DNA of 64,000 bases from Gammaproteobacteria bacterium (GTDB taxonomy: Bacteria; Pseudomonadota; Gammaproteobacteria; Nitrosococcales; Methylophagaceae): the NCBI GenBank assembly GCA_029248745.1, contig JAQWIT010000020.1, positions 124,001 to 188,000 on the forward strand. Direction: 5' to 3'. The notes under the pieces are model-generated. The model was not told the origin of the DNA. It did no database searches and saw only the letters and a program-made list of their open reading frames with translations. How positions within the stretch are numbered: position 1 is the first letter of the stretch; each line of letters opens with the position of its first letter. A program made the translations under genes and the position numbers. Shown one piece after another: positions 1 to 64,000 of this stretch.

Positions 1-1258
1 TACCAATTTGGGACCCCATCAAACCTGCATCACCGGTTAGCGCACCGAGAATATCACCAGGCCTAACTTTATTTTTGCGACCTACATCAAGCTGAATCGT
101 CACCATTTGTGGTTGTAGACTAAAACCAGGATCACGATCTAATGAAGTGGGTACATCAATAATGCTTGGCTTTTTCTGATAATCACCAATTGCTTTGACA
201 CGTACATGTTCAAATTCGGTGAATAAACTTAAGGCGATGCCCTTCTCACCTGCACGGCCTGTACGCCCTATTCGGTGTACATAAATCTCAGGATCACGCG
301 GTAGCTCATAATTGATCACGGCTTGTAGGGCCTTAATATCTAAACCACGTGCCGCTACATCAGTTGCAACTAAAACAGAACAACTATTATTAGCAAATCT
401 GACCAGTACTTGATCACGTTCACGCTGATCTAAATCACCATGAATGGCTAACGCTTCGATCTGATGTTCACGTAACCAAACTGCCACCTCATCACATTGT
501 TTTTTGGTATGACAAAAAACAACGGTAGATTCAGGCTGATAATGCTCAAACAACGCCAGTAAGCTATTGTTCCGCTGATGTTTTTTGACTTCGTAAAACA
601 ACTGCTCAATCACATTCGGTTGATGATCGGATTCTACTGTCACCATCAACGGTTTTTTCTGAAAACGTTTGCTGATGTGCTGAATCGTATCAGGGTAGGT
701 AGCAGAGAATAGTAGAGTCTGACGCGACGAGGGGGTTTGCTCAAAAATCTCTTGCATCACATCGATAAAGCCCATATCTAGCATGCGGTCTGCTTCATCA
801 AGCACCAATGTCGTCAAACCATCGAGCTTTAAGGTGGATTTTCGCAAATGATCTTGAATCCTACCTGGTGTCCCCACCACGATATGGGCACCGTGTTCTA
901 AAGAGCCCACTTGTGGCCCAAAAGGTTTACCACCACATAGTAAAATCAACTTAATATTCGATGTCGCACGCGCTAAACGGCGAATTTCTTTACCAACTTG
1001 ATCTGCCAATTCACGTGTTGGGCATAATACCAGGGCCTGAACACCAAAAAAGCGTGGATTGATCTTATTCAATAACCCCAAACCAAAAGCGGCTGTTTTA
1101 CCGCTGCCTGTTTTAGCCTTGGCGATCACATCTTTCCCTTGCAGGATGGCAGGCAAACTTTGCGCCTGAGTAGGCGTCATTTTATGATAGCCCAAAGAGC
1201 TTAAATTAGTGAGCTGCGCCTTAGAGAGCGAAAGAGAAGAAAAAGCGGCTTGAGCCAT
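1..1258 (-). CDS. dbpA: ATP-dependent RNA helicase DbpA (3' end outside the window)
   Basis: DEAD-box RNA helicase that remodels 23S rRNA helix 92 during large-subunit assembly. Translating the minus strand from the ATG at 1258 gives an N-terminal Q-motif region, Walker A AKTGSGKT, the DEAD box in VLDEADRML, the SAT motif in LLFSATYP, and the motif VI region HRIGRTGRAG. The last visible part matches the DbpA-specific C-terminal RNA-binding domain (GRKNKVRPGDILGALTGDAG), which separates it from RhlB, RhlE and SrmB. About 419 codons are visible; the family is about 457-460 residues, so only the tail of the RNA-binding domain is cut off by the window edge. No lesion seen. Confidence 0.93.
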   Translation of the reverse strand, partial: MAQAAFSSLSLSKAQLTNLSSLGYHKMTPTQAQSLPAILQGKDVIAKAKTGSGKTAAFGLGLLNKINPRFFGVQALVLCPTRELADQVGKEIRRLARATSNIKLILLCGGKPFGPQVGSLEHGAHIVVGTPGRIQDHLRKSTLKLDGLTTLVLDEADRMLDMGFIDVMQEIFEQTPSSRQTLLFSATYPDTIQHISKRFQKKPLMVTVESDHQPNVIEQLFYEVKKHQRNNSLLALFEHYQPESTVVFCHTKKQCDEVAVWLREHQIEALAIHGDLDQRERDQVLVRFANNSCSVLVATDVAARGLDIKALQAVINYELPRDPEIYVHRIGRTGRAGEKGIALSLFTEFEHVRVKAIGDYQKKPSIIDVPTSLDRDPGFSLQPQMVTIQLDVGRKNKVRPGDILGALTGDAGLMGSQIG

Positions 1259-1356
1259 GAAGAAAGATCACGATTGGAAAAAGCCACGATCATACCAGAG
1301 CGATGACTTCATAAATGAAAAGATTTAAATTTAACAATCCAATTTTAAAATACGAA

Positions 1357-1758
1357 CTATAATGGCAATCCCGCTTCCTTCCATGCTTCAAGACCACCTT
1401 TAAAGATGTACGTTTTCGGCACGCCAACACTGTCCATATACTGCACCACAGGCATGGGAATTAAACCTTTCATCGGGACTAGAATAACGGGCTTCGACGT
1501 AACAGATAATTCAGCTGTCCCATTAATAAAAGAAATACCCGGCATATTGACGGCACAAGAGATATGACCCTTATCAAAAGTGGTCTTTTCAGCTAAATCA
1601 ATCAACAGCGCTTGTTCTTGTTCAATAAGCTCAGCTGCTCGCTTAGCATCAATCTCTTCAGTTTCACCACCGAAAGCTTTACTGGTCTTTTTAGACAGTA
1701 AAACGATAACCACAATCGCAATCAGTCCTATCCACCAATACTGCGGCACTAATTCCAT
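1357..1758 (-). CDS. Membrane-anchored rhodanese-like protein without the catalytic Cys
   Basis: 133 residues. One N-terminal membrane segment (about residues 9-21, WIGLIAIVVIVLL) is followed by a rhodanese fold with the usual INxPG-like turn (VNMPGISF) and the C-terminal GGLEAWKEAGLPL signature. In active rhodaneses the loop after the central beta strand holds a CRxGxR-type cysteine. Here the equivalent stretch reads VPMKGLIP and has no cysteine, so sulfur transfer by the normal mechanism is not expected. The topology is like other short membrane rhodanese proteins of gammaproteobacteria, so this may be a structural or regulatory homologue. It stands alone between dbpA and yigZ. Confidence 0.75.
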   Translation of the reverse strand: MELVPQYWWIGLIAIVVIVLLSKKTSKAFGGETEEIDAKRAAELIEQEQALLIDLAEKTTFDKGHISCAVNMPGISFINGTAELSVTSKPVILVPMKGLIPMPVVQYMDSVGVPKTYIFKGGLEAWKEAGLPL

Positions 1759-1949
1759 ACTAAACCTTTATCTGAAAGTATTATATTCTGCATTATGGGC
1801 CACGACGGTATCTATTAGCAATGGCTTCTTTTAAATCAGAAATCAATTATTCTGCCCCCATTGATTGTATGGAATAAACTAAATAACAATATTGAAAACA
1901 TTATCCTAACACGTATTAAAGTAACGCTTAAAACGTTAAAATTGCTGTT

Positions 1950-2531
1950 ATGTCCAAATCAATTCAAACGATTCATCATCCTTCAAATACCGAATTCGAG
2001 ATCAAGAAATCCCGTTTTATTGGGGCAACCTATCCTTGTGCAACACAACAACAAGCTGTTCAACATCTGAATAAACTCGCCAGTGAACACCCTAATGCTA
2101 ATCACCTCGCCTTTGCATGGCGTATTCGACAGGAAGATGGGTTTATCCATGAATGTTGTCATGATGCAGGTGAACCTTCAGGCACGGCAGGTAGACCCAT
2201 TTTGGCACCATTAGAAGGTGAAAACCTCATTAATGTGGTTGTGGGTCTGATTCGGTATTTTGGTGGGGTGAAACTTGGAACAGGTGGCTTAACACGGGCT
2301 TATGGTAATGCCGCTAAAATGGCCATTGAACAGGCAGCTTTTCAACCTTGGGTGGAAATAACAGCGTTTGAGATGGAGATTGAATATAGCGAATTACAAA
2401 AATTGGAATATCAGCTCAAAAAACTTCATGGCCAGTTGCTTGACCAACAGTTCAGCGACAAAGTGAAAGTCACTGTGCAATTACCGCTGGCTAAAAAGCA
2501 ATCATTGCTAGGATTGTTTAAAACTTATTGA
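1950..2531 (+). CDS. yigZ: YigZ/IMPACT family protein
   Basis: 193 residues, close to E. coli YigZ (about 205). The N-terminal UPF0029/Impact domain is recognisable from EIKKSRFIG near residues 17-25, the AFAWRIR segment, the GEPSGTAGRP motif and YFGGVKLGTGGLTRAY. The C-terminal part (about 130-193) is the small DUF1949 domain. The family is conserved but its bacterial biochemical role is not settled; the eukaryotic homologue modulates Gcn2. The gene is convergent with the PilZ gene and their 3' ends overlap by 7 bases. The start is the first ATG ahead of the conserved domain. Confidence 0.88.
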   Translation: MSKSIQTIHHPSNTEFEIKKSRFIGATYPCATQQQAVQHLNKLASEHPNANHLAFAWRIRQEDGFIHECCHDAGEPSGTAGRPILAPLEGENLINVVVGLIRYFGGVKLGTGGLTRAYGNAAKMAIEQAAFQPWVEITAFEMEIEYSELQKLEYQLKKLHGQLLDQQFSDKVKVTVQLPLAKKQSLLGLFKTY

Positions 2532-2788
2532 ATAAACTCAACGGCAAAGACAATATTTTCTTCTGAACGCACAACTTCAGCGTCAAGGACTGGCACACCA
2601 TCGAATTCAAGCATCTGAACTCTAACTTGTTCTTGTATATCGAAAATACAGGTGTTTTCGCAAAACAGGTAAAGACCTGAATCAGAAAAATCACGCATTT
2701 CTAAATTATAACTTTCAGCATTAGCGACAACTTGAATATTCGCTTGATGCTTAACACGATTATGAGGACGTTGATTAGCTACAGTCAT
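2525..2788 (-). CDS. PilZ domain protein
   Basis: A single-domain protein of 87 residues. It shows the two PilZ hallmarks for cyclic-di-GMP binding: an arginine-rich N terminus (RPHNRVKH, in place of RxxxR) and DFSDSGLYL (the D/NxSxxG element). I chose the ATG at 2788 because a GGAGG Shine-Dalgarno sits nine bases upstream; an in-frame GTG nine bases earlier overlaps that site and is unlikely. It is probably a c-di-GMP effector, partner unknown. A relic of an EAL phosphodiesterase lies elsewhere in the window (16012-16289), so part of the c-di-GMP network has been lost while this effector is kept. Confidence 0.8.
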   Translation of the reverse strand: MTVANQRPHNRVKHQANIQVVANAESYNLEMRDFSDSGLYLFCENTCIFDIQEQVRVQMLEFDGVPVLDAEVVRSEENIVFAVEFIQ

Positions 2789-2900
2789 ATAGTACACCCT
2801 CCACTTCCCTTTTAATTACATAGTGGATTATAGGCGCAACAGAATATAAAACGCCAAGGCTTGAGGCCAAATATGTACATTACACTGCAAAACCGCGGTT

Positions 2901-3623
2901 TTAAAGGGGAATTTGAGTCGTTAACAGGCCGATAAGACCACCAAATACACCACCCCAAACGACTAACCAACCCAAATGTTGGCGAATCATCGTTTGTACA
3001 ATGTCTTTAACCATCTGAGGTGTTAACTCATCTAAGCGTGCGTCAACAACTTGTTCTACTTGCTCAAAAAGCTCATTACTAACAGGAGAACTGCTTAGCT
3101 TTGCTTTGACACTTTGTTGAAATGAAGGGCTATGAGCAATCTCATTGAGTGCCGTTTTCATCTTAATAATAAAAGGCTCTTTCAGTGGCTTAATGGCTTC
3201 TTCTCCGCCGACCATCGCTAACATGCCGCCAAAGGAAGAATTAATAATTGTTTCGACCAAGCCATTGAATGCAGGGTTTAAATCAGTTTCATCTATGACT
3301 TGAGTGAAATCCAGCGTATGGTGTTCATCTTCTGTCACCATATCAGCAAAAAAACGGTCTAAATTATTTTGGCTAAAGAATTGTTGCATCACTAAGTCAT
3401 GGATCCCGTCCTTAAATTCTTCGAATCTAGCGACGACAACACCCGAACCATATAATCCGGGGACGCGTTCAAATAACATGTGAATCGCCAGCCAGTTCGT
3501 GACACCACCTGCCAGAGAAAATAAACCAACAGCGAGTAAAACTTCTTTAATGGGACCTGTTGATACTACTCCAGCACCGACAATACTGGCAGCAATAACA
3601 TTGGAAAGAACACTTTTATTCAT
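2901..3623 (-). CDS. DUF445 family membrane protein
   Basis: 240 residues. The N terminus has a hydrophobic pair ending in GGVTNWLAIHMLFERVPGLYG, the typical DUF445 signature; the C terminus (about residues 215-237) is a second membrane segment with GGVFGGLIG. The central soluble part is mostly helical. Family function is unknown; it is predicted to be an inner-membrane protein with a large soluble region. It starts inside the last codons of the upstream 94-residue gene (overlap 8 bases), so the two are probably translationally coupled. Confidence 0.8.
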   Translation of the reverse strand: MNKSVLSNVIAASIVGAGVVSTGPIKEVLLAVGLFSLAGGVTNWLAIHMLFERVPGLYGSGVVVARFEEFKDGIHDLVMQQFFSQNNLDRFFADMVTEDEHHTLDFTQVIDETDLNPAFNGLVETIINSSFGGMLAMVGGEEAIKPLKEPFIIKMKTALNEIAHSPSFQQSVKAKLSSSPVSNELFEQVEQVVDARLDELTPQMVKDIVQTMIRQHLGWLVVWGGVFGGLIGLLTTQIPL

Positions 3624-3900
3624 TCGTCCATTTCGTTAGTGCATCAATCACAGACTTCGCTTGATCTTTACTTGAAATATTAAACTTAGAACGTTGACTA
3701 TATTCACCATTGCGTTTTTGGTAACGACGAATCGTGTATTTATCGGGGCCAAACTCACCTGTTTTATGGTCTAAATCCTGATACCGAAACATAAGTGTTG
3801 CCCATGCGCCTTTTGTTAAGATCACTTTATCTAATTCTTTAACGGTCATTTCTTCACCTTCCAGGTATTCAACCGTTAATTCATCTACTGTTTCAGCCAT
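3616..3900 (-). CDS. Conserved hypothetical protein, 94 residues
   Basis: A small soluble acidic protein with no signal peptide or membrane segment. It contains a beta-rich central stretch (KVILTKGAWATLMFRYQDLD) and a YTIRRYQKRNGEY segment followed by an amphipathic C-terminal helix. I do not recognise a named domain. Codon use and the tight coupling to the DUF445 gene (8-base overlap) support a real gene. The upstream aminopeptidase gene ends 16 bases before this start, so all three may be one transcript. Confidence 0.65.
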   Translation of the reverse strand: MAETVDELTVEYLEGEEMTVKELDKVILTKGAWATLMFRYQDLDHKTGEFGPDKYTIRRYQKRNGEYSQRSKFNISSKDQAKSVIDALTKWTNE

Positions 3901-3916
3901 GTTAAATCCTTACTGT

Positions 3917-5218
3917 TTAAATTGAATCATTATAAAATTGTGTTATGACGCGACACAGCATACCAGCATCGCGACTGCCGGCATGTTCTCTAATAGAATG
4001 CATGGCATAACTCGGCAATCCGACATCTAATGTCTTCACACCGACACCCCCCGCCGTAATCGGTCCGATAGTGCTACCACAGCCCATATCACTACGGACA
4101 ACAAAGTCTTGGACTGGCACGTCGACTTGAGCACATAAGTGACGAAAATAAGCACTGGTTTCGCTATTCGTCGCATAACGTTGATTAGCATTGGTTTTAA
4201 TCACAGGACCTGCGTTGAGTTTTGGTCCATGTTCGGCATCGTGCTTATCTGCATAATTTGGGTGTATGGCATGGGCATTATCGACTGAGATTAATAAAGA
4301 ATGCTGAACCATTCGTTGATAGGCTTCATTATCCTGACAGAGTCGTAACAAGATTGACTCTAAGAACGGTCCTTGTGCACCCGACGTAGATAGACTACCG
4401 ACTTCTTCATGATCACTGCAAACCAATAAGGCCGGTTGCTGTGCATCACAGGCAAGAATCGCTTCTAAACCTACAAAGCAGCTCAATAAATTATCCAAAC
4501 GCGCACTACTAATAAAGTCCTCATTCAGCCCCGTGACAGCGGCATTTTGAACATCGTAAAGACAGATTTCATAATCCAACACATTCACAATGTCGAGGGT
4601 AGGAGTTTGCTTTAAGACTTGTTGTTTTAACAGCTCACGAAAATCAAATTCTGAAGTTTCGTCACCCTGCATCAAAATAGGCGGTAAATGTTGTTGTGTG
4701 TTGACAGTGCGATTTTTATTGGCTTCTCTATCGAGGTGAATAGCAAGACTTGGAATAATCGCCACGGCTTGTTCGAAGTTCACCAGAGCGTCTTGCAGTA
4801 CATTATTTGAATCAACATAATTAACACGGCCTGCCATTGATAAATCACGATCAAACCAAGGGTTCAATAATGCACCGCCATAAACTTCAACACCCAATTG
4901 GCATAAGCCCTGAACAGTTTTTTCTGGTTTTGGTTTCACATGTAAACACGGACTATCCGTATGTGCCCCCATCATTTTAAAACCAACATCAGCTAATTGG
5001 GTATCAGGTAGGGTGAAAGCGATTAAAGAAGAATCATTACGGGTTACATAATATTGGCCAGCCTCGATATTAGCCCAGCTTTGCCGCTCATCAAGTTGTA
5101 TAAAGCCTGCCGAATCGAGGCTATTAGTCATAGTCTTGACAGCATGGAATGGTGTTGGAGAAGCATCTATGAAATCACACAAACGCTGATTAAAAGCCAC
5201 TAAATTTGTATCAGTCAT
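3917..5218 (-). CDS. apeB: M18 family aminopeptidase
   Basis: 433 residues, the normal size for bacterial M18 (aspartyl) aminopeptidases, which are dodecameric zinc enzymes that remove N-terminal residues in the cytoplasm. Visible metal-site motifs include MMGAHTDSPCLHVKP near residue 85, the SDHEEVGS motif around residues 270-277 (general base and zinc ligand glutamates), and the late SDMGCGSTIGPI and MHSIREHAG segments. The first ATG is used. It is probably first in a run with the 94-residue protein and DUF445. The symbol is by family; the gene could equally be labelled only as an M18 peptidase. Confidence 0.9.
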   Translation of the reverse strand: MTDTNLVAFNQRLCDFIDASPTPFHAVKTMTNSLDSAGFIQLDERQSWANIEAGQYYVTRNDSSLIAFTLPDTQLADVGFKMMGAHTDSPCLHVKPKPEKTVQGLCQLGVEVYGGALLNPWFDRDLSMAGRVNYVDSNNVLQDALVNFEQAVAIIPSLAIHLDREANKNRTVNTQQHLPPILMQGDETSEFDFRELLKQQVLKQTPTLDIVNVLDYEICLYDVQNAAVTGLNEDFISSARLDNLLSCFVGLEAILACDAQQPALLVCSDHEEVGSLSTSGAQGPFLESILLRLCQDNEAYQRMVQHSLLISVDNAHAIHPNYADKHDAEHGPKLNAGPVIKTNANQRYATNSETSAYFRHLCAQVDVPVQDFVVRSDMGCGSTIGPITAGGVGVKTLDVGLPSYAMHSIREHAGSRDAGMLCRVITQFYNDSI

Positions 5219-5289
5219 ACCTTTCTCCCAGCACAGCCATTATATAAACAAGCGCCAATCATACAGAAAGCCTCATTAAATAGAGATAT

Positions 5290-5715
5290 TTATTGATCAG
5301 CATCATCTGGTTTCTTTCGTCTAATAGTCCGTGCCAAACCACCATGAACACGACAACGATCAGCCAAACAACCACGGTCCCACCCTTCTGGTGGTCTAAT
5401 CGCGACAGAGTTTTTACAGCGCTTACCATTATTTAATGGCGCACCACATTCGGGTCGGTAACGCTTTATTTTCTCCCACCCTTCTAATACCCGAGTTGCC
5501 CGGCGAATGGCTTTCGCTTGCTTAGGCGAAGGAGATATTGAATCGATCGGAGTAGTCTTTTGATCAGTATTACGCCACCAATGACGAGGCACGGGTAAAG
5601 GCAAACCAAATCGTCGGGCTAAGTCATCTGGTTTACGAAAGGCTTCGTAGCGTAATAATTCGATTGCTGCTTTTTCTAAACTGGCCGTGAAAATTTTACT
5701 TTCTTCAGGCTTCAT
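5290..5715 (-). CDS. Hypothetical protein with Cys-rich HGG C-terminal motif
   Basis: 141 residues. The N-terminal 60 are helical and contain a PLPVPRHWW stretch. The C-terminal part is a possible zinc-binding region: CGAPLNNGKRC, then later CLADRCRVHGGLA, giving four cysteines and a histidine. The RCRVHGG segment resembles HGG motifs seen in phage and mobile-element small proteins that may bind nucleic acid, but I cannot assign a family. It starts three bases after the ycgN stop, so it is co-transcribed with a cysteine-cluster protein. No mobile element is visible here. Confidence 0.6.
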   Translation of the reverse strand: MKPEESKIFTASLEKAAIELLRYEAFRKPDDLARRFGLPLPVPRHWWRNTDQKTTPIDSISPSPKQAKAIRRATRVLEGWEKIKRYRPECGAPLNNGKRCKNSVAIRPPEGWDRGCLADRCRVHGGLARTIRRKKPDDADQ

Positions 5716-5718
5716 AGG

Positions 5719-6192
5719 TTAATTGGCAGCCACTTTAATTGCATCACGCAACAATACGATCTCATCACTTAAATCACCTAACTCAGCTTCTGGTTTGGCA
5801 ATGTCTCGAACAGAGACACCCGCATCAATAACACTTTGAGATGTACCCGAAATCAGTGGGTGCCACTCAGGCAATGTTTCCCCTTCGGCTAAAAGCCTAT
5901 ATGCACACGTAGGTGGCAACCACTCAAAATAGCGGGCTTGTTCAACACTTAGCTGAACACAATTTGGCATACGTTGTTCACGATTAGCATAATCAGTACA
6001 GCGGCACTGCGCAATATCCAGTAAGTCGCAAGCAGCACGGGTATAAAAAACTGCACCATCATCAGCATCTTCAAGTTTATGCAAACAGCAGCGACCACAG
6101 CCATCACACAGGCTTTCCCATTCATCATGGCTCATTTGACTCAGTCGTTTTTGTTCCCAAAAAGCAGGAGATGTTTTACTCTTTTCTGTCAT
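5719..6192 (-). CDS. ycgN: YcgN family cysteine-cluster protein (UPF0260)
   Basis: 157 residues, family length about 150. The sequence [12 protein letters not shown] near residue 30, [15 protein letters not shown], and MPNCVQLS give the conserved cysteine set shared with CxxCxxCC metal-binding proteins; [11 protein letters not shown] and WHPLISG are also family signatures. The role is unknown and a metal or Fe-S cofactor is likely. Its start codon overlaps that of the divergent gene at 6191 (both lie in the tetranucleotide CATG), so neither gene can have a promoter between them; each promoter must lie inside the other coding region. Confidence 0.88.
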
Positions 6193-6664
6193 GGCAGCTT
6201 TATCTGATTTATCAAAAATTATCTTACCTTTTATTCAACAATATCGTGGTCAGAGCATACTTATTGCTGGTGACTTGGTTAAAAACACGCTTAATACCGT
6301 GCAAGATACCAGATCCTATACTTTGACAACACCATTTACGCTCGCTCAACTAGAGACACTGCCAACAATTGATATCGCCATTGTCAGTGATGTGATTGAA
6401 AATTTAAATAAAGTTGATGCTGTGCAATGGCTTTCTACCTTAAGAAATCAATATGCCCAACACCTTTTATTGATAGTCGATCAAAAACAGTTCCGTTCCG
6501 ACTGGGTTTTGACAGATTATTTTGCCTTGGGTTTTAAAAAACAAGGGCAAATTAATCATTATCAAATATTTAGTTACGCTATCGAAGATTATCAATTTAA
6601 AAAGGAATGGTTAAACAGTAGATACTGGGCTAATCCAGATAACTTCGATAAATATCGTTGGTAG
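6191..6664 (+). CDS. DUF6231 family hypothetical protein
   Basis: 157 residues, no signal peptide or membrane segment. The pattern of alternating hydrophobic strands and helices ([29 protein letters not shown]) looks like a Rossmann-like fold, and the C-terminal [15 protein letters not shown] is the signature I associate with DUF6231. Function unknown. The start is fixed by the absence of another Met near the N terminus, and it overlaps the start of divergent ycgN. Terminates with TAG, showing that TAG is a genuine stop codon in this genome. Confidence 0.7.
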
Positions 6665-6753
6665 TAGGCCCTAGAACTAAACCTAAACCACAGTTTCAAA
6701 GCCTAGATTAAGCTATACTTATATTTAACGAATATTCATACATTGCTCTGGCA

Positions 6754-6786
6754 ATGTCATATCAATGTCGTACGATTGACTATAAT
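6754..6786 (+). promoter_or_regulatory. Pho-box-like promoter of ppk1
   Basis: Two seven-base direct repeats, ATGTCAT at 6754-6760 and ATGTCGT at 6765-6771, are separated by ATCA and so repeat every 11 bases. This is the layout of a PhoB-binding Pho box (consensus CTGTCAT-N4-CTGTCAT). A perfect TATAAT lies at 6781-6786, nine bases after the box; in E. coli Pho promoters the -10 follows at about ten. No ordinary -35 is seen, as expected for an activator-dependent promoter. Match and spacing are seen directly; PhoB control is inferred. Confidence 0.6.
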
Positions 6787-6793
6787 AGCGCTC

Positions 6794-8884
6794 ATGGACA
6801 CAGATAATACAACCCTCGACCTAGCTAACCCAGGCCTATACTTAAACCGAGATTTAAGCTTGCTCGAGTTTAACTGGCGAGTACTACAACAAGCATTGGA
6901 TGAATCAGTTCCAATGCTGGAACGACTCAATTATCTATGTATTTCTAGCACCAATTTAGATGAATTTTTTGAAATTCGTGTGGCAGGTTTAATTCAGCAA
7001 ATCGAAATCAGTGATTTGTATATTGAAGCCGATCAAGTAACACCTCAAGAAGCACTTAAATTAATCAAGGCACGTGCTCATGAAATTATTGAAGAGCAAT
7101 ACGAGGTTTTAAACGATGTGTTATTACCGGCATTAGAACAAGAAGGCATCGAAGTCTTATCACGAGCAAATTGGACGCCAGAACAAACAAAATGGCTGCG
7201 GACTTACTTCACTGAAGAAATTGCGCCTATATTAAGTCCAATGGGCTTAGATTCAGCTCATCCTTTCCCACGCTTACTAAATAAAAGTTTGAACTTTATT
7301 GTTTCTCTTGTAGGTAAAGACGCCTTTGGCCGTAACCGTGGATTTGCCATTCTACAAGCACCTCGCGCTTTGCCGCGCGTCATTGAGTTACCTCATGAAG
7401 ATGAAAAAAAAGGTACACATCGTTTTGTCTTTTTGTCTTCCATTATTCATGCTTTCGCTGAAGACTTATTCTATGGCATGAAAGTCAAAGGGTGTTATCA
7501 ATTCCGTGTCACACGCAACAGTGATTTGGCAATTGATACCGAAGAAACCAGTGATTTATTATCTGCTATCGCCAATGAATTAACCCATCGACATTATGGT
7601 GACGAAGTCAGGCTGGAGATCGCTCATAATTGCCCCCAAACTTTAGTCGATTTCCTTCGCGTACAGTGTGGTATGGAAGAAGACAAAGTCTACTTAGTCA
7701 ATGGGCCAGTTAACTTAAGTCGTATTCAAGAGATTTATAACCTTGTCGAAAGAACAGATTTGAAATTTAAGCCATTCAAACAAGGTTATCCTGCATCGTT
7801 ACCTGCAAATTCCGATTTGTTTTCTGTACTACGCAAACAAGATGTCTTGCTTCATCACCCGTACCATTCATTTAGTCCGGTCATTGACTTTATAAAACAA
7901 GCAGCAACAGACCCCACTGTTTTGGCCATTAAACAAACGCTCTATAGAACAGGCTCAAAGTCACCTATCGTTGATGCCTTAGTCGTGGCATCTAAAGCGG
8001 GTAAAGAAGTCACTGTCGTTATTGAACTCCGTGCTCGATTTGATGAAGCCGAAAATGTCGCTCTAGCCTCTCGACTTCAACAAGCAGCTGTTCATGTTGT
8101 GTATGGTATCGTTGGCTATAAAACCCATGCCAAAATGTTGCTTGTCCTACGCCGTGAAAATAATAAATTAAGACGGTATGCCCATTTGGGGACAGGAAAT
8201 TACCATCGTAGTACATCGCGTATCTACACCGATTACGGCTTCTTAACATCAGATAAACAGATTACCGAAGATGTTAGCCACTTATTCGTGCAATTAACCA
8301 GTTTAGGGAAAGTCCCCAAAACAAATAAATTATTGCATGCTCCATTCACCCTCATGGATGGTTTATTGAGCAGAATCGAACGTGAAATTGCCAATGTAGA
8401 GGCTGGTAAATCAGGTCATATCATTGCTAAAGTCAACGCCCTTGTTGAACCAACAATGATCAGTGCTTTTTATCGCGCTTCAATGGCTGGTGTAAAAATC
8501 GATCTTATCGTTCGTGGTATATGTTGTCTTAAACCTGGCATCGAAGGGCTATCAGAAAATATTCAGGTGCGTAGTATCATCGGCCGTTTCTTGGAACATA
8601 CACGCATCTATTATTTTAAAAATGATGAAGAACCCGAGGTTTGGGCTGCCAGTGCCGACTTGATGAAACGGAACCTATTACGCCGTGTTGAAGCCTGTTT
8701 TCCAATCCAACCAAAACAGCTTCGCCAACAGGTTATCGATGATTTACATGTCTATTTGGTTGACAATGTGCAAGCGTGGCAACTTGCTGCTGATGGGCGC
8801 TATCAACGTATAGAAAAAGAGTCCGAAACTGAAACAATGTGCGCGCAATCGACACTGCTAGAACAAATGGCAAAAACATATTAA
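6794..8884 (+). CDS. ppk1: Polyphosphate kinase 1
   Basis: 696 residues from the ATG at 6794, normal for PPK1 (about 690). It makes polyphosphate from ATP through a histidine phosphoenzyme. Visible: N domain LNRDLSLLEFNWRVL, the STNLDEFFEIRV helix, and the two phospholipase-D-like catalytic domains with KTHAKMLL (the phosphorylated histidine) and RRYAHLGTGNYH, then the second domain with EHTRIYYF. A longer reading from a TTG at 6743 is rejected because it adds a non-family extension that would cover the promoter. With TATAAT at 6781-6786, transcription would start at or just before the ATG, implying a leaderless or near-leaderless mRNA. A second polyphosphate kinase gene (ppk2, 29885-30841) is broken. 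Confidence 0.95.
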   Translation: MDTDNTTLDLANPGLYLNRDLSLLEFNWRVLQQALDESVPMLERLNYLCISSTNLDEFFEIRVAGLIQQIEISDLYIEADQVTPQEALKLIKARAHEIIEEQYEVLNDVLLPALEQEGIEVLSRANWTPEQTKWLRTYFTEEIAPILSPMGLDSAHPFPRLLNKSLNFIVSLVGKDAFGRNRGFAILQAPRALPRVIELPHEDEKKGTHRFVFLSSIIHAFAEDLFYGMKVKGCYQFRVTRNSDLAIDTEETSDLLSAIANELTHRHYGDEVRLEIAHNCPQTLVDFLRVQCGMEEDKVYLVNGPVNLSRIQEIYNLVERTDLKFKPFKQGYPASLPANSDLFSVLRKQDVLLHHPYHSFSPVIDFIKQAATDPTVLAIKQTLYRTGSKSPIVDALVVASKAGKEVTVVIELRARFDEAENVALASRLQQAAVHVVYGIVGYKTHAKMLLVLRRENNKLRRYAHLGTGNYHRSTSRIYTDYGFLTSDKQITEDVSHLFVQLTSLGKVPKTNKLLHAPFTLMDGLLSRIEREIANVEAGKSGHIIAKVNALVEPTMISAFYRASMAGVKIDLIVRGICCLKPGIEGLSENIQVRSIIGRFLEHTRIYYFKNDEEPEVWAASADLMKRNLLRRVEACFPIQPKQLRQQVIDDLHVYLVDNVQAWQLAADGRYQRIEKESETETMCAQSTLLEQMAKTY

Positions 8885-8901
8885 CCCCAATTTCGGGTTA
8901 A
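8881..8901 (+). terminator. Short inverted repeat at the ppk1 3' end
   Basis: TTAACCC and GGGTTAA form a perfect seven-base stem around a seven-base loop, beginning at the ppk1 stop codon. There is no strong T tract after it, so it may be a weak terminator or an mRNA 3'-end stabiliser between the convergent genes ppk1 and rlmL. Confidence 0.3.
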
Positions 8902-8917
8902 CTAACGATAAATAACG

Positions 8918-11113
8918 CTAAGTCTTGTTGATCAACCAACAAGCATGAATTTTCGCATTACGCTTAAAATCGAGTGGCAGTGTTTCGTGACTGATATCTT
9001 TAATCGCTAGAGCAGATAACGATGCGGCATCTAATTTAAAGTCTCGACGATTCGTTGAAAAAACCAATTGGCCATCAGCAGTTAATAATGCGGCTGCCAT
9101 TTGAATTAATGAGACGTGATCACGCTGTATATCAAAAACCCCTTCCATTCTGCTCGAGTTCGAAAAAGTGGGTGGATCTAAAAATATCAGGCCATATCTT
9201 TGCGCTTCTTGCTGCGCTGCTTGAAGCCATTCCAAACAATTTGCACGGATAGTACGATGCGTATCACCTTTAAATCCATTGAGCGCCATATTGTCCTCAG
9301 CCCATGCTAAATAGGTGTTGGACATATCAACTGTCGTTGTTGTTTGTGCATGACCCGCCGCCGCATAAACAGAAGCTGACCCCGTATAGGCAAACAAATT
9401 CAAAAAATCACGGCCGGCAGCTAAGTTCGCAATTTTTTGCCGAGTAACACGATGGTCTATGAAGAGCCCTGTATCCAAATAATCCGTTAAATTAACCCAA
9501 AACTGCAAACCATATTCTGTCACCTTAAAGCGATGCTTTTGCGCACCTTGTGCTTCATACTGCTGAGCGCCACGTTGCTTCTGGCGCAATTTCAAGACAA
9601 TATTCGAAGTAGGGATATCAAGTATTAACGGTAATAAATGCATGACATCTTTTAAGCGTCGTACTACTTTCTCAGGATCAATCTGTTTTGGCGGTGCGTA
9701 TTCTTGCACATGAACAGCGTCACCATAAAAATCGATAGCAACCGCATAATCAGGCAGATCAGCGTCATAGACACGATAACAGCTAATATCATTTTTCTTC
9801 GCCCATTTCGCCATATGTTTCGAATTCTTTCTAAAACGATTAACAAACATCTCTGCATGTTCTGATAGCTGATAGTCATCTACACCCGTCACAGAGGGAG
9901 TTATAGGGTCTGGCGAAGTGACCATTCTTTGTGCCTGCTCTGAAAAAGTTCTAATAGCGCGGTATTGAATCACCTGGCAAGCAATTGGGCCATTGTCAAA
10001 AGGCGTACAGTCATACTCTGTCAAGCCCGTTGATTTAGCTAAATCTGGATTATCCGTAATTAATGTTGTCCGCCAACCGGTTAAACTATCAGCGATAACA
10101 TTACCTAAGCTTTTATAAAGAAAATGTAAATCATCCGTTTGGCCAATTCGCGTGCCATAAGGTGGGTTACACACCAGTAAACCGCTATTCGGTAATGATT
10201 TTGACTGTGCAGGCCAATCGAGTAAATCACGTTGTTCAACCTGAATTCGGTCTGTTAGCCCCACTTCAGCAATATTATCTCTAGCAGCTTTAACAGCTGA
10301 AGCATCGGTATCCCCACCTAAAATTAGAGGTAAACGTGATAAACCACTTTGACGACGTCGTTCAGCCTCAGCCTTCAATTGTTTCCAAACCTGTTTATCA
10401 TGTTGTTTCCAGTATAAAAAACCGAAATAATCACGCTGTAAGCCAGGGGCAATATCCGCTGCTATCATTGCAGCTTCAATTAAAAATGTACCTGAGCCAC
10501 ACATCGGATCAAGCAATGCCCAACCCTGTTTTGACAGACGAGGCCAATCTGCTGTCATCAAAATAGCAGCGGCTAAATGTTCTTTTAGAGGCGCAGCAGT
10601 GGATGTCACACGATAACCACGTTTATGCAGGCTCTCACCTGAAAGATCGATACTAACAGCGGCTTGGTTATGTTTGACGTAAACATTAATACGAAGATCG
10701 GGCTGAACCAAATCAACCGAAGGTCGCTCGCCTATTTGTTCTCGAAAACGATCGACAATGCCATCTTTGACACGCTGAGCACCATATTGTGTGTGATGAA
10801 TTTTTGACCGAAAGCTATTAAAATCAACGGCTAATGTTGTATTTTTTCCATCGATATGCTCTTCCCATGCTAGAGTTTTAATCCCATCATAGAGCTCATC
10901 GGTCGTATTCGCCGAGAAACGCGCAATCGGCATCAAAACACGAATAGCAACACGTGACCATAAACAAACCCGGTAAGCGTGTTCTAAACTGCCAGTAAAA
11001 CGGATATTACCTTGCTCTTGCTTCGTGTCAGTAATACCCATTGCCGTCAGCTCTTTTGCCAATAACGGCAACATGCCTCGAGCGGCAGTAATCGTAAACT
11101 TATGTGGGGTCAT
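8918..11113 (-). CDS. rlmL: Bifunctional 23S rRNA methyltransferase RlmKL
   Basis: 731 residues from the ATG at 11113. It methylates 23S rRNA at G2445 (N2, RlmL half) and G2069 (N7, RlmK half). Order: THUMP domain (about residues 45-150), Rossmann methyltransferase with LDPMCGSGTFLIEAA and the catalytic NPPY in LLVCNPPYGTRIG, then the second methyltransferase with DYLDTGLFIDHR, NLFAYTGSASVYAA and LDPPTFSNS. A start 51 bases earlier is possible but adds a non-family extension and runs into divergent yhbY. The length matches E. coli RlmL (702) with modest insertions. Confidence 0.93.
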   Translation of the reverse strand: MTPHKFTITAARGMLPLLAKELTAMGITDTKQEQGNIRFTGSLEHAYRVCLWSRVAIRVLMPIARFSANTTDELYDGIKTLAWEEHIDGKNTTLAVDFNSFRSKIHHTQYGAQRVKDGIVDRFREQIGERPSVDLVQPDLRINVYVKHNQAAVSIDLSGESLHKRGYRVTSTAAPLKEHLAAAILMTADWPRLSKQGWALLDPMCGSGTFLIEAAMIAADIAPGLQRDYFGFLYWKQHDKQVWKQLKAEAERRRQSGLSRLPLILGGDTDASAVKAARDNIAEVGLTDRIQVEQRDLLDWPAQSKSLPNSGLLVCNPPYGTRIGQTDDLHFLYKSLGNVIADSLTGWRTTLITDNPDLAKSTGLTEYDCTPFDNGPIACQVIQYRAIRTFSEQAQRMVTSPDPITPSVTGVDDYQLSEHAEMFVNRFRKNSKHMAKWAKKNDISCYRVYDADLPDYAVAIDFYGDAVHVQEYAPPKQIDPEKVVRRLKDVMHLLPLILDIPTSNIVLKLRQKQRGAQQYEAQGAQKHRFKVTEYGLQFWVNLTDYLDTGLFIDHRVTRQKIANLAAGRDFLNLFAYTGSASVYAAAGHAQTTTTVDMSNTYLAWAEDNMALNGFKGDTHRTIRANCLEWLQAAQQEAQRYGLIFLDPPTFSNSSRMEGVFDIQRDHVSLIQMAAALLTADGQLVFSTNRRDFKLDAASLSALAIKDISHETLPLDFKRNAKIHACWLINKT

Positions 11114-11162
11114 GTTCGCATCCTGTATAATCGGACCTATTTTAATACAGGTGAGCTCATCC

Positions 11163-11456
11163 ATGGCATTAAACGATAAGCAAAAGCGCTATTTACGCGG
11201 TCTAGCCCACCCACTAAAACCGGTTGTGATGCTAGGTAACAAGGGGCTAACAGATAATGTCCAAGCTGAGATAGACAACGCCCTAAGTCGTCATGAATTA
11301 ATCAAAGTGAAAGTCAGTGGCGCAGAAAAAGCAGAACGTTTAGCCATATTAAACTCAATTGCTGACACTAATTCTGCTGACTTAGTCATGTCGATTGGCC
11401 ATGTGGCCGCTTTTTACCGTGCGGCAAAAGAGCCAACGATCCAATTGCCACGCTAA
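11163..11456 (+). CDS. yhbY: YhbY family CRM-domain RNA-binding protein
   Basis: 97 residues, exactly the size of YhbY, a CRM-domain protein bound to pre-50S ribosomal particles. The GxxG RNA-contact loop is visible as VMLGNKGL, preceded by RYLRGLAHPLKPV and followed by ALSRHELIKVKV. I use the ATG at 11163, where a Shine-Dalgarno (AGGTGAG) lies upstream; earlier in-frame codons run through the divergent rlmL coding strand and are not family-like. A TATAAT at 11126-11131 may be its -10. Divergent from rlmL across 49 bases, two ribosome-assembly genes back to back. Confidence 0.92.
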   Translation: MALNDKQKRYLRGLAHPLKPVVMLGNKGLTDNVQAEIDNALSRHELIKVKVSGAEKAERLAILNSIADTNSADLVMSIGHVAAFYRAAKEPTIQLPR

Positions 11457-11588
11457 ACCAAATAAGTTGTGTCCTAGATAAATTATCTTTTAGAATGGGA
11501 AATTGCCCAAATGGTGGAACTTTAGCCGGTGTGACATCGTCAATAGTAATAAATTGTTTGATAACCCAGCACCATGCAGGAGAAAAAA

Positions 11589-12050
11589 ATGAAGTTAGCA
11601 GTACTTTTGCTTGGAACACTCATCTCAAGCGATACATTAGCCTACGAACAAGCTGATCTAGACAAATTAATGACTACCCACCAATGCAACCGTTGTGACC
11701 TAAGTAATGCAGACTTTAGTAAACAAAACTTCAACCATGCAGACTTTAGTAGCGCAAATCTAAAAAAGGCCAATTTCACGCATGCTAAATTGAGGGGTGC
11801 CTGGTTAGCTCATACCAAATTACAGAACGCCAATCTTGAAAGCAGCGTTCTTAGGCGTTCTATTTTAGATTATGCCCAACTGCAAAATGCCAACCTCCGT
11901 CATGCTGACCTACGAAAAGCACAACTTATATTTACGAACTTCACCAATGCAGATTTAACAGATGCAGATTTATCTGGCAGTCGTCAGAATGGTACCGTTT
12001 TTTGTAACACCATCATGCCTGATGGTAGTGTCAACAATAAAAACTGTTAG
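11589..12050 (+). CDS. Secreted pentapeptide-repeat protein
   Basis: 153 residues from the ATG at 11589, chosen because AGGAG sits seven bases upstream and the reading then begins with a clean signal peptide (MKLAVLLLGTLISS...LA, cleavage near residue 18). About residues 35-135 are tandem A(D/N)LxX pentapeptides (CDLSNADFSKQNFNHADFSS, then NANLRHADLRKAQL), predicted to form a right-handed quadrilateral beta helix. Cysteines occur at both ends (CNRCDL; CNTIMP and the C-terminal NKNC) and may pair in the periplasm. Function unknown; export argues against a gyrase-protecting Qnr-type role. Confidence 0.8.
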   Translation: MKLAVLLLGTLISSDTLAYEQADLDKLMTTHQCNRCDLSNADFSKQNFNHADFSSANLKKANFTHAKLRGAWLAHTKLQNANLESSVLRRSILDYAQLQNANLRHADLRKAQLIFTNFTNADLTDADLSGSRQNGTVFCNTIMPDGSVNNKNC

Positions 12051-12149
12051 TGTAGTAAGGTAAATCAACCCTCTGACATAAATAACAAAAATGCTTTAAA
12101 GTAGAATATCTCTAACGTTTCTCTTATTTGCCTTTCCTTAAAACATCAC

Positions 12150-15100
12150 GTGAAAAATACGCTCAATCAACTTCAGCAGTCGATCAGCAATGCCATGTTG
12201 ATTGATCAACATCCTCTAAGACGTCGTTTAGCGAATTTAAGAAAGAAACAACAAGTAAGTTCGGAACAAATTACCGCATTCGAAAATAAATTACTCGCAT
12301 CTATAGCGCGTCGTGAGCAACGCCTAAAGGCGTTGCCTAAACCTTCCTTTAACCAATCCCTTCCTGTTACCGAACGCAAAGCAGAAATTGCACAAGCGAT
12401 TAAAGACAACCAAGTCATCATCCTAAGTGGTGAGACCGGATCGGGTAAAACAACCCAGATTCCAAAAATCTGTTTAGAACTTGGCCGTGGTGTCCAGGGT
12501 TTAATTGGCCATACACAACCACGTCGCATTGCTGCACGGACAGTTGCAACACGAATCGCGGAAGAATTTAAAAGCCAAATAGGCGATGTCGTCGGCTACA
12601 AAGTCCGTTTTCATGATCAAGTTAAAGCTGATAAAAGCTATATCAAATTGATGACAGACGGCATTTTATTAGCCGAAACACAGAACGACAAATTTCTAAA
12701 TCAATATGACACTATCATAATTGATGAAGCACATGAACGTAGTCTCAATATTGATTTTTTATTAGGTTACCTTAAGCAACTCCTGCCTAAGCGTCCTGAT
12801 CTCAGAATCATTATTACCTCAGCCACCATTGATACAGAACGCTTTTCAAAACATTTTGATGATGCACCAGTTATCGAGGTAAGCGGACGCACGTACCCTG
12901 TTGAAGTCCGTTACCAGCCTCCAATGGATGACGATGAAGAACAACGCGATTACGATATGATCCGAGGGATCATCGATGCCACAGATGAACTATGTCGAGA
13001 AGGACAAGGGGATATACTCATTTTCTTATCAGGTGAACGTGATATCAGAGAAGTGTCGGAAGCCCTTAGAAAACACCGCCCCGATCAAACGGATATTCTT
13101 CCGCTATTTGCACGACAATCATCAGCAGAACAAAATAGAGTCTTTAAAACGGGTGGTAAAAGACGAATCATCCTGTCGACTAATGTAGCAGAAACCTCTT
13201 TAACTGTACCGGGAATTCGTTATGTTATTGATCCCGGTTACGCACGTATCAGCCGATATAGTGTCCGCAATAAAGTACAACGCCTACCGATAGAAAAAAT
13301 ATCGAAATCCAGTGCTAATCAACGCTCTGGTCGCTGTGGACGTGTCGCAGCAGGTATCGCAATCAGACTCTATGATGAAGATGACTTTAACAACCGTCCC
13401 GATTTCACCGATCCTGAGATATTGCGTACCAATTTAGCCTCAGTCATCTTGCAAATGGCGGCGCTAAAACTGGGCGACCCAGCACAATTTCCTTTTATTA
13501 ACCCGCCGCCACAAAAAGTCATTAACGATGGTTTTAGGTTATTAGAAGAATTAGGTGCCGTGACAAAAGAACATCGTCTAACACCACTCGGACAACAATT
13601 GGCCAAATTACCGATTGAACCTCGGATTGCACGGATGATTTTAGCCGCTGATAAGTTAGGCTGTTTAACAGAAGTCCTGGTCATCGCTAGTGCCTTAAGT
13701 ATTCAAGACCCACGTGAACGACCAATGGACAAACAACAAACAGCCGATCAGGCACACAGTCAATTTAAAGATGAGCGTTCCGACTTTTTAGCCTATTTAA
13801 AACTATGGGCGCTTTACCATTATAAAAAGAAACATCTCAGCCAAAATAAACTTCGAAAATATTGCAAAGAAAACTTTTTATCCTTTTTGCGGTTAAGAGA
13901 GTGGCATGACATTCACCAGCAATTACATGTTCAAATCACTCAAATGGGCTTTAAGCCAAATTCACAAAACGCTGACTACCCTGCCATTCACCAAGCATTA
14001 CTATCAGGATTGCTCAGCAATATCGCAACCAAAACAGATAAGACTGAATATACCGGGGGACGTAATTTAAAATGCCATATCTTCCCTGGTTCAGTGCTCC
14101 ATAAAAAAGGGTCCAAATGGATCATGGCTGCCGAACTAGTTGAAACAGGTAGGCTCTATGCCCGTGTCGTCGCAAAAATAGAACCAGAATGGATTGAAGA
14201 AATTGCTGGTGATTTAGTCAGAAAACAATATGCCGACCCGCATTGGGAAAAGAAACCAGCGCAAGTTATTGCATTTGAACAAGTCTCACTTTATGGTTTA
14301 CCCATTGTGGCACGCCGTCGCCGTCATTATGGCTCAATTGACCCTTCGCAATCCCACGAAATATTTATCCGTAATGCCCTAGTACAAGGTGATTGGCATT
14401 GTCGCGCCGCCTTTTTTAAATACAATCTTGAATTAATACAAAGTATCGAAATACTTGAAAAAAAATCACGACGACGTGATGTATTAGTGGATGATGAAGT
14501 ATTGTTTGAATTTTACCAACAGAAGATTCCTGACAATATCGTTAATGGTGCCGGTTTTGAAAAATGGCGAAAACAAATCGAAAAAAGTGAGCCAAAACAC
14601 CTATTTTTAGATCGCGATAGTTTGATGCAACACCAAGCAGAACACATCACAGCTGAAAACTTCCCAGATCAAATATTAGTTAATCGCGTTCCACTTAATC
14701 TGGAATACCATTTTGAACCTGGACAACAACAAGATGGTATTACCCAAACCATTCCTATCTCGCTGTTAAACCAAACAAATCTAGATCGCTACCAATGGCT
14801 TGTTCCTGGTCTACTTCGAGAAAAAATCATTTTCTTGATCAAAAGCCTGCCCAAATCCCAACGTCGTCATTTCATACCGGTACCAAACTATGCTGATAAC
14901 TGTCTAAAAGTGATGACACCGGATGATGGGGATTTGCTAGCAGCGCTATCGAAACAATTATTAAAATTATCAGGCATCGACATTCCCATTTCGGATTGGC
15001 AAGTTTCTGCATTACCACCTCATCTACAAATGAATTTCAAACTGATCGATGAATCAGGAAAAGCACTTGAGGAAAGCCGTGACTTGGCAGCGCTCAAACT

Positions 15101-16052
15101 GCAATGGGCACAACAAGCAGCAGCTAGTTTCCAGGCTATCCCTGACAGCGAACATGAACAACGTGGACTCACCTCATGGAGTTTCGGAGAACTAGCGCCG
15201 CAAATAACACTTGAGCAGAACAATTTGGAGATGACAGCATACCCGGCCTTGATTGATCAGGGAGAACATGTCGATCTGACATTGTTAGATACGGCCAAAC
15301 AAGCTCAACACCAAACACATTTGGGGCTGAGGCGACTCTTCATGTTAGCCCAAGCCGATAGTATCAAATACTTAAACAAACAGTTACCGAATATGCAGCA
15401 AATGTGCCTGCATTATCTCAATGTTCCTGAGAGTCCGTTCAAACAGGCTAAAGCTAACATAGCTACAAGTACACCTTGCGAACAGTTAAAAATGGACCTC
15501 ATCACACTCGCATTTGATCTTTGTTTTATTTCAGATCAAGAACCGATTCAGAATAAGACCCAGTTCGAACATCGTCTGGAACAAAAACGCGGTGACTTAA
15601 TTGAAACGGCCAATAAATTTGCCGATAATTTGTCCAGACCATTGGCAGAATATCATGCCGTTGCTAAACGTTTATCATTAAAACTGCCATTAACAGCCCT
15701 AAATGCAGTCAAAGACATTCAATCACAATTGAGTTACTTGGTTTATCAGGGTTTTATACATAACACGCCCGAACAAGCACTCAAGCGCATGCCTCTATAC
15801 TTTCAAGCCATTGGGCAGCGTTTAGACAAAATGACCAGCGACCCGATGCGTGATAAAGAATGGATGGTAGAAGTACAGCCACATTGGCAACGTTATTTAA
15901 ATAATACAGGTAAGGATACCTCTGAATCACTTAATGAATACCGCTGGATGATCGAGGAATTTCGTATTTCTTTATTCGCACAAGGCATCAAGACAGCCTA
16001 CCCCATTTCAGCTAAGCGCCTTGAGAAGCAATGGGCGAAATGCCGGTCATAA
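12150..16052 (+). CDS. hrpA: ATP-dependent RNA helicase HrpA
   Basis: 1300 residues, full length for HrpA, a DEAH-box helicase involved in mRNA processing and rescue of stalled ribosomes. Visible: Walker A GETGSGKTTQIP near residue 95, DEAH in IIIDEAHERSL near residue 190, SAT in ITSATID, and motif VI NQRSGRCGRVAAG; the HA2, OB-fold and long DUF3418 C-terminal regions follow. The start is a GTG at 12150 with a poor Shine-Dalgarno, in the family-expected place. This single uninterrupted 3.9-kb reading frame is good evidence that stops and shifts elsewhere in the window are not sequence noise. Confidence 0.95.
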   Translation: MKNTLNQLQQSISNAMLIDQHPLRRRLANLRKKQQVSSEQITAFENKLLASIARREQRLKALPKPSFNQSLPVTERKAEIAQAIKDNQVIILSGETGSGKTTQIPKICLELGRGVQGLIGHTQPRRIAARTVATRIAEEFKSQIGDVVGYKVRFHDQVKADKSYIKLMTDGILLAETQNDKFLNQYDTIIIDEAHERSLNIDFLLGYLKQLLPKRPDLRIIITSATIDTERFSKHFDDAPVIEVSGRTYPVEVRYQPPMDDDEEQRDYDMIRGIIDATDELCREGQGDILIFLSGERDIREVSEALRKHRPDQTDILPLFARQSSAEQNRVFKTGGKRRIILSTNVAETSLTVPGIRYVIDPGYARISRYSVRNKVQRLPIEKISKSSANQRSGRCGRVAAGIAIRLYDEDDFNNRPDFTDPEILRTNLASVILQMAALKLGDPAQFPFINPPPQKVINDGFRLLEELGAVTKEHRLTPLGQQLAKLPIEPRIARMILAADKLGCLTEVLVIASALSIQDPRERPMDKQQTADQAHSQFKDERSDFLAYLKLWALYHYKKKHLSQNKLRKYCKENFLSFLRLREWHDIHQQLHVQITQMGFKPNSQNADYPAIHQALLSGLLSNIATKTDKTEYTGGRNLKCHIFPGSVLHKKGSKWIMAAELVETGRLYARVVAKIEPEWIEEIAGDLVRKQYADPHWEKKPAQVIAFEQVSLYGLPIVARRRRHYGSIDPSQSHEIFIRNALVQGDWHCRAAFFKYNLELIQSIEILEKKSRRRDVLVDDEVLFEFYQQKIPDNIVNGAGFEKWRKQIEKSEPKHLFLDRDSLMQHQAEHITAENFPDQILVNRVPLNLEYHFEPGQQQDGITQTIPISLLNQTNLDRYQWLVPGLLREKIIFLIKSLPKSQRRHFIPVPNYADNCLKVMTPDDGDLLAALSKQLLKLSGIDIPISDWQVSALPPHLQMNFKLIDESGKALEESRDLAALKLQWAQQAAASFQAIPDSEHEQRGLTSWSFGELAPQITLEQNNLEMTAYPALIDQGEHVDLTLLDTAKQAQHQTHLGLRRLFMLAQADSIKYLNKQLPNMQQMCLHYLNVPESPFKQAKANIATSTPCEQLKMDLITLAFDLCFISDQEPIQNKTQFEHRLEQKRGDLIETANKFADNLSRPLAEYHAVAKRLSLKLPLTALNAVKDIQSQLSYLVYQGFIHNTPEQALKRMPLYFQAIGQRLDKMTSDPMRDKEWMVEVQPHWQRYLNNTGKDTSESLNEYRWMIEEFRISLFAQGIKTAYPISAKRLEKQWAKCRS

Positions 16053-16289
16053 CGTGTTCAGCCAGCGCCCAAGGAACAGGTGGACCATTCCAATAACCTT
16101 GAGCATAATCGACACCAATTTCACCTGGTTTTGTAAAAATAGCGTCATTCTCAACAAACTCATCAATCGTTTGATGCCCATGAAGTGGCCAACCACCCAC
16201 AAATCAATAGCTGAAGCCAAATTATAATGTTCAGCTGCAGCTAAAAACATCCCAGGCGGCAGGAAAGATTCAGCTTTATCTCAGTAGAC
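16012..16289 (-). pseudogene. Relic of an EAL-domain c-di-GMP phosphodiesterase with an internal deletion
   Basis: On the minus strand one frame reads FLPPGMFLAAAEHYNLASAI and then DLWVV, the start-of-EAL segment normally written FIPAAERYNLMPAIDRWVI. After about 16200 the frame changes and reads GHQTIDEFVEN followed by EIGVDYAQGYWNGPPVPW, the very end of an EAL domain (usually TIAEFVEN and REIGVDYAQGY). The roughly 150 residues between, which hold most catalytic metal ligands, are missing, and an in-frame TGA lies just upstream near 16286. So this is an internally deleted, frameshifted relic, probably of a GGDEF-EAL protein. Its 3' end overlaps hrpA by about 40 bases. Confidence 0.8.
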
Positions 16290-16785
16290 TATCTAACATC
16301 ATCAAATATAAGGGATCATCTGATGCTTTATCACTGATTGAAGTTTTTTTGATCAAGGGCTTATCATTACTATCTATCTGGATAATAGCCCAACATTGGT
16401 ATGACGAACCTAAACCTCAAACAGAATTACAAATCATAAAAATAGTGCCTCTCTCAAATGGAATAAAAATATACAGTTGTGTCAGCATTGTTCCCGTCAA
16501 ACATAGAGTAGAACGGCAAGCACTCGCATGGATAGCGTTAACGAATACTACTCCGCGACACAGGCAGCTGAATAACAGCAGTCAAAAAAACAAAAGCTGT
16601 CATGGCGGGGAAATAATGAATTAATATCTAGTTTGGTATCAATATCAAGGCCAGCAATACCAAACAGTTTTAAATTCCCAACCTAACAAAGACCTCGCTA
16701 ATACCCTTCAGAGGAATGTAGATAAAGGGTATTTTTAAACTATGCACTTGCCGAAACAAAGTGAATAGTTTCTAATGGGAACACA
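16290..16785 (+). other. Probable decayed region between the EAL relic and cytochrome c gene
   Basis: No intact gene seen. An open frame runs from about 16268 to 16624 without a convincing start and without a domain I recognise. From 16631 to 16738 another frame reads VWYQYQGQQYQTVLN and on to a TAA, weakly like the C terminus of glycine-zipper 2TM envelope proteins. I read the stretch as debris of one or two lost genes, with the cytochrome c promoter somewhere near the right end. Confidence 0.35.
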
Positions 16786-16809
16786 ATGATATGTGTAAGG
16801 AGTCAAACG

Positions 16810-17235
16810 ATGCAAAGCCGAAGTAATATGTTACGTCTTGTAGCATTCACCTTAACAGCTTTTTTAGCTGTTTCTGTGCCTAGTTATGCTGACACACCCT
16901 ATACCGTAGCCGATGGTAAAGCATTAGATTCAAATAGCTACAAAGGCTATAAAACATATCGTCAATGGTGCGCGCGCTGTCATGGCACTTTTGGACAAGG
17001 TGGCCCAAAGGCACCGAACCTAGCCAAAAGTTTAACCACTCTATCTCTGGAAGAATTTACTGAAACCGTCAAAACAGGAAATGTACCAAAAGCAAGACAA
17101 ACGACTAAACAAGGTCGTATGCCAGCGCAAGGTCGTAGACAAGTCGTTATGAGAAACATTGATGGCATATACAGTTATTTAAGAGCCAGAGCTGATGGTG
17201 CAATTGGCACAGTCAGGCCTAATCTAGCTAAATAA
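16810..17235 (+). CDS. Periplasmic monohaem cytochrome c, PQQ-dehydrogenase type
   Basis: 141 residues from the ATG at 16810, which has AAGGAG upstream; an ATG at 16786 is less well placed. A signal peptide (MLRLVAFTLTAFLAV, cleavage near SYA-DTPY) is followed by YTVADGKALD and the haem site CARCHG. The likely distal methionine lies in GRMPAQG. The DGK...YxGxxTYRxxCARCHG pattern and the C-terminal YLRARADGAIG are those of small cytochromes c that accept electrons from PQQ-dependent alcohol/methanol dehydrogenases (c550, XoxG/MxaG relatives). No dehydrogenase gene lies in this window, so partnership is inference. It is intact although the genes on both sides are decayed. Confidence 0.75.
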   Translation: MQSRSNMLRLVAFTLTAFLAVSVPSYADTPYTVADGKALDSNSYKGYKTYRQWCARCHGTFGQGGPKAPNLAKSLTTLSLEEFTETVKTGNVPKARQTTKQGRMPAQGRRQVVMRNIDGIYSYLRARADGAIGTVRPNLAK

Positions 17236-17237
17236 TC

Positions 17238-17774
17238 ATGACTTTACACGCCCTATTCTTTTTACTATCGTATTAATTGCCGCCATAGGAAGCGTAATGG
17301 CAGATACAACATTGCCCTTGACGAAAGAATCAGGTGCCGAACATATCCAACAACAGTCAGGCGGTAAAGTCCTATCTGCCGATTCCAAATAGGATGGCGA
17401 TAAGCAACTGTTCAGAGTAAAAGTGCTTCATGATGACGGTAAAATTAAAGTTTACCAACTTGATGCAGCAACGGAAGGTAGCTCAACACTCCAAGCCCCT
17501 GTGGTTATAACAGCATTAATTAAGAAACTCACCACATCACTCGATAAAGAGTATCAAGGAAAACACATTACCTATCAAAGCCGACTCGATCCAACCCTGA
17601 CCTTAAGTGCTGATGAAGGTAATATGCGGTAAAAGAATGGGTACCCAAACAGAAGGACAAGGTTTAGGCCTTGCTATTGCATGCGATATCGTTGATGCCT
17701 ATCAAGGCACGCTTAAAATACGTTCGAGTAAATTAGGGGGTGCTTGCTTTATTATTTCGCTTCCAAGACGTTAA
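17238..17774 (+). pseudogene. Relic of a PepSY protein fused by deletion to a PhoQ-like sensor kinase
   Basis: From 17240 one frame gives a signal-peptide-like RPILFTIVLIAAIGSVMA, then a PepSY domain (SGGKVLSADSK, TAG at 17390-17392, DGDKQLFRVKVLHDDGKIKV). The frame then runs without a break into sensor-kinase sequence (LIKKLTTSLDKEYQGKHITY, SRLDPTLTLSADEGN) just before the ATP-binding domain, and stops at 17632. In a different frame the kinase end follows: GQGLGLAIACDIVDAYQG and RSSKLGGACFIISLP, ending at 17774. The usual order is PepSY gene, response regulator, kinase; here the regulator, the kinase N-terminal half and the middle of the ATPase domain are all missing. There is no in-frame start. 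Clearly dead. Confidence 0.82.
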
Positions 17775-17778
17775 ACCA

Positions 17779-18297
17779 TCATGTCTCAACTTGGCATGTC
17801 TGCAAATATTTAAATAATAAACGAGCAGACTTTGGGCTTTTATTAAGCTTTGCTTCCTTAGCCGCATTTCTGACTAACTGACGCACATATTGACCATCAA
17901 AGGATTCAAGTTGCTGATGTAACATCGTCATTACATCGTTATTACCCGACAATAAGTGATCTCGCCACTGCTCTAACTCATGAAACTGCTTCACTTCACC
18001 TGGGTGAGCTTGCTTTAGTTTCGCTACATTAGCTGCGATCGTTTCATGATCTTCATCAGCTATAAGGCGGCCGATAAATCCCGTTTCACGTTTTAATGCA
18101 CCGTGACTCATGGATTGCGCTTTCACAACTGACTCGTATAAACGTTCGGGTAATACTAATTTGTCCAAGTCTTTTACTGGCAGTGAGATGAGTGTTCTGC
18201 CCAATGCTTTTAACTCAAGTAATTCACGTTTAATTTGGGACTTACTCTTCTCATCCTCAAATTCATCTTCACTTTCACCATAAAACTCAGTTGTCAT
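17779..18297 (-). CDS. darP: Ribosome-associated protein DarP (YjgA, DUF615)
   Basis: 172 residues, E. coli YjgA is about 183. DarP binds late 50S assembly intermediates and promotes peptidyl-transferase-centre maturation. Family signatures: acidic N terminus (SEDEFEDEKSKSQIKREL), LKALGRTLISLPVKDLDKL, RQSxxFIGRLI-like KRETGFIGRLI, and the basic C-terminal KSARLLFKYLQ. It follows the arsenosugar-type operon by 38 bases on the same strand and may be the tail of that transcript or have its own promoter. Confidence 0.92.
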   Translation of the reverse strand: MTTEFYGESEDEFEDEKSKSQIKRELLELKALGRTLISLPVKDLDKLVLPERLYESVVKAQSMSHGALKRETGFIGRLIADEDHETIAANVAKLKQAHPGEVKQFHELEQWRDHLLSGNNDVMTMLHQQLESFDGQYVRQLVRNAAKEAKLNKSPKSARLLFKYLQTCQVET

Positions 18298-18335
18298 TTC
18301 ATTAACGTCTCAATTAAAAGCAGGGTTATTTTACG

Positions 18336-18953
18336 TTATTTCATCTGACAAAAACGTTGCCAATCAGAAAAAGTATCTACGTCCCATTGCAATTCTGTCA
18401 GCTTATAACGCAAATCTAATGTTTCTACCCTATCTAAAGTAGCTGACAAAACCTGATTCGATCCCCAAGTTATGTCATTAAACAACATTGGTTGGGGGTA
18501 ATCGCAACCAATCATCACATAACCACCATCTTCCGCCGGCGATAAAACAACATCATAGTGTTTTAAGTCTGCTAAAGCTTGTTGTATATCGGCTTCAGAC
18601 AAGGAAGGACAGTCACATCCTATCAGCAAAGCACGATCAAAATGTTTCAGACTACTTTGAAGTGCATGATCCATCTTGACACCTAAATCACCATCACATT
18701 GTTGATACAATGTCACACCATAGTCCTCAACACATTGCTGAAAAAACGCATGTTCTGTATTAGGTGAACACCATAGCTGAGTCGGGCAAAGCGCTGCTTG
18801 TAATAACCAGTCTAATAAGCGCTGAGTTAGTTTTCTATGAGCTACAGCTGCCTGCTCAGAAGACAATTCAGGGCTTAATCTAGTTTTAACCTGGCCTGGA
18901 ACGGGTGCCTTGCAAAACACAATGAGACAGGCATTAGGATATTGGTAAACCAT
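18336..18953 (-). CDS. TIGR04282 family arsenosugar-biosynthesis glycosyltransferase
   Basis: 205 residues, full family length. Nucleotidyl/glycosyltransferase (DUF2064) fold: CLIVFCKAPVPGQVKTRLSP at the N terminus carries the nucleotide-binding loop; RALLIGCDCPSLS has the conserved metal-binding DxD-like site; LSPAEDGGYVMIG and DITWGSNQVL are family blocks. Proteins of this family co-occur with ArsM and ArsS and are thought to help build or modify the sugar moiety of arsenosugars. Start ATG lies two bases after the stop of the sterol-desaturase gene; one operon. Confidence 0.88.
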   Translation of the reverse strand: MVYQYPNACLIVFCKAPVPGQVKTRLSPELSSEQAAVAHRKLTQRLLDWLLQAALCPTQLWCSPNTEHAFFQQCVEDYGVTLYQQCDGDLGVKMDHALQSSLKHFDRALLIGCDCPSLSEADIQQALADLKHYDVVLSPAEDGGYVMIGCDYPQPMLFNDITWGSNQVLSATLDRVETLDLRYKLTELQWDVDTFSDWQRFCQMK

Positions 18954-18955
18954 CT

Positions 18956-19735
18956 CTATGGTTTAAATGGCATCAACAATAGTTTTTTTAATGTCACTGC
19001 TGAGCTATATCGAAACTGGGATAAACCAATTTTCATACCCTTTTGTCCTAGCGCCGGTTCACCTATATAAGTACCAAAAAGCCGATCCCATATACTAATC
19101 GAAAAACCAAAGTTGCTGTCTGTTTCTGTCTGAGTTGAAGAGTGATGAATACGGTGCATATCCGGAGTAACCAACAGCCATCTCAAACGTTTATCCCAGC
19201 GAACAGGAATCATAATATTGCCGTGATTAAATAATGCACTCGTGCTCAAAATTAATTCGAAAATAAGCACGGCCAATGCTGGTGCGCCTAATAGGCTGAT
19301 AATAATGACTTTATAAACCAATGACAAAATGATTTCGACCGGATGGAAACGAACAGCCGTCGTCACATCAAAATCTAGATCAGTATGATGCACTTTATGT
19401 AAGCGCCACAGTAATGGCCAGCGATGCATCGCCAAGTGTTGTCCAAACAGGGCCAAGTCCAACGATATTAACGCAACTACAAGCGATAACCATTGAGGTA
19501 AGATAAGCATATTTAACAGACCGAACTCCATTTCACTCGCTAATATGGCCGCAAAATAAGCAATGCCTCCAATGCTAAGCCGTAATAACATTGCAGTAAT
19601 CGCTGACAAACCGATATTGATGGGCCAACGTTGCCAGCGAGAGTAACGAAGTTGTCGACGAGGTGCTCTGGCTTCCCACAACATCATCATAATTAACGTT
19701 CCAACAAAAACACCTAAACGAATTAACGTATCCAA
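18956..19735 (-). CDS. Sterol desaturase / fatty acid hydroxylase family membrane enzyme
   Basis: 259 residues, several membrane segments (about residues 5-20, 35-55, 70-95, 145-165). The histidine motifs for a di-iron centre are complete: HLAMHR, then HKVHHTD, and HRIHHSS, in correct order and spacing for the FA-hydroxylase superfamily. It hydroxylates or desaturates a membrane-lipid-type substrate in this superfamily; the substrate here is unknown. It sits between the two arsenosugar glycosyltransferases, overlapping the upstream one by 13 bases, so a role on the arsenosugar or an arsenolipid is a reasonable inference. Confidence 0.85.
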   Translation of the reverse strand: MDTLIRLGVFVGTLIMMMLWEARAPRRQLRYSRWQRWPINIGLSAITAMLLRLSIGGIAYFAAILASEMEFGLLNMLILPQWLSLVVALISLDLALFGQHLAMHRWPLLWRLHKVHHTDLDFDVTTAVRFHPVEIILSLVYKVIIISLLGAPALAVLIFELILSTSALFNHGNIMIPVRWDKRLRWLLVTPDMHRIHHSSTQTETDSNFGFSISIWDRLFGTYIGEPALGQKGMKIGLSQFRYSSAVTLKKLLLMPFKP

Positions 19736-20415
19736 AACTGTCCTCGTCGATAAAGTTGAGAAAGATAATCAGGATCAGCGCCGAAAAAATATTGTAAACG
19801 GCACCATAACATCAATACGACCGTTTTAATAACGCCAAGTTCCACCCAACGTCGAGCAGAGGTTTCAACACAATGACGAAGTCGATAGGGTTTAGCGAAA
19901 GACTTTAATTGCTTAGATAAAGCAATATCTTCCATCAAAGCAATATCGGGAAACTGCCCTACTCTATTAAATAGATCTCGTGTGACAAAAAGCGCTTGAT
20001 CACCGGTCACAATATGCGTGAGTGCCGATCGGGCATTCATTAACAAGGCGATAATCGGTAATAAAAAATGCTGCCCCATTAATCGTACATCAAACCTGCC
20101 CCACTGATAGCCTGTCTCAATAGCTGATTGAATTTGTACTGTCGCACTTTCAGGCAAAAACGTATCTGCATGCAAAAATAATAAGATCTCTGATTGGGCC
20201 ACTTCAGCACCTGCATTCATCTGCTTAGCCCGCCCTGGCTCGGAAATCACACATCGGTCGACATAAGCTTTAGCCAAAGCCACCGTCTCGTCATTACTCT
20301 GCCCGTCTACTAATATTAACTCGCAATGCCACCGTAACTTTTGCAATCGGGATAAGAAAAAGACAATGCCTTTTTCTTCATTTAAACAAGGAATAATAAT
20401 GCTTAACTCCGCCAT
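19723..20415 (-). CDS. TIGR04283 family arsenosugar-biosynthesis glycosyltransferase
   Basis: 230 residues. GT-A family 2 fold: LSIIIPCLNEEKGI at the N terminus, LILVDGQSNDETVALA, SEPGRAKQMNAGAEVAQSE and LLFLHADTFLP (the DxD), then the ED motif in LMEDIALSKQL. The C terminus has a hydrophobic membrane-associating stretch (VIKTVVLMLWCRLQYFFG). This is the second glycosyltransferase of arsenosugar-type clusters. Start ATG at 20415; stop overlaps the start of the sterol-desaturase gene. Confidence 0.88.
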   Translation of the reverse strand: MAELSIIIPCLNEEKGIVFFLSRLQKLRWHCELILVDGQSNDETVALAKAYVDRCVISEPGRAKQMNAGAEVAQSEILLFLHADTFLPESATVQIQSAIETGYQWGRFDVRLMGQHFLLPIIALLMNARSALTHIVTGDQALFVTRDLFNRVGQFPDIALMEDIALSKQLKSFAKPYRLRHCVETSARRWVELGVIKTVVLMLWCRLQYFFGADPDYLSQLYRRGQFWIR

Positions 20416-20449
20416 AAAATTTCTTTCAGAAAGTTCGTCCAGTCGTTAA

Positions 20450-20752
20450 CTATTTTCGTATTATATCAGTACTATTAAAGCTGGAATTTCCCTCGTTATA
20501 TGGAATATAATCGAGGCTTTCTATTAATGATTTTCCTTCAAAGTTCGGTATCAAACGATAAGTCCTTGAAATAACGGAAAACACACTTTTATTGTTTGGT
20601 TTTACAAAATCAGCTTTAAGTGACTTGCCTTCATTAATCCAAAATTCTATAAGTAATTCCTCAAGGTCGGTCCCTTCACAAGCAGATATTGCATCTCCTT
20701 CTGTCAAGAAAACATCTAAGCTTTTGTCATCAGGGTCAAGTGCTAAAATCAT
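20450..20752 (-). CDS. Hypothetical protein, 100 residues, in the arsenosugar-type operon
   Basis: No recognised domain, signal peptide or membrane segment. The protein is acidic in its first half (DPDDKSLDVFLTEGD, DLEELLIEFW) and low in cysteine (one Cys), so it is not an obvious metal chaperone. It begins six bases after the arsM stop and ends 34 bases before the glycosyltransferase, clearly in the same transcript. It is not a member of the core arsenosugar gene set that I know of. Its base composition looks slightly more AT-rich than its neighbours, which could mean recent insertion. Confidence 0.55.
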   Translation of the reverse strand: MILALDPDDKSLDVFLTEGDAISACEGTDLEELLIEFWINEGKSLKADFVKPNNKSVFSVISRTYRLIPNFEGKSLIESLDYIPYNEGNSSFNSTDIIRK

Positions 20753-20758
20753 GGAAAA

Positions 20759-21877
20759 TTAACAACAATTCTCTACCGATTCCATACCAGTATGAGAAGC
20801 ACCTTTCGTTTCACCTGCTGGCCGGATAGTACCAGCCGGTTTACACCAATTAACCGCAGGTTTTAATTCCGCCGGTGTAATACCAATAAAATCATCTTTA
20901 TATACGCCACTAGTCATTAAATCAAAACTACGAGCACACGTCGCAATACGTTGACCACGCGGATAAACATGTCCCTCGTCATCATAAACTTCCGAATACG
21001 GGCCGCGATAGATTACCGCATGTCCAACATCTAAACAGGATTCATCTTGTGGCTTAATAGCAGTGATAGTCACAGAACGAAACTCGATAGCTTCGACAAC
21101 CTGCCATGGCTCTGCTTCCCATTTATCATAAGCGACGGCGACAAAACCCGCTTTAACAAAAGCATCTAACATTTTTTGCTCTTGTAATGCACCTGAGATA
21201 CAACCACTCCACAAGGTAGGATCTGCCTTTAAATGATCAGGTACCAACTCGTCGCTAATAATATCTGAAATGGCAACACGACCGCCCGGCTTAATGACCC
21301 GGAATATTTCATCTATCATCTTGGTTTTATCACTATCCTGAACTAAATTAAGCACACAATTAGAAACGACTAAGTCAATAGAATTATTCTTGATCAAAGG
21401 TGAGGTAATTGCCTGTGTTTGTTGCCATGTTTGTAGACGCAATAGAGCATCAGCATCAGACACGGGCGTTTTGGACAGTTGTTCATCAACAGCAGCCAAA
21501 TCAACTGCCAAATCTTGAATTAAACCTTTAACAAACTCAACACGATTACTACCTAATTTTTCAGCCATTTCAACCTGATATTTTTTAGCCAAATCCAACA
21601 TATCGTCATTCATATCAATGCCGATAACGTAACCTTGCTCTCCCACCAATTGTGCCGCCATATAACAAATTTTGCCTGACCCCGAACCGAGATCAAGTAC
21701 CGTATCGCCTTCACGAACATAACGCGAAGGATCGCCACAGCCATAATCTTTTTCGATGATTTCTTGAGGCAATAAAGCCAGTAACGAAGCATCATAATCA
21801 ACAGGACAGCATAAATCTGGCTGACGGGATTCAGCCCCTTCCGAATATCTATCTAATACACTATGCTCAAGTGCCAT
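20759..21877 (-). CDS. arsM: Arsenite S-adenosylmethionine methyltransferase ArsM, arsenosugar type
   Basis: 372 residues. The SAM motif VLDLGSGSGKICYMAA is at about residues 60-75. Arsenic-ligand cysteines of the ArsM family are in place: Cys47 in YGCGDPSRYV, then SNCVLNLV and LWSGCISGAL; an extra CC pair at 23-24 and a C-terminal CC (VENCC) are present. The C-terminal extension beyond about residue 270 is typical of the versions paired with the radical SAM protein ArsS. It methylates As(III) to dimethylarsenic species, the precursor to arsenosugars. Followed immediately by the small unknown gene. Confidence 0.9.
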   Translation of the reverse strand: MALEHSVLDRYSEGAESRQPDLCCPVDYDASLLALLPQEIIEKDYGCGDPSRYVREGDTVLDLGSGSGKICYMAAQLVGEQGYVIGIDMNDDMLDLAKKYQVEMAEKLGSNRVEFVKGLIQDLAVDLAAVDEQLSKTPVSDADALLRLQTWQQTQAITSPLIKNNSIDLVVSNCVLNLVQDSDKTKMIDEIFRVIKPGGRVAISDIISDELVPDHLKADPTLWSGCISGALQEQKMLDAFVKAGFVAVAYDKWEAEPWQVVEAIEFRSVTITAIKPQDESCLDVGHAVIYRGPYSEVYDDEGHVYPRGQRIATCARSFDLMTSGVYKDDFIGITPAELKPAVNWCKPAGTIRPAGETKGASHTGMESVENCC

Positions 21878-21902
21878 TTATTTTCTTCCTAAGTAACAAT
21901 AT

Positions 21903-22859
21903 TTATATTAAAGCGCCGCCACAACTACTGCCTTGTCCAGCCGTACAGCCAAAGCAATGTTGGCGTGTTGCTATCGGTTTACCTTCAAGCAGTTCATTTT
22001 TCAAACTACTAATATGTCGTGCGTCTTGATCAGCCAGTGGTAAATGCAACATTTGATTAAAATCACAATCGTAAACATACCCTTGCCAATCGACACTGAT
22101 TAGTTGACGACACATCACATCGGTTAATGTCGACTCATTGTAATTAGACACCAACAAACTCATATAATCGTCAAACTGCCCTTTGCTCATCAACATACTG
22201 CCAAAACGCTGTATTGGCATATTAGCCAAGGTATATAAATGGTTGAACACCACATCATAATGGGCAGATAAATTCTGTTTGTAACTGACCTCAAGCGCTT
22301 GTTGTTCTGGCGGTAAATTCATACCTTGCGGGTTAAAAACCAAATCTAATGTTAATCCACTATTTTCACGGCCATAGCCCAATGCATTCAACTGTTTCAA
22401 ACCCATTAAACTTTGTTGGAACACCCCATTTCCACGTTGTTTATCAACATTATCTTCAATATAACAAGGCAACGAAGCGACTATTTCAACTTTGTTTTCC
22501 GCCAAAAAAAAGGCCAAATCTTCATACCCTGTTTCTTGTAAAATAACCAAATTACATCTGTCAATCACCTTCAAACCTGATTGACGTGCCTGTTGTACGC
22601 AATAACGAAAGTGCGGATTCATTTCAGGTGCACCGCCAGTTAAATCGAGCGTAGTGGCACCAGCAGCGACTGCATAATCTAACACCGTATCAATCGATTC
22701 TTTTGTCATTAATTCAGTCCGTTTAGGACCGGCATTCACATGGCAATGCGTACAACTTAAATTACACAAATAACCCAAATTAACTTGAATGGTTTGTAAC
22801 CTATCCCTGTTAATATCTGGAAAGTGATTAACTTCTAACAAAGGGGCCGAATCTAACAT
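21903..22859 (-). CDS. arsS: Arsenosugar-biosynthesis radical SAM protein ArsS
   Basis: 318 residues. The radical SAM cluster motif is C32-x3-C36-x2-C39 (LCNLSCTHCHVNAGP). The TGGAPEMNPHFR block is the SAM-binding GGE-like motif, and the C terminus holds auxiliary cysteines (CFGCTAGQGSSCGGA), as expected for TIGR04167. ArsS transfers the 5'-deoxyadenosyl group to dimethylarsinous acid, giving the arsenosugar precursor. It lies 25 bases upstream of arsM in one operon, with TVP38 upstream. Confidence 0.92.
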   Translation of the reverse strand: MLDSAPLLEVNHFPDINRDRLQTIQVNLGYLCNLSCTHCHVNAGPKRTELMTKESIDTVLDYAVAAGATTLDLTGGAPEMNPHFRYCVQQARQSGLKVIDRCNLVILQETGYEDLAFFLAENKVEIVASLPCYIEDNVDKQRGNGVFQQSLMGLKQLNALGYGRENSGLTLDLVFNPQGMNLPPEQQALEVSYKQNLSAHYDVVFNHLYTLANMPIQRFGSMLMSKGQFDDYMSLLVSNYNESTLTDVMCRQLISVDWQGYVYDCDFNQMLHLPLADQDARHISSLKNELLEGKPIATRQHCFGCTAGQGSSCGGALI

Positions 22860-22865
22860 CTTTAA

Positions 22866-23558
22866 TTATCTATTCTCATAATCATCTCGGCTTTTGGAAG
22901 CGAAAACTGGCACCAGCATTAACAGTCCTAACAAAGCAAAAGCAAATAGCAGCTCACCAGAAAAAACCTGATCTAAACGTTCAATACTCGCCAACGACTG
23001 TCCTAGATTAGCAAATACAAAACTACCAGGTAGAATGCCAAAAAATGTCCCTAGCAGATACTGCTTTGTCTTAATTGTCGTCATCGCCATGGTTAAATTC
23101 ACTACCCAAAATGGAAATAACGGCACTAATCGTAAGAACAACAGGTACTGAAGTGAATGACGTTCAAATATCTGCATTATCTTCTGCGCGGCTGAAATGC
23201 CTTGTATTTTCGACTTGGCCCAATCATAAAACAAATAACGGGCAAGTAAAAAGACCAAAACAGCCCCTATTGTCGCTGCAACCACGAGTAAAACCCAACC
23301 TAACCAACGGCCAAAAACAAAGCCCATTAGTAAAGATAAAAAAGCCGCGCCCGGTAAACTCAAGGTCACCACAGTAATATAAATTGAGACCGCTAACAAT
23401 ACAGAAAAGACAAAATGGTTCTCCACATAACTCAATAGCGCCACTTTATAATCTTGAAATGCCGAAAGCGTTAAATAACTTGGCCCTTCAAAAATAAAAA
23501 AGAGTGCAAACAGTACCAGAATGAGCAACAAAATTAGCCACTTACCTGACACTGTCAC
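22866..23558 (-). CDS. TVP38/TMEM64 family membrane protein
   Basis: 230 residues with about six hydrophobic segments. The SNARE-associated (DedA-like) core is visible: LPGAAFLSLLMGFVFGRWLG, then YLLFLRLVPLFPFWVVN and GTFFGILPGSFVF. Family members are inner-membrane proteins, some acting as lipid scramblases or selenite-transport-related proteins. It commonly accompanies mercuric-reductase-like flavoproteins, as here (four-base overlap with the upstream reductase). Role in the arsenosugar-type operon is not known. Confidence 0.85.
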   Translation of the reverse strand: MTVSGKWLILLLILVLFALFFIFEGPSYLTLSAFQDYKVALLSYVENHFVFSVLLAVSIYITVVTLSLPGAAFLSLLMGFVFGRWLGWVLLVVAATIGAVLVFLLARYLFYDWAKSKIQGISAAQKIMQIFERHSLQYLLFLRLVPLFPFWVVNLTMAMTTIKTKQYLLGTFFGILPGSFVFANLGQSLASIERLDQVFSGELLFAFALLGLLMLVPVFASKSRDDYENR

Positions 23559-24982
23559 TTACCCCCACGCAAGCCAAAAACTTTTTTCAAAAGACGTTGT
23601 TTAAAAGGCGTTAGTTTCGATTTCAACCGAACATCTGCAACACGCCGATTGATTTGTGCCAAGCTTGGGTAAAGATGAATTGTTTTACTCAAAGCTGATA
23701 ACGATAAACCAGCTGACATCGCCAAACTGAATTCTGCGATCAATTCCCCTGCATGAGGGCCAACAATACTCGCACCCAATATTTTGCCACGAGGTGTTGT
23801 AATAATCTTGACAATCCCCTGTGCTTGATCGTCAACAATTGCACGATCTATTTCAGCAAAAGGAAAACAATAGACCTCATGTTGTTTATTTTGCTCACGT
23901 GCTTCCTGTTCTGACAAACCGACACGTGCCAACTCTGGTGATGTGAAAGTACACCAAGGAGTCCCCCTCTCCTGTGACTTAGCCGGTAAACGAAATAAAG
24001 TATTCCTCAATACAACGCCCGCCTGATGTTCTGCCATATGCGTAAATAAATAAGGGCCAGCAACATCACCGCAAGCAAAAATACGTCTGTTTGTTGTCCT
24101 CAAACGACTATCTAACTTTAAACGCCCAGAAATAATGTCAACCCCAGCTTTATCGAGCCCGAACCCATCAACATTGGCTAAACGCCCTGTAGCGACCAAC
24201 AAGTGACTTCCCTCGATGATTTTGTGTTTACCATTATCAATTTGTATGGCTAAACCGGTGTCTGTTTTCAACACCAGTTCGACATCGACATCTAAATACA
24301 AATCAATTTGTTCTGATTCAAACTGGCTTTTTACGACTGCCGATAAATCATTATCCTCCCGAGGCAATAAACCTGACTGGCTAATCATAGAGACTTTAGC
24401 GCCTAAACGCGCATAGCTTTGCGCCAGTTCACATGCAATAGGACCACTGCCAACAACAATAAGATGCTTAATTGTTTCGTCTGTACGAAAAATCGTTTCA
24501 TTCGTAAAGTAATCAACAATATCAAGACCCGTGATGTCAGGAATCAAAGGTCGAGATCCTGTCGCAACAACAAAATGTCGTGCCGTTATGGTCCGCTCAT
24601 CTGCAATGACGGTGGCATCATCAATAAATTGAGCTTTTGAAAACAGTACTTCAACACCCAGTTCTCGAAAACGTTCAGGGCTATCATTAGGCTCAATTTG
24701 TGCAATAACATCCTTAACCCGCCCTAATACTTTTTGCTGATCCACCGAGTCAAGTATGGCTGACAATCCAGCACGAGAAGATTGAGAAACGGTATGAGCA
24801 ACATGAGCAGAATGAATTAAGGCTTTGCTGGGAACACAGCCAGTATAAAGACAATCTCCACCTAATTTATTCTGTTCAATCAAAATGACCTTGGCACCTA
24901 AAGCTGCAGCGCCAGCTGCCGTGACTAAGCCAGCCGCACCACCGCCAATAATACAAAGGTCATAATCTGTTACATCTGCCAT
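23555..24982 (-). CDS. Mercuric-reductase-like FAD-dependent disulfide oxidoreductase
   Basis: 475 residues. FAD-binding GGGAAG (IIGGGAAGLVTAAG) at residues about 10-24, the redox-active pair in GGDCLYTGCVPSKAL, a second NAD(P)-binding GSGPIACELAQ, the ATG segment, and the C-terminal dimer motif with HLYPSLAQINRR. It lacks the C-terminal vicinal cysteines and the N-terminal heavy-metal domain of true MerA, so mercury reduction is not supported; the lpd/MerA-like designation is safer. First gene of the eight-gene arsenosugar-type operon, coupled to TVP38. Confidence 0.85.
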   Translation of the reverse strand: MADVTDYDLCIIGGGAAGLVTAAGAAALGAKVILIEQNKLGGDCLYTGCVPSKALIHSAHVAHTVSQSSRAGLSAILDSVDQQKVLGRVKDVIAQIEPNDSPERFRELGVEVLFSKAQFIDDATVIADERTITARHFVVATGSRPLIPDITGLDIVDYFTNETIFRTDETIKHLIVVGSGPIACELAQSYARLGAKVSMISQSGLLPREDNDLSAVVKSQFESEQIDLYLDVDVELVLKTDTGLAIQIDNGKHKIIEGSHLLVATGRLANVDGFGLDKAGVDIISGRLKLDSRLRTTNRRIFACGDVAGPYLFTHMAEHQAGVVLRNTLFRLPAKSQERGTPWCTFTSPELARVGLSEQEAREQNKQHEVYCFPFAEIDRAIVDDQAQGIVKIITTPRGKILGASIVGPHAGELIAEFSLAMSAGLSLSALSKTIHLYPSLAQINRRVADVRLKSKLTPFKQRLLKKVFGLRGGK

Positions 24983-25051
24983 AAAGCATCTCGTTCAGGG
25001 TCGTTATCTCTGTGACAACAAATAAGCTTAAAAAGTAAAACTCATTAAAAC

Positions 25052-25086
25052 AAAAAAACCCCTAATAAGAAAATCTCATTAGAGGC
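25052..25086 (-). terminator. Rho-independent terminator of the sulP-usp transcript
   Basis: Read on the minus strand, CCTCTAATGA and TTATTAGGGG form a ten-base stem (with G-U pairs) around a short loop, followed by seven T residues. It lies just downstream of the universal stress protein gene and upstream of the arsenosugar-type operon, so it separates the two transcripts. Confidence 0.8.
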
Positions 25087-25109
25087 TCCTCCACAACACA
25101 ATGGTTGAA

Positions 25110-25979
25110 TCAACGCACCAATATGAACTGAGTATTACTTTCAATTAACATTTGCGTTGTAAAACTACCAAAGAAAAAACCATGTAACTTACCATGGCTG
25201 AATGCGCCCATCACAGTAATATCGATACCATGCGTTGTTTGATAATGTGTTATGACCTCAACTGCTTCACCCGTCATAGCCTGACCTATCATATCGATAC
25301 CGGCATCATTTAAAACACTTTGAGCATCTTCTATCAGGTTCTGCGCATCACTGAGATTTTTCTGAACACTCACGACGTGAATTTCTAAGTCCTGCTTAAA
25401 CAGCGCCATGCTAGCCAATAAATTCAATGCTTTATGTGAGGTTGGACTACCATTGTAGGCAAACATCACTTTTTCAGGTGTTTTAAACCCTGATTTGACA
25501 ATAAAAATAGGTTTCTTAATGACCCGAATGGCATCTTCTAATTGTGCACCTAAGCCATGTAATTGTCCTTCATGGTCATGTCCTTTCGACCCTAAGACAA
25601 CCATCGATAACTGTGACTGCAAATCCAATAAAGCTTCAGGCAAACTGCCGTGTCTTTGCTTAGCAATAAGATCAGTGACGCCAGCAGCCTCAGCTTTGTC
25701 CTTAGCACCCTTTATGATCTGCTTGCCATCGGCAATTAGCTTTTTGCTTTCTAAACGCTCTTCATCTGACAATTCATCAAGTAAATGTTCCTTTATATTC
25801 GGCGTTAAATTACCTTCATGCCCAACTTGCTCACTATGATGAGAATGTTCGATCGTATGTAATAGTTTTAAGGGCGCTGAAGACTTTTTTGATAACCAAA
25901 TAGCGTAATCCAGTACTGAATCACTCAGCTCAGAACCATCTACACCGGTTAATATCAATCCATTTTTAGTCATCGTCAT
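25110..25979 (-). CDS. Tandem universal stress protein
   Basis: 289 residues with two Usp domains. The first begins GLILTGVDGSELSDSVLDYA and contains VVLGSKGHDHEGQLHG, the nucleotide-binding G-x2-G-x9-G-S/T-like loop; the second begins KVMFAYNGSPTSHKALNLL and ends ITVMGAFSHGKLHGFFFGSF. Two bases separate it from the SulP gene, so it probably senses or regulates that transporter. SulP-Usp pairs are common, and some act in bicarbonate or sulfate uptake. A terminator follows. Confidence 0.88.
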   Translation of the reverse strand: MTMTKNGLILTGVDGSELSDSVLDYAIWLSKKSSAPLKLLHTIEHSHHSEQVGHEGNLTPNIKEHLLDELSDEERLESKKLIADGKQIIKGAKDKAEAAGVTDLIAKQRHGSLPEALLDLQSQLSMVVLGSKGHDHEGQLHGLGAQLEDAIRVIKKPIFIVKSGFKTPEKVMFAYNGSPTSHKALNLLASMALFKQDLEIHVVSVQKNLSDAQNLIEDAQSVLNDAGIDMIGQAMTGEAVEVITHYQTTHGIDITVMGAFSHGKLHGFFFGSFTTQMLIESNTQFILVR

Positions 25980-25981
25980 TG

Positions 25982-27472
25982 TTAAAGACCTCCCATCATT
26001 TTTTCAACTTCTTCAGGCTTATCATGTACAGCAAATTTATCTAATAATGTTTCACTCGCTTCATTCAAGCCAACAATACTGACATCGGTTCCTTCGCGCC
26101 TTAGTTTTATCACGACCTTATCTAAAGCAGCCACACCCGTGATATCCCAAAAATGGGCACGATGCACATCGATCACAATTTTATCTACAGCTTCTTTAAA
26201 ATCGAAGAAACCAATAAATTTATCCGACGAATTAAAAAAGACCTGACCGATAATTTGATACGTTCGTGTATCACTGGCTTCATCATAGTCACTTTCAACC
26301 AGTAAGAATTGACTTAAACGTTGAGCCATAAACAAAGAACCAATCAAGATACCGGCAAAAACACCAAAGGCTAAGTTGTGCGTCCAGACCACTACAATAA
26401 CGGTGGCAACCATCACACTAGAAGCGCTAATAGGATTGGTCTTTAATTCCTTAATTGACGTCCAATTAAATGTCCCTACCGACACCATTATCATCACTGC
26501 AACCAAGGCAGCCATCGGCACAATGGATAAAATATCATTCAAAAATACGACGAGAATTAATAACAAAATACCCGCAACCATCGTCGACAATCGGCCTCGC
26601 CCACCTGATTTCACATTGATAATAGACTGGCCAATCATCGCGCAGCCTGCCATACCGCCAATTAAACCCGAACCAATATTAGCGACCCCTTGGCCTTTAC
26701 ACTCACGCTTTTTATCACTTTCGGTATCCGTCAATTCATCGATAACATTCGCTGTCATCAAAGACTCTAAAAGACCCACAATTGCAATAGAAATCGAATA
26801 TGGCAACACAATACTCAAAGTTTCAAATGTCAAAGGCACATCGGGCCACAAGAAGATAGGCAAAGTGTCAGGGAGTTCACCCATATCACCAATCGTTCTC
26901 ACCTCGATGCCAAAGAAATAAACGACTAAAGTTAAAACCACAATATTAACAAGAGGTGATGGTAATAAGGTGCCGATTTTTGGCACATAAGGGAATAAAT
27001 AGATAATAGCTAAACCCGCTGCTGTTAAAGCATACACATACCACGTTACGTTCGTAAGCTCCGGCAGCTGCGCTATAAAAATCAAAATCGCTAACGCATT
27101 TAAAAAGCCCGTCATAACCGACTTTGAGATAAAACTCATAAACTTATGGAGATTGAGATAACCAGCTACTATCTGCAAAACACCGGCTAAAATAGTCGCG
27201 ACCAAAAGGTATTGCAGACCATGATCTTTGACTAAAGTAACCATCAATAATGCTGTTGCTGCCGTTGCTGCTGAAATCATGCCCGCACGTCCACCGACTA
27301 TGGCGATAATGACGGCTATGGCAAATGAAGCATAGAGACCGACTTTTGGATCGACACCGGCAATAATAGAAAAGGCAATGGCTTCTGGCACGAGTGCCAG
27401 AGCGACGACAATACCAGCCAAAATGTCATTTCGAATATTGCCTAGCCAATCTTGTTTAGCTGATAACAGCAT
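25982..27472 (-). CDS. SulP family anion transporter with STAS domain
   Basis: 496 residues, 10-12 membrane helices. The SulP signature region (ALALVPEAIAFSIIAGVDPKVGLYA) is at residues about 20-45 and GMAGCAMIGQSIINVKSGGRGRLS near residue 275. The C terminus (about residues 400-496) is a STAS domain with HFWDITGVAALDKVV. Substrate may be sulfate or bicarbonate; sequence alone does not decide. The absence of RuBisCO or carboxysome genes nearby gives no support to a carbon-concentrating role here. Confidence 0.88.
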   Translation of the reverse strand: MLLSAKQDWLGNIRNDILAGIVVALALVPEAIAFSIIAGVDPKVGLYASFAIAVIIAIVGGRAGMISAATAATALLMVTLVKDHGLQYLLVATILAGVLQIVAGYLNLHKFMSFISKSVMTGFLNALAILIFIAQLPELTNVTWYVYALTAAGLAIIYLFPYVPKIGTLLPSPLVNIVVLTLVVYFFGIEVRTIGDMGELPDTLPIFLWPDVPLTFETLSIVLPYSISIAIVGLLESLMTANVIDELTDTESDKKRECKGQGVANIGSGLIGGMAGCAMIGQSIINVKSGGRGRLSTMVAGILLLILVVFLNDILSIVPMAALVAVMIMVSVGTFNWTSIKELKTNPISASSVMVATVIVVVWTHNLAFGVFAGILIGSLFMAQRLSQFLLVESDYDEASDTRTYQIIGQVFFNSSDKFIGFFDFKEAVDKIVIDVHRAHFWDITGVAALDKVVIKLRREGTDVSIVGLNEASETLLDKFAVHDKPEEVEKMMGGL

Positions 27473-27611
27473 ACAATTAAATTCCTTGTGATAACTAAAC
27501 CTTACTAAACCAAGTCAGTAACGTTTTATCAATAATTACAAATATGAAAGAAAACCGAGCAGTACATGTGATTGCTACTTAAATTAAGGCGAAGCAGTAT
27601 ACAGTAAAAGG

Positions 27612-27815
27612 CTATGCGCCATATTTACTAACCACTTGGGCAAGATGAGATATTCGAATATCACAGCCTTGTTTCGCCTCATCCAAAATTCGTGATTTCT
27701 CATTATTACCGCTGGTAGACCAGCTCGTGATTTCATCTAAAGTTCGGCCACAGCCCAGACAAACGTCTAATTCATCAAGACAACAATTTCGAACACAAGG
27801 TGAAGCTATAGTCAC
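27612..27815 (-). CDS. DUF1289 family small Cys-rich protein
   Basis: 67 residues, typical for the family. Cysteines: SPCVRNCCLDELDVCLGCGRTLDEITSW, the DUF1289 signature (CxxxC...CxGCxRT). Possible metal binding; function unknown. Its start codon overlaps the stop region of the upstream lipoprotein gene (one base), so the three genes adh, lipoprotein and DUF1289 form one transcript. Confidence 0.8.
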   Translation of the reverse strand: MTIASPCVRNCCLDELDVCLGCGRTLDEITSWSTSGNNEKSRILDEAKQGCDIRISHLAQVVSKYGA

Positions 27816-28273
27816 TAAATACGACTCTCGTGCGCCTTAATCATACTCGTCGTCCAAATATGACGGTGAATAAGCCACTGCCCTTCTTGTTGATGCCAAA
27901 CCACTAAATATTTTCCGTAATCAATCATGTTATCTTCAGCGGTGTGGATCGTATAACGTCCGACTTCTGAAGCGCGGCCCTCACTTGCCTCAACTTCCAA
28001 TGTTTCTAACTTGATTGTCGTGACTCCTAGCTGCATTAACCCTTGCCAAAATAATTTAATCTCATGGCGCCCAGACACAAAATCACGGTTAGCGGGTAAT
28101 AATTGAGCATCTACAGAGTATAACTTTGCGAGTTCTGTACTATCAGCATGCTTAAAAGCCGCCATAAACGCCTGCTCGACAATAATTACATCATCATAAA
28201 CTTGTTGTTGATCAGACGTGGGTGAGCAGGCCACCAAGAATAAAAAGCTGACTGAATAAATGCCGAATCTCAA
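27815..28273 (-). CDS. SnoaL/DUF4440-like lipoprotein
   Basis: 152 residues. An N-terminal lipoprotein signal (FLFLVACSP, lipobox Cys at about residue 16) is followed by an NTF2-like fold (VEQAFMAAFKHADSTELAKLY, PANRDFVSGRHEIKLFWQGL, GRYTIHTAEDNMIDYGKYLVVW, GQWLIHRHIW). Such domains bind small hydrophobic ligands or act as ketosteroid-isomerase-like folds; no catalytic assignment is possible. Between the alcohol dehydrogenase gene (3-base gap) and DUF1289. Confidence 0.72.
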   Translation of the reverse strand: MRFGIYSVSFLFLVACSPTSDQQQVYDDVIIVEQAFMAAFKHADSTELAKLYSVDAQLLPANRDFVSGRHEIKLFWQGLMQLGVTTIKLETLEVEASEGRASEVGRYTIHTAEDNMIDYGKYLVVWHQQEGQWLIHRHIWTTSMIKAHESRI

Positions 28274-28276
28274 AAC

Positions 28277-29281
28277 CTAATCCCGTGTTAACACAACACG
28301 ATAATGTGCTTGCCCAGAACGAACACGTTCTATAGCAGCATTAACATCTTCGAAAGCAAACGTTTCAATCACAGGATTAATTTCATGGCGTGATGCAAAC
28401 CCCAACATTTCTGACATCACAGCTGGGCTCCCAACGGTTGATCCAGAAACAGAGCGTTGTCCCATCAACAAGCCGAAAACCTGAATATCCAAGGGTTCCA
28501 AAACAGCACCTACAAAATGTAAGCGGCCACGGGCAGCCAGAGTACTGATATAAGCGTTCCAATCCAATTTCACATTAACGGTTGAAATGATCAAGTCAAA
28601 ATGTCCTGCAGCACAAGCTAAATCGTCTTGGTCACGTGTATTTAAAGTATGGTGTGCACCCAAAGACACCGCTTCTCGTGCTTTACTTTCACTTGATGTA
28701 AATGCCGTGACTTCGCAACCCCATGCGTTTAAAAACTGTAGTGCTAAATGTCCTAAACCGCCAATGCCTATCACAGCCACTTTATCCGTAGGTTTAATAT
28801 CAAATTGGACTAAAGGATTAAAAACCGTAATGCCGGCACAAAATAAAGGGCCAGCCGAAGCAAGATTGATACCTTCAGGAATGACAACAAGACTATTAGT
28901 ATCGGCCCGTACTTTTTCAGCAAAGCCGCCATGGTGCCCAACAAGGGTGCCTTGAGCTGAAGCACACAAATTCTGGTCATTATTATGACAATGGTCACAT
29001 TCATTACAATAAGCAGCGTGCCAACCAAGACCGACAATTTGACCCACACGCAAAGCCGTCACATGTTCCCCGACTTCAGCAACACGTCCAACAACCTCAT
29101 GACCAGGCACTAGAGGGTACTGACTCATGCCCCATTCATTATCAATCATATTGATATCACTGTGGCAGATTCCCGTATAAAGGACATCGACTTCAACTTC
29201 TTGTCCTTTTAACGGCCCTGGATCATATTCAAAAGGTCGTAGCTCGTCTCCCGCTTCAAATGCAGCATAGGATTTTATCAT
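28277..29281 (-). CDS. Zinc-dependent NAD(P)-linked alcohol dehydrogenase
   Basis: 334 residues from the ATG at 29281, which has GGAGG upstream; an earlier in-frame ATG adds five residues and lies on that site. Zinc ligands: TGICHSDINM (catalytic Cys), PGHEVVGRV (catalytic His/Glu), and the structural-zinc quartet CNECDHCHNNDQNLC. NAD(P)-binding VIGIGGLGHLALQFLNAWG. Resembles the YahK/AdhC-type broad-range aldehyde reductases (cinnamyl alcohol dehydrogenase class). Likely NADPH-dependent because no acidic residue follows the second strand (AFTSSESKAREA), but this is inference. Confidence 0.87.
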   Translation of the reverse strand: MIKSYAAFEAGDELRPFEYDPGPLKGQEVEVDVLYTGICHSDINMIDNEWGMSQYPLVPGHEVVGRVAEVGEHVTALRVGQIVGLGWHAAYCNECDHCHNNDQNLCASAQGTLVGHHGGFAEKVRADTNSLVVIPEGINLASAGPLFCAGITVFNPLVQFDIKPTDKVAVIGIGGLGHLALQFLNAWGCEVTAFTSSESKAREAVSLGAHHTLNTRDQDDLACAAGHFDLIISTVNVKLDWNAYISTLAARGRLHFVGAVLEPLDIQVFGLLMGQRSVSGSTVGSPAVMSEMLGFASRHEINPVIETFAFEDVNAAIERVRSGQAHYRVVLTRD

Positions 29282-29405
29282 CGTAGACTCCTCCATACAG
29301 AACCGTTACCGGCACCGGATTAGATAATTCTCTTGACACACAAGAGACAAAATAAGTGCCAGTCATAAGCATACTACCGGTACTTATTTTAGACAATTAC
29401 TTCAG

Positions 29406-29790
29406 TTACACCATACCTAAAGCTATTAAAGCAAGAACAACTTGGCTCGCAAAACCAGCAGCAAAAGCAAATGTTCTTAATAGCGGAATACCGAAAGTAT
29501 AAACAACAAAACGGGCAACGCGTGCCCAGAAGTAAACCATACAAGCTAATACTGTTATTTCATTGCTCGTCCCTGAGGCGTGAACAACCAAAACCAAAGC
29601 AGCAAAAACCACCAAGTTTTCAACCGCATTGCTATGAGCACGTTTCACACGATCAGCTCAACCTGAAAGCGTAATCGGTGCAGCAGGATAACCAACAGCA
29701 TCCATCAAACCACCTACTAAAATCCGATTTAAAGCGTATGGCATCAACATGATAGCCGTAAATAAAGCAACCCATGATGTGAACTAAAAA
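29406..29790 (-). pseudogene. MAPEG family membrane protein, interrupted by a stop
   Basis: The open part (29406-29648) encodes the C-terminal 80 residues of a small MAPEG-like protein: RAHSNAVENLVVFAALVLVV and YFWARVARFVVYTFGIPLLRT. The same frame continues upstream through TGA (about 29662) into LMPYALNRILVGGLMDAVGY and APITLSG. The stop falls where family members have W in SGWADRAKRAH, a simple TGG to TGA change. No good start codon remains upstream; a TAG closes the frame near 29790. Called a pseudogene; the shortened protein would lack its first helices. Confidence 0.75.
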
Positions 29791-29884
29791 CAAAATCCCA
29801 ACGGTACTTTTATTTTAAGTCATTTAGTATAGATAAGTTATCAACTTAAAAAGAGCCTGCTAGACAAGTTGTCAAATAGGCGTG

Positions 29885-30841
29885 TTATTCAGCTGTACTA
29901 GCAATATTCAGTGAACGATAAAACACATGTCCACTGTTTATTCTCGCACGGCAACCATCAAATTGCGATTTTTCTTCATCAGAAACAACAGGATAATTCA
30001 AATAAAGTCCCTGCATTGTTTTAAGAATAATTTCTGCCACTTTTAAAGTGCATAAAAAATTTATTATCAGGAGGAATCGCATACCAAGGTGCCCACGGTT
30101 TTGAAGTTTCTCTCAAAGCAATATCATAAGCATGCATACACTGATCCCAGTGCTGTCGTTGTTCAATATCGGATTCAGAAAACTTCCAATGCTTTTCTGG
30201 CACGTCTAAACGAGCCAGAAAACGATTCTTTTGACACGCTTAGCCAAAACTTAATAACAACCGTACCATTCTTAGCTAGATGTTGTTCCATATCATTAAT
30301 AGATTCATAACGGCCCTGCCTAACCGTGTCTAAATTAACCCCGGGTAGTCGTTGAGAAGCGAGGATATTAGGGTAAACGTCTGCAATTAAAACTTCTTCA
30401 TAATGGCCACTGTTAAATAGACCTATACGCCCACGCTAACGTAATGCTTTAGTTGTACGCCAAATAAAGTCATGATCTAGCTCATTAGCACTCGGTTTTT
30501 TAAAAGAACTAACTTGGCAACCGGCTGGGTTAAGCCCTTTCTTAACAGCACGAATCGTACTATCTCTACCAGCTGCATCCATTGCCTGAAATACCAATAG
30601 AACGGCATGATGGTCATGTGCACACATCATTTGTTGTATAGCATCTATCACAGCCACTACTTTTTTAACTTTTACTTACAAGCTTTTTAGTTAAAGGACC
30701 ATCATCTTCATTAGGCGAAGTAGGCGTTTGGTAATATTAAAAGAACCATCAAACGTTACAAGGTATGGGCTTTCTGCAAACGACTGCATATCAGACGTGC
30801 TTCTAATTAAATCAACATAATCTTTTAAAAAAAATATTCAT
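29885..30841 (-). pseudogene. ppk2: Polyphosphate kinase 2 gene, multiply broken
   Basis: PPK2 sequence can be followed over the whole length only by switching frames. N-terminal SPYLVTFDGSFNIT, then in another frame [20 protein letters not shown] ending in TAA, then [37 protein letters not shown], an in-frame TAG near 30436, RGRIGLFNSGHYEEVLIADV, then after a shift PEKHWKFSESDIEQRQHWD and KPWAPWYAIPPDNKFFMH. I count at least two stops and several frameshifts. The normal product would be about 300 residues making or using polyphosphate. The intact ppk1 elsewhere makes the loss tolerable. Confidence 0.9.
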
Positions 30842-30846
30842 ACCGC

Positions 30847-32025
30847 TTAAGCAATGGCTTTTTTACCCATTCTTAGCAAGAAATAACCCAAAATACCTGA
30901 TGCGAAAGAACCAACCAAAATAGCCAGTTTATCTGTGTCATGGAATAAAGGAACATTACCAAATGCTAACGAAGCAATAAACAAACTCATCGTAAAACCA
31001 ATACCTGTTAATACCGACACGCCATATAATTGTAACCAATTACTTTCGCTCGGTAATGAGGCCAATTTCAATTTTATTGCAATAAAACTAAATCCAAAAA
31101 CACCAATCTGTTTACCAATAAATAAACCGGCCATAATGCCCAATGGCACGGGGCCTGCCATCTGTTCCATTGAAATATTACTGACATCAACTCCAGCGTT
31201 AACGAAAGCAAATAACGGTAAGACAATGAAAGCAACAAAAAAGTGTAATTCATGCTCTAAATCTTTAAGCAAAGACACATGCTTACCTTCACGCTGTGCA
31301 TTTAACGGAATCGTAAAAGCCAATGCAACTCCGGCCAATGTCGCATGAACACCCGACTTAAGGACACTCACCCATAACACTAAGCCCATAAAGAAATAAA
31401 GAGACTTCTTCGTTATACCCATCAAATTAAACGCGATTAATATCAATAGTGAAACGAAAGCAACACTAATCGCAACCAGTGATAGATCAGATGTATAAAA
31501 CAACGCGATAATAATGATCGCACCTAAATCATCTATGATGGCCAATGCCATCAAAAATAACTTTAAAGAAACAGGGACGCGACTACCCAGCATCGATAAA
31601 ATACCCAAAGCAAAAGCAATATCAGTTGCCGTCGGAATCGCCCAGCCCATCAATGCAACTGGATCAGGATTATCCATGTTAAAGGCTATATAAACTAATG
31701 CTGGAACAGCCATACCACCTACTGCAGCAATACCTGGTAGCATCGCCTGCCTAATGGAAGACAAATGGCCTTCAAGTAATTCACGCTTAACTTCTAAACC
31801 GATCAATAAGAAGAAAATAGCCATAAGACCATCATTGACCCAATGCGAAAAAGTCTTATCTAAGTGCAATGGGCCAATGCGAACTTCGATCGGAATATGT
31901 ATCAAACTCTGATAAAGCGGTGCAATGGCTGTGTTACTTAAAATCAATGCCAATATCGTAACAAAGATTAATAACACCCCACTGGATGATTCTTTTTGTA
32001 TAAATTCGTCAATAATATTATTCAT
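30847..32025 (-). CDS. nhaA: Na+/H+ antiporter NhaA
   Basis: 392 residues, matching E. coli NhaA (388), with about 12 membrane segments. The essential paired aspartates are present in ALAIIDDLGAIIIIALFY, the unwound-helix region in WAIPTATDIAFALGIL, and the C-terminal GIGFTMSLFIASLAF. It exports Na+ in exchange for two protons, fitting a marine or saline setting. It is followed within six bases by the ppk2 relic, so its transcript now reads into dead sequence. Confidence 0.94.
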   Translation of the reverse strand: MNNIIDEFIQKESSSGVLLIFVTILALILSNTAIAPLYQSLIHIPIEVRIGPLHLDKTFSHWVNDGLMAIFFLLIGLEVKRELLEGHLSSIRQAMLPGIAAVGGMAVPALVYIAFNMDNPDPVALMGWAIPTATDIAFALGILSMLGSRVPVSLKLFLMALAIIDDLGAIIIIALFYTSDLSLVAISVAFVSLLILIAFNLMGITKKSLYFFMGLVLWVSVLKSGVHATLAGVALAFTIPLNAQREGKHVSLLKDLEHELHFFVAFIVLPLFAFVNAGVDVSNISMEQMAGPVPLGIMAGLFIGKQIGVFGFSFIAIKLKLASLPSESNWLQLYGVSVLTGIGFTMSLFIASLAFGNVPLFHDTDKLAILVGSFASGILGYFLLRMGKKAIA

Positions 32026-32070
32026 GAAACACTCTAGTTAATTACTTACTGTTAAAACAAAAAAATAAGT

Positions 32071-32715
32071 CTAATTTTGTTCTAACAGCCATACACATTC
32101 TGTCGCTGGGCAGCGACCTTTCAACCCATCTTCGACATCACCGGTATACAATAATGTCATTTTATAATCAGTCCCATAATGTTCAGCTAATTCGGCATTA
32201 GGCACCGAAAACGGGGGACCAGACATCACCGCTTGGTCATAGACATAACTAATAATAAGTTGTCTTGGCGTTCGTGCTACACGCACAATCTGTTGAGCAT
32301 ATTGACCACGTATCTCATGCGGCAAAGCCACAATCGCAGCGCGATCATACACTACATCGACTTGGCCTAATATCTTCCCGGTTAAATCGAATACATCGCC
32401 AACATAAACAATCAGCGTTTCAGTATAGTACTGCTTTAAGGCACCTAAAGAAATAATCTCGGGCTCAAGACCTAAGCTTTCAAACAAGGCAATAACAGCC
32501 GGTTCGTGAAACTCGACACCCTTTACCGTGAACCCTTGAGAGAGCAGCCATGCAACATCTAATGTTTTGCCACATAACGGCAAAAAGAATATCTGGCCGC
32601 TTTGCAAACTTAAGCTATCGATATGAGCAACCAATAATGGATTAACCTCATCACGGTGAAACCCTATTTGTTTACTTTCCCACTTCTGATGCCAAAATGC
32701 TGCATCCATTCTCAC
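32071..32715 (-). CDS. tpm: Thiopurine S-methyltransferase family protein
   Basis: 214 residues, normal for bacterial Tpm. FWHQKWESKQIGFHRDEVNP at the N terminus, FFLPLCGKTLDVAWLLSQGF and VKGVEFHEPAV around the SAM site, YDRAAIVALPHEIRGQYAQQ and SGPPFSVP are all family blocks. Bacterial Tpm enzymes methylate selenium and tellurium oxyanions as well as thiols. It lies upstream of nhaA on the same strand, 45 bases apart. Confidence 0.92.
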   Translation of the reverse strand: MRMDAAFWHQKWESKQIGFHRDEVNPLLVAHIDSLSLQSGQIFFLPLCGKTLDVAWLLSQGFTVKGVEFHEPAVIALFESLGLEPEIISLGALKQYYTETLIVYVGDVFDLTGKILGQVDVVYDRAAIVALPHEIRGQYAQQIVRVARTPRQLIISYVYDQAVMSGPPFSVPNAELAEHYGTDYKMTLLYTGDVEDGLKGRCPATECVWLLEQN

Positions 32716-32746
32716 TGCACCTTATTTACAAACACATTTTTTTGGC

Positions 32747-33652
32747 TTATTCACCTTGCAAACTTCGCGCAATAATCGCTATCCATGCCTCAGCAGGAAT
32801 GAGGCCGTTTGCCCACTCCTCCCAGTCTAGCGATAATCCCTCTTCTTGCATTTCAGCTACCGTCATTCCTTGAGCTGCCATCGCTTTTACTTCATCTATC
32901 GTACCCAATAACATCTCATGAAAATTTGCCAACTCAGATTTGTCAGCTAATTGTCCATGTCCAGGAACAACGATCGTATCATCATCAATCCTTGTTAAAA
33001 CAGCTGCAATATTGTCGGCCATTTGAAGTACATCACCGCCATTATCAAGATCGACAAATGGAAACATACCAGAAAAAAAGTGATCCCCCATGTGAACTAG
33101 ATTAGCTTCTTTCAAAAACACCACAGAATCACCATCGGTATGGCCATTCGGAAAATGAACAATTTCAAACGTTTCACCGTTAATGAATAAAGATAAATCT
33201 TTGCTATAAGTTAGAGAAGGTAAAGCATGCTCAGGGTATGGTTCTGAAACCATATTAAACAACTTAATTTCTTGCCGAGTTAACAAACGTGTTCGAACAT
33301 TATCATGTGCTACTATCTGAGCATGACGGCCTATCAATTCATTCCCTTGTGTATGATCCCCATGCCAATGGGTATTGATCAGATAAGTCACTGTTTGAAC
33401 ACCACCATGTTCGGCTAACACAAAGACTAATGCCTCGGACATCTCCTTATAATCAGCATCGACCATGACTAAGCCCTGCTCGCCTTTGACTAAGAGGATA
33501 TTGCCACCCTTACCTCTCAGCAGATAAACAGACTCTGTTAATGCCGTCGATTTAAAGCTTTTAGTAGGAGCATGATGGTCACCACCGCTATAGGCTGGAT
33601 AACTTAAAGCAAGAAAAAAGAAACAAAAATAGAACTTAACTAAAACTTTCAT
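32747..33652 (-). CDS. Exported metallo-beta-lactamase-fold hydrolase
   Basis: 301 residues. Signal peptide (LVKFYFCFFFLALSYPAYS, about residues 3-21). The dinuclear zinc motif THWHGDHTQGNE (HxHxDH), the later HFPNGHTDGDSVVF and VVPGHGQLADKSEL place it among periplasmic MBL hydrolases such as those described with quinoprotein or sulfur-oxidation systems (SoxH-like). The substrate is not predictable. A start at 33652 gives the complete signal peptide. Confidence 0.82.
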   Translation of the reverse strand: MKVLVKFYFCFFFLALSYPAYSGGDHHAPTKSFKSTALTESVYLLRGKGGNILLVKGEQGLVMVDADYKEMSEALVFVLAEHGGVQTVTYLINTHWHGDHTQGNELIGRHAQIVAHDNVRTRLLTRQEIKLFNMVSEPYPEHALPSLTYSKDLSLFINGETFEIVHFPNGHTDGDSVVFLKEANLVHMGDHFFSGMFPFVDLDNGGDVLQMADNIAAVLTRIDDDTIVVPGHGQLADKSELANFHEMLLGTIDEVKAMAAQGMTVAEMQEEGLSLDWEEWANGLIPAEAWIAIIARSLQGE

Positions 33653-33822
33653 CTTATTCCTCCCTAAACAAATAATTCATATTCTACGCTGAAAAAGGTC
33701 TGTATTTCATAAAAAAAAACACATTATTCAGCATTTATCTAGTTTATCAAGATTACAGTATGATGAAACTGCATGAGCAGTAGAAACAATTTGCCACGGA
33801 AAAACAACGATAAGGCAAAACC

Positions 33823-34138
33823 ATGTTCAATAGAACACTACTCATCACTAGCAGTATTGCATTAAGCACAAATATATCTGCTGCAAAAATACAAAAAAAT
33901 CAGTATTAGCTGTCACTAACACAAGCAGCTTCGCCTTCTCATAATGGTGTTGATACTGCAACTACACCTTTTTTTGGCATTGAATAAAATCAGCAGAGTA
34001 GAAAATAAAACCGGTAAACAAAACGCTAAACTCTCACAAGTACCACTTCCAGTGACATTGTGGCTGTTAGCGCCAGTCTTAGTTGGACTAACTCAACTAC
34101 GTCGTCAGAAAAAATACCCTCTAAGGTTGTTCCATTGA
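33823..34138 (+). pseudogene. Broken small secreted protein with a PEP-CTERM-like tail
   Basis: ATG 33823 opens a signal peptide (MFNRTLLITSSIALSTNISA) but ends at TAG 33907-33909 after 28 codons. The frame goes on as [20 protein letters not shown] to a T7 run (about 33970) and stops shortly after; from that run another frame reads through to SQVPLPVTLWLLAPVLVGL followed by TQLRRQKK. The tail has the three parts of an exosortase sorting signal: a proline motif (VPLP), a hydrophobic helix and a basic end. Original length about 104 residues. One stop plus one homopolymer frameshift separate it from an intact gene. Confidence 0.65.
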
Positions 34139-34226
34139 AAGGAAGTCACAATGATAATCCACAGTGGCTTCTTTTTTTTTCATCAAGTGCTATGATGCCT
34201 GCACTATTACAAACACTGAAAATAGC

Positions 34227-35261
34227 ATGGATCCTCTAAGCCAAGGCTTGGTAGGTGCAACCGCATCCCAAAGCCTATCTAATCGCAAAGACATTGTGAC
34301 AGCAACCGTTCTAGGCTTCCTCTCTGGCATGGCTGCAGATCTAGATATCTTCATCCGTTCATCTGAAGATCCCCTATTGTTTTTAGAATTCCACCGCCAA
34401 TTTACTCACTCTCTCATTTTCATGCCTATCGGTGGTTTAATCTGCGCCTGTGTTTTTTGGTTGCTACTCCATTTTGTTTTCAATAAAACCAATTTAAGTT
34501 TTATCAAAATATACCTTTTCAGCACAGTCGGATATGTCACTCACGGTCTTCTCGATTCCTGTACTAGCTATGGCACGCAACTATTTTGGCCATTCAGCAA
34601 TGAACGTGTGGCATGGAATAACGTCTCCATCATTGATCCCATTTTCACACTTACCTTACTAACCTTAGTTGTTTTTGCCGCCACTAAACGGTCAGTACGG
34701 ATAAGTTATATTGCAGCTTTTTTCGCCGTCAGTTATTTAAGCCTAGGCGTCATACAGGAACAACGGGCCAGTAATATTGCTCAGCAATTAGCTGAAAGTC
34801 GTGGTCACACTGCACTTAATTTGAGTGTCAAACCCATTTTTGGCAATTTGATTGTCTGGAAAAGTATTTATGAACATCGTGCACGCTACTATGTTGATGC
34901 TATCCGGGTCATTGATACAAGCAGCATTTTTGAAGGAGACTCTATTGCTAAGCTGGAGATAAACAGAGACCTACCTTGGTTAAATAAAATGAGTCAACAG
35001 GCTGATGATATAGAACGTTTTCGTTGGTTCTCTGCCGATCACCTTGCTCTGGATCCGAACGATCCCTACCGCATCATCGATATCCGCTACTCAATGTTAC
35101 CGAACAAACTTGATGGTCTCTGGGGCATCAAACTTTCCCCTTATGCCCATTCAGCACAGCATATAACATGGACTGCCAATAGAAGCGTTAGTGAAAGAGC
35201 TGAAAACCTAAAAAAACTTTGGTTAATGATTAAGGGGAGTGGCGCAAGACCAGCACCCTAA
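34227..35261 (+). CDS. YdjM/DUF457-type membrane-bound metal-dependent hydrolase
   Basis: 344 residues from the ATG at 34227 (MDPLSQGLVGATASQSL), the usual start of this family; an upstream start at 34164 would add an unrelated stretch. Family motifs: GFLSGMAADLDIFIR, LEFHRQFTHSLIFMPIGG (the HRxxTHS signature), and YVTHGLLDSCTSYGTQLFWPFS. Several membrane helices in the first 190 residues, then a periplasmic or soluble C-terminal domain with no known motif. Inner-membrane hydrolase of unknown substrate, LexA-regulated in E. coli. Confidence 0.85.
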   Translation: MDPLSQGLVGATASQSLSNRKDIVTATVLGFLSGMAADLDIFIRSSEDPLLFLEFHRQFTHSLIFMPIGGLICACVFWLLLHFVFNKTNLSFIKIYLFSTVGYVTHGLLDSCTSYGTQLFWPFSNERVAWNNVSIIDPIFTLTLLTLVVFAATKRSVRISYIAAFFAVSYLSLGVIQEQRASNIAQQLAESRGHTALNLSVKPIFGNLIVWKSIYEHRARYYVDAIRVIDTSSIFEGDSIAKLEINRDLPWLNKMSQQADDIERFRWFSADHLALDPNDPYRIIDIRYSMLPNKLDGLWGIKLSPYAHSAQHITWTANRSVSERAENLKKLWLMIKGSGARPAP

Positions 35262-35298
35262 ATTTAATCAAAAACGACTGGGCAAGCACTATAATCAT

Positions 35299-35656
35299 TA
35301 AACCCCATAATCCCAACGCCAAACATCATTAACACGACGCCAGCGAAAATGATAAAACAACATCAAACAAGTCCCTGATGGCAATTCCACTAAAAATATA
35401 TCGAATTCTTTCACCAAGTGATAATCTAGGTAAACACTACTTTCCCCAAAGTTAAGCCACGGCGTAAATCAGCCTCGACTAGCCAAAATGCCTCTGGTGA
35501 TATCCATTTCAGTTGAGTGCTTCCCCACACTAATAACAGATTATAGCCTCTCATCTCACCATGTCTTAGGTGATCAGATGCAATATCTTGAGCACTACAG
35601 CCTAGTATAAAAAGCGTTAAAAGTACCATTGTTAAAGTTCTAAACTGAGTCATCAT
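35299..35656 (-). pseudogene. Frameshifted small lipoprotein
   Basis: From ATG 35656 (AGGA just upstream) the frame encodes a lipoprotein signal (TLTMVLLTLFILGCSAQ, lipobox Cys about residue 17) and about 56 more residues to a TAG near 35428. If the frame is changed in the GGGGAAAG run, the reading continues NFGESSVYLDYHLVKEFDIF and LVELPSGTCLMLFYHFRWRR, then ends at 35299. The restored protein would be about 118 residues. I do not recognise the family. It is the last gene of the SCO operon and follows another broken gene. Confidence 0.6.
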
Positions 35657-35684
35657 CTTATTTCCTATATCTAGAAAAACTATA

Positions 35685-36432
35685 TCATTCATCAAATAGA
35701 CGATTAACTTGCCCAATCATTACACCGAAACGGCCATCGGATAGACTATTTTTTTCAGGTAAGTACATTCGAGAAACCGAACCATCTAAATACAAAGCGT
35801 TTTGAGAGCCTTGTTGCTGGAAATAATGTGCAAAATCATAAAAGGTAACAAAACGTTTTGACAGCACAAACATAACCTGACCATCTGGTAATACACCCAC
35901 ACCGTTTCGTACACGTAAACTACTTGAGCCCGGTGTCAATTTTTGGTTGATTTTGCCATCAACAATCAACATAGGTCCTGATTGCGTTGCATAGTCGAGA
36001 TCTGACGTTACCTCAAAACCATGCGTTGGTACAAAGAAAGCTTGCCGCGACTTGGTTAAGTAAGAAAACACCATTCGGCTGGATATAAAAATTACCATAC
36101 CCCTACTGACGACGACTTAGACGATACAATAGCTCACCATTTTCAATATATAAGCCCAGAAGCGTCAAGTCTTCTTGAAAAGTGCCACCATTCATCGCAA
36201 TACGTAATATTTTATTCTCGCTTGCTAACGCTTGTTTTATCCGACGAAAATATTGATAAGGTTCGCCTGTTTTATCACGCCAGAAAAAAGTCAGTTCGCT
36301 TTCCGTAGGATCAACAATATGCGTAATAAATTGACTAGGTGGCACAATCTACTCAGCCCAAATAATGGACTGCCAACACAATAAACAACAACCCAAAAGA
36401 ACATGAGTAAGTTGTTCATATAATGTTCTCAT
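35685..36432 (-). pseudogene. DUF2233/phosphodiester glycosidase family gene with two stops and a frameshift
   Basis: ATG 36432 starts a signal peptide (LTHVLLGCCLLCWQ) and reaches TAG after 28 codons (36346-36348). The same frame goes on with IVDPTESELTFFWRDKTGEP and RIAMNGGTFQEDLTLLGLYI, a DUF2233 block, to a second TAG just below 36105, then GYGNFYIQPNGVF. A frameshift near 36060 leads into ATQSGPMLIVDGKINQK, LRVRNGVGVLPDG and NALYLDGSVSRMYLP. The ATG overlaps the TGA stop of the upstream gene, so coupling survived although the gene is dead. The family may cleave N-acetylglucosamine-phosphodiester groups of envelope polymers. Confidence 0.87.
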
Positions 36433-36776
36433 CAGATATTTTTTACACTCGCTGGTGGTGCAAAATAATGGCTCATCCTTTCATATAATGTGCCTGAACT
36501 CGAATCACCAAATGCGAGTTGTTGAAAATCAGCATCAGGATCCTGTTCCTTATATAAAAATTGATAATTGATTAAATCAGGCTGGTCATCATTCAAAATC
36601 AAGATAATCCGTTCCCTGTTTTTACAACAATCAATAGTCATCAGATCCGCAGGAAGCCCAGCATCACGCATCTTGTGATGAACGCCAACAATAGGCTCAA
36701 TGTCAGCATGGTTCAATTGAACCCGTTCATGCGCTTCCGTTGCTAAATGACACAATATTTTTAGTTGTTCTGTCAT
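36432..36776 (-). CDS. Conserved hypothetical protein in the SCO operon
   Basis: 114 residues from ATG 36776, which has AAGG eight bases upstream; a start 27 bases earlier would overlap the preceding gene. Soluble, one cysteine pair in MTIDCCKNRERI, and a helical N terminus (ILCHLATEAHERVQLNHADI). There is no signal peptide, so it is cytoplasmic although the neighbouring SCO protein is exported. Function unknown. Its TGA overlaps the start of the broken DUF2233 gene by one base. Confidence 0.65.
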   Translation of the reverse strand: MTEQLKILCHLATEAHERVQLNHADIEPIVGVHHKMRDAGLPADLMTIDCCKNRERIILILNDDQPDLINYQFLYKEQDPDADFQQLAFGDSSSGTLYERMSHYFAPPASVKNI

Positions 36777-36786
36777 CTTCCAAACC

Positions 36787-37131
36787 TTACAGTCCAACCG
36801 CAATATGTTGAATTAAACCATTATAGGTCAAAATATGCTCTCTTCCCTGTCGTGTTTGTTGTTCACCATTTTGTAATACACCTTCAAAGCTAAACTCAAT
36901 TTCAATGACATTTGATTTGAGTTCCTTCAATGACAAAATTTCCCATGACAACAATTGGTATTGTGCATGAAACACCGTTTGCATCTCAATCACTTTGCTC
37001 TGACCAACAAAAAAACCTAATTGCCGAGAATAATAAGTACAGTTATGAGTCAATAAAGTACCAATCTGAGCCATATCTGATTGATTAGAATACTCAAAAT
37101 AAGTTCGCGCAATTTTCCTAACTAATGACAT
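36787..37131 (-). CDS. NTF2-like (SnoaL-type) protein
   Basis: 114 residues. The helix-rich N terminus (VRKIARTYFEYSNQSDMAQI) and strands (CTYYSRQLGFFVGQSKVIEM; NVIEIEFSFEGVLQNG) fit an NTF2-like cone. No signal peptide and no catalytic residues I can assign. Its ATG overlaps the TAA of the SCO gene (TAATG), so translation is coupled to it. Confidence 0.7.
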   Translation of the reverse strand: MSLVRKIARTYFEYSNQSDMAQIGTLLTHNCTYYSRQLGFFVGQSKVIEMQTVFHAQYQLLSWEILSLKELKSNVIEIEFSFEGVLQNGEQQTRQGREHILTYNGLIQHIAVGL

Positions 37132-37736
37132 TAACTTTGCTCTAAAATTAAACGAGATAAATCACTGGCAATACCTTCCGGCGTGTTATTTGGCCTCACC
37201 AATAAACGAGCTGCACCGTGCCGGTCAAATACATAAGTCACAATACTGTGAGAGACATCATAATGACCCTCCTCATTAGCATCACCAAAGCCAACACTCA
37301 CTTTATATTGCTTAGCTAAAGCGGCTAAAACCGCTTCATCCCCAGTCAAACCAATTGTGTCACCGAAACTTTCAGCATACGCCTTCATTTCTGCCACACC
37401 ATCACGTTTTGGATCCACTGTAGCGAATAGAACTTGAACCTGGCCTAACTCAGACTCAGTAAGCTTGGATAACGCACTTTGCATTTGGTGCAAAGCCATT
37501 GGGCAAACATCAGGGCAGTGCGTAAACCCAAAATTTAGTGCTACAATCTGACCTTGGAAATCCTCAGCAGATACTGTTTTATTGTGATTTGCATCCGTTA
37601 ATGTAAAAGACAAATTCGGCATATACCCCGTCATATCATTTGCATGCCAAGGAACTGGTGTTTGGCCACAGGCCGTTAACAATAATAAGCTAAAGGTAAA
37701 AAGGCGATAAAGTCGCAAGTCTCGCATGTGGGACAT
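37131..37736 (-). CDS. SCO1/SenC family copper chaperone lipoprotein
   Basis: 201 residues. Lipoprotein signal LFTFSLLLLTACGQ (Cys at about residue 23), then a thioredoxin fold. The copper-binding Cys pair is FTHCPDVCPMAL, and the distal His is in HYDVSHSIVTYVFD. SCO proteins deliver copper to the CuA site of cytochrome c oxidase subunit II; some act as thiol redox proteins. No oxidase genes are in the window. First gene of a coupled set with an NTF2-like protein and a small unknown protein. Confidence 0.9.
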   Translation of the reverse strand: MSHMRDLRLYRLFTFSLLLLTACGQTPVPWHANDMTGYMPNLSFTLTDANHNKTVSAEDFQGQIVALNFGFTHCPDVCPMALHQMQSALSKLTESELGQVQVLFATVDPKRDGVAEMKAYAESFGDTIGLTGDEAVLAALAKQYKVSVGFGDANEEGHYDVSHSIVTYVFDRHGAARLLVRPNNTPEGIASDLSRLILEQS

Positions 37737-37808
37737 AATTTAACAGACTCCTAATAATTTTTTTCAACAACTAACTATAGTAAATTTTTTGAATAATGCC
37801 CTATATAA

Positions 37809-38225
37809 TTATTCGCCTATGACCGTCAGAATCACTTTCCTGTTATGTCTCTGTGTACGGTGTTCCCACAAATAAAGTCCTTGCCAAATGCCTAAATCAC
37901 ACTGCCCACCGCTCACCGGCATAGTGAGATCAGGGTTAGTTAATACAGTACGAATATGAGCGCTCATATCATCAGGCCCTTCGTCTTGATGCAAAAACAT
38001 CGGATCGCCATCAGGCACAATATGTTGCATATACGTTTCTAAATCCCGGCGTACATTCGGGTCAGCATTTTCACATAACATCAATGAAGCGCTGGTATGC
38101 TGAACAAAAACATGGCATGTACCTATTTTAATACCTGACTCGCCGACAATATTTTGCACTTCTTGCGTTATATTCTGCGTGCTACGTGCTTGGGTATGGA
38201 AAGTAAGTTGTTGTTGAAAGACCAT
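37809..38225 (-). CDS. yjbQ: YjbQ family protein (UPF0047)
   Basis: 138 residues, normal length. Blocks: GTCHVFVQHTSASLMLCENADP, RRDLETYMQHIVPDGDPMFLH, and GQCDLGIWQGLYLWEHR. The family is a conserved small enzyme (secondary thiamine-phosphate synthase activity has been reported) whose main role is unsettled. Overlapping no neighbour; 12 bases downstream of the ybiB-like gene on the same strand. Confidence 0.9.
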   Translation of the reverse strand: MVFQQQLTFHTQARSTQNITQEVQNIVGESGIKIGTCHVFVQHTSASLMLCENADPNVRRDLETYMQHIVPDGDPMFLHQDEGPDDMSAHIRTVLTNPDLTMPVSGGQCDLGIWQGLYLWEHRTQRHNRKVILTVIGE

Positions 38226-38237
38226 ATTTGTTCCTAA

Positions 38238-39284
38238 CTAAAGTGTACGTTCAAAAAAAGCTTTTGCACGACCCGATTGATAAAACTGGCGTACATGATC
38301 GGCCGCACCTTGTTGGCTATTCTGCAACCCACAATGCCAAAGCCCTATGGCAGCACCATAAACCAAGCTATCAAATGCAGGGCCAAATTGACCAGATAAA
38401 GCTTGCAAGCCAATGTCTACTGTTTCAGCGGGTGTCACTTCTTCAATTTGAATTGGTAAAACACCACGTGCTGTCTGTGACAAGCCAAAATTAGCCGGAT
38501 TCAAAACACAAGAACTCGCCTCACCAGACTTTGCCTGAAAAAAATTTGCGGGCTCATGTAATGTCGGTAACACACCGCCCTCGTTCCCACGAATAATCAA
38601 TGCCGATGTAAAACCGACTGCATACGCCATTTCAGCTAACACAGAAGGATAAGCCTTCTGTAAAAAACCGATCTGTATATATGTTTTCGATGAAGGCTTG
38701 ATCGGCATGACCATTTTCTTCAAAGTCGCTAGACTAGGCCGTTTGATCATCCGAGTGCACAAATCTTGCAAAGCAAATAATGCGGGTGTCGCTTGGGCTT
38801 GATCGAGATAGGCCCAGCCAAGCTCAGCATCATTAATTTGATCTCGTGCTTGTACAGTAGATAATTCAACATCTACCCCTGGCGAGCTTAAAACTTGTAA
38901 ATGAGTTACACCAAATTTTGGCCCCATTTCACCAACGCCTTGTGACAAGGTCGGTAAAGCTGATGCTGCTAGTACTGCTGGCAAAAAAGCATGAACAGGA
39001 CAATGTCGATTAAAGCCATTGAACGGATCGGATATCAATAATAGCTGCTCCACATTGGCGCTATATTGTACAAGACCATCTTGTAATGCCTGATTATTAC
39101 CTAAATTTTCATCTTGGGTTTCACGCTTAATTCTGAGCGAAATAAAGAAAATAGCTGCTTGGACAGGGTCAACATCACCTGCTGAAACTTCTGACATTGC
39201 GGCCTTGGCTTCTTCCGAGCTTAAATCTTTACTCAAGTGCGGTCCTGTCGCGACCTTTTTAATGGCTTCAGTCAACGCTGACAT
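38238..39284 (-). CDS. ybiB: YbiB/TrpD2-like glycosyl transferase family protein
   Basis: 348 residues, related to anthranilate phosphoribosyltransferase (TrpD) but divergent. The usual glycine-rich PRPP loop is replaced by ISDPFNGFNRHCPVHAF, and GVGEMGPKFGVTHLQVL and GFTSALIIRGNEGGVLP match the YbiB group. YbiB is a dimeric nucleic-acid-binding protein in the SOS regulon in E. coli, not a tryptophan enzyme. No trp genes nearby, consistent with this. Confidence 0.8.
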   Translation of the reverse strand: MSALTEAIKKVATGPHLSKDLSSEEAKAAMSEVSAGDVDPVQAAIFFISLRIKRETQDENLGNNQALQDGLVQYSANVEQLLLISDPFNGFNRHCPVHAFLPAVLAASALPTLSQGVGEMGPKFGVTHLQVLSSPGVDVELSTVQARDQINDAELGWAYLDQAQATPALFALQDLCTRMIKRPSLATLKKMVMPIKPSSKTYIQIGFLQKAYPSVLAEMAYAVGFTSALIIRGNEGGVLPTLHEPANFFQAKSGEASSCVLNPANFGLSQTARGVLPIQIEEVTPAETVDIGLQALSGQFGPAFDSLVYGAAIGLWHCGLQNSQQGAADHVRQFYQSGRAKAFFERTL

Positions 39285-39310
39285 GGTGCTGCCTTAATTG
39301 TCTCTGCATG

Positions 39311-42214
<2,904 letters not shown>

Positions 42215-42274
42215 TTAAATAAATCTTCCAACTCAGGGATAATAGTAGTCTTTTTATTATACTTTGAGAACGAT

Positions 42275-42664
42275 ATGTCCACCCTACCAAATAAGCAATT
42301 AGACACTTTCGACAACGCACGACCAGACCGTGATTATACCATCCACATCGAGACATCTGAGTTCACATGCCTATGTCCAATGACCGGCCAGCCTGATTTT
42401 GCCACCATTAAAATTGATTACATCCCTCAATTAAAATGTGTGGAATTAAAGTCTTTCAAACTTTACATTTGGACCTATCGTGACCAAGGTGCTTTTCATG
42501 AAGTCGTCACAAATCAAATATTGGATGACCTCGTATCGGCTATCGACCCTAAGTTTATGCGCGTGACCGGCATTTTTAATGTCCGTGGTGGCGTTTATAC
42601 CAATGTTGTTGCTGAACATCGTAAGGCAGGCTGGGTTGCACCAGAGCTCGTTCAACTACCCTAA
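42275..42664 (+). CDS. queF: NADPH-dependent 7-cyano-7-deazaguanine reductase QueF
   Basis: 129 residues, the short unimodular class (YkvM-like). It reduces preQ0 to preQ1 in queuosine synthesis. The catalytic Cys and Asp are in [16 protein letters not shown], and the QueF motif [20 protein letters not shown] is complete. The start is ATG 42275. Divergent from the zipA relic (60 bases between starts). Confidence 0.94.
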
Positions 42665-42677
42665 AGCGGTGTTCACG

Positions 42678-42706
42678 TAACAACTGTACGAATTTTACGG
42701 TTGTTA
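42678..42706 (+). other. Perfect 11-base hairpin between queF and cysZ
   Basis: TAACAACTGTA at 42678-42688 pairs with TACGGTTGTTA at 42696-42706 (one G-T pair) around a seven-base loop. It has no T tract, so it is not a standard terminator. It might be a processing site or an attenuating hairpin in the 41 bases before the cysZ start. Confidence 0.4.
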
Positions 42707-42746
42707 AAGAGTCTGATCTCGAAAATAAAACATGGAGCTGATAGGT

Positions 42747-43478
42747 ATGGATAATCTCTTTAAGGGCGCAGGCTATTTGCTAAAAGGCTTTAGCCTAATG
42801 AATCAGCAAGGTATTCGCAGCTTCGCTTACCTACCCATGGCCATCAATATTGCCTTATTCAGCATCGCAATTTGGCTCGGTTATAGTCAATTCGACAGTT
42901 GGTCAAATAGTCTAATGCCAACATGGCTACCCGAATGGCTTCTCAATGGCATCATGTGGATCATCATGCCCATTTTCACGGCCTTAGTCAGTATCATTGT
43001 CTTTTTTAGCTTTTCAATTATCGCTAACTTCCTAGCGTCACCTTTCAATGGCCCTTTAGCGGAAGCCGTAGAGAAAAAACTAACCGGTCAAGCACCACCG
43101 GCGTTAGCCTGGCAGCAAATCATAAAAGATACGCCATCAGTGCTTTGGAATGAGCTAAAAAAAATAAAGTATTTCTTACTTTGGATTATTCCTTTATTTA
43201 TTCTCTCTTTGGTACCTGTCGTTAATATTGCTGCACCCGTACTTTGGTTTTTATTCTCTGGCTGGATGCTAAGCCTCGAATATCATGATTACCCAATGGG
43301 TAACCATCACCTTAAATTCCCAGCACAACGTGACAAACTCAAAACACAACGCGGCATAACACTGGGATTTGGTCTAGCCACTTTGGCCATGATGATGATT
43401 CCAGTCGTAAACTTTATCGTTATTCCAGCTGCTGTCGCAGGTGCAACCGCACTTTATCTAGAAAAAATTAAGCCTTAA
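42747..43478 (+). CDS. cysZ: CysZ sulfate permease / EI24-like membrane protein
   Basis: 243 residues from ATG 42747; GGAG lies 9 bases upstream and the family starts here. Four to six membrane helices. Signatures: [33 protein letters not shown] and the C-terminal [20 protein letters not shown]. CysZ imports sulfate for cysteine synthesis. A start at 42732 is also possible. The 3' end overlaps convergent icd by 11 bases. Confidence 0.88.
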
Positions 43479-45696
43479 AGTCAGCCATAATGCCATTCAA
43501 AATCGTGCTCGGTTGCATGATGTTTGACACCACTTCAACATTATCAAAATAGTAACCGGATAAATCAACCGGATCACCTTGTGCATCGTTGAGCTGCTTC
43601 ACGATAGCCATTTCATTAGCTGATAAATCATACGCTAATCTTTGAAACTGTGCCTTAAGATCGGCATTTTGTTCTTGTTCAACCAAAGCCAGTGCCCAAT
43701 ATAAAGCCAAATAAAAATGGCTGCCTCGGTTATCTAACTCGCCGACATGTTCTAACGGAGACTTATTTTGCTCTAAGACACGGCCTGTAGCGGCATCTAA
43801 AGTTTCTGATAACACAAGCGCTTTTTGATTACCCGTTGTTCGACCTAAATGTTCTAACGATGCGGCTAAGGCCAAAAACTCACCTAAGGAATCCCAACGT
43901 AGATGATTTTCTAGAACTAACTGTTCTAAAAGTTTAGGAGCCGTACCGCCGGCACCCGTTTCAAACAAGCCACCCCCGTTCATCAACGGTACAATCGATA
44001 ACATTTTTGCGCTTGTCCCTAATTCTAGAATTGGAAATAAATCCGTTAAATAGTCTCTTAATACATTTCCAGTCACTGAAATCGTATCTAACCCTGCCTT
44101 GATGCGTTCAAGAGAAAAGTCCACCGCATCCTCCGGCGATAAAATACGAATATCTAATCCGTCAGTATCGTGGTCAGCTAAATAACGATTCACTTTCGCA
44201 ATCAGTTCCACATCATGAGCCCTTTGCTCATCGAGCCAAAACACAGCCGGCGTGTCACTTAACTTTGCCCGACTAACAGCTAATTTAACCCAATCTTGAA
44301 TAGGCAAATCTTTAACCTGGCACATCCGCCAAATATCGCCTTTCTCAACAGTATGTTCAATTAAAGTTTGGTCATGACTATCGATAACTCGAACAAGTCC
44401 TGATGTCGATACTTCAAACGTTTTATCATGTGAACCATATTCTTCAGCTTTTTGAGCCATCAAGCCAACATTAGGCACTGTACCCATTGTGACGGGTTCA
44501 AAAGCACCATGGGTTTTACAAAAGTCGATGGTTTTTTGATAAATACCGGCATAACAGCGATCAGGAATAATCGCTTTGGTGTCTTGCTGATGTCCATTTG
44601 CATCCCACATTTGTCCAGATGAACGAATCATAGCAGGCATCGAAGCATCGACAATGACATCAGAAGGCACATGAAGGTTAGTAATACCTTCATCTGAATT
44701 GACCATAGCCAGTGCCGGGCGATCAGCATAAACAGCAGCAATATCGGCTATAATTTCTGCCTGTTTTTCATCATCTAGCGTTTTAATTTTATTATAGATA
44801 TCACCTAAACCATTATTAAGATCAATACCAAGTTCTTCAAATATAGCTTGGTGTTTATCAAGGACAGCTTGATAAAAAACAGCTGTCACATGCCCAAAAA
44901 TAATCGGATCAGAGACTTTCATCATGGTGGCTTTCAAATGCAGAGAAAACAACACACCTTGTTGTTGGGCATCCGCAATTTCATCAGCAATAAATTGTCT
45001 TAACTGACGTGTGCTCATCACCGAGGCATCAATAATCTCACCCACTAGTAAAGGAACAGAGGGTTTCAGTACTGTTACATGACCACTGCTATCAACCAGC
45101 TCAATACGCACCTCAGTCGCTTTATCTAGTGTCAGAGATTGTTCGCTACCAAAAAAGTCACCAGAGGACATACTCGCAACATGCGTTTTGGAATCAGTAG
45201 ACCAATTTCCCATTGAATGAGGATGATGCCTGACGTAATTTTTAACTGCCCGTGGCGCTCTGCGGTCTGAGTTACCTTCTCGCAAAACAGGGTTAACCGC
45301 ACTGCCCTTTACTTTGTCATAACGTGCTTGAATGTCTCGCTGTTCATCCGTTTCTGCCGTTTCTGGATAATCTGGTAATGCATAACCTTTGTCTTGGAGT
45401 TCCTTGATAGCCGCTTTCAACTGAGGAAGTGAAGCACTAATATTGGGTAACTTAATGATATTCGCTTCAGGTTTTAACGCTAAATTCCCAAGCATAGCCA
45501 AACTATCTTCAACACGCTGCTCTGCTGCCAAGTAATCAGGAAACTGAGATAAAATACGCGCCGCTAATGAAATATCACACAATGCAACATCAATATCTGC
45601 CGACGCTGTAAAAGCACTAAGTAAAGGTAATAAAGACCACGTAGCCAAAGCAGGTGATTCATCTGTTTTGGTATACATAATCGTCGAGTGTGTCAT
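43468..45696 (-). CDS. icd: Monomeric NADP-dependent isocitrate dehydrogenase
   Basis: 742 residues, the length of the monomeric (type II) isozyme rather than the 416-residue dimeric one. It converts isocitrate to 2-oxoglutarate in the TCA cycle. Family blocks include [11 protein letters not shown]-like [32 protein letters not shown]-like [60 protein letters not shown] and [16 protein letters not shown]. No lesion. Confidence 0.95.
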
Positions 45697-45737
45697 AAAG
45701 GGTCCTTAAATATTCAAAATCAAAACTGGCGGGAAAA

Positions 45738-46922
45738 CTAACGATATAACGCAGCAATTCGTTCAACAGCCTCTAACAACCGTGATGAATCTCGCGTGTA
45801 AGCAAAACGAATATGCGTATCAGCACCTGTCTCACCAAAGTCATAACCCGGTGTCACAGCTACACCAGCTTCTTCTAGCCAGTATCGGGACAGCGACATA
45901 CTATCAGGCTGTGCCTCATTCAAAAAATGCTGACAATCGGCATAAATATAAAAGGCACCTGCAGGAGAAGCTTTCACATCTAGACCCAATGCGGTTAAAG
46001 CTCGTAATAAGGTCTCTCTTCGTTGCTCGAAAATAACACGCCGCTCCTCTAAAATAGCCAGCGTGTCGGGGTCGAATGCGGCTAAAGCAGCATACTGAGA
46101 TACAGTCGGTGGGGCTATAAATAAGTTTTGAGCCAACCTATCCATCACAGGGATAAAAGCCTCAGGCACAACTAACCAGCCAAGACGCCAACCTGTCATA
46201 CCGAAAAATTTAGAAAAACTATTGATGACAAAAGCCTCGTCATCAATAGCTAAGGCCGTCGTCGTATTGCTATGCCCATAAACAAGGCCATGATAAATCT
46301 CATCAACAACAAAGTAACCACGCTTCGCTTTCACTGCAGCGGATAAAGCCTTTAAATCGTCACAACTTAATACACTACCTGTTGGATTGGCTGGAGAAGC
46401 CAAAAGTGCCATCGCGGTGTCATCATCCCAATATTTATCAATATCCTTGGCTGTCAATTGATAATCAGAGTCAGCGGTCACTGGGACCATCGTAGCCTGC
46501 CCTTCCACAAATCGTGCAAAATGACGATTACAAGGATAACCAGGGTCAGTCAATAAAACAGTTTTATCACGGTCTAACACTGCACCCATCAACAATAATA
46601 ATGCACCTGAAGCACCTGGCGTCACAACGATACGTTCAGGTGATAGTGTTACGCCGTAATGCATTTGATACCAACCAGCAATGGCCTGCCTCAACACAGG
46701 TAAGCCCATTGCCCGCGTGTAATGAGTCTTTCCGTCTTTTAAAGCAGCAATACCGGCTTGTATAATTGGCTCAGGTGTTGAAAAATCTGGCTCGCCTACC
46801 TCAAGATGAATAATATCGCGGCCTTGTGCTTCTAATGCTTTTGCTTGCGCCAAGATGTCCATTACATGAAACGGCAAAATATGCTTTGCGCGCTGACTAA
46901 TCTTTACGTCATCTTCTTGCAT
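45738..46922 (-). CDS. Class I/II pyridoxal-phosphate aminotransferase
   Basis: 394 residues, fold type I. The PLP lysine is in NSFSKFFGMTGWRLGW; the substrate-phosphate and PLP contacts include VTPGASGALLLLMGAV, LASPANPTGSVLS, and FVVDEIYHGLVYG. Resembles AspB-type aspartate or broad-specificity aminotransferases of gammaproteobacteria (MalY/AspC neighbours), exact substrate not assignable. The start overlaps the upstream CbbY-like gene by 14 bases. Confidence 0.88.
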   Translation of the reverse strand: MQEDDVKISQRAKHILPFHVMDILAQAKALEAQGRDIIHLEVGEPDFSTPEPIIQAGIAALKDGKTHYTRAMGLPVLRQAIAGWYQMHYGVTLSPERIVVTPGASGALLLLMGAVLDRDKTVLLTDPGYPCNRHFARFVEGQATMVPVTADSDYQLTAKDIDKYWDDDTAMALLASPANPTGSVLSCDDLKALSAAVKAKRGYFVVDEIYHGLVYGHSNTTTALAIDDEAFVINSFSKFFGMTGWRLGWLVVPEAFIPVMDRLAQNLFIAPPTVSQYAALAAFDPDTLAILEERRVIFEQRRETLLRALTALGLDVKASPAGAFYIYADCQHFLNEAQPDSMSLSRYWLEEAGVAVTPGYDFGETGADTHIRFAYTRDSSRLLEAVERIAALYR

Positions 46923-47676
46923 GAATAATCCTTAAGTCATCAACGGTGACATAACCATTTAAAAGTGGCACCCCTTTAATTTGATCACATGGATGTTCTG
47001 GTTCACCTAGATGCTCAAAAACGGACAAAGCGCCCGTAAAGTCATCTTCTTTCGTGTAATCATTATATGTAACGATCGTTGAAATATCTGCTGCAATGGC
47101 CGCCTTAACACCATTTTCAGAATCCTCAACCACCAAGCCATTTTCAGCCAACAAATTCATTGAATCTAAACAATAGTAGAAAATATCTGGAGCCGGTTTC
47201 TTTTTTAACGCTAGGTCACCTGTCGCGATAACATCAAACCAAGACAAAGCATCTGAGCCCAACATTTCCGTAATCAGAGTATTCACATTCTCTGTCGTAC
47301 TGGCAGTCGCAATTGCCATGCGCAAACCCGCCGCACGAATTTCATCCATTAATCGCGATACCCCCAATCGCAACTTAAGCTTTTTTGAATTCAGTAAAGC
47401 CACATAATGACGTGTTTTCACCTTATATATGTCATAGGCTAATTGTTCGATAGAACCCGCATAAGAAAAACCACTATTAAAAGCGATTAAATAGTAAACA
47501 ATACGCTCCCTACCACCCGATATCGCTAACAGTTTTCCATACAAAACTTCATCCCATACCCAGTTAAAGCCCATTTCTGAAAATGCAAGATTAAAAGCAA
47601 CACGATGACCATCTCGTTCTGTTTCAGCTAAAGTACCATCAACATCAAAGATGACTGCCTTAAATTGATCAGCCAC
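46909..47676 (-). CDS. CbbY-like HAD phosphatase
   Basis: 255 residues. HAD motif I FDVDGTLAETERDGHR, cap region with LLAISGGRERIVYYL, motif II as ATASTTENVNTL, motif III lysines KKKPAPDIFYYCL, motif IV VVEDSENGVKAA. This arrangement matches CbbY, which dephosphorylates the RuBisCO inhibitor xylulose-1,5-bisphosphate in autotrophs, but no Calvin-cycle genes are seen, so a general sugar-phosphate phosphatase is a safer call. Operon with the aminotransferase. Confidence 0.83.
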   Translation of the reverse strand: MADQFKAVIFDVDGTLAETERDGHRVAFNLAFSEMGFNWVWDEVLYGKLLAISGGRERIVYYLIAFNSGFSYAGSIEQLAYDIYKVKTRHYVALLNSKKLKLRLGVSRLMDEIRAAGLRMAIATASTTENVNTLITEMLGSDALSWFDVIATGDLALKKKPAPDIFYYCLDSMNLLAENGLVVEDSENGVKAAIAADISTIVTYNDYTKEDDFTGALSVFEHLGEPEHPCDQIKGVPLLNGYVTVDDLRIIHARR

Positions 47677-47719
47677 ACAGTTTTCCCCATAAAAAATACG
47701 CTAAAATAATAGCAAGTTT

Positions 47720-47748
47720 TTGCACTATAGGCTGTCATCTGGTATAGA
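47720..47748 (+). promoter_or_regulatory. Sigma-70-type promoter upstream of dksA
   Basis: TTGCAC at 47720-47725 and TATAGA at 47743-47748 are separated by 17 bases. The -10 is followed by TGCGGCC, a G+C-rich discriminator of the kind found at promoters that ppGpp and DksA control, so autoregulation is possible. The start codon is 39 bases downstream. Confidence 0.5.
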
Positions 47749-47786
47749 TGCGGCCTTGAATTTGAAAAAATATGAGGTTTCTTTAA

Positions 47787-48209
47787 ATGGATACAGCAGA
47801 GTTAGATGCCAAATTTACCCCGTACAATGAAACATTGGGTGAAGATTATATGAACGACGGACAGGTTTCTCATTTCAGAGTTATCCTCGAAAACTGGCGT
47901 AAACAGTTGATGGAAGAAGTTGATCGTACTGTACATCACATGCAAGATGATGCTGCCAACTTCCCTGATCCAAACGATCGTGCGACACAGGAAGAAGAAT
48001 TCACCTTAGAGTTACGCACGCGAGATCGTGAGCGCAAACTGATTAAAAAGATTGAAGAATCATTAGAAGATTTAGATAAAGGTGACTACGGTTATTGTGA
48101 ATCCTGTGGCACTGATATCGGTGTCCGTCGATTAGAAGCCCGTCCAACAGCCACGCTCTGCATTGATTGTAAAACACTCGCCGAAATTCGTGAGAAAAAC
48201 CGCGTCTAA
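47787..48209 (+). CDS. dksA: RNA polymerase-binding transcription factor DksA
   Basis: 140 residues, with the coiled-coil tip aspartates in [20 protein letters not shown] (DxxDxA equivalents) and the C4 zinc finger [19 protein letters not shown], then LCIDC. It works with ppGpp at RNA polymerase to adjust rRNA and amino-acid promoters. Followed by a strong terminator; a candidate promoter with a GC-rich discriminator lies upstream. Confidence 0.96.
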
Positions 48210-48246
48210 AACCGCAATATAATGATACTCGACCAAATGGTCACAA

Positions 48247-48279
48247 AATGTCTCGATTTATCGGGGCATTTTTGTTTTT
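48247..48279 (+). terminator. Rho-independent terminator of dksA
   Basis: AATGTCTCGA and TCGGGGCATT form a ten-base stem (two G-T pairs) around a TTTA loop, and TTTGTTTTT follows. It separates dksA from acs. Confidence 0.8.
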
Positions 48280-48384
48280 ACTCCTCCAGCTACAGTCCAA
48301 AATTAGATACAACAACATTTTTTGATTTTGGAGAAATCAATTTCAAGTTATACTCAGAAAAAATAGTAATACAGGCCGGGGAAA

Positions 48385-50349
48385 ATGACACAAGACAATA
48401 TTCAATCAACACTTCACGAAGAAAGAACCTTTGCACCCAGTCACGAATTCACAAACAGTTCAGCCCTTTCCACTGACAAACTCGATGAACTGTATACATT
48501 GGCAGAAGAGGACCACAACCTATTCTGGTCACAACAGGCAAACCAAGAAATCGACTGGCATCAGCCTTTCAATACCATTGTTGATGAATCAAACGCTCCT
48601 TTTTATCGTTGGTTTCCTGATGGCCAACTTAATATTTCTCATAATTGCCTAGATCGTCACTTAGCAGAACGTGGAGATAAAACTGCCATCATTTTTGAAG
48701 GTGAGCCCGGCGACACCCAACATATTAGTTACCGGACACTTCATCAACGTGTTTCCATTTTTGCCAATGCTTTAAAGTCACAAGGCATCCAAAAAGGTGA
48801 TCGTGTCATTATTTATATGCCAATGCTTGCAGAATCCGTTATCGCTATGCAAGCCTGCGCACGCATAGGCGCCATACATTCAGTTGTGTTTGGTGGGTTT
48901 TCAGCAGAATCACTTAAAGACCGAATTGAAGATACGGGTGCAAAGCTGGTCATCACTGCGGATGGTGGACACCGTGGTGGAAAAATTGTCGAATTGAAAG
49001 CTACAACGGACGATGCCTTAAACAAAGGTTGCAGCAGTGTTGAAACAGTCATCGTCTTTAAGCGTACAGGTCATATCATTAATATGACATCTGGCCGCGA
49101 TATTTGGTGGTCTGATGCCGAAGCCAATCAACAAACACATTGCGAACCAGAATGGGTAAATGCAGATCATCCTTTATTTTTACTCTATACCTCAGGCTCA
49201 ACAGGTAAACCTAAAGGTATTCAGCATGGCACAGGCGGATACCTTTTAAATGCCATTACAACAATGCGCTGGGTCTTTGATATTCAGGATAATGACGTCT
49301 TCTGGTGCACAGCCGATGTTGGCTGGATTACTGGCCATACCTACGTCGCTTATGGCCCACTTGCCACGGGTGCCACCATACTTATCTATGAAGGTGTTCC
49401 AACTGTCCCTGACGCAGGCCGCTTCTGGGATATTTGCCAACGTCATCAAGCTACTATTTTTTATACTGCGCCAACCGCTATTCGTGCCCTAATGAAAATG
49501 GGAGACGAGATACCCTCCAACTATGATCTCAGTCAATTACGTTTACTAGGAACAGTCGGAGAACCGATTAACCCCGAAGCTTGGATGTGGTATCACAACA
49601 TCATAGGACAGCAACTTTGCCCAATTGTTGACACATGGTGGCAAACTGAAACTGGCGCTCATATGATTGCCCCAGTACCTGCCGCCACCATCACAAAACC
49701 AGGCTCATGTACACGCCCCTTACCTGGTATCGATGCCGCTGTCGTCAATGAACAAGGACAAGAAATCACACAAGCCGACGAAGGCGGCTATCTAGTCATT
49801 CGCCAACCCTGGCCATCCATGATTCAAACCGTTTGGGGTGATGACCAACGCTATAGAGACACCTACTGGCCTTATTTTGATGGCAAGTATTATTTAGCAG
49901 GTGACAGTGCCAGGCGTGATCAAGACGGCTATTTCTGGATTATGGGCCGCATTGATGATGTATTGAATGTTTCAGGTCACCGCTTAGGAACAATGGAAAT
50001 AGAATCAGCCTTAGTCGCACACGAACATGTCGCTGAAGCAGCTGTTGTTGGTCAGCCACATGAAATAAAAGGTGAAGCAATCTTTGCTTATGTCGTTTTA
50101 AAAGGTGAAAGGCCAACAAATGGTATTGATGAGAGGTTAACAGACGAATTGCGACAATGGGTTGGTGAGCAAATTGGTGCCATCGCCAAACCTGATAACA
50201 TTCGCTATGCCGATAATCTACCTAAGACACGCTCAGGCAAAATCATGCGCAGATTGTTACGCACCATCGCAAAGGGTGATGAAATAACACAAGACACCTC
50301 AACATTAGAGAATGAAGGTATCTTGCCCCAGTTACAAGGCAAAGCCTAA
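48385..50349 (+). CDS. acs: Acetyl-CoA synthetase
   Basis: 654 residues, full length. AMP-binding motif [15 protein letters not shown] near residue 270, the acyl-adenylate motifs [17 protein letters not shown] and [20 protein letters not shown], and the acetylatable lysine in [13 protein letters not shown] near the C terminus. It makes acetyl-CoA from acetate and ATP. The start is the ATG at 48385. hslR follows five bases later. Confidence 0.95.
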
Positions 50350-50354
50350 TCGAA

Positions 50355-50762
50355 ATGGCAAGAAAGAAACCACAAGCTGATGCAGATACAGCTGTCAGGC
50401 TAGATAAATGGCTTTGGGGGGCAAGATTTTACAAAACAAGAACGCTTGCGGTTGAAGCCATTAATGGGGGTAAGGTACATCTTAATCACCAACGGGTAAA
50501 ACCCAGCCGTACCGTAAAAATAGATGACACCTTAACGATTTCCAAACCGCCATATGAATACACAATAAACATTCTTGATTTAGCCATGCAACGCCGCCAA
50601 GCATCGGAGACTCAGCTGCGCTATACCGAAAGCGAAGAAAGTATTGCGAAACGAGAACAACTACGACTCGAGATCAAGAACCAGCCACTAGGACTCAGGC
50701 ATGACCAAGGTAAGCCAAATAAAAAAGATCGTAGGCATATTATCAAGTTCAATAGGCAATGA
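50355..50762 (+). CDS. hslR: Heat-shock ribosome-associated protein Hsp15
   Basis: 135 residues. An S4 RNA-binding domain starts at VRLDKWLWGARFYKTRTLAV and INGGKVHLNHQRVKPSRTV; the basic C terminus (RLEIKNQPLGLRHDQGKPNKK) is typical. Hsp15 rescues 50S subunits that carry an aborted nascent chain. Directly after acs. Its 3' end abuts a relic response-regulator gene on the other strand. Confidence 0.93.
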   Translation: MARKKPQADADTAVRLDKWLWGARFYKTRTLAVEAINGGKVHLNHQRVKPSRTVKIDDTLTISKPPYEYTINILDLAMQRRQASETQLRYTESEESIAKREQLRLEIKNQPLGLRHDQGKPNKKDRRHIIKFNRQ

Positions 50763-51025
50763 TTAATACCCTGCAATACCTTGCCGCCTGCGCGCTCACG
50801 TAATGCTTGAATGAAACCAACACCATTCATATCAGGCATTTTGTAATCAGTCACAATGAGATCAGGTTGACTGTGATCCAACCAAGTCAGCGCTTCCATC
50901 GGTGTTTCAAAATCGACAACCGTAATATCATCAGCAACTTTCTGAATGATTTTACCAAGAATTAAACGCCCCGTTGACTCATCATCAATAATTGATAACA
51001 GCAGTGTATTATTTACCAACACCAT
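50763..51025 (-). pseudogene. Truncated response-regulator receiver domain
   Basis: ATG 51025 begins a receiver domain: LLLSIIDDESTGRLILGKII with the acidic pair at residues 14-15 and LIVTDYKMPDMNGVGFIQAL with phospho-acceptor Asp60. After about residue 79 (RERAGG) the homology stops and the frame passes into the antisense strand of hslR. The late Thr and Lys of the receiver and any output domain are missing. Relatives with this N terminus are often RpfG-like receiver/HD-GYP proteins, but the output domain is gone. Deletion relic. Confidence 0.8.
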
Positions 51026-51121
51026 TTATAAAATCATTAATATAATGTTAAAGTTAAATCAAAATATTAATAGCAGAAACTTAAGTAACCCGTGAGTCAC
51101 ATCACAAATTAAGCAGATGGA

Positions 51122-51943
51122 CTATTGTTGAAAGTTTTTGAGCCCATTAAAGACAAGGAAATGTTTTCCTTTTGCCCTAGCGACCAAACCAATCCCAATT
51201 TGTTGAGCAATTTGCAAGCCCATTTCCGTCACACCTGAGCGTGACACCAGTAAAGGGATTTCCATCTGAGCTACTTTTATAACCATCTCTGAAGTTAAGC
51301 GTCCTGTCGTATAAAACACTTTATTTTCACCTGATAGCTTTTCTAACCACATCCAGCCCGAAATGGCATCGACTGCATTATGTCGGCCAACATCCTCAAC
51401 GAAAAAATCAACCTCGCCAGACATAGAACAAAGCCCACAGCCATGGACTGCACCGGCTGTTTTATACATCTGATTATAGTGTTGTAGACCAGACAAAATT
51501 TGGTATATGTCATCACGTGAAAACCGGGGACACTTTACCGATAACTGACTTAACGAAGTCATAACATCACCAAACATCGTTCCCTGACCACAGCCACTCG
51601 TGACAGTCTTTTTAGACATTTTTTTTTCGATATCTTTATTTGTATCAGAATCTAATTGATGTGTTGTCACAGCGACGGCTTCAACATCCCAATCGACTTG
51701 AACCGCGATGACAGCTTCTATCGAAGCGATTAAACCTTGATTACGCAAATAACCCAACGTTAATAACTCAGGGTCTGTACCCATCGTCATTAATGTCACT
51801 ATTTCTCTCTTATTCAAATAAATAGTCAAGGGACGCTCGCCTGTTACAGCGATCTCTCGAGATTCACCTTCTTCATCTAGCACTGTTGCAGAATGTAATG
51901 CTGTCACACCTGCATCCGTCATTTCAATGACGTGTTTAGCCAC
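51122..51943 (-). CDS. fdhD: Formate dehydrogenase accessory sulfurtransferase FdhD
   Basis: 273 residues. It transfers sulfur from IscS to the molybdenum cofactor of formate dehydrogenase. FYTTGRLTSEMVIKVAQ and SRSGVTEMGLQIAQQIGIGLVARAK are family blocks. The active loop, a CxxC in E. coli FdhD, here reads TSGCGQGTMF with Cys118 only; a second pair CGLC lies downstream (GAVHGCGLCSMSGEV). It overlaps moaA by 8 bases, so the two cofactor genes are coupled. No formate dehydrogenase gene is seen in the window. Confidence 0.88.
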   Translation of the reverse strand: MAKHVIEMTDAGVTALHSATVLDEEGESREIAVTGERPLTIYLNKREIVTLMTMGTDPELLTLGYLRNQGLIASIEAVIAVQVDWDVEAVAVTTHQLDSDTNKDIEKKMSKKTVTSGCGQGTMFGDVMTSLSQLSVKCPRFSRDDIYQILSGLQHYNQMYKTAGAVHGCGLCSMSGEVDFFVEDVGRHNAVDAISGWMWLEKLSGENKVFYTTGRLTSEMVIKVAQMEIPLLVSRSGVTEMGLQIAQQIGIGLVARAKGKHFLVFNGLKNFQQ

Positions 51944-52949
51944 CCGTCACACTCATATGACGAAAAATAATTGGCTGGGCTTCTACATTAAAGTCGTGGC
52001 CTTTCGGCTTAATATCCATCGAGTCAATGATAGCTTGTTTAAGTTTCACCTTATCACCAGGGTGTTCACGCATGACAGCACGCAAATCGACAGAATGTTC
52101 TTGGCCAAGGCACAACAATAATCTCCCTTCTGTCGTCACTCTAACCCGATTACAAGATTCGCAAAAATTATGGCTATGTGGAGAAATGAAGCCTACTTTA
52201 CTACTGGAACCTGCAATTTGATAATACCGTGACGGCCCACCCGTATTTGCACTTGATGCTATCAAGTCAAACTCGCTATCCAGTGCCGCTTTAACCTCAT
52301 CACTCGAACAATAACTCTCACCACGAGAATGTGTCACATGACCTAATGGCATTTCTTCTATATAAGAAATATCTAAATCATTTTGGATGGCAAATTGAGC
52401 TAAATCGACGATTTCATCCTCATTACGCCTCTTCATGATCACAGCATTAAGTTTAATACGTTTGAATCCAGCGGCTTTAGCTGCTTTAATTCCAGCTAAA
52501 ACACGGTTTAAATCCCCGGTGCGTGTTAGTGCCTTAAAACGAGCTGCTTGTAAAGAATCTAGGCTAATGTTAATCCGATCAACGCCTGACGAAACCAAGC
52601 TACCTGCATATTTTGGTAGTTGAGAACCATTGCTTGTAATCGTTAGCTCTTTTAGTCCCGTTGTTTTTTTCAATTCGCCTAGCTCTTGAAAAAGCCAATC
52701 AACACCATGTCTAACTAACGGTTCCCCGCCCGTGATACGGATTTTTTCAACACCTAATTCAGCAAAAGCAGACAACAATAAAACGATCTCTTCAAGGCTC
52801 AACAACTGTTCCCTTGGCATGAAGGTCATTTCTTCATCCATGCAATACACACATCGAAAATCACAACGGTCTGTAATCGACATGCGCACATAGTTCACAC
52901 GTCGGCCGAAACGGTCTATTAATGCTGACTCTGTTAATTGCTCTGACAT
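51936..52949 (-). CDS. moaA: GTP 3',8-cyclase MoaA
   Basis: 337 residues. Radical SAM motif CDFRCVYC (C-x3-C-x2-C) near residue 30 and the second cluster cysteines CESCNRVRVTTEGRLLLC near residue 265. GGEPLVRHGVDWLF is the SAM-binding GGEP. It starts molybdenum cofactor synthesis from GTP. Overlaps fdhD, which uses the finished cofactor. Confidence 0.95.
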   Translation of the reverse strand: MSEQLTESALIDRFGRRVNYVRMSITDRCDFRCVYCMDEEMTFMPREQLLSLEEIVLLLSAFAELGVEKIRITGGEPLVRHGVDWLFQELGELKKTTGLKELTITSNGSQLPKYAGSLVSSGVDRINISLDSLQAARFKALTRTGDLNRVLAGIKAAKAAGFKRIKLNAVIMKRRNEDEIVDLAQFAIQNDLDISYIEEMPLGHVTHSRGESYCSSDEVKAALDSEFDLIASSANTGGPSRYYQIAGSSSKVGFISPHSHNFCESCNRVRVTTEGRLLLCLGQEHSVDLRAVMREHPGDKVKLKQAIIDSMDIKPKGHDFNVEAQPIIFRHMSVTGG

Positions 52950-53016
52950 ACTTTAAGTAATCACGTTATCAAGCTTTTGCTTTTATAACTTAATCGGCTC
53001 CGTATTTACAATCGTG

Positions 53017-53049
53017 TTAAATAAACAAGCCCCGCATAAGCGAGGCTTG
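53017..53049 (-). terminator. Rho-independent terminator of yccA
   Basis: On the minus strand CAAGCCTCGC and GCGGGGCTTG form a ten-base stem with a TTAT loop, followed by TTTATTTAA. It lies 27 bases downstream of the yccA stop codon and upstream of moaA. Confidence 0.8.
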
Positions 53050-53075
53050 CCAAATCATTATAGGGTCTTATGCTG

Positions 53076-53744
53076 TTATTCGTCGCCAGCAAAAGCACCT
53101 AATAGATGTAGTAGGCTGGTAAACAAGTTATAGATAGAAACATATAACGTTACTGTCGCCATAATGTAGTTTGTTTCACCACCGTGAATAACTTGGCTAG
53201 TCTCATACAAAATCAAACCTGACATAAGCAATACGAACATTGCTGACACCGCTAACGATAAACCTGGCATTTCAAAGAAATAAGCAGCCAAACCTGCCAA
53301 GAAAGCCACAAGAATACCAACAAATAAGAATCCGCCCATGAAACTAAAATCTTTTTCACTTTTTACGGCGTAAGCGGACAAAGCAAAGAAAATAATACCT
53401 GTCCCACCAAGAGCCTGCATCACCATTTGGCTGCCATTTGGCATGCTTAAGTAATAATTAAGCATCGGTCCAAGCGTCAAGCCCATAAAACCAGTCAAGG
53501 CAAACACAGCGGCCAAGCCCCAAGCACTGTTACGCAATTTCATAGTCAGAAATAACAAACCAAAATAACCCACTAGTGTTAACAAACCCATGTGTGGGAA
53601 GTTCATTGCCATTGACACACCAGCTGTCAAAGCACTAAATACCAATGTCATCGCCAATAGGCTGTAGGTATTGCGTAATAGTTTATTCGTCGCTAAAACA
53701 GATTGTTGCGATCGAACAACTGTAGATTCAGCATCGTAATTCAT
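53076..53744 (-). CDS. yccA: Bax inhibitor-1/YccA family membrane protein
   Basis: 222 residues from ATG 53744, with GGAGATG as Shine-Dalgarno just upstream; earlier codons lie before this site. Seven hydrophobic segments; the family motif GLTLGPMLNYYLSMPNG is in the middle and the C-terminal INxYxxLL block is VTLYVSIYNLFTSLLHLLGA. YccA modulates the FtsH protease. Followed by a strong terminator. Confidence 0.9.
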   Translation of the reverse strand: MNYDAESTVVRSQQSVLATNKLLRNTYSLLAMTLVFSALTAGVSMAMNFPHMGLLTLVGYFGLLFLTMKLRNSAWGLAAVFALTGFMGLTLGPMLNYYLSMPNGSQMVMQALGGTGIIFFALSAYAVKSEKDFSFMGGFLFVGILVAFLAGLAAYFFEMPGLSLAVSAMFVLLMSGLILYETSQVIHGGETNYIMATVTLYVSIYNLFTSLLHLLGAFAGDE

Positions 53745-53902
53745 CAATTCATCTCCATTAAATAAGAAACCGAACTCAAAGTTCACCCTGTATGACACGA
53801 TCGTACCGAATAAGTTCGAAAGTGCAAGTGCTAATTCAATAAAAAGCAAATTTAACTTTTCAGTTGTTTTGTCATGCCAATCCTAGTATTATTTCGCGTC
53901 TT

Positions 53903-53992
53903 GGAGAGTTGACAGAGCGGCCGAATGTACTGGTCTTGAAAACCAGCGTAGGTTTATCCCTACCCAGGGTTCGAATCCCTGACTCTCCGCCA
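53903..53992 (+). tRNA. tRNA-Ser (anticodon UGA)
   Basis: The acceptor stem GGAGAGT pairs with ACTCTCC (53982-53988), discriminator G 53989 and encoded CCA 53990-53992. The anticodon arm CTGGT/ACCAG encloses TGA at 53937-53939. A long variable arm (GTAGGTTTATCCCTAC) and T arm with TTCGAAT complete a type II serine tRNA. Integrase-like debris follows on the 3' side. Confidence 0.97.
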
Positions 53993-54012
53993 TATACAAA
54001 GCTAGACAAAAT

Positions 54013-54044
54013 AAGGGTTTTCAGCTTGCTGTAAGCCCTTTTTT
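54013..54044 (+). terminator. Rho-independent terminator after tRNA-Ser
   Basis: AAGGGTTT pairs with AAGCCCTT (one G-T), the inner CAGC/GCTG extends the stem, and six Ts follow (ending 54044). It ends the tRNA transcript. Confidence 0.78.
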
Positions 54045-54101
54045 GTGTGTAAATTTGTGTGTTGACTATAGGGTAAATTTTTCTAGTGGAGATCCGCTCT
54101 C

Positions 54102-54344
54102 ATGAAGTACTTATCACAACGCAATGGTTATCACTGGTTAAGGATTAAATCAGGTAGCATGCTTCTCCCCTACCTGCCTATTGACACTAGATTGTGTTTA
54201 CATAGTCTTGGTAAAGTAAATTTAGCAGAAGCAGAGCGTAAAGCGCACCCGCTACCAGGCAAAGTGGTCGAAAGAAATAACTCTAGCCAAAAAGTTGGCT
54301 TCAAATACACACATCAGCAGAAGATTCCATTCATGGTGTCCTGA
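54102..54344 (+). pseudogene. Relic of a phage-type integrase N terminus
   Basis: ATG 54102 starts MKYLSQRNGYHWLRIKSGSM, then RLCLHSLGKVNLAEAERKA, matching the amino-terminal SAM-like/DUF6538 region of tyrosine recombinases (M-x-YLxxRNxxYxFR and SLxTxDLxEAxRxA). After about residue 50 the similarity ends and the frame stops at 54344. No catalytic core (R...HxxR...Y) is found. It lies 110 bases 3' of tRNA-Ser in the same direction, the classical place for an integrase of an island inserted at the tRNA. Confidence 0.6.
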
Positions 54345-54968
54345 CGCATATTGTTATGAGTGAAGAGCTTGAATTATAGGCTATAAATAGCGTGACCAAG
54401 CTTATGGCGATCTATACAACAAAGAGCGGTAAAAACGTTTCATACATAAAAACACAACGCAACTAACACAGTCTACTCAGAGAACAACTTTTAATTATTG
54501 TTTTACTGACATATAACAAAGCAATAGGAAATATGTCGAGCTCGGTAGTGCTGATATGTAAGTTTGCATGTTGAGTTGAAAAAAACAAGGTGAGAAAATC
54601 CCGATGGCTTGGGTATATAGAAGATAAATTAAGCACAAGGCTTTTGTATGGCCAAACCTTGTGGCCTAATCTGACTAATGATGATTTCAACTTATTCCAA
54701 AGGTTCTCTTTCGCAGGCTCTGCGGCGGCAATCGTTAAAGCTAGAGAAAAATATCTGAGTCTGACAGACGACGCTAACATGGAGTATCCTGAAGTTGTGC
54801 TACCCCAACATCATTTTGATGTTCCTAACTACTTTTGAGCAATAAATCCGATTATCCAGATGTTGTACTGGAGGCTGTCACAAATTTCACGACATGATTT
54901 AGCAGGGCTATACAAGCCGTTTCATTTTTTTGTTATTCTAGTTCCATCTACTTAGATAACGGAATCGC
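54345..54968 (+). other. Low-information region downstream of the integrase relic
   Basis: Contains only a possible small frame (54590-54838, listed apart) and AT-rich sequence. I looked for a repeat of the tRNA-Ser 3' end that would mark the far attachment site and did not see one. Confidence 0.3.
54590..54838 (+). CDS. Small hypothetical protein, 82 residues
   Basis: GTG 54590 start, weak ribosome site. It reads WLGYIEDKLSTRLLYGQTLW and FAGSAAAIVKAREKYLSLTD with an acidic C terminus. No family recognised. It sits in the relic island next to the tRNA, so it may be a leftover or cargo fragment. Confidence that it is expressed is low. Confidence 0.35.
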   Translation: MRKSRWLGYIEDKLSTRLLYGQTLWPNLTNDDFNLFQRFSFAGSAAAIVKAREKYLSLTDDANMEYPEVVLPQHHFDVPNYF

Positions 54969-55415
54969 ATGAACAATATTATCGTCGCACTATTATTCTT
55001 TCTTCTAAGTGCGAATGCTTTCGCTTGTTATGACAAAAGCCTAAACATTATGGATAATTATGATAATTGCCTGGTTGATGCTGAAGAAGGAGTGGCAGAG
55101 GCTCAATTCGTCCTTGGGCTTATGTACTACACCGGCAGAGGCGTGGCCCACGATTACAGAGAGGCTGTCAGGTGGTACACAAAAGCCGCTAAACAAGGAA
55201 TTGCATCAGCTCAATACAACCTTGGTGTCGTGTATGGCAATGGTCATGGCGTAGCGCAGGACTATAAGTGCGCATACATGTGGTGGGATATATTAGCTTC
55301 TAGCGGAGAGGCAGAAGCTGTCAAAAACAGAGACATCTTAGCGAAAGAAATGACACCTTCCCAAATAGGAAAAGCACAAGATATGGCTCGTGAGTGGATG
55401 GCTAAACATCAATAA
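54969..55415 (+). CDS. Exported Sel1-repeat protein
   Basis: 148 residues. Signal peptide NIIVALLFFLLSANAFA (cleavage near residue 18), then three Sel1-like repeats (AEAQFVLGLMYYTGRGVAHD, ASAQYNLGVVYGNGHGVAQD) ending in a partial repeat and a charged C-terminal helix. Such proteins act as periplasmic protein-interaction scaffolds. The next gene's reading begins inside this gene, overlapping by 26 bases. Confidence 0.85.
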   Translation: MNNIIVALLFFLLSANAFACYDKSLNIMDNYDNCLVDAEEGVAEAQFVLGLMYYTGRGVAHDYREAVRWYTKAAKQGIASAQYNLGVVYGNGHGVAQDYKCAYMWWDILASSGEAEAVKNRDILAKEMTPSQIGKAQDMAREWMAKHQ

Positions 55416-55886
55416 ATTATTTGTACCTTTACTTTTAATATTTACCCTATCAGCCCAAGCAGAAACACTTGAAGGTAAGGTAGTTAAGATAGCTGATGGC
55501 GATACGCTTACTATACTCGCCTCATCAAGCCAGCAAATAAAAGTTAGATTAGCAGGTATTGATACACCTGAGAGAAAACAGCCCTTTGGTAATAGAGCTA
55601 AACAAACTCTAGCTAATTTAGCTTTTCAAAAACAAGCCTTCGTGGAAGTAGAAACCAAAGACAGGTATGGAAGAACTGTTGGTGTCGTCTTTGTTGATGG
55701 TCAGAATGTTAATGCTGAGCTGGTTAGGCTTGGGATTGCTTGGGTTTACAGGAAAAATATAACAAAGATATGGCTTTGTATGAGCTTGAATGTAGGGCTA
55801 AGAAAGAGAGGTTAGGGTTATGGTTAGAAGAGGATCCCATACCACCTTGGGAATGGCGTAGAGGAAGGCGCTATAGTCATAGATAA
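55390..55886 (+). pseudogene. Thermonuclease (SNase-like) with a homopolymer frameshift
   Basis: From GTG 55390 the frame gives a signal peptide (LFVPLLLIFTLSAQA) and an SNase domain: GKVVKIADGDTLTILAS, KVRLAGIDTPERKQPFGNRA, EVETKDRYGRTVGVVFVDG and NAELVRLGIAWVYR. At the A5 run 55753-55757 the frame is wrong and stops at 55815. In another frame the natural end follows: YNKDMALYELECRAKKERLG and EDPIPPWEWRRGRRYSHR, stop at 55884-55886. One added A restores the full frame. All catalytic residues (Asp, Arg, Glu of the SNase triad) lie before the shift, so the shortened protein might keep some activity. Confidence 0.8.
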
Positions 55887-56858
55887 TCAAGGTGCTGTCG
55901 CAACGAAGGTTGCTCGTAAAGGACTCGGGTAACCTTCTATTGTTTTTGACCTGTCTTTTGGATCTAAAAAATCTGCTAAGGATTCAAAATGCATCCAGTC
56001 CGTAACACGTTGCTCATCGAGACTAGTCATCGTTTTATCAACACATTTAACCGTTCTAAAACCGCAACGCTCCAGCCATAAAGACATCATATCAACAGAA
56101 GGGATAAACCAAACATTACGCATTTTGGCATAACGTGCTTCTGGCATTAAAACATCTTGAACATCCCCTTCAATCACCAATGTTTCTAACACTAGCTCAC
56201 CACCGGAACGCAGACAAGAGCGTAGTTCATACAAATGGTCCAAAGGGGAACGGCGATGGTATAGCACCCCCATCGAAAAAACCGTATCAAAACAGTGTAA
56301 ATTTTCTGGCATCTCTTCAATGCCAATAGGTAAAACATAGTGCTGTGTCGAACGGATATACCGTTGCATAACTAAATATTGCATTGTAAAAACCCGAGTA
56401 GGATCAATACCAATAACTAATTTAGCCCCTGCTCCTTGCATACGCCAACCGTGATAACCATTACCAGCACCTACATCTAAAACAGTGCGCCCTTTTAGCG
56501 ATTGTATATGTGGCAAAACTCGATCCCATTTCCAATCAGAACGCCATTCTGTATCTAACTCAATACCTAAGAACTGATATGGCCCCTTTCGCCAAGGATG
56601 AAAATGTTGTAACTGCTCAATCACCTCTACACGTGCTGATTCAGCAACCGTCTGTTTATCGCCAATGCTAACACCAGTAACCAAGTCCACATCATCAGCA
56701 CTCAAATCAGGTAAAGCAGATAAAGCTGCTTGCCAAATTGGCATTTTGCCATGTGCATCAGAGGCTAAACGACTTTCAACTAGAGGTTTTAAAACACTGA
56801 CCCAATCTGACAGTTCGCGGGCTTCAAGCTGAGGATAGAGTGCATCATAATCGTTCAT
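55887..56858 (-). CDS. cmoB: tRNA U34 carboxymethyltransferase CmoB
   Basis: 323 residues, family length. Motifs: FHPWRKGPYQFLGIELDTEW, RTVLDVGAGNGYHGWRM (SAM site), TVFSMGVLYHRRSPLDHLYE, and a C terminus RTVKCVDKTMTSLDEQRVTD. It uses carboxy-SAM from CmoA to make cmo5U34 in tRNA. Overlaps cmoA by 4 bases (stop/start), a normal arrangement. Confidence 0.95.
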   Translation of the reverse strand: MNDYDALYPQLEARELSDWVSVLKPLVESRLASDAHGKMPIWQAALSALPDLSADDVDLVTGVSIGDKQTVAESARVEVIEQLQHFHPWRKGPYQFLGIELDTEWRSDWKWDRVLPHIQSLKGRTVLDVGAGNGYHGWRMQGAGAKLVIGIDPTRVFTMQYLVMQRYIRSTQHYVLPIGIEEMPENLHCFDTVFSMGVLYHRRSPLDHLYELRSCLRSGGELVLETLVIEGDVQDVLMPEARYAKMRNVWFIPSVDMMSLWLERCGFRTVKCVDKTMTSLDEQRVTDWMHFESLADFLDPKDRSKTIEGYPSPLRATFVATAP

Positions 56859-57619
56859 TTGGTGGCTATCATCGATGCAAAGTTAAAGCATTGAAACCAG
56901 ACACTATTAAAGCCAAAGCCAGCTTCCGATAACCGCAGTTCGTGTTGCTGCAACGTTTCCGGTATTAATACCTTTTCCAAAGCTGTCCGTTTCTGACTAA
57001 TTTCTAAATCACTGTAGCCATTGGCACGCTTAAAATCATGATGTGCATCAACTAAAAATGAAGACTGCCTTGCAGCTGAAAATGCCAACTTTTCAGACAA
57101 AATTAATACGCCACCCGGTTGTAGACCAGTGTAAATACGTTTAATCAACGCCAAACGTTTTTCCAAAGCAATGAACTGTAAGGTAAAGTTCATGACCACA
57201 ACAGACGCATTCTCTATCTCAACATCATCAATATCGCAGCAACGTAAATCGACTCCTGCTAATGTCGACTCAGTTTGTTCTTTTGCCAGTAAAGACTCAG
57301 CCTGGCCGATCATATCAGCAGAATTATCGACTGCAACGATTTTACAGCCCGCTTTCTGAATTTGCTGACGCATTGACAAACTCACAGCACCTAAAGAACA
57401 GCCCAAGTCATAACAAATACTGCCTGGCTGTGCGTACCGATTGGCCAAAACACCAATATTAGAAATTAACGTCGCATATCCCGGCACTGAACGTTGAATC
57501 ATATCGGGGAAAACTGACACAACACGTTCATCAAACTTAAAATCAATAATTTCATCTAAAGCTGACGCATAAATTTTATCTTGTTTAGCCAATTTGCTGC
57601 GCCTTCTTCTTCGCGACAT
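56855..57619 (-). CDS. cmoA: Carboxy-S-adenosyl-L-methionine synthase CmoA
   Basis: 254 residues from ATG 57619. FDERVVSVFPDMIQRSVPGY is the CmoA hallmark, then CYDLGCSLGAVSLSMRQQI (SAM site), FTLQFIALEKRLALIKRIY, and LSEKLAF. It converts SAM and prephenate to carboxy-SAM. The N terminus has a basic run (RRRRRS). A TTG at about 57595 would give the usual N-terminal length, so the exact start is uncertain. Overlaps the end of tsaB by 35 bases with the ATG choice. Confidence 0.92.
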   Translation of the reverse strand: MSRRRRRSKLAKQDKIYASALDEIIDFKFDERVVSVFPDMIQRSVPGYATLISNIGVLANRYAQPGSICYDLGCSLGAVSLSMRQQIQKAGCKIVAVDNSADMIGQAESLLAKEQTESTLAGVDLRCCDIDDVEIENASVVVMNFTLQFIALEKRLALIKRIYTGLQPGGVLILSEKLAFSAARQSSFLVDAHHDFKRANGYSDLEISQKRTALEKVLIPETLQQHELRLSEAGFGFNSVWFQCFNFASMIATK

Positions 57620-58274
57620 TATCACGTAAATACACAGGTAGAGCCTGATCGGCACTTAATAACTTACCCGACTGAATCTCCATTTCTGCCAGAGCAATAA
57701 TATGTCTCGCTTCCGGATAACAATCAGCATCAACGTGACCAACAACACCCGCAAAATTAGCCATTAATGGCGTTTCATAAACACGCCATGCCGTGCCAAC
57801 CCCAACACATTTTCCTTGATGAAAAGGCTTAAAAGCTGTGGGTTCACAAACACGTTCATCCGTTAGTAAGTGAACTGTCTTCCCATCGAAATGATATTGA
57901 GCACAATAGATTTCTCCCATTCTGGCATCCATTGCTACTGCAATATATTCAGCATCAAGCGTTTTTGCTGCTTTGTGTGCCACTGCAGCTAACGAAGAGA
58001 CAGGTACCACAGGAATATCTCGTGCGAAAGCGATTCCTTGCGCCACACTAACCCCCACTCTCACCCCGGTAAAAGAACCTGGCCCACGCCCGAAAGCCAC
58101 TACGTCCACATCGGTTAGAACTGAACCTGATTGTTCAAATAAATTATCCATCATGCCTAACACTAAGTCGGAATGTCCACGCCGTGTTAACTCATGCTGC
58201 TCATAATACTGTCCGTCACACAGTAAAGCCGATGAACACATTTCTGAACAACTGTCTAAAGCTAAAATATTCAT
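57585..58274 (-). CDS. tsaB: tRNA threonylcarbamoyladenosine protein TsaB
   Basis: 229 residues. ASKHA-fold N terminus NILALDSCSEMCSSALLC, then GRGPGSFTGVRVGVSVAQGI (signature) and PVVPVSSLAAVAH. TsaB is the scaffold of the TsaBDE complex for t6A37 in tRNA. It heads a tRNA-modification cluster with cmoA and cmoB. Confidence 0.94.
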   Translation of the reverse strand: MNILALDSCSEMCSSALLCDGQYYEQHELTRRGHSDLVLGMMDNLFEQSGSVLTDVDVVAFGRGPGSFTGVRVGVSVAQGIAFARDIPVVPVSSLAAVAHKAAKTLDAEYIAVAMDARMGEIYCAQYHFDGKTVHLLTDERVCEPTAFKPFHQGKCVGVGTAWRVYETPLMANFAGVVGHVDADCYPEARHIIALAEMEIQSGKLLSADQALPVYLRDNVAKKKAQQIG

Positions 58275-58409
58275 TATGATGTTTACTCATAAACCAATTA
58301 GGCGATTATTATAGGCTAATCGAGAAGTAACACCTTTTTCTATTAAACCATTCCTTCTCCCAGCACTGTTTAGATTATAAATATCATATATTTACAATAC
58401 ACTTTTAAA

Positions 58410-58990
58410 CTATCCTCTGATACCTTCTACAGATAACACCAGATAAATAACATTAGACTCTTCAGTTAAAATATTGATATTAATACCATAGTCTGCCAAA
58501 TTAAACTGCCTTTTGCCAACAAAACTACGACGATATCCAAACCACGGTTCATGTCCGTGACCAACAGGGCTAGCGTCAATAGTGAGCGATTTCGTTATCC
58601 CCCTAAAAGTAAAATCGCCGACCAGAATAGCAATACCATCACTGCTTTCCTTAAAAGAACGTGATACAACTTTAGCTTCTAGAAACTGCTTAACATCGAA
58701 AATACGCCTCACCTCTTGAATGTTTATCACGTTCAGCATGATTAGTATCTATACTCGAAGCGGCGATCAATAATGACACGCTAGATTTATCAGGTTGCTG
58801 TTCATCATAGCTAAATGTTCCATCAAAACGATTAAAACGGCCGCTCTACCAGTCAACCCCACTTCCCAGATGATGAACCCGAAAATGAATAAAAGCATGC
58901 ATTCCTTTGATATCAAGATCATATTCTTAAGCCAGCACTGAAAATGGCATGAACCAAAATAAACTTAAAACTAGAAATAATCCACTTCAT
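58410..58990 (-). pseudogene. YceI family periplasmic protein, frameshifted
   Basis: ATG 58990 starts a signal peptide (MKWIISSFKFILVHAIFSAG), followed by an early stop. In another frame the YceI body continues: YDLDIKGMHAFIHFRVHHLG, an in-frame TAG, SGRFNRFDGTFSYDEQQPDK, and ASSIDTNHAERDKH. A second shift leads to FDVKQFLEAKVVSRSFKESS, VGDFTFRGITKSLTIDASPV and YRRSFVGKRQFNLADYGINI. At least two shifts and one stop. The family binds isoprenoid lipids in the periplasm. The 330-base open end is too short to work. Confidence 0.88.
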
Positions 58991-59086
58991 ATCGCTTCCC
59001 CCTCCACAATCCATTAAAAGAGAGAGTCTCATCACGTTTTTCGAAACAACAAACTATCATTATCACATTCAATTAAATCAATTGAC

Positions 59087-59096
59087 ACACATGTGT
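59087..59096. promoter_or_regulatory. Ten-base palindrome upstream of the 59114 gene
   Basis: ACACATGTGT is a perfect palindrome 17 bases before the GTG start. It could be an operator, but short palindromes occur by chance in AT-rich DNA. Confidence 0.25.
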
Positions 59097-59113
59097 ATTA
59101 AGGATGAAAGACG

Positions 59114-59470
59114 GTGGCAGATGATATAGTAATCCTGTTCGGTCAACATACGAATCAACATACCGCATTGTTTTCAACAGCACAGCAAGCGATAAAAGCC
59201 TGTCGAGAGACCATATCGGCCGGAATAGCTAAAAGTTTTGCTTTTTCGATGCTCTTGAGGATGTACTCTACAGATCTTGCAGACAAAGCTGAAAGTAATC
59301 AAAAGCAAGAAGAATACTTCACTGCAATGCGCCAAATCCTTCTTATTCAATGTGATATCAAGAAAAAATTTACCCAAAAAATCGGCACTGATTTTGAGCC
59401 CATTGAAAAAGAAGGTTTAGTTAATACCTTAGTTCAACAATTAAGCTTCGCTAATCCAACCGTACACTAA
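59114..59470 (+). CDS. Hypothetical protein, 118 residues
   Basis: GTG 59114 with AAGGA nine bases upstream. Soluble, largely helical (TAQQAIKACRETISAGIAKS, YFTAMRQILLIQCDIKKKFT). No domain recognised; two cysteines only. It is convergent with ygiQ, their stops 10 bases apart. The Shine-Dalgarno and intact frame support a real gene, but I cannot name it. Confidence 0.6.
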   Translation: MADDIVILFGQHTNQHTALFSTAQQAIKACRETISAGIAKSFAFSMLLRMYSTDLADKAESNQKQEEYFTAMRQILLIQCDIKKKFTQKIGTDFEPIEKEGLVNTLVQQLSFANPTVH

Positions 59471-59479
59471 ATACTGAAA

Positions 59480-61648
59480 TTAACGCTGCCTGCGGCGTGT
59501 TATCTTCTTGGAACGAACATGCTGCGTTCGCATTTTTTGTGCGCGTGCCTGTTGAGCTTTAACGCTCACCCGGCGACCTTCACCTTGTTCTCCTGTTCCC
59601 TCAGGCTGCCAGGTCGGAATCAAGTGTTTTTTACCATTACCAATTAAATCTGCCCGACCCATTTTAGCCAAGGCTTCACGTAGCATCGGCCAATTTTCTG
59701 GATCGTGGTAACGTAAAAAAGCTTTATGCAAACGGCGGACTTTAATACCTTTAGGGACCGTAATATCCCCCCCCTTCCTATTCACCTTCTTCAGCGTATT
59801 TTTACCAGAATGATACATTGCAGCGGCAGCAGACATCGGCGACGGTAAATAGGCTTGTACTTGATCTGCTCTAAATCCATTATGCTTTAACCAAATGGCT
59901 AAATTCATCATATCCTTATCCGTCGTGCCAGGGTGCGCAGCAATAAAATACGGTATCAAGTACTGCTCTTTACCTGCATCTTTAGAATACTTATCAAACA
60001 TCGTTTTGAATTTGTCATACGTCCCAATGCCAGGCTTCATCATCTGGTCTAGCGGCCCTTCTTCCGTATGCTCAGGCGCGATTTTTAAATAACCACCAAC
60101 ATGATGCGTTACTAATTCTTTAACATATTCCGGCGATAATACTGCCAGGTCATAGCGCAAACCAGAAGCAATCAATATCTTTTTAATGCCAGGCAATGCC
60201 CGTGCTCGACGATATAGTTTAATTAACGGCGTATGGTCTGTATTCAAGTTCTTACACACACCTGGATGGACACAAGATAACCGCCGACAACTGGCCTCTA
60301 TCTCCTCACTTTTACAAGCAAGCCGATACATATTCGCAGTAGGACCACCCAAATCAGAAATAACCCCAGTAAATCCAGGTGTCGTATCACGAATTGCTTC
60401 CACTTCTTTAATAATCGAGTCTTCACTACGGTTTTGAATAATGCGCCCTTCATGCTCAGTAATTGAACAAAAAGTACAACCGCCAAAACAGCCACGCATG
60501 ATGTTGACCGAAAAACGAATCATTTCATAAGCCGGTATGTTCTTATCACCATATGATTCATGGGGCACACGGCTATAGGGCAAATCAAAGACACCATCCA
60601 TTTCAGGCGTAGTAAGAGGAATAGGAGGAGGATTTAACCATACATCGCGTTCACCATGCTGCTGCACAAGTGCTAATGCATTACCTGGGTTCGTTTCTAA
60701 GTGCAAAATACGTGACGTATGTGCATACAATACAGAATCCTCTTTCACCTCACTGTAAGCAGGTAATCTAACAACCGTATGTGATTTGTCCCTCATCTCC
60801 TCCCGTTTAAAGTGAATTTGAATCACTTGGGCGCCATCTTCTTGCTTATCGGGTGTTGCCTGTTTTGATTCTTCACAGTTTGTTGTTGTTTTCATTTCGT
60901 AGGGATCAATTGGTGGATTCAATTGTCCAGGTGTATCAACACTAGTTGAATCTTTTTCCCACCATCCGTCACGTTGGCCATATTTAGTTACAAAAGCCGT
61001 ACCGCGAATATCGGTCAAATCCTTAACAGATTCTTTATTAGCCAGGCGGTGCGCAATCTCGACAACTTGACGCTCACCATTACCGTAAACCAGCAAATCA
61101 GCTTTAGAATCCATAATGACACTACGGCGTACTTTTTCAGACCAATAATCGTAATGGGCAATGCGACGTAAACTGGCTTCAATGCCACCGATGATAATCG
61201 GTACACCTTTATAAGCCTCTCGACAGCGCTGGCTATAAGGCACAACACAGCGATCTGGGCGTTTACCGCCTTCACCATCAGCGGTGTAAGCATCGTTACT
61301 ACGAATGCGACGATCAGAGGTATAGCGATTGACCATCGAATCCATATTGCCACCGGTCACGCCGAAGAACAGATTAGGCTGCCCTAATCGCTTAAATTCA
61401 GAAGCATCCGTCCAATCAGGCTGGGAAATAATACCAACACGAAACCCTTGTGATTCCAATAAACGACCTATCAAGGCCATACCAAAACTAGGGTGGTCAA
61501 CGTAGGCATCACCCGTGACCAAAATAATGTCACAACTATCCCAACCAAGATCATCCATCTCATCACGAGACATCGGTAATTGTGGTGCGATACCAAACCG
61601 GTGTGCCCAATATTTGCGGTAATTAAAAAGGTCAGGCGCAGCTTGCAT
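59480..61648 (-). CDS. ygiQ: YgiQ family radical SAM protein
   Basis: 722 residues. The N-terminal B12-binding-like part starts [20 protein letters not shown] and [20 protein letters not shown]. The radical SAM cluster motif is [20 protein letters not shown] (C-x3-C-x2-C), with family blocks [20 protein letters not shown] and [20 protein letters not shown]. Basic C terminus (KKITRRRQR). Function is not known; the family is widespread in Proteobacteria. Confidence 0.93.
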
Positions 61649-61725
61649 ATAAACTCATTTGTCTTATCCTATTGGAGCGCTATTCTATAACAAAGCTAAA
61701 TAAGCCTAATTAAAGAATTGTTTGT

Positions 61726-62292
61726 TCAATCGACAATATGAATTTCAGTGCCAACAGTAACGTATTGACTGAGCTCTTCCACTTCGGCATTACGTAAGGC
61801 AATACAGCCTTCAGTCCAATCAATATTTCGATGAATTTTTATTTTTTCTTGACTCTCTAAACCAATGCCATGAATACCGATAGCACCTCCGAGAACAAGA
61901 TTTTGCGGCGGTTGTACGCCAAATATGTGCGCATCAAGTACAGCGTTATACTCTGCTTTAGTGATTGCTTTTTTTACCAAAGCACGCTTGGCATCTTGTA
62001 TATTTGGATAATTTAACTGCATAAACAAATGAAAACGGTCACTATCACGAATTTGCGTGATCTTGTACTTACCTGTAGGTGTCCTGTCGTCCCCTTCACG
62101 CATTTTAGCTTGACGACCACCACTCCCTAAAGCCACTCTGTAACGCTTTAAGACCTGAGAACCTCGCTTAACGAATAAAGTATGTGTCGACCTTGACACC
62201 ACTAAAGAAATATCCACCACATTTGCCAAAGGAATAGTTGGCAACGACACCATTGTGAAGAACAGAAAAAAATGCAAAATACGTTTTATCAT
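61726..62292 (-). CDS. L,D-transpeptidase (YkuD) family protein
   Basis: 188 residues from ATG 62292; a GTG at 62310 overlapping the previous stop is also possible. Signal peptide MIKRILHFFLFFTMVSLPTI; YkuD core with IGIHGIGLESQEKIKIHRN and the catalytic DWTEGCIALRN (Cys). Likely cross-links peptidoglycan or attaches proteins to it (ErfK/YafK type). Part of a run with the spermidine-synthase-like and DUF3530 genes. Confidence 0.85.
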   Translation of the reverse strand: MIKRILHFFLFFTMVSLPTIPLANVVDISLVVSRSTHTLFVKRGSQVLKRYRVALGSGGRQAKMREGDDRTPTGKYKITQIRDSDRFHLFMQLNYPNIQDAKRALVKKAITKAEYNAVLDAHIFGVQPPQNLVLGGAIGIHGIGLESQEKIKIHRNIDWTEGCIALRNAEVEELSQYVTVGTEIHIVD

Positions 62293-62309
62293 CTGTTCTG
62301 ACTTACCCA

Positions 62310-63113
62310 CTATATAAATAATTTTTTTAAAATGGGCCGATTACGTCTTATCAGGACATGCAATGATTTCGACAAATTAACCTGAAACTGTACATCCATT
62401 GCATCGACCGTCTTCTTTAACCGTTTCAAATCTGATTGTGTCACTAGCTGGGATGTCGCAAGACAAATCACATTGCCTTTATCCTCAACAGGTAAAACCA
62501 GGCTCCTACCCTCAAAACTGTCATTAATCCGTGCCATGGACTGCTTAAACAAAGGTCTGTTCGTACCCCAAAGGTTAATGCTCAACACACCCTGATGCGT
62601 CAACAAGCCGGCACACGCATCGAAAAAAACCTGCACGCCCACACTCTCCGCCATACCCATATGATCATAAGCATCGACGAGCATCATATCGTAACCGACT
62701 TCATCCTTATAGAATTGCTCCTGCACGAACAAATAACCATCACCAATATGCACCTTTAAACGGTCATCATGTTCAGGTACTTGAAAGTAACCGTAAGCCA
62801 CTTTCACGACATCCTGTCGGTATTCCACCACATCAATCTGACAAGTTGGGAAATGATGCAATAAATATTTTACCAAAGACCCACCGCCCAAACCAATAAC
62901 GAGTACACGCTTCGGTTCTGAGTTCAATAACAGTGACGCCATCATCGCTTCGGTATAGGTCAACTCTAAGCTGTAAGGTACTTGTAATGACATACAACTC
63001 TGGCGTGGAGAAGTCCCAAAATGTAGAGAACGAATATTTCCATCATCAACGACTTCAATCACACCATCATCCGATTGCGACTGATGAATTAGTTGACCTT
63101 CATACAACTGCAC
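62310..63113 (-). CDS. Spermidine-synthase-like methyltransferase-fold protein
   Basis: 267 residues. Rossmann fold with RVLVIGLGGGSLVKYLLHHF, DVVEYRQDVVKVAYGYF, and the acidic pocket in YDMMLVDAYDHMGMAESVGV. These match spermidine/spermine synthase homologues, although bona fide catalytic residues cannot be confirmed by eye. Basic C terminus (LIRRNRPILKKLFI). Starts 4 bases after the broken DUF3530 gene. Confidence 0.83.
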   Translation of the reverse strand: MQLYEGQLIHQSQSDDGVIEVVDDGNIRSLHFGTSPRQSCMSLQVPYSLELTYTEAMMASLLLNSEPKRVLVIGLGGGSLVKYLLHHFPTCQIDVVEYRQDVVKVAYGYFQVPEHDDRLKVHIGDGYLFVQEQFYKDEVGYDMMLVDAYDHMGMAESVGVQVFFDACAGLLTHQGVLSINLWGTNRPLFKQSMARINDSFEGRSLVLPVEDKGNVICLATSQLVTQSDLKRLKKTVDAMDVQFQVNLSKSLHVLIRRNRPILKKLFI

Positions 63114-63117
63114 TTGG

Positions 63118-63990
63118 CTACAACCTTGGTTTCACAAAGCTGGCATTCAACCAAGATTTTACAGTCATTAGTAACATGGGTTCTAAACCATAAAAAACAT
63201 GATTAGCCCCTAAAGTCCGTCGCACTGGATAATTTGTTTTCGCGCCGCGCTTCATCGCTGCTTTACCTTGTTTAACAGCCTTATCCACTCCAAGTAGACC
63301 CTGACTAGCAAAAATTTCCAAAACGGGTATTTCTAAGGCTTTAAAATCATCACTGATATTAATTCGGGGCATATCGATCAATATTAGCCCCTCGACAGGT
63401 AGCGTCTGAGATTTCATCATATTAATCGCCATCTCATCGCCCTTGCCATATCCCAAGAAAATAACCCGCTCAAACCCTTCTGCTTGTAACATTGCAAGTG
63501 CCGCTTCAACACGTTCTAAGTTAGGTACCGGTGGCAAATCATTTTGTGCAGCACCATCTCCTCGTCGTTTACTGACTCACTCTCTTCAGAACCTACTTCT
63601 AGTTTCTGTTCCAATGATGCCGATAACATCACATTGGTATTGAAAGGCATATCAAACGAAAGCATTAATGTTGACCAACCATATTCAATCCATCGGCGCC
63701 GCAGAGGCGTAACAACACCATTACTCTCAAAAACTTCTCCCTAGATCGTGGAAAAACACCACCACACCATGACGCTCACCTAATGTTTCTTCACGATAAG
63801 CAGAATCTATATCCTGACCCGCTACAGACAGGGCTTGATAGCCTAATACCGGACTCGTTTGACGCACCATGACGTTTTTAGAACTTGGATCGTCGACCTT
63901 CTCGGCCCCCGCTTCCATTGCCGCTTCTTCAGCAGCAATAGCTGACCAAGTGACTAAACTCATTAGAAAAATGAAATAAAACCGTCTCAA
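63118..63990 (-). pseudogene. DUF3530 family gene with two frameshifts
   Basis: A signal-peptide-bearing start (FYFIFLMSLVTWSAIAAEEA at about 63985) is followed by VVVFFHDLGRSF, stop at 63727. A second frame reads SNGVVTPLRRRWIEYGWSTL and MLSFDMPFNTNVMLSASLEQ; a third holds the end: PPVPNLERVEAALAMLQAEG, FERVIFLGYGKGDEMAINMM and TLGANHVFYGLEPMLLMTVK. The alpha/beta-hydrolase-like DUF3530 family matches (hydrophobic strands, the GHDxxG-like FHDLG). The real start may lie beyond the window end. Dead by at least two shifts. Confidence 0.82.
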
Positions 63991-64000
63991 AATAAACTTC

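Follow-up and report, generated by a model that had tools for sequence, protein, structure and literature searches.

Seven genes lie on the minus strand between positions 18336 and 24982 of the window, the whole 64,000-nucleotide stretch of DNA that was analysed. In order, they encode a flavoprotein, a TVP38/VTT protein, ArsS, ArsM, a TIGR04283 protein, an FA-hydroxylase and a TIGR04282 protein (Table 1). Coordinates and family scores place all seven where the preliminary description had put them, with overlaps or small gaps. The flavoprotein and TVP38 genes overlap by 4 bp, and gaps of 6 and 25 bp separate TVP38 from ArsS and ArsS from ArsM; TIGR04283 and the hydroxylase overlap by 13 bp, with 2 bp between the hydroxylase and TIGR04282. 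This seven-gene order is kept in five further genomes of the same genus.

Table 1. Features of the arsenosugar-type gene run and its upstream border
Feature	Coordinates	Strand	Basis
FAD/NAD(P) disulfide oxidoreductase (MerA/lipoamide-dehydrogenase-like), first in run	23555..24982	-	PF07992 + PF02852
TVP38-type VTT (DedA superfamily) membrane protein	22866..23558	-	PF09335, 85.7 bits
ArsS, radical SAM enzyme	21903..22859	-	TIGR04167, 464 bits, cut-off 300
ArsM-type As(III) S-adenosylmethionine methyltransferase	20759..21877	-	alignment to 4kw7; clade mostly in ArsS genomes
Orphan ORF, 100 aa, between ArsM and TIGR04283	20450..20752	-	no family match
TIGR04283, predicted GT-A glycosyltransferase (GT2-like)	19723..20415	-	258.4 bits, cut-off 182
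FA-hydroxylase/sterol-desaturase superfamily membrane enzyme	18956..19735	-	PF04116, 98.9 bits
TIGR04282 protein, probable CofC/FbiD-type nucleotidyltransferase by fold and motif	18336..18953	-	201.7 bits, cut-off 134
Terminator-like hairpin and T run, 3' of upstream gene	25051..25093	-	hairpin scan

The hairpin likely separates the upstream gene from the arsenosugar operon. Two terminator-like sites were found in the 300 bases scanned, the second within the upstream gene, against 0.3 in shuffles, and no sigma-70 consensus promoter was found in the 300 bases scanned around the hairpin. The orphan ORF, which the preliminary description did not list, lies 6 bp from ArsM and 34 bp from TIGR04283 and is probably an insertion between them that stands outside the pathway. 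It has no Pfam, NCBIfam or plasmid match and no relative among the ORFs of other ArsS loci, and the ArsM-TIGR04283 spacing in the same-genus operons is too short to hold it. Because it occurs in only one of the 20 genomes searched, its own, it was judged unlikely to be a pathway component.

ArsS scores 464.4 bits against the curated TIGR04167 cut-off of 300 (NCBIfam) and matches Pfam DUF3641 and Radical_SAM. Its radical SAM CX3CX2C motif and cysteine-rich C-terminus are conserved, with C32, C36, C39, C302, C305 and C313 invariant in 13 aligned sequences. ArsM falls below the cut-offs of its best ArsM models (NF040538, 352 against 500 bits; PRK11873, 186 against 263), including that of the arsenosugar ArsM family (NF038099, 132.5 against 400). 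It does align with the cysteines at chain residues 72, 174 and 224 of 4kw7 (numbered by counting), which we take to be the arsenic-binding residues, and by this alignment has the three conserved cysteines of As(III) methyltransferases in the broad sense.

Two glycosyltransferases had been claimed for the run, and TIGR04283 does look like one. Annotated as an arsenosugar biosynthesis glycosyltransferase, it exceeds its NCBIfam cut-off, and D37, G38, S40, D42, H82, D84, E162, D163, R188 and W190 are invariant in 38 sequences. The predicted structure (pLDDT 95.6) resembles GT2-type enzymes, so that score, invariant residues and fold support a glycosyltransferase with the GT-A motif. TIGR04282, also above its NCBIfam cut-off, instead resembles CofC/FbiD nucleotidyltransferases in its fold and its metal aspartates, and because of this resemblance it is probably misnamed as a glycosyltransferase and is rather a metal-dependent, CofC/FbiD-like nucleotidyltransferase. 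Foldseek matched its predicted structure (pLDDT 97.6) to 3cgx, 7p97, 2i5e and 6bwg. The best hit, 3cgx, was deposited under the title of a putative nucleotide-diphospho-sugar transferase; ranks 2 to 8 are of the CofC/FbiD type, led by 7p97, a 3-phospho-D-glycerate guanylyltransferase with product (TM 0.75). The closest structures of known function are thus not glycosyltransferases, the first named one being GtrB at rank 31 (TM 0.47). D114, D191 and D193, invariant in 38 sequences, align to the three metal aspartates of FbiD, D116, D188 and D190 (chain numbering minus a presumed offset of 14), although for D191 and D193 this alignment scores only 0.9 bits and is clearer with 2i5e. In FbiD these aspartates hold two Mg ions (PMC6450877). 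CofC models match TIGR04282 at 9.5e-10 and 8.7e-7, and at 38.4 bits against the TIGR03552 (CofC) cut-off of 105 it is not a member of that family.

The TVP38 protein and the sterol-desaturase-like enzyme were both found as first described, the former with a VTT domain and the latter with ten histidines, invariant in 17 sequences, that form the histidine boxes of its superfamily; we take it to be a di-iron enzyme, as a family trait. The flavoprotein combines Pyr_redox_2 with PF02852, and its active-site CxxxxC is kept in at least 90% of 46 aligned homologues. Its reported likeness to mercuric reductase holds as a resemblance, but at 355 bits against 454 for TIGR02053 it is not a MerA.

Conservation of the neighbourhood was surveyed at 138 ArsS loci, comprising 60 picked over-cut-off ArsS rows (own and same-genus genomes included) and the 80 best-ranked, minus two duplicates (L093 and L156); this is a high-scoring, non-random sample in which many loci are ended by contig ends. 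Within about 7 kb of ArsS, and mostly on the same strand, TIGR04283 and TIGR04282 each occur at 89 of the 138 loci, TVP38 at 51, the flavoprotein at 50, the ArsM clade at 36 and the hydroxylase at 18. At 25 loci, some ended by contig ends, none of the six partners is near. The linkage of the partner genes to ArsS is beyond chance. TVP38 and the flavoprotein are encoded by one ORF at 28 loci, and TIGR04283 and TIGR04282 at three. An apparent ArsS-TVP38-flavoprotein triple fusion at one locus (L147) is an artefact of a reading-frame shift, in that the flavoprotein goes on in another frame and the C-terminus of ArsS reads unlike its relatives.

Several families outside the run recur at these loci. 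A genuine multihaem cytochrome lies between TVP38 and the flavoprotein at four of the pooled loci. A family without Pfam match, presumably phosphoesterase-like, is found at 19 loci, mostly 3' of ArsS, and another, with a below-cut-off SSF symporter match, at 11. DUF547, DUF3047, PHO4 and DUF3179 families also recur.

Co-occurrence was then counted in 274 gammaproteobacterial genomes from 171 families. ArsS is over cut-off in 135, and three more with ArsS fragments under it (G033, G087 and G101) were counted as positive, giving 138 genomes with ArsS and 136 without. The E thresholds (1e-60, 1e-35, 1e-75 and 1e-45) were our own choice, and one genome-wide homologue search scored at most five first-look candidates per genome. 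Given as both/ArsS only/other only/neither, the counts are 129/9/9/127 for TIGR04283 (from a set of 138 genomes, the search count being 139), 113/25/18/118 for the hydroxylase (odds ratio 29.6) and 114/24/35/101 for the flavoprotein. The ArsM clade (E 1e-75) is present in 37 of the 138 genomes with ArsS and in 2 of the 136 without. When one genome is taken per family, the odds ratios are 176 for TIGR04283, 37 for the hydroxylase and 11 for the flavoprotein. Neither of the latter two is strictly tied to ArsS, because the hydroxylase is missing in 25 and the flavoprotein in 24 genomes with ArsS, and they are present in 18 and 35, respectively, without it. They nevertheless co-occur with the arsenosugar genes and are therefore concrete candidates for steps that have no assigned enzyme.

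The operon had also been called complete. This is unsupported, because no enzyme of the run 18336-24982 strips adenine from the ArsS product. The genome search gave a single PNP_UDP_1 protein, an S-methyl-5'-thioinosine phosphorylase, encoded on a different contig. Across genomes, MTAP/MTIP phosphorylases track ArsS (128/10/66/70), with no match in 10 of the 138 genomes with ArsS, and in two (G108 and G225) the MTAP and ArsS matches share a strand, with MTAP about 35 bp 3' of ArsS. A search for arsenite pumps, limited to acr3, found none in the genome studied here.

The family scores, the gene order shared with same-genus genomes and the co-occurrence across genomes together bear out an arsenosugar-type operon that is a good place to look for the later steps, and the cluster very probably makes arsenic-containing sugars. 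By the roles known for their families, ArsM would convert As(III) to dimethylarsenic and ArsS would add the 5'-deoxyadenosyl group. An MTAP/MTIP-type phosphorylase acting in trans may then remove adenine to give 5-dimethylarsinoyl-ribose-1-phosphate, from which TIGR04282, a nucleotidyltransferase by fold and residues, might form an NDP-sugar. TIGR04283 could transfer the arsenoribose to a glycerol-type acceptor, for example phosphatidylglycerol, an acceptor proposed because arsenosugar-glycerol and arsenosugar-phospholipid structures are known. The hydroxylase, TVP38 and flavoprotein may work together in the membrane as a redox/oxygenase module acting on the lipid-linked product or on the carrier of that product, with the flavoprotein as a possible source of reducing equivalents; such a module is suggested by the TVP38-flavoprotein fusion, adjacency and co-occurrence. 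The families are assigned by score and residues, and for the later steps we infer order and substrates. The whole model, in which the operon, from ArsM to the membrane module, serves to make a finished arsenosugar that is probably linked to a lipid, is offered tentatively, at slightly under an even chance. A dedicated arsenolipid-finishing machine, in which the flavoprotein, tethered to the membrane via the VTT protein and at times fused to it in a single polypeptide, would pass electrons to a di-iron oxygenase that oxidises the lipid-linked arsenosugar produced by TIGR04282 and TIGR04283, is a speculative and fairly unlikely extension. If it is true, many Gammaproteobacteria would make oxidised arsenolipids of a class not yet described.

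The flavoprotein, with TVP38, might instead keep dimethylarsenic or a thiol partner reduced for ArsS, leaving the hydroxylase as an independent lipid enzyme. This reading is rather unlikely. In its favour, the flavoprotein belongs to a disulfide-reductase family with CxxxxC, TVP38 and the flavoprotein stand near ArsS with no hydroxylase nearby at 37 of the 138 loci, and within genomes with ArsS the hydroxylase and flavoprotein have no positive association (91/23/22/2, odds ratio 0.4, p 0.25). However, the flavoprotein is present in 35 of the 136 genomes without ArsS and lacks a match in 24 of the 138 with it. In the former it co-occurs with the hydroxylase (both in 14, flavoprotein only in 21, hydroxylase only in 4, neither in 97; odds ratio 16), and the two genes adjoin in two genomes without ArsS above cut-off (G047 and G222).

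It is unlikely that TIGR04282, in the manner of the best-characterised of its structural neighbours (3-phosphoglycerate guanylyltransferase, CofC), activates phosphoglycerate or glycerol phosphate on the acceptor side, with TIGR04283 joining this aglycone to an arsenoribose activated otherwise. The 7p97 and CofC matches favour such a role, and arsenosugar-glycerol, arsenosugar-phosphate and arsenosugar phospholipids are described as known products (PMC7345539). Against it, the MTAP-type phosphorylases, makers of ribose-1-phosphate, track ArsS and therefore indicate a sugar-1-phosphate in need of activation. A GT-A partner, moreover, requires an NDP-sugar donor.

Distinctly unlikely is that the pathway consists of ArsM, ArsS and the two TIGR proteins, with the hydroxylase, TVP38 and flavoprotein as passengers of aerobic, larger genomes. 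COG0398 DedA proteins and the fusions of these with flavoproteins have been tied to aerobic metabolism (PMC10127716), the hydroxylase genes are mostly distant from ArsS (near it at only 18 of 138 loci), and the co-occurrence statistics do not model genome size or lifestyle. Yet PhaC, the sole control gene and rarer (55 of 274 genomes) than the genes tested, is not associated with ArsS (26 of 138 against 29 of 136, odds ratio 0.86). In the 23 families that include genomes with ArsS as well as genomes without it, ArsS is tracked by TIGR04283 in 19, the hydroxylase in 17 and the flavoprotein in 12, the opposite trend occurring in none and the rest being ties. By coordinates read by eye, the hydroxylase also lies within 100 bp of TIGR04283 (G249, G234 and G118) or ArsM (G119 and G235) away from ArsS, and within 100 bp of ArsM in a genome without over-cut-off ArsS (G120), six genomes in all. 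In the pieces read around 20 hydroxylase loci away from ArsS, TVP38 occurs at four and ArsM at two; 18 of 20 flavoprotein loci are TVP38 fusions, with ArsM at one and ArsS at one. A rival conserved neighbourhood was sought in these 20 + 20 regions, and only two unassigned families recur in at least four loci, one in five, presumably GGDEF-like, and one in four, presumably ABC ATPase-like. It is very improbable that the product is another organoarsenical, such as an arsinothricin-like compound, since the arsinothricin model NF040538, though the top ArsM model, stays below its cut-off, ArsS fits the arsenosugar model, and the partner genes are TIGR04282 and TIGR04283.

Among the organic forms of arsenic in aquatic food webs, arsenosugars and arsenolipids are major ones. 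In the literature searched, no tested assignment was found for the enzymes after ArsS, nor a tested role for TIGR04283, TIGR04282, the hydroxylase, TVP38 or the flavoprotein. The present analysis proposes nucleotidyl transfer as the reaction class of TIGR04282, ranks an MTAP-type phosphorylase as the candidate for adenine removal, and finds, in genomes of 171 families, that a membrane hydroxylase and a flavoprotein track ArsS. The TIGR04282, phosphorylase and hydroxylase/flavoprotein assignments are each open to a single-enzyme test.

With the CofC/FbiD guanylyltransferases (7p97, 2i5e and 6bwg), TIGR04282 shares the fold, a KxRL stretch and three apparent metal-binding aspartates, while staying below the TIGR03552 cut-off; its NCBIfam short name, glyco_like_cofC, already marks the likeness. 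Both TIGR04282 and TIGR04283 are linked to ArsS, as their NCBIfam names imply. The hydroxylase shares the FA_hydroxylase superfamily with the ornithine-lipid hydroxylase OlsE but is not an OlsE (80.9 bits against the NF052566 cut-off of 475). In Synechocystis, slr0303, slr0304 and slr0305 presumably stand in a row as arsM, arsS and a Tvp38 gene. The names slr0303 and slr0304 were not found in the literature search, among the matches listed; slr0305 is named a Tvp38 homologue in PMC3836016. The COG0398 DedA-pyridine nucleotide-disulfide oxidoreductase fusions of PMC10127716 have the domain pair found here as neighbours, and the link to ArsS comes from the present analysis, arsenic being absent from the available part of that account. 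An ArsM + ArsS arsenosugar pathway is described for Synechocystis and others (PMC12159101, citing its ref. 61). With such a pathway the present run has in common the ArsS family, the adjacency of ArsM and radical SAM adenosylation of arsenic, to which it adds TIGR04283, TIGR04282, the hydroxylase, TVP38 and the flavoprotein.

The run on the minus strand encodes, in reading order, a flavoprotein (a MerA-like disulfide oxidoreductase), a membrane protein of the VTT (TVP38) type, ArsS, a methyltransferase of the ArsM type, an orphan ORF, TIGR04283, an FA_hydroxylase-family membrane enzyme (the hydroxylase) and TIGR04282. Neighbouring genes overlap by 4 and 13 bp, with other gaps of 2 to 34 bp. 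A terminator-like hairpin is present between the run and the upstream gene, and a DarP gene lies 38 bp downstream; the genome measures 1.73 Mb. All of the families named in the preliminary description were found in the run, and there is good support for interpreting it as an arsenosugar operon. The further claim that the operon is complete is not borne out, given that the sole PNP_UDP_1 protein found in this genome, an S-methyl-5'-thioinosine phosphorylase (350 bits against a cut-off of 223), is encoded on another contig. The orphan ORF has no relative in any of the 19 other genomes or among ORFs at the remaining ArsS loci, and because it is absent from all 19 it is probably a private insertion. 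Beyond the hairpin lie a gene that we take to encode a stress-protein-like product and a SulP-type permease gene that scores below its model cut-off.

Positions of the gene run and nearby features, and loci with an ArsR-rhodanese fusion beside the hydroxylase
Feature	Position or locus	Strand	Remark
Arsenosugar-type run	18336-24982	-	
Orphan ORF, 100 aa	20450-20752	-	between ArsM and TIGR04283
Presumed stress-protein-like gene and SulP-type permease gene	25110-27472	-	upstream of the run
ArsR-rhodanese fusion	L036, L038, L046, L055, L065, L089, L175, L176, L190, L234, L239, L241, L242, L243, L244	divergent	beside the hydroxylase

The hydroxylase and the flavoprotein statistically accompany the arsenosugar genes, including where they are not neighbours. 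Co-occurrence was counted in 274 genomes of the class, from 171 families, with ArsS over its cut-off in 135; addition of three fragments gave 138 ArsS-positive genomes. Expressed as both/ArsS only/other only/neither, the counts behind this association are 113/25/18/118 for the hydroxylase and 114/24/35/101 for the flavoprotein, with 129/9/9/127 for TIGR04283, whereas PhaC, an accessory gene counted as a control, comes out at 26/112/29/107 (odds ratio 0.86). When each family is represented by a single genome, the odds ratio is 176 for TIGR04283, 37 for the hydroxylase and 11 for the flavoprotein. Within the 23 families that contain both ArsS-positive and ArsS-negative genomes, presence tracks ArsS in 19, 17 and 12 families, respectively, and opposes it in none, the remainder being ties. 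Part of the co-occurrence could stem from incomplete MAGs and from genome size, but the PhaC control and the contrast within families speak against these as a full explanation. The ArsM clade of the run gives 37/101/2/134, and therefore most genomes with ArsS have a different ArsM or none. The phosphorylases proposed to remove adenine from the ArsS product (MTAP/MTIP) give 128/10/66/70.

ArsS is present in 15 of the 20 genomes searched as relatives, the window's own genome included, and in 9 of 12 other genomes of the genus. The exact order flavoprotein-TVP38-ArsS-ArsM-TIGR04283-hydroxylase-TIGR04282 is kept at five of the nine same-genus ArsS loci (L072, L213, L214, L216 and L220). Three more (L217, L218 and L219) are truncated at contig ends and are consistent with this order up to that point, and one (L215) has a different order, with TVP38 fused to the flavoprotein and the hydroxylase absent from the piece. 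The last 250 residues of the L218 ArsS are identical to those of L091, a contig deposited as a Piscirickettsiaceae MAG, and at two same-class loci the ArsS is the same as on contigs that bear the title Gammaproteobacteria; on these grounds the class is probably Gammaproteobacteria. For a wider census, 140 ArsS loci were gathered (60 from the same class and 80 named), of which 138 remained after removal of two duplicates; profiles were built from the window proteins, and a partner was counted if its start fell in the interval from -7 to +7.5 kb relative to the ArsS ORF. The genera Methylomonas and Thiocapsa are both represented in the collection. TIGR04283 and TIGR04282 are each near ArsS at 89 loci, TVP38 at 51, the flavoprotein at 50, the run's ArsM clade at 36 and the hydroxylase at 18; all six partners occur at 7 loci and none at 25. 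The copies are mostly on the ArsS strand (hydroxylase 18/18, ArsM 36/36, TIGR04283 and TIGR04282 87/90 each, TVP38 47/51, flavoprotein 46/52). A single ORF encodes both TVP38 and the flavoprotein at 28 ArsS loci, and both TIGR04283 and TIGR04282 at three; an apparent triple fusion at L147 was rejected as a frame artefact. A passage of PMC10127716 in which arsenic goes unmentioned describes the TVP38-flavoprotein type as the most frequent fusion among COG0398 DedA proteins.

Other genes were also seen around ArsS. At L038, L241, L242 and L243, the TVP38 and flavoprotein genes flank a gene for a cytochrome c that carries five CxxCH motifs. Beta- and gammaproteobacterial contigs share recurrent neighbours, mostly 3' of ArsS on the same strand (L110, L116, L118, L121, L122, L125, L127, L137, L151, L152 and others). 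One of these is presumably phosphoesterase-like, with no match in a Pfam search, and a second has a weak SSF-symporter match. At nine loci (L153 and eight others) a protein of cluster C16 is encoded within about 8 kb of ArsS, and we take it to combine an NADH-dehydrogenase-like part with a selenide water dikinase-like part. Relatives of ArsS were found in 58 plasmid records, 47 of them from Burkholderia; B. glumae plasmids, on which the gene is annotated as arsS, account for 19 of the 20 matches listed.

Away from ArsS, adjacency was read by eye from match coordinates. With ArsS far off or on another contig, the hydroxylase lies less than 100 bp from TIGR04283 on the same strand in genomes G249, G234 and G118, and likewise from ArsM in G119, G235 and G120, the last having no ArsS over cut-off. 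The order hydroxylase-TVP38-flavoprotein occurs distant from ArsS, or on other contigs, in G250, G080, G110 and G045, regions chosen because both genes had shown up close together. Two genomes with no ArsS over cut-off have TVP38, flavoprotein and hydroxylase grouped (G047) or the hydroxylase next to a remoter relative of the flavoprotein (G222). Counter to this adjacency, in the pieces read 20 other hydroxylase loci distant from ArsS have TVP38 in only 4 and ArsM in 2, and 20 flavoprotein loci have ArsM in one and ArsS in one. The pieces from 12 hydroxylase loci in genomes with neither ArsS nor TIGR04283 over cut-off have TVP38 in 4 and a flavoprotein in 3. A divergent ArsR-rhodanese regulator within 1.5 kb of the hydroxylase at 15 of 59 pooled hydroxylase loci suggests metalloid- or sulfur-responsive control.

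The flavoprotein retains the disulfide active site and fails MerA membership by score; the hydroxylase retains its histidines and fails OlsE membership. The two may form one membrane redox/oxygenase module, a proposal made because they co-occur in ArsS-negative genomes (14 with both, 21 with the flavoprotein alone, 4 with the hydroxylase alone and 97 with neither; odds ratio 16) and can adjoin there. The same counts in ArsS-positive genomes, 91/23/22/2, give no positive association, which tells against a strict pair; the flavoprotein may instead have its role in arsenic redox. Any lipid-linked model has to account for the known products, which a portion of PMC7345539 gives as arsenosugar-glycerol, arsenosugar phosphate and diacyl arsenosugar phospholipids.

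An MTAP match lies about 35 bp 3' of the ArsS match on the same strand in G108 (contig C2) and G225 (C45), two genomes of one family that both lack TIGR04283 over cut-off and in which a shorter arsenosugar pathway is possible. A PNP_UDP_1-type cluster, given this Pfam assignment from one member only, has a member starting about 1 kb or less before ArsS at 4 of 138 loci, on the same strand at three. Phosphorolysis would yield a sugar-1-phosphate, which would fit a nucleotidyltransferase as the following step.

A search of the literature on arsenosugar gene clusters, TIGR04282 and TIGR04283, with most subscription papers outside its scope and absence thus unproven, found no tested role. PMC11237643 is among the papers that name these terms, and two others use the name as an annotation label; ArsS enzymology is cited in a passage of PMC12159101. 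The TIGR04283 model (pLDDT 95.6) matches WrtF, PcManGT, RmlT, glucosyl-3-phosphoglycerate synthase and polyprenyl-phosphate transferases, and its motif residues do not vary across 38 sequences. TIGR04283 thus looks like a GT-A glycosyltransferase, with an acceptor that is not readable from these matches or residues.

Beside the tracking of the arsenosugar pathway by the hydroxylase and flavoprotein, the useful result is the case for TIGR04282 as a probable nucleotidyltransferase. Its AlphaFold model (38 aligned sequences, mean pLDDT 97.6) best matches 3cgx (a putative nucleotide-diphospho-sugar transferase according to its depositors' title), 7p97 (3-phospho-D-glycerate guanylyltransferase), CofC (2i5e) and FbiD (6bwg). 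Two Mg ions in FbiD are held by D116, D188 and D190, according to a passage of PMC6450877. The invariant D114, D191 and D193 of TIGR04282 align with these residues, using an inferred chain numbering offset of 14 and a second part of the alignment that is weak (0.9 bits); the 2i5e alignment covers both parts. Because of the CofC/FbiD-type matches and the aligned metal aspartates, the NCBI name of glycosyltransferase is probably wrong for this family. TIGR04282 falls below the CofC model cut-off and would therefore be CofC-like in its working, without membership. A TIGR04282 gene is labelled fbiD by annotation in a portion of PMC8801600, and the family's likeness to CofC is already known, as the NCBIfam short name glyco_like_cofC records.
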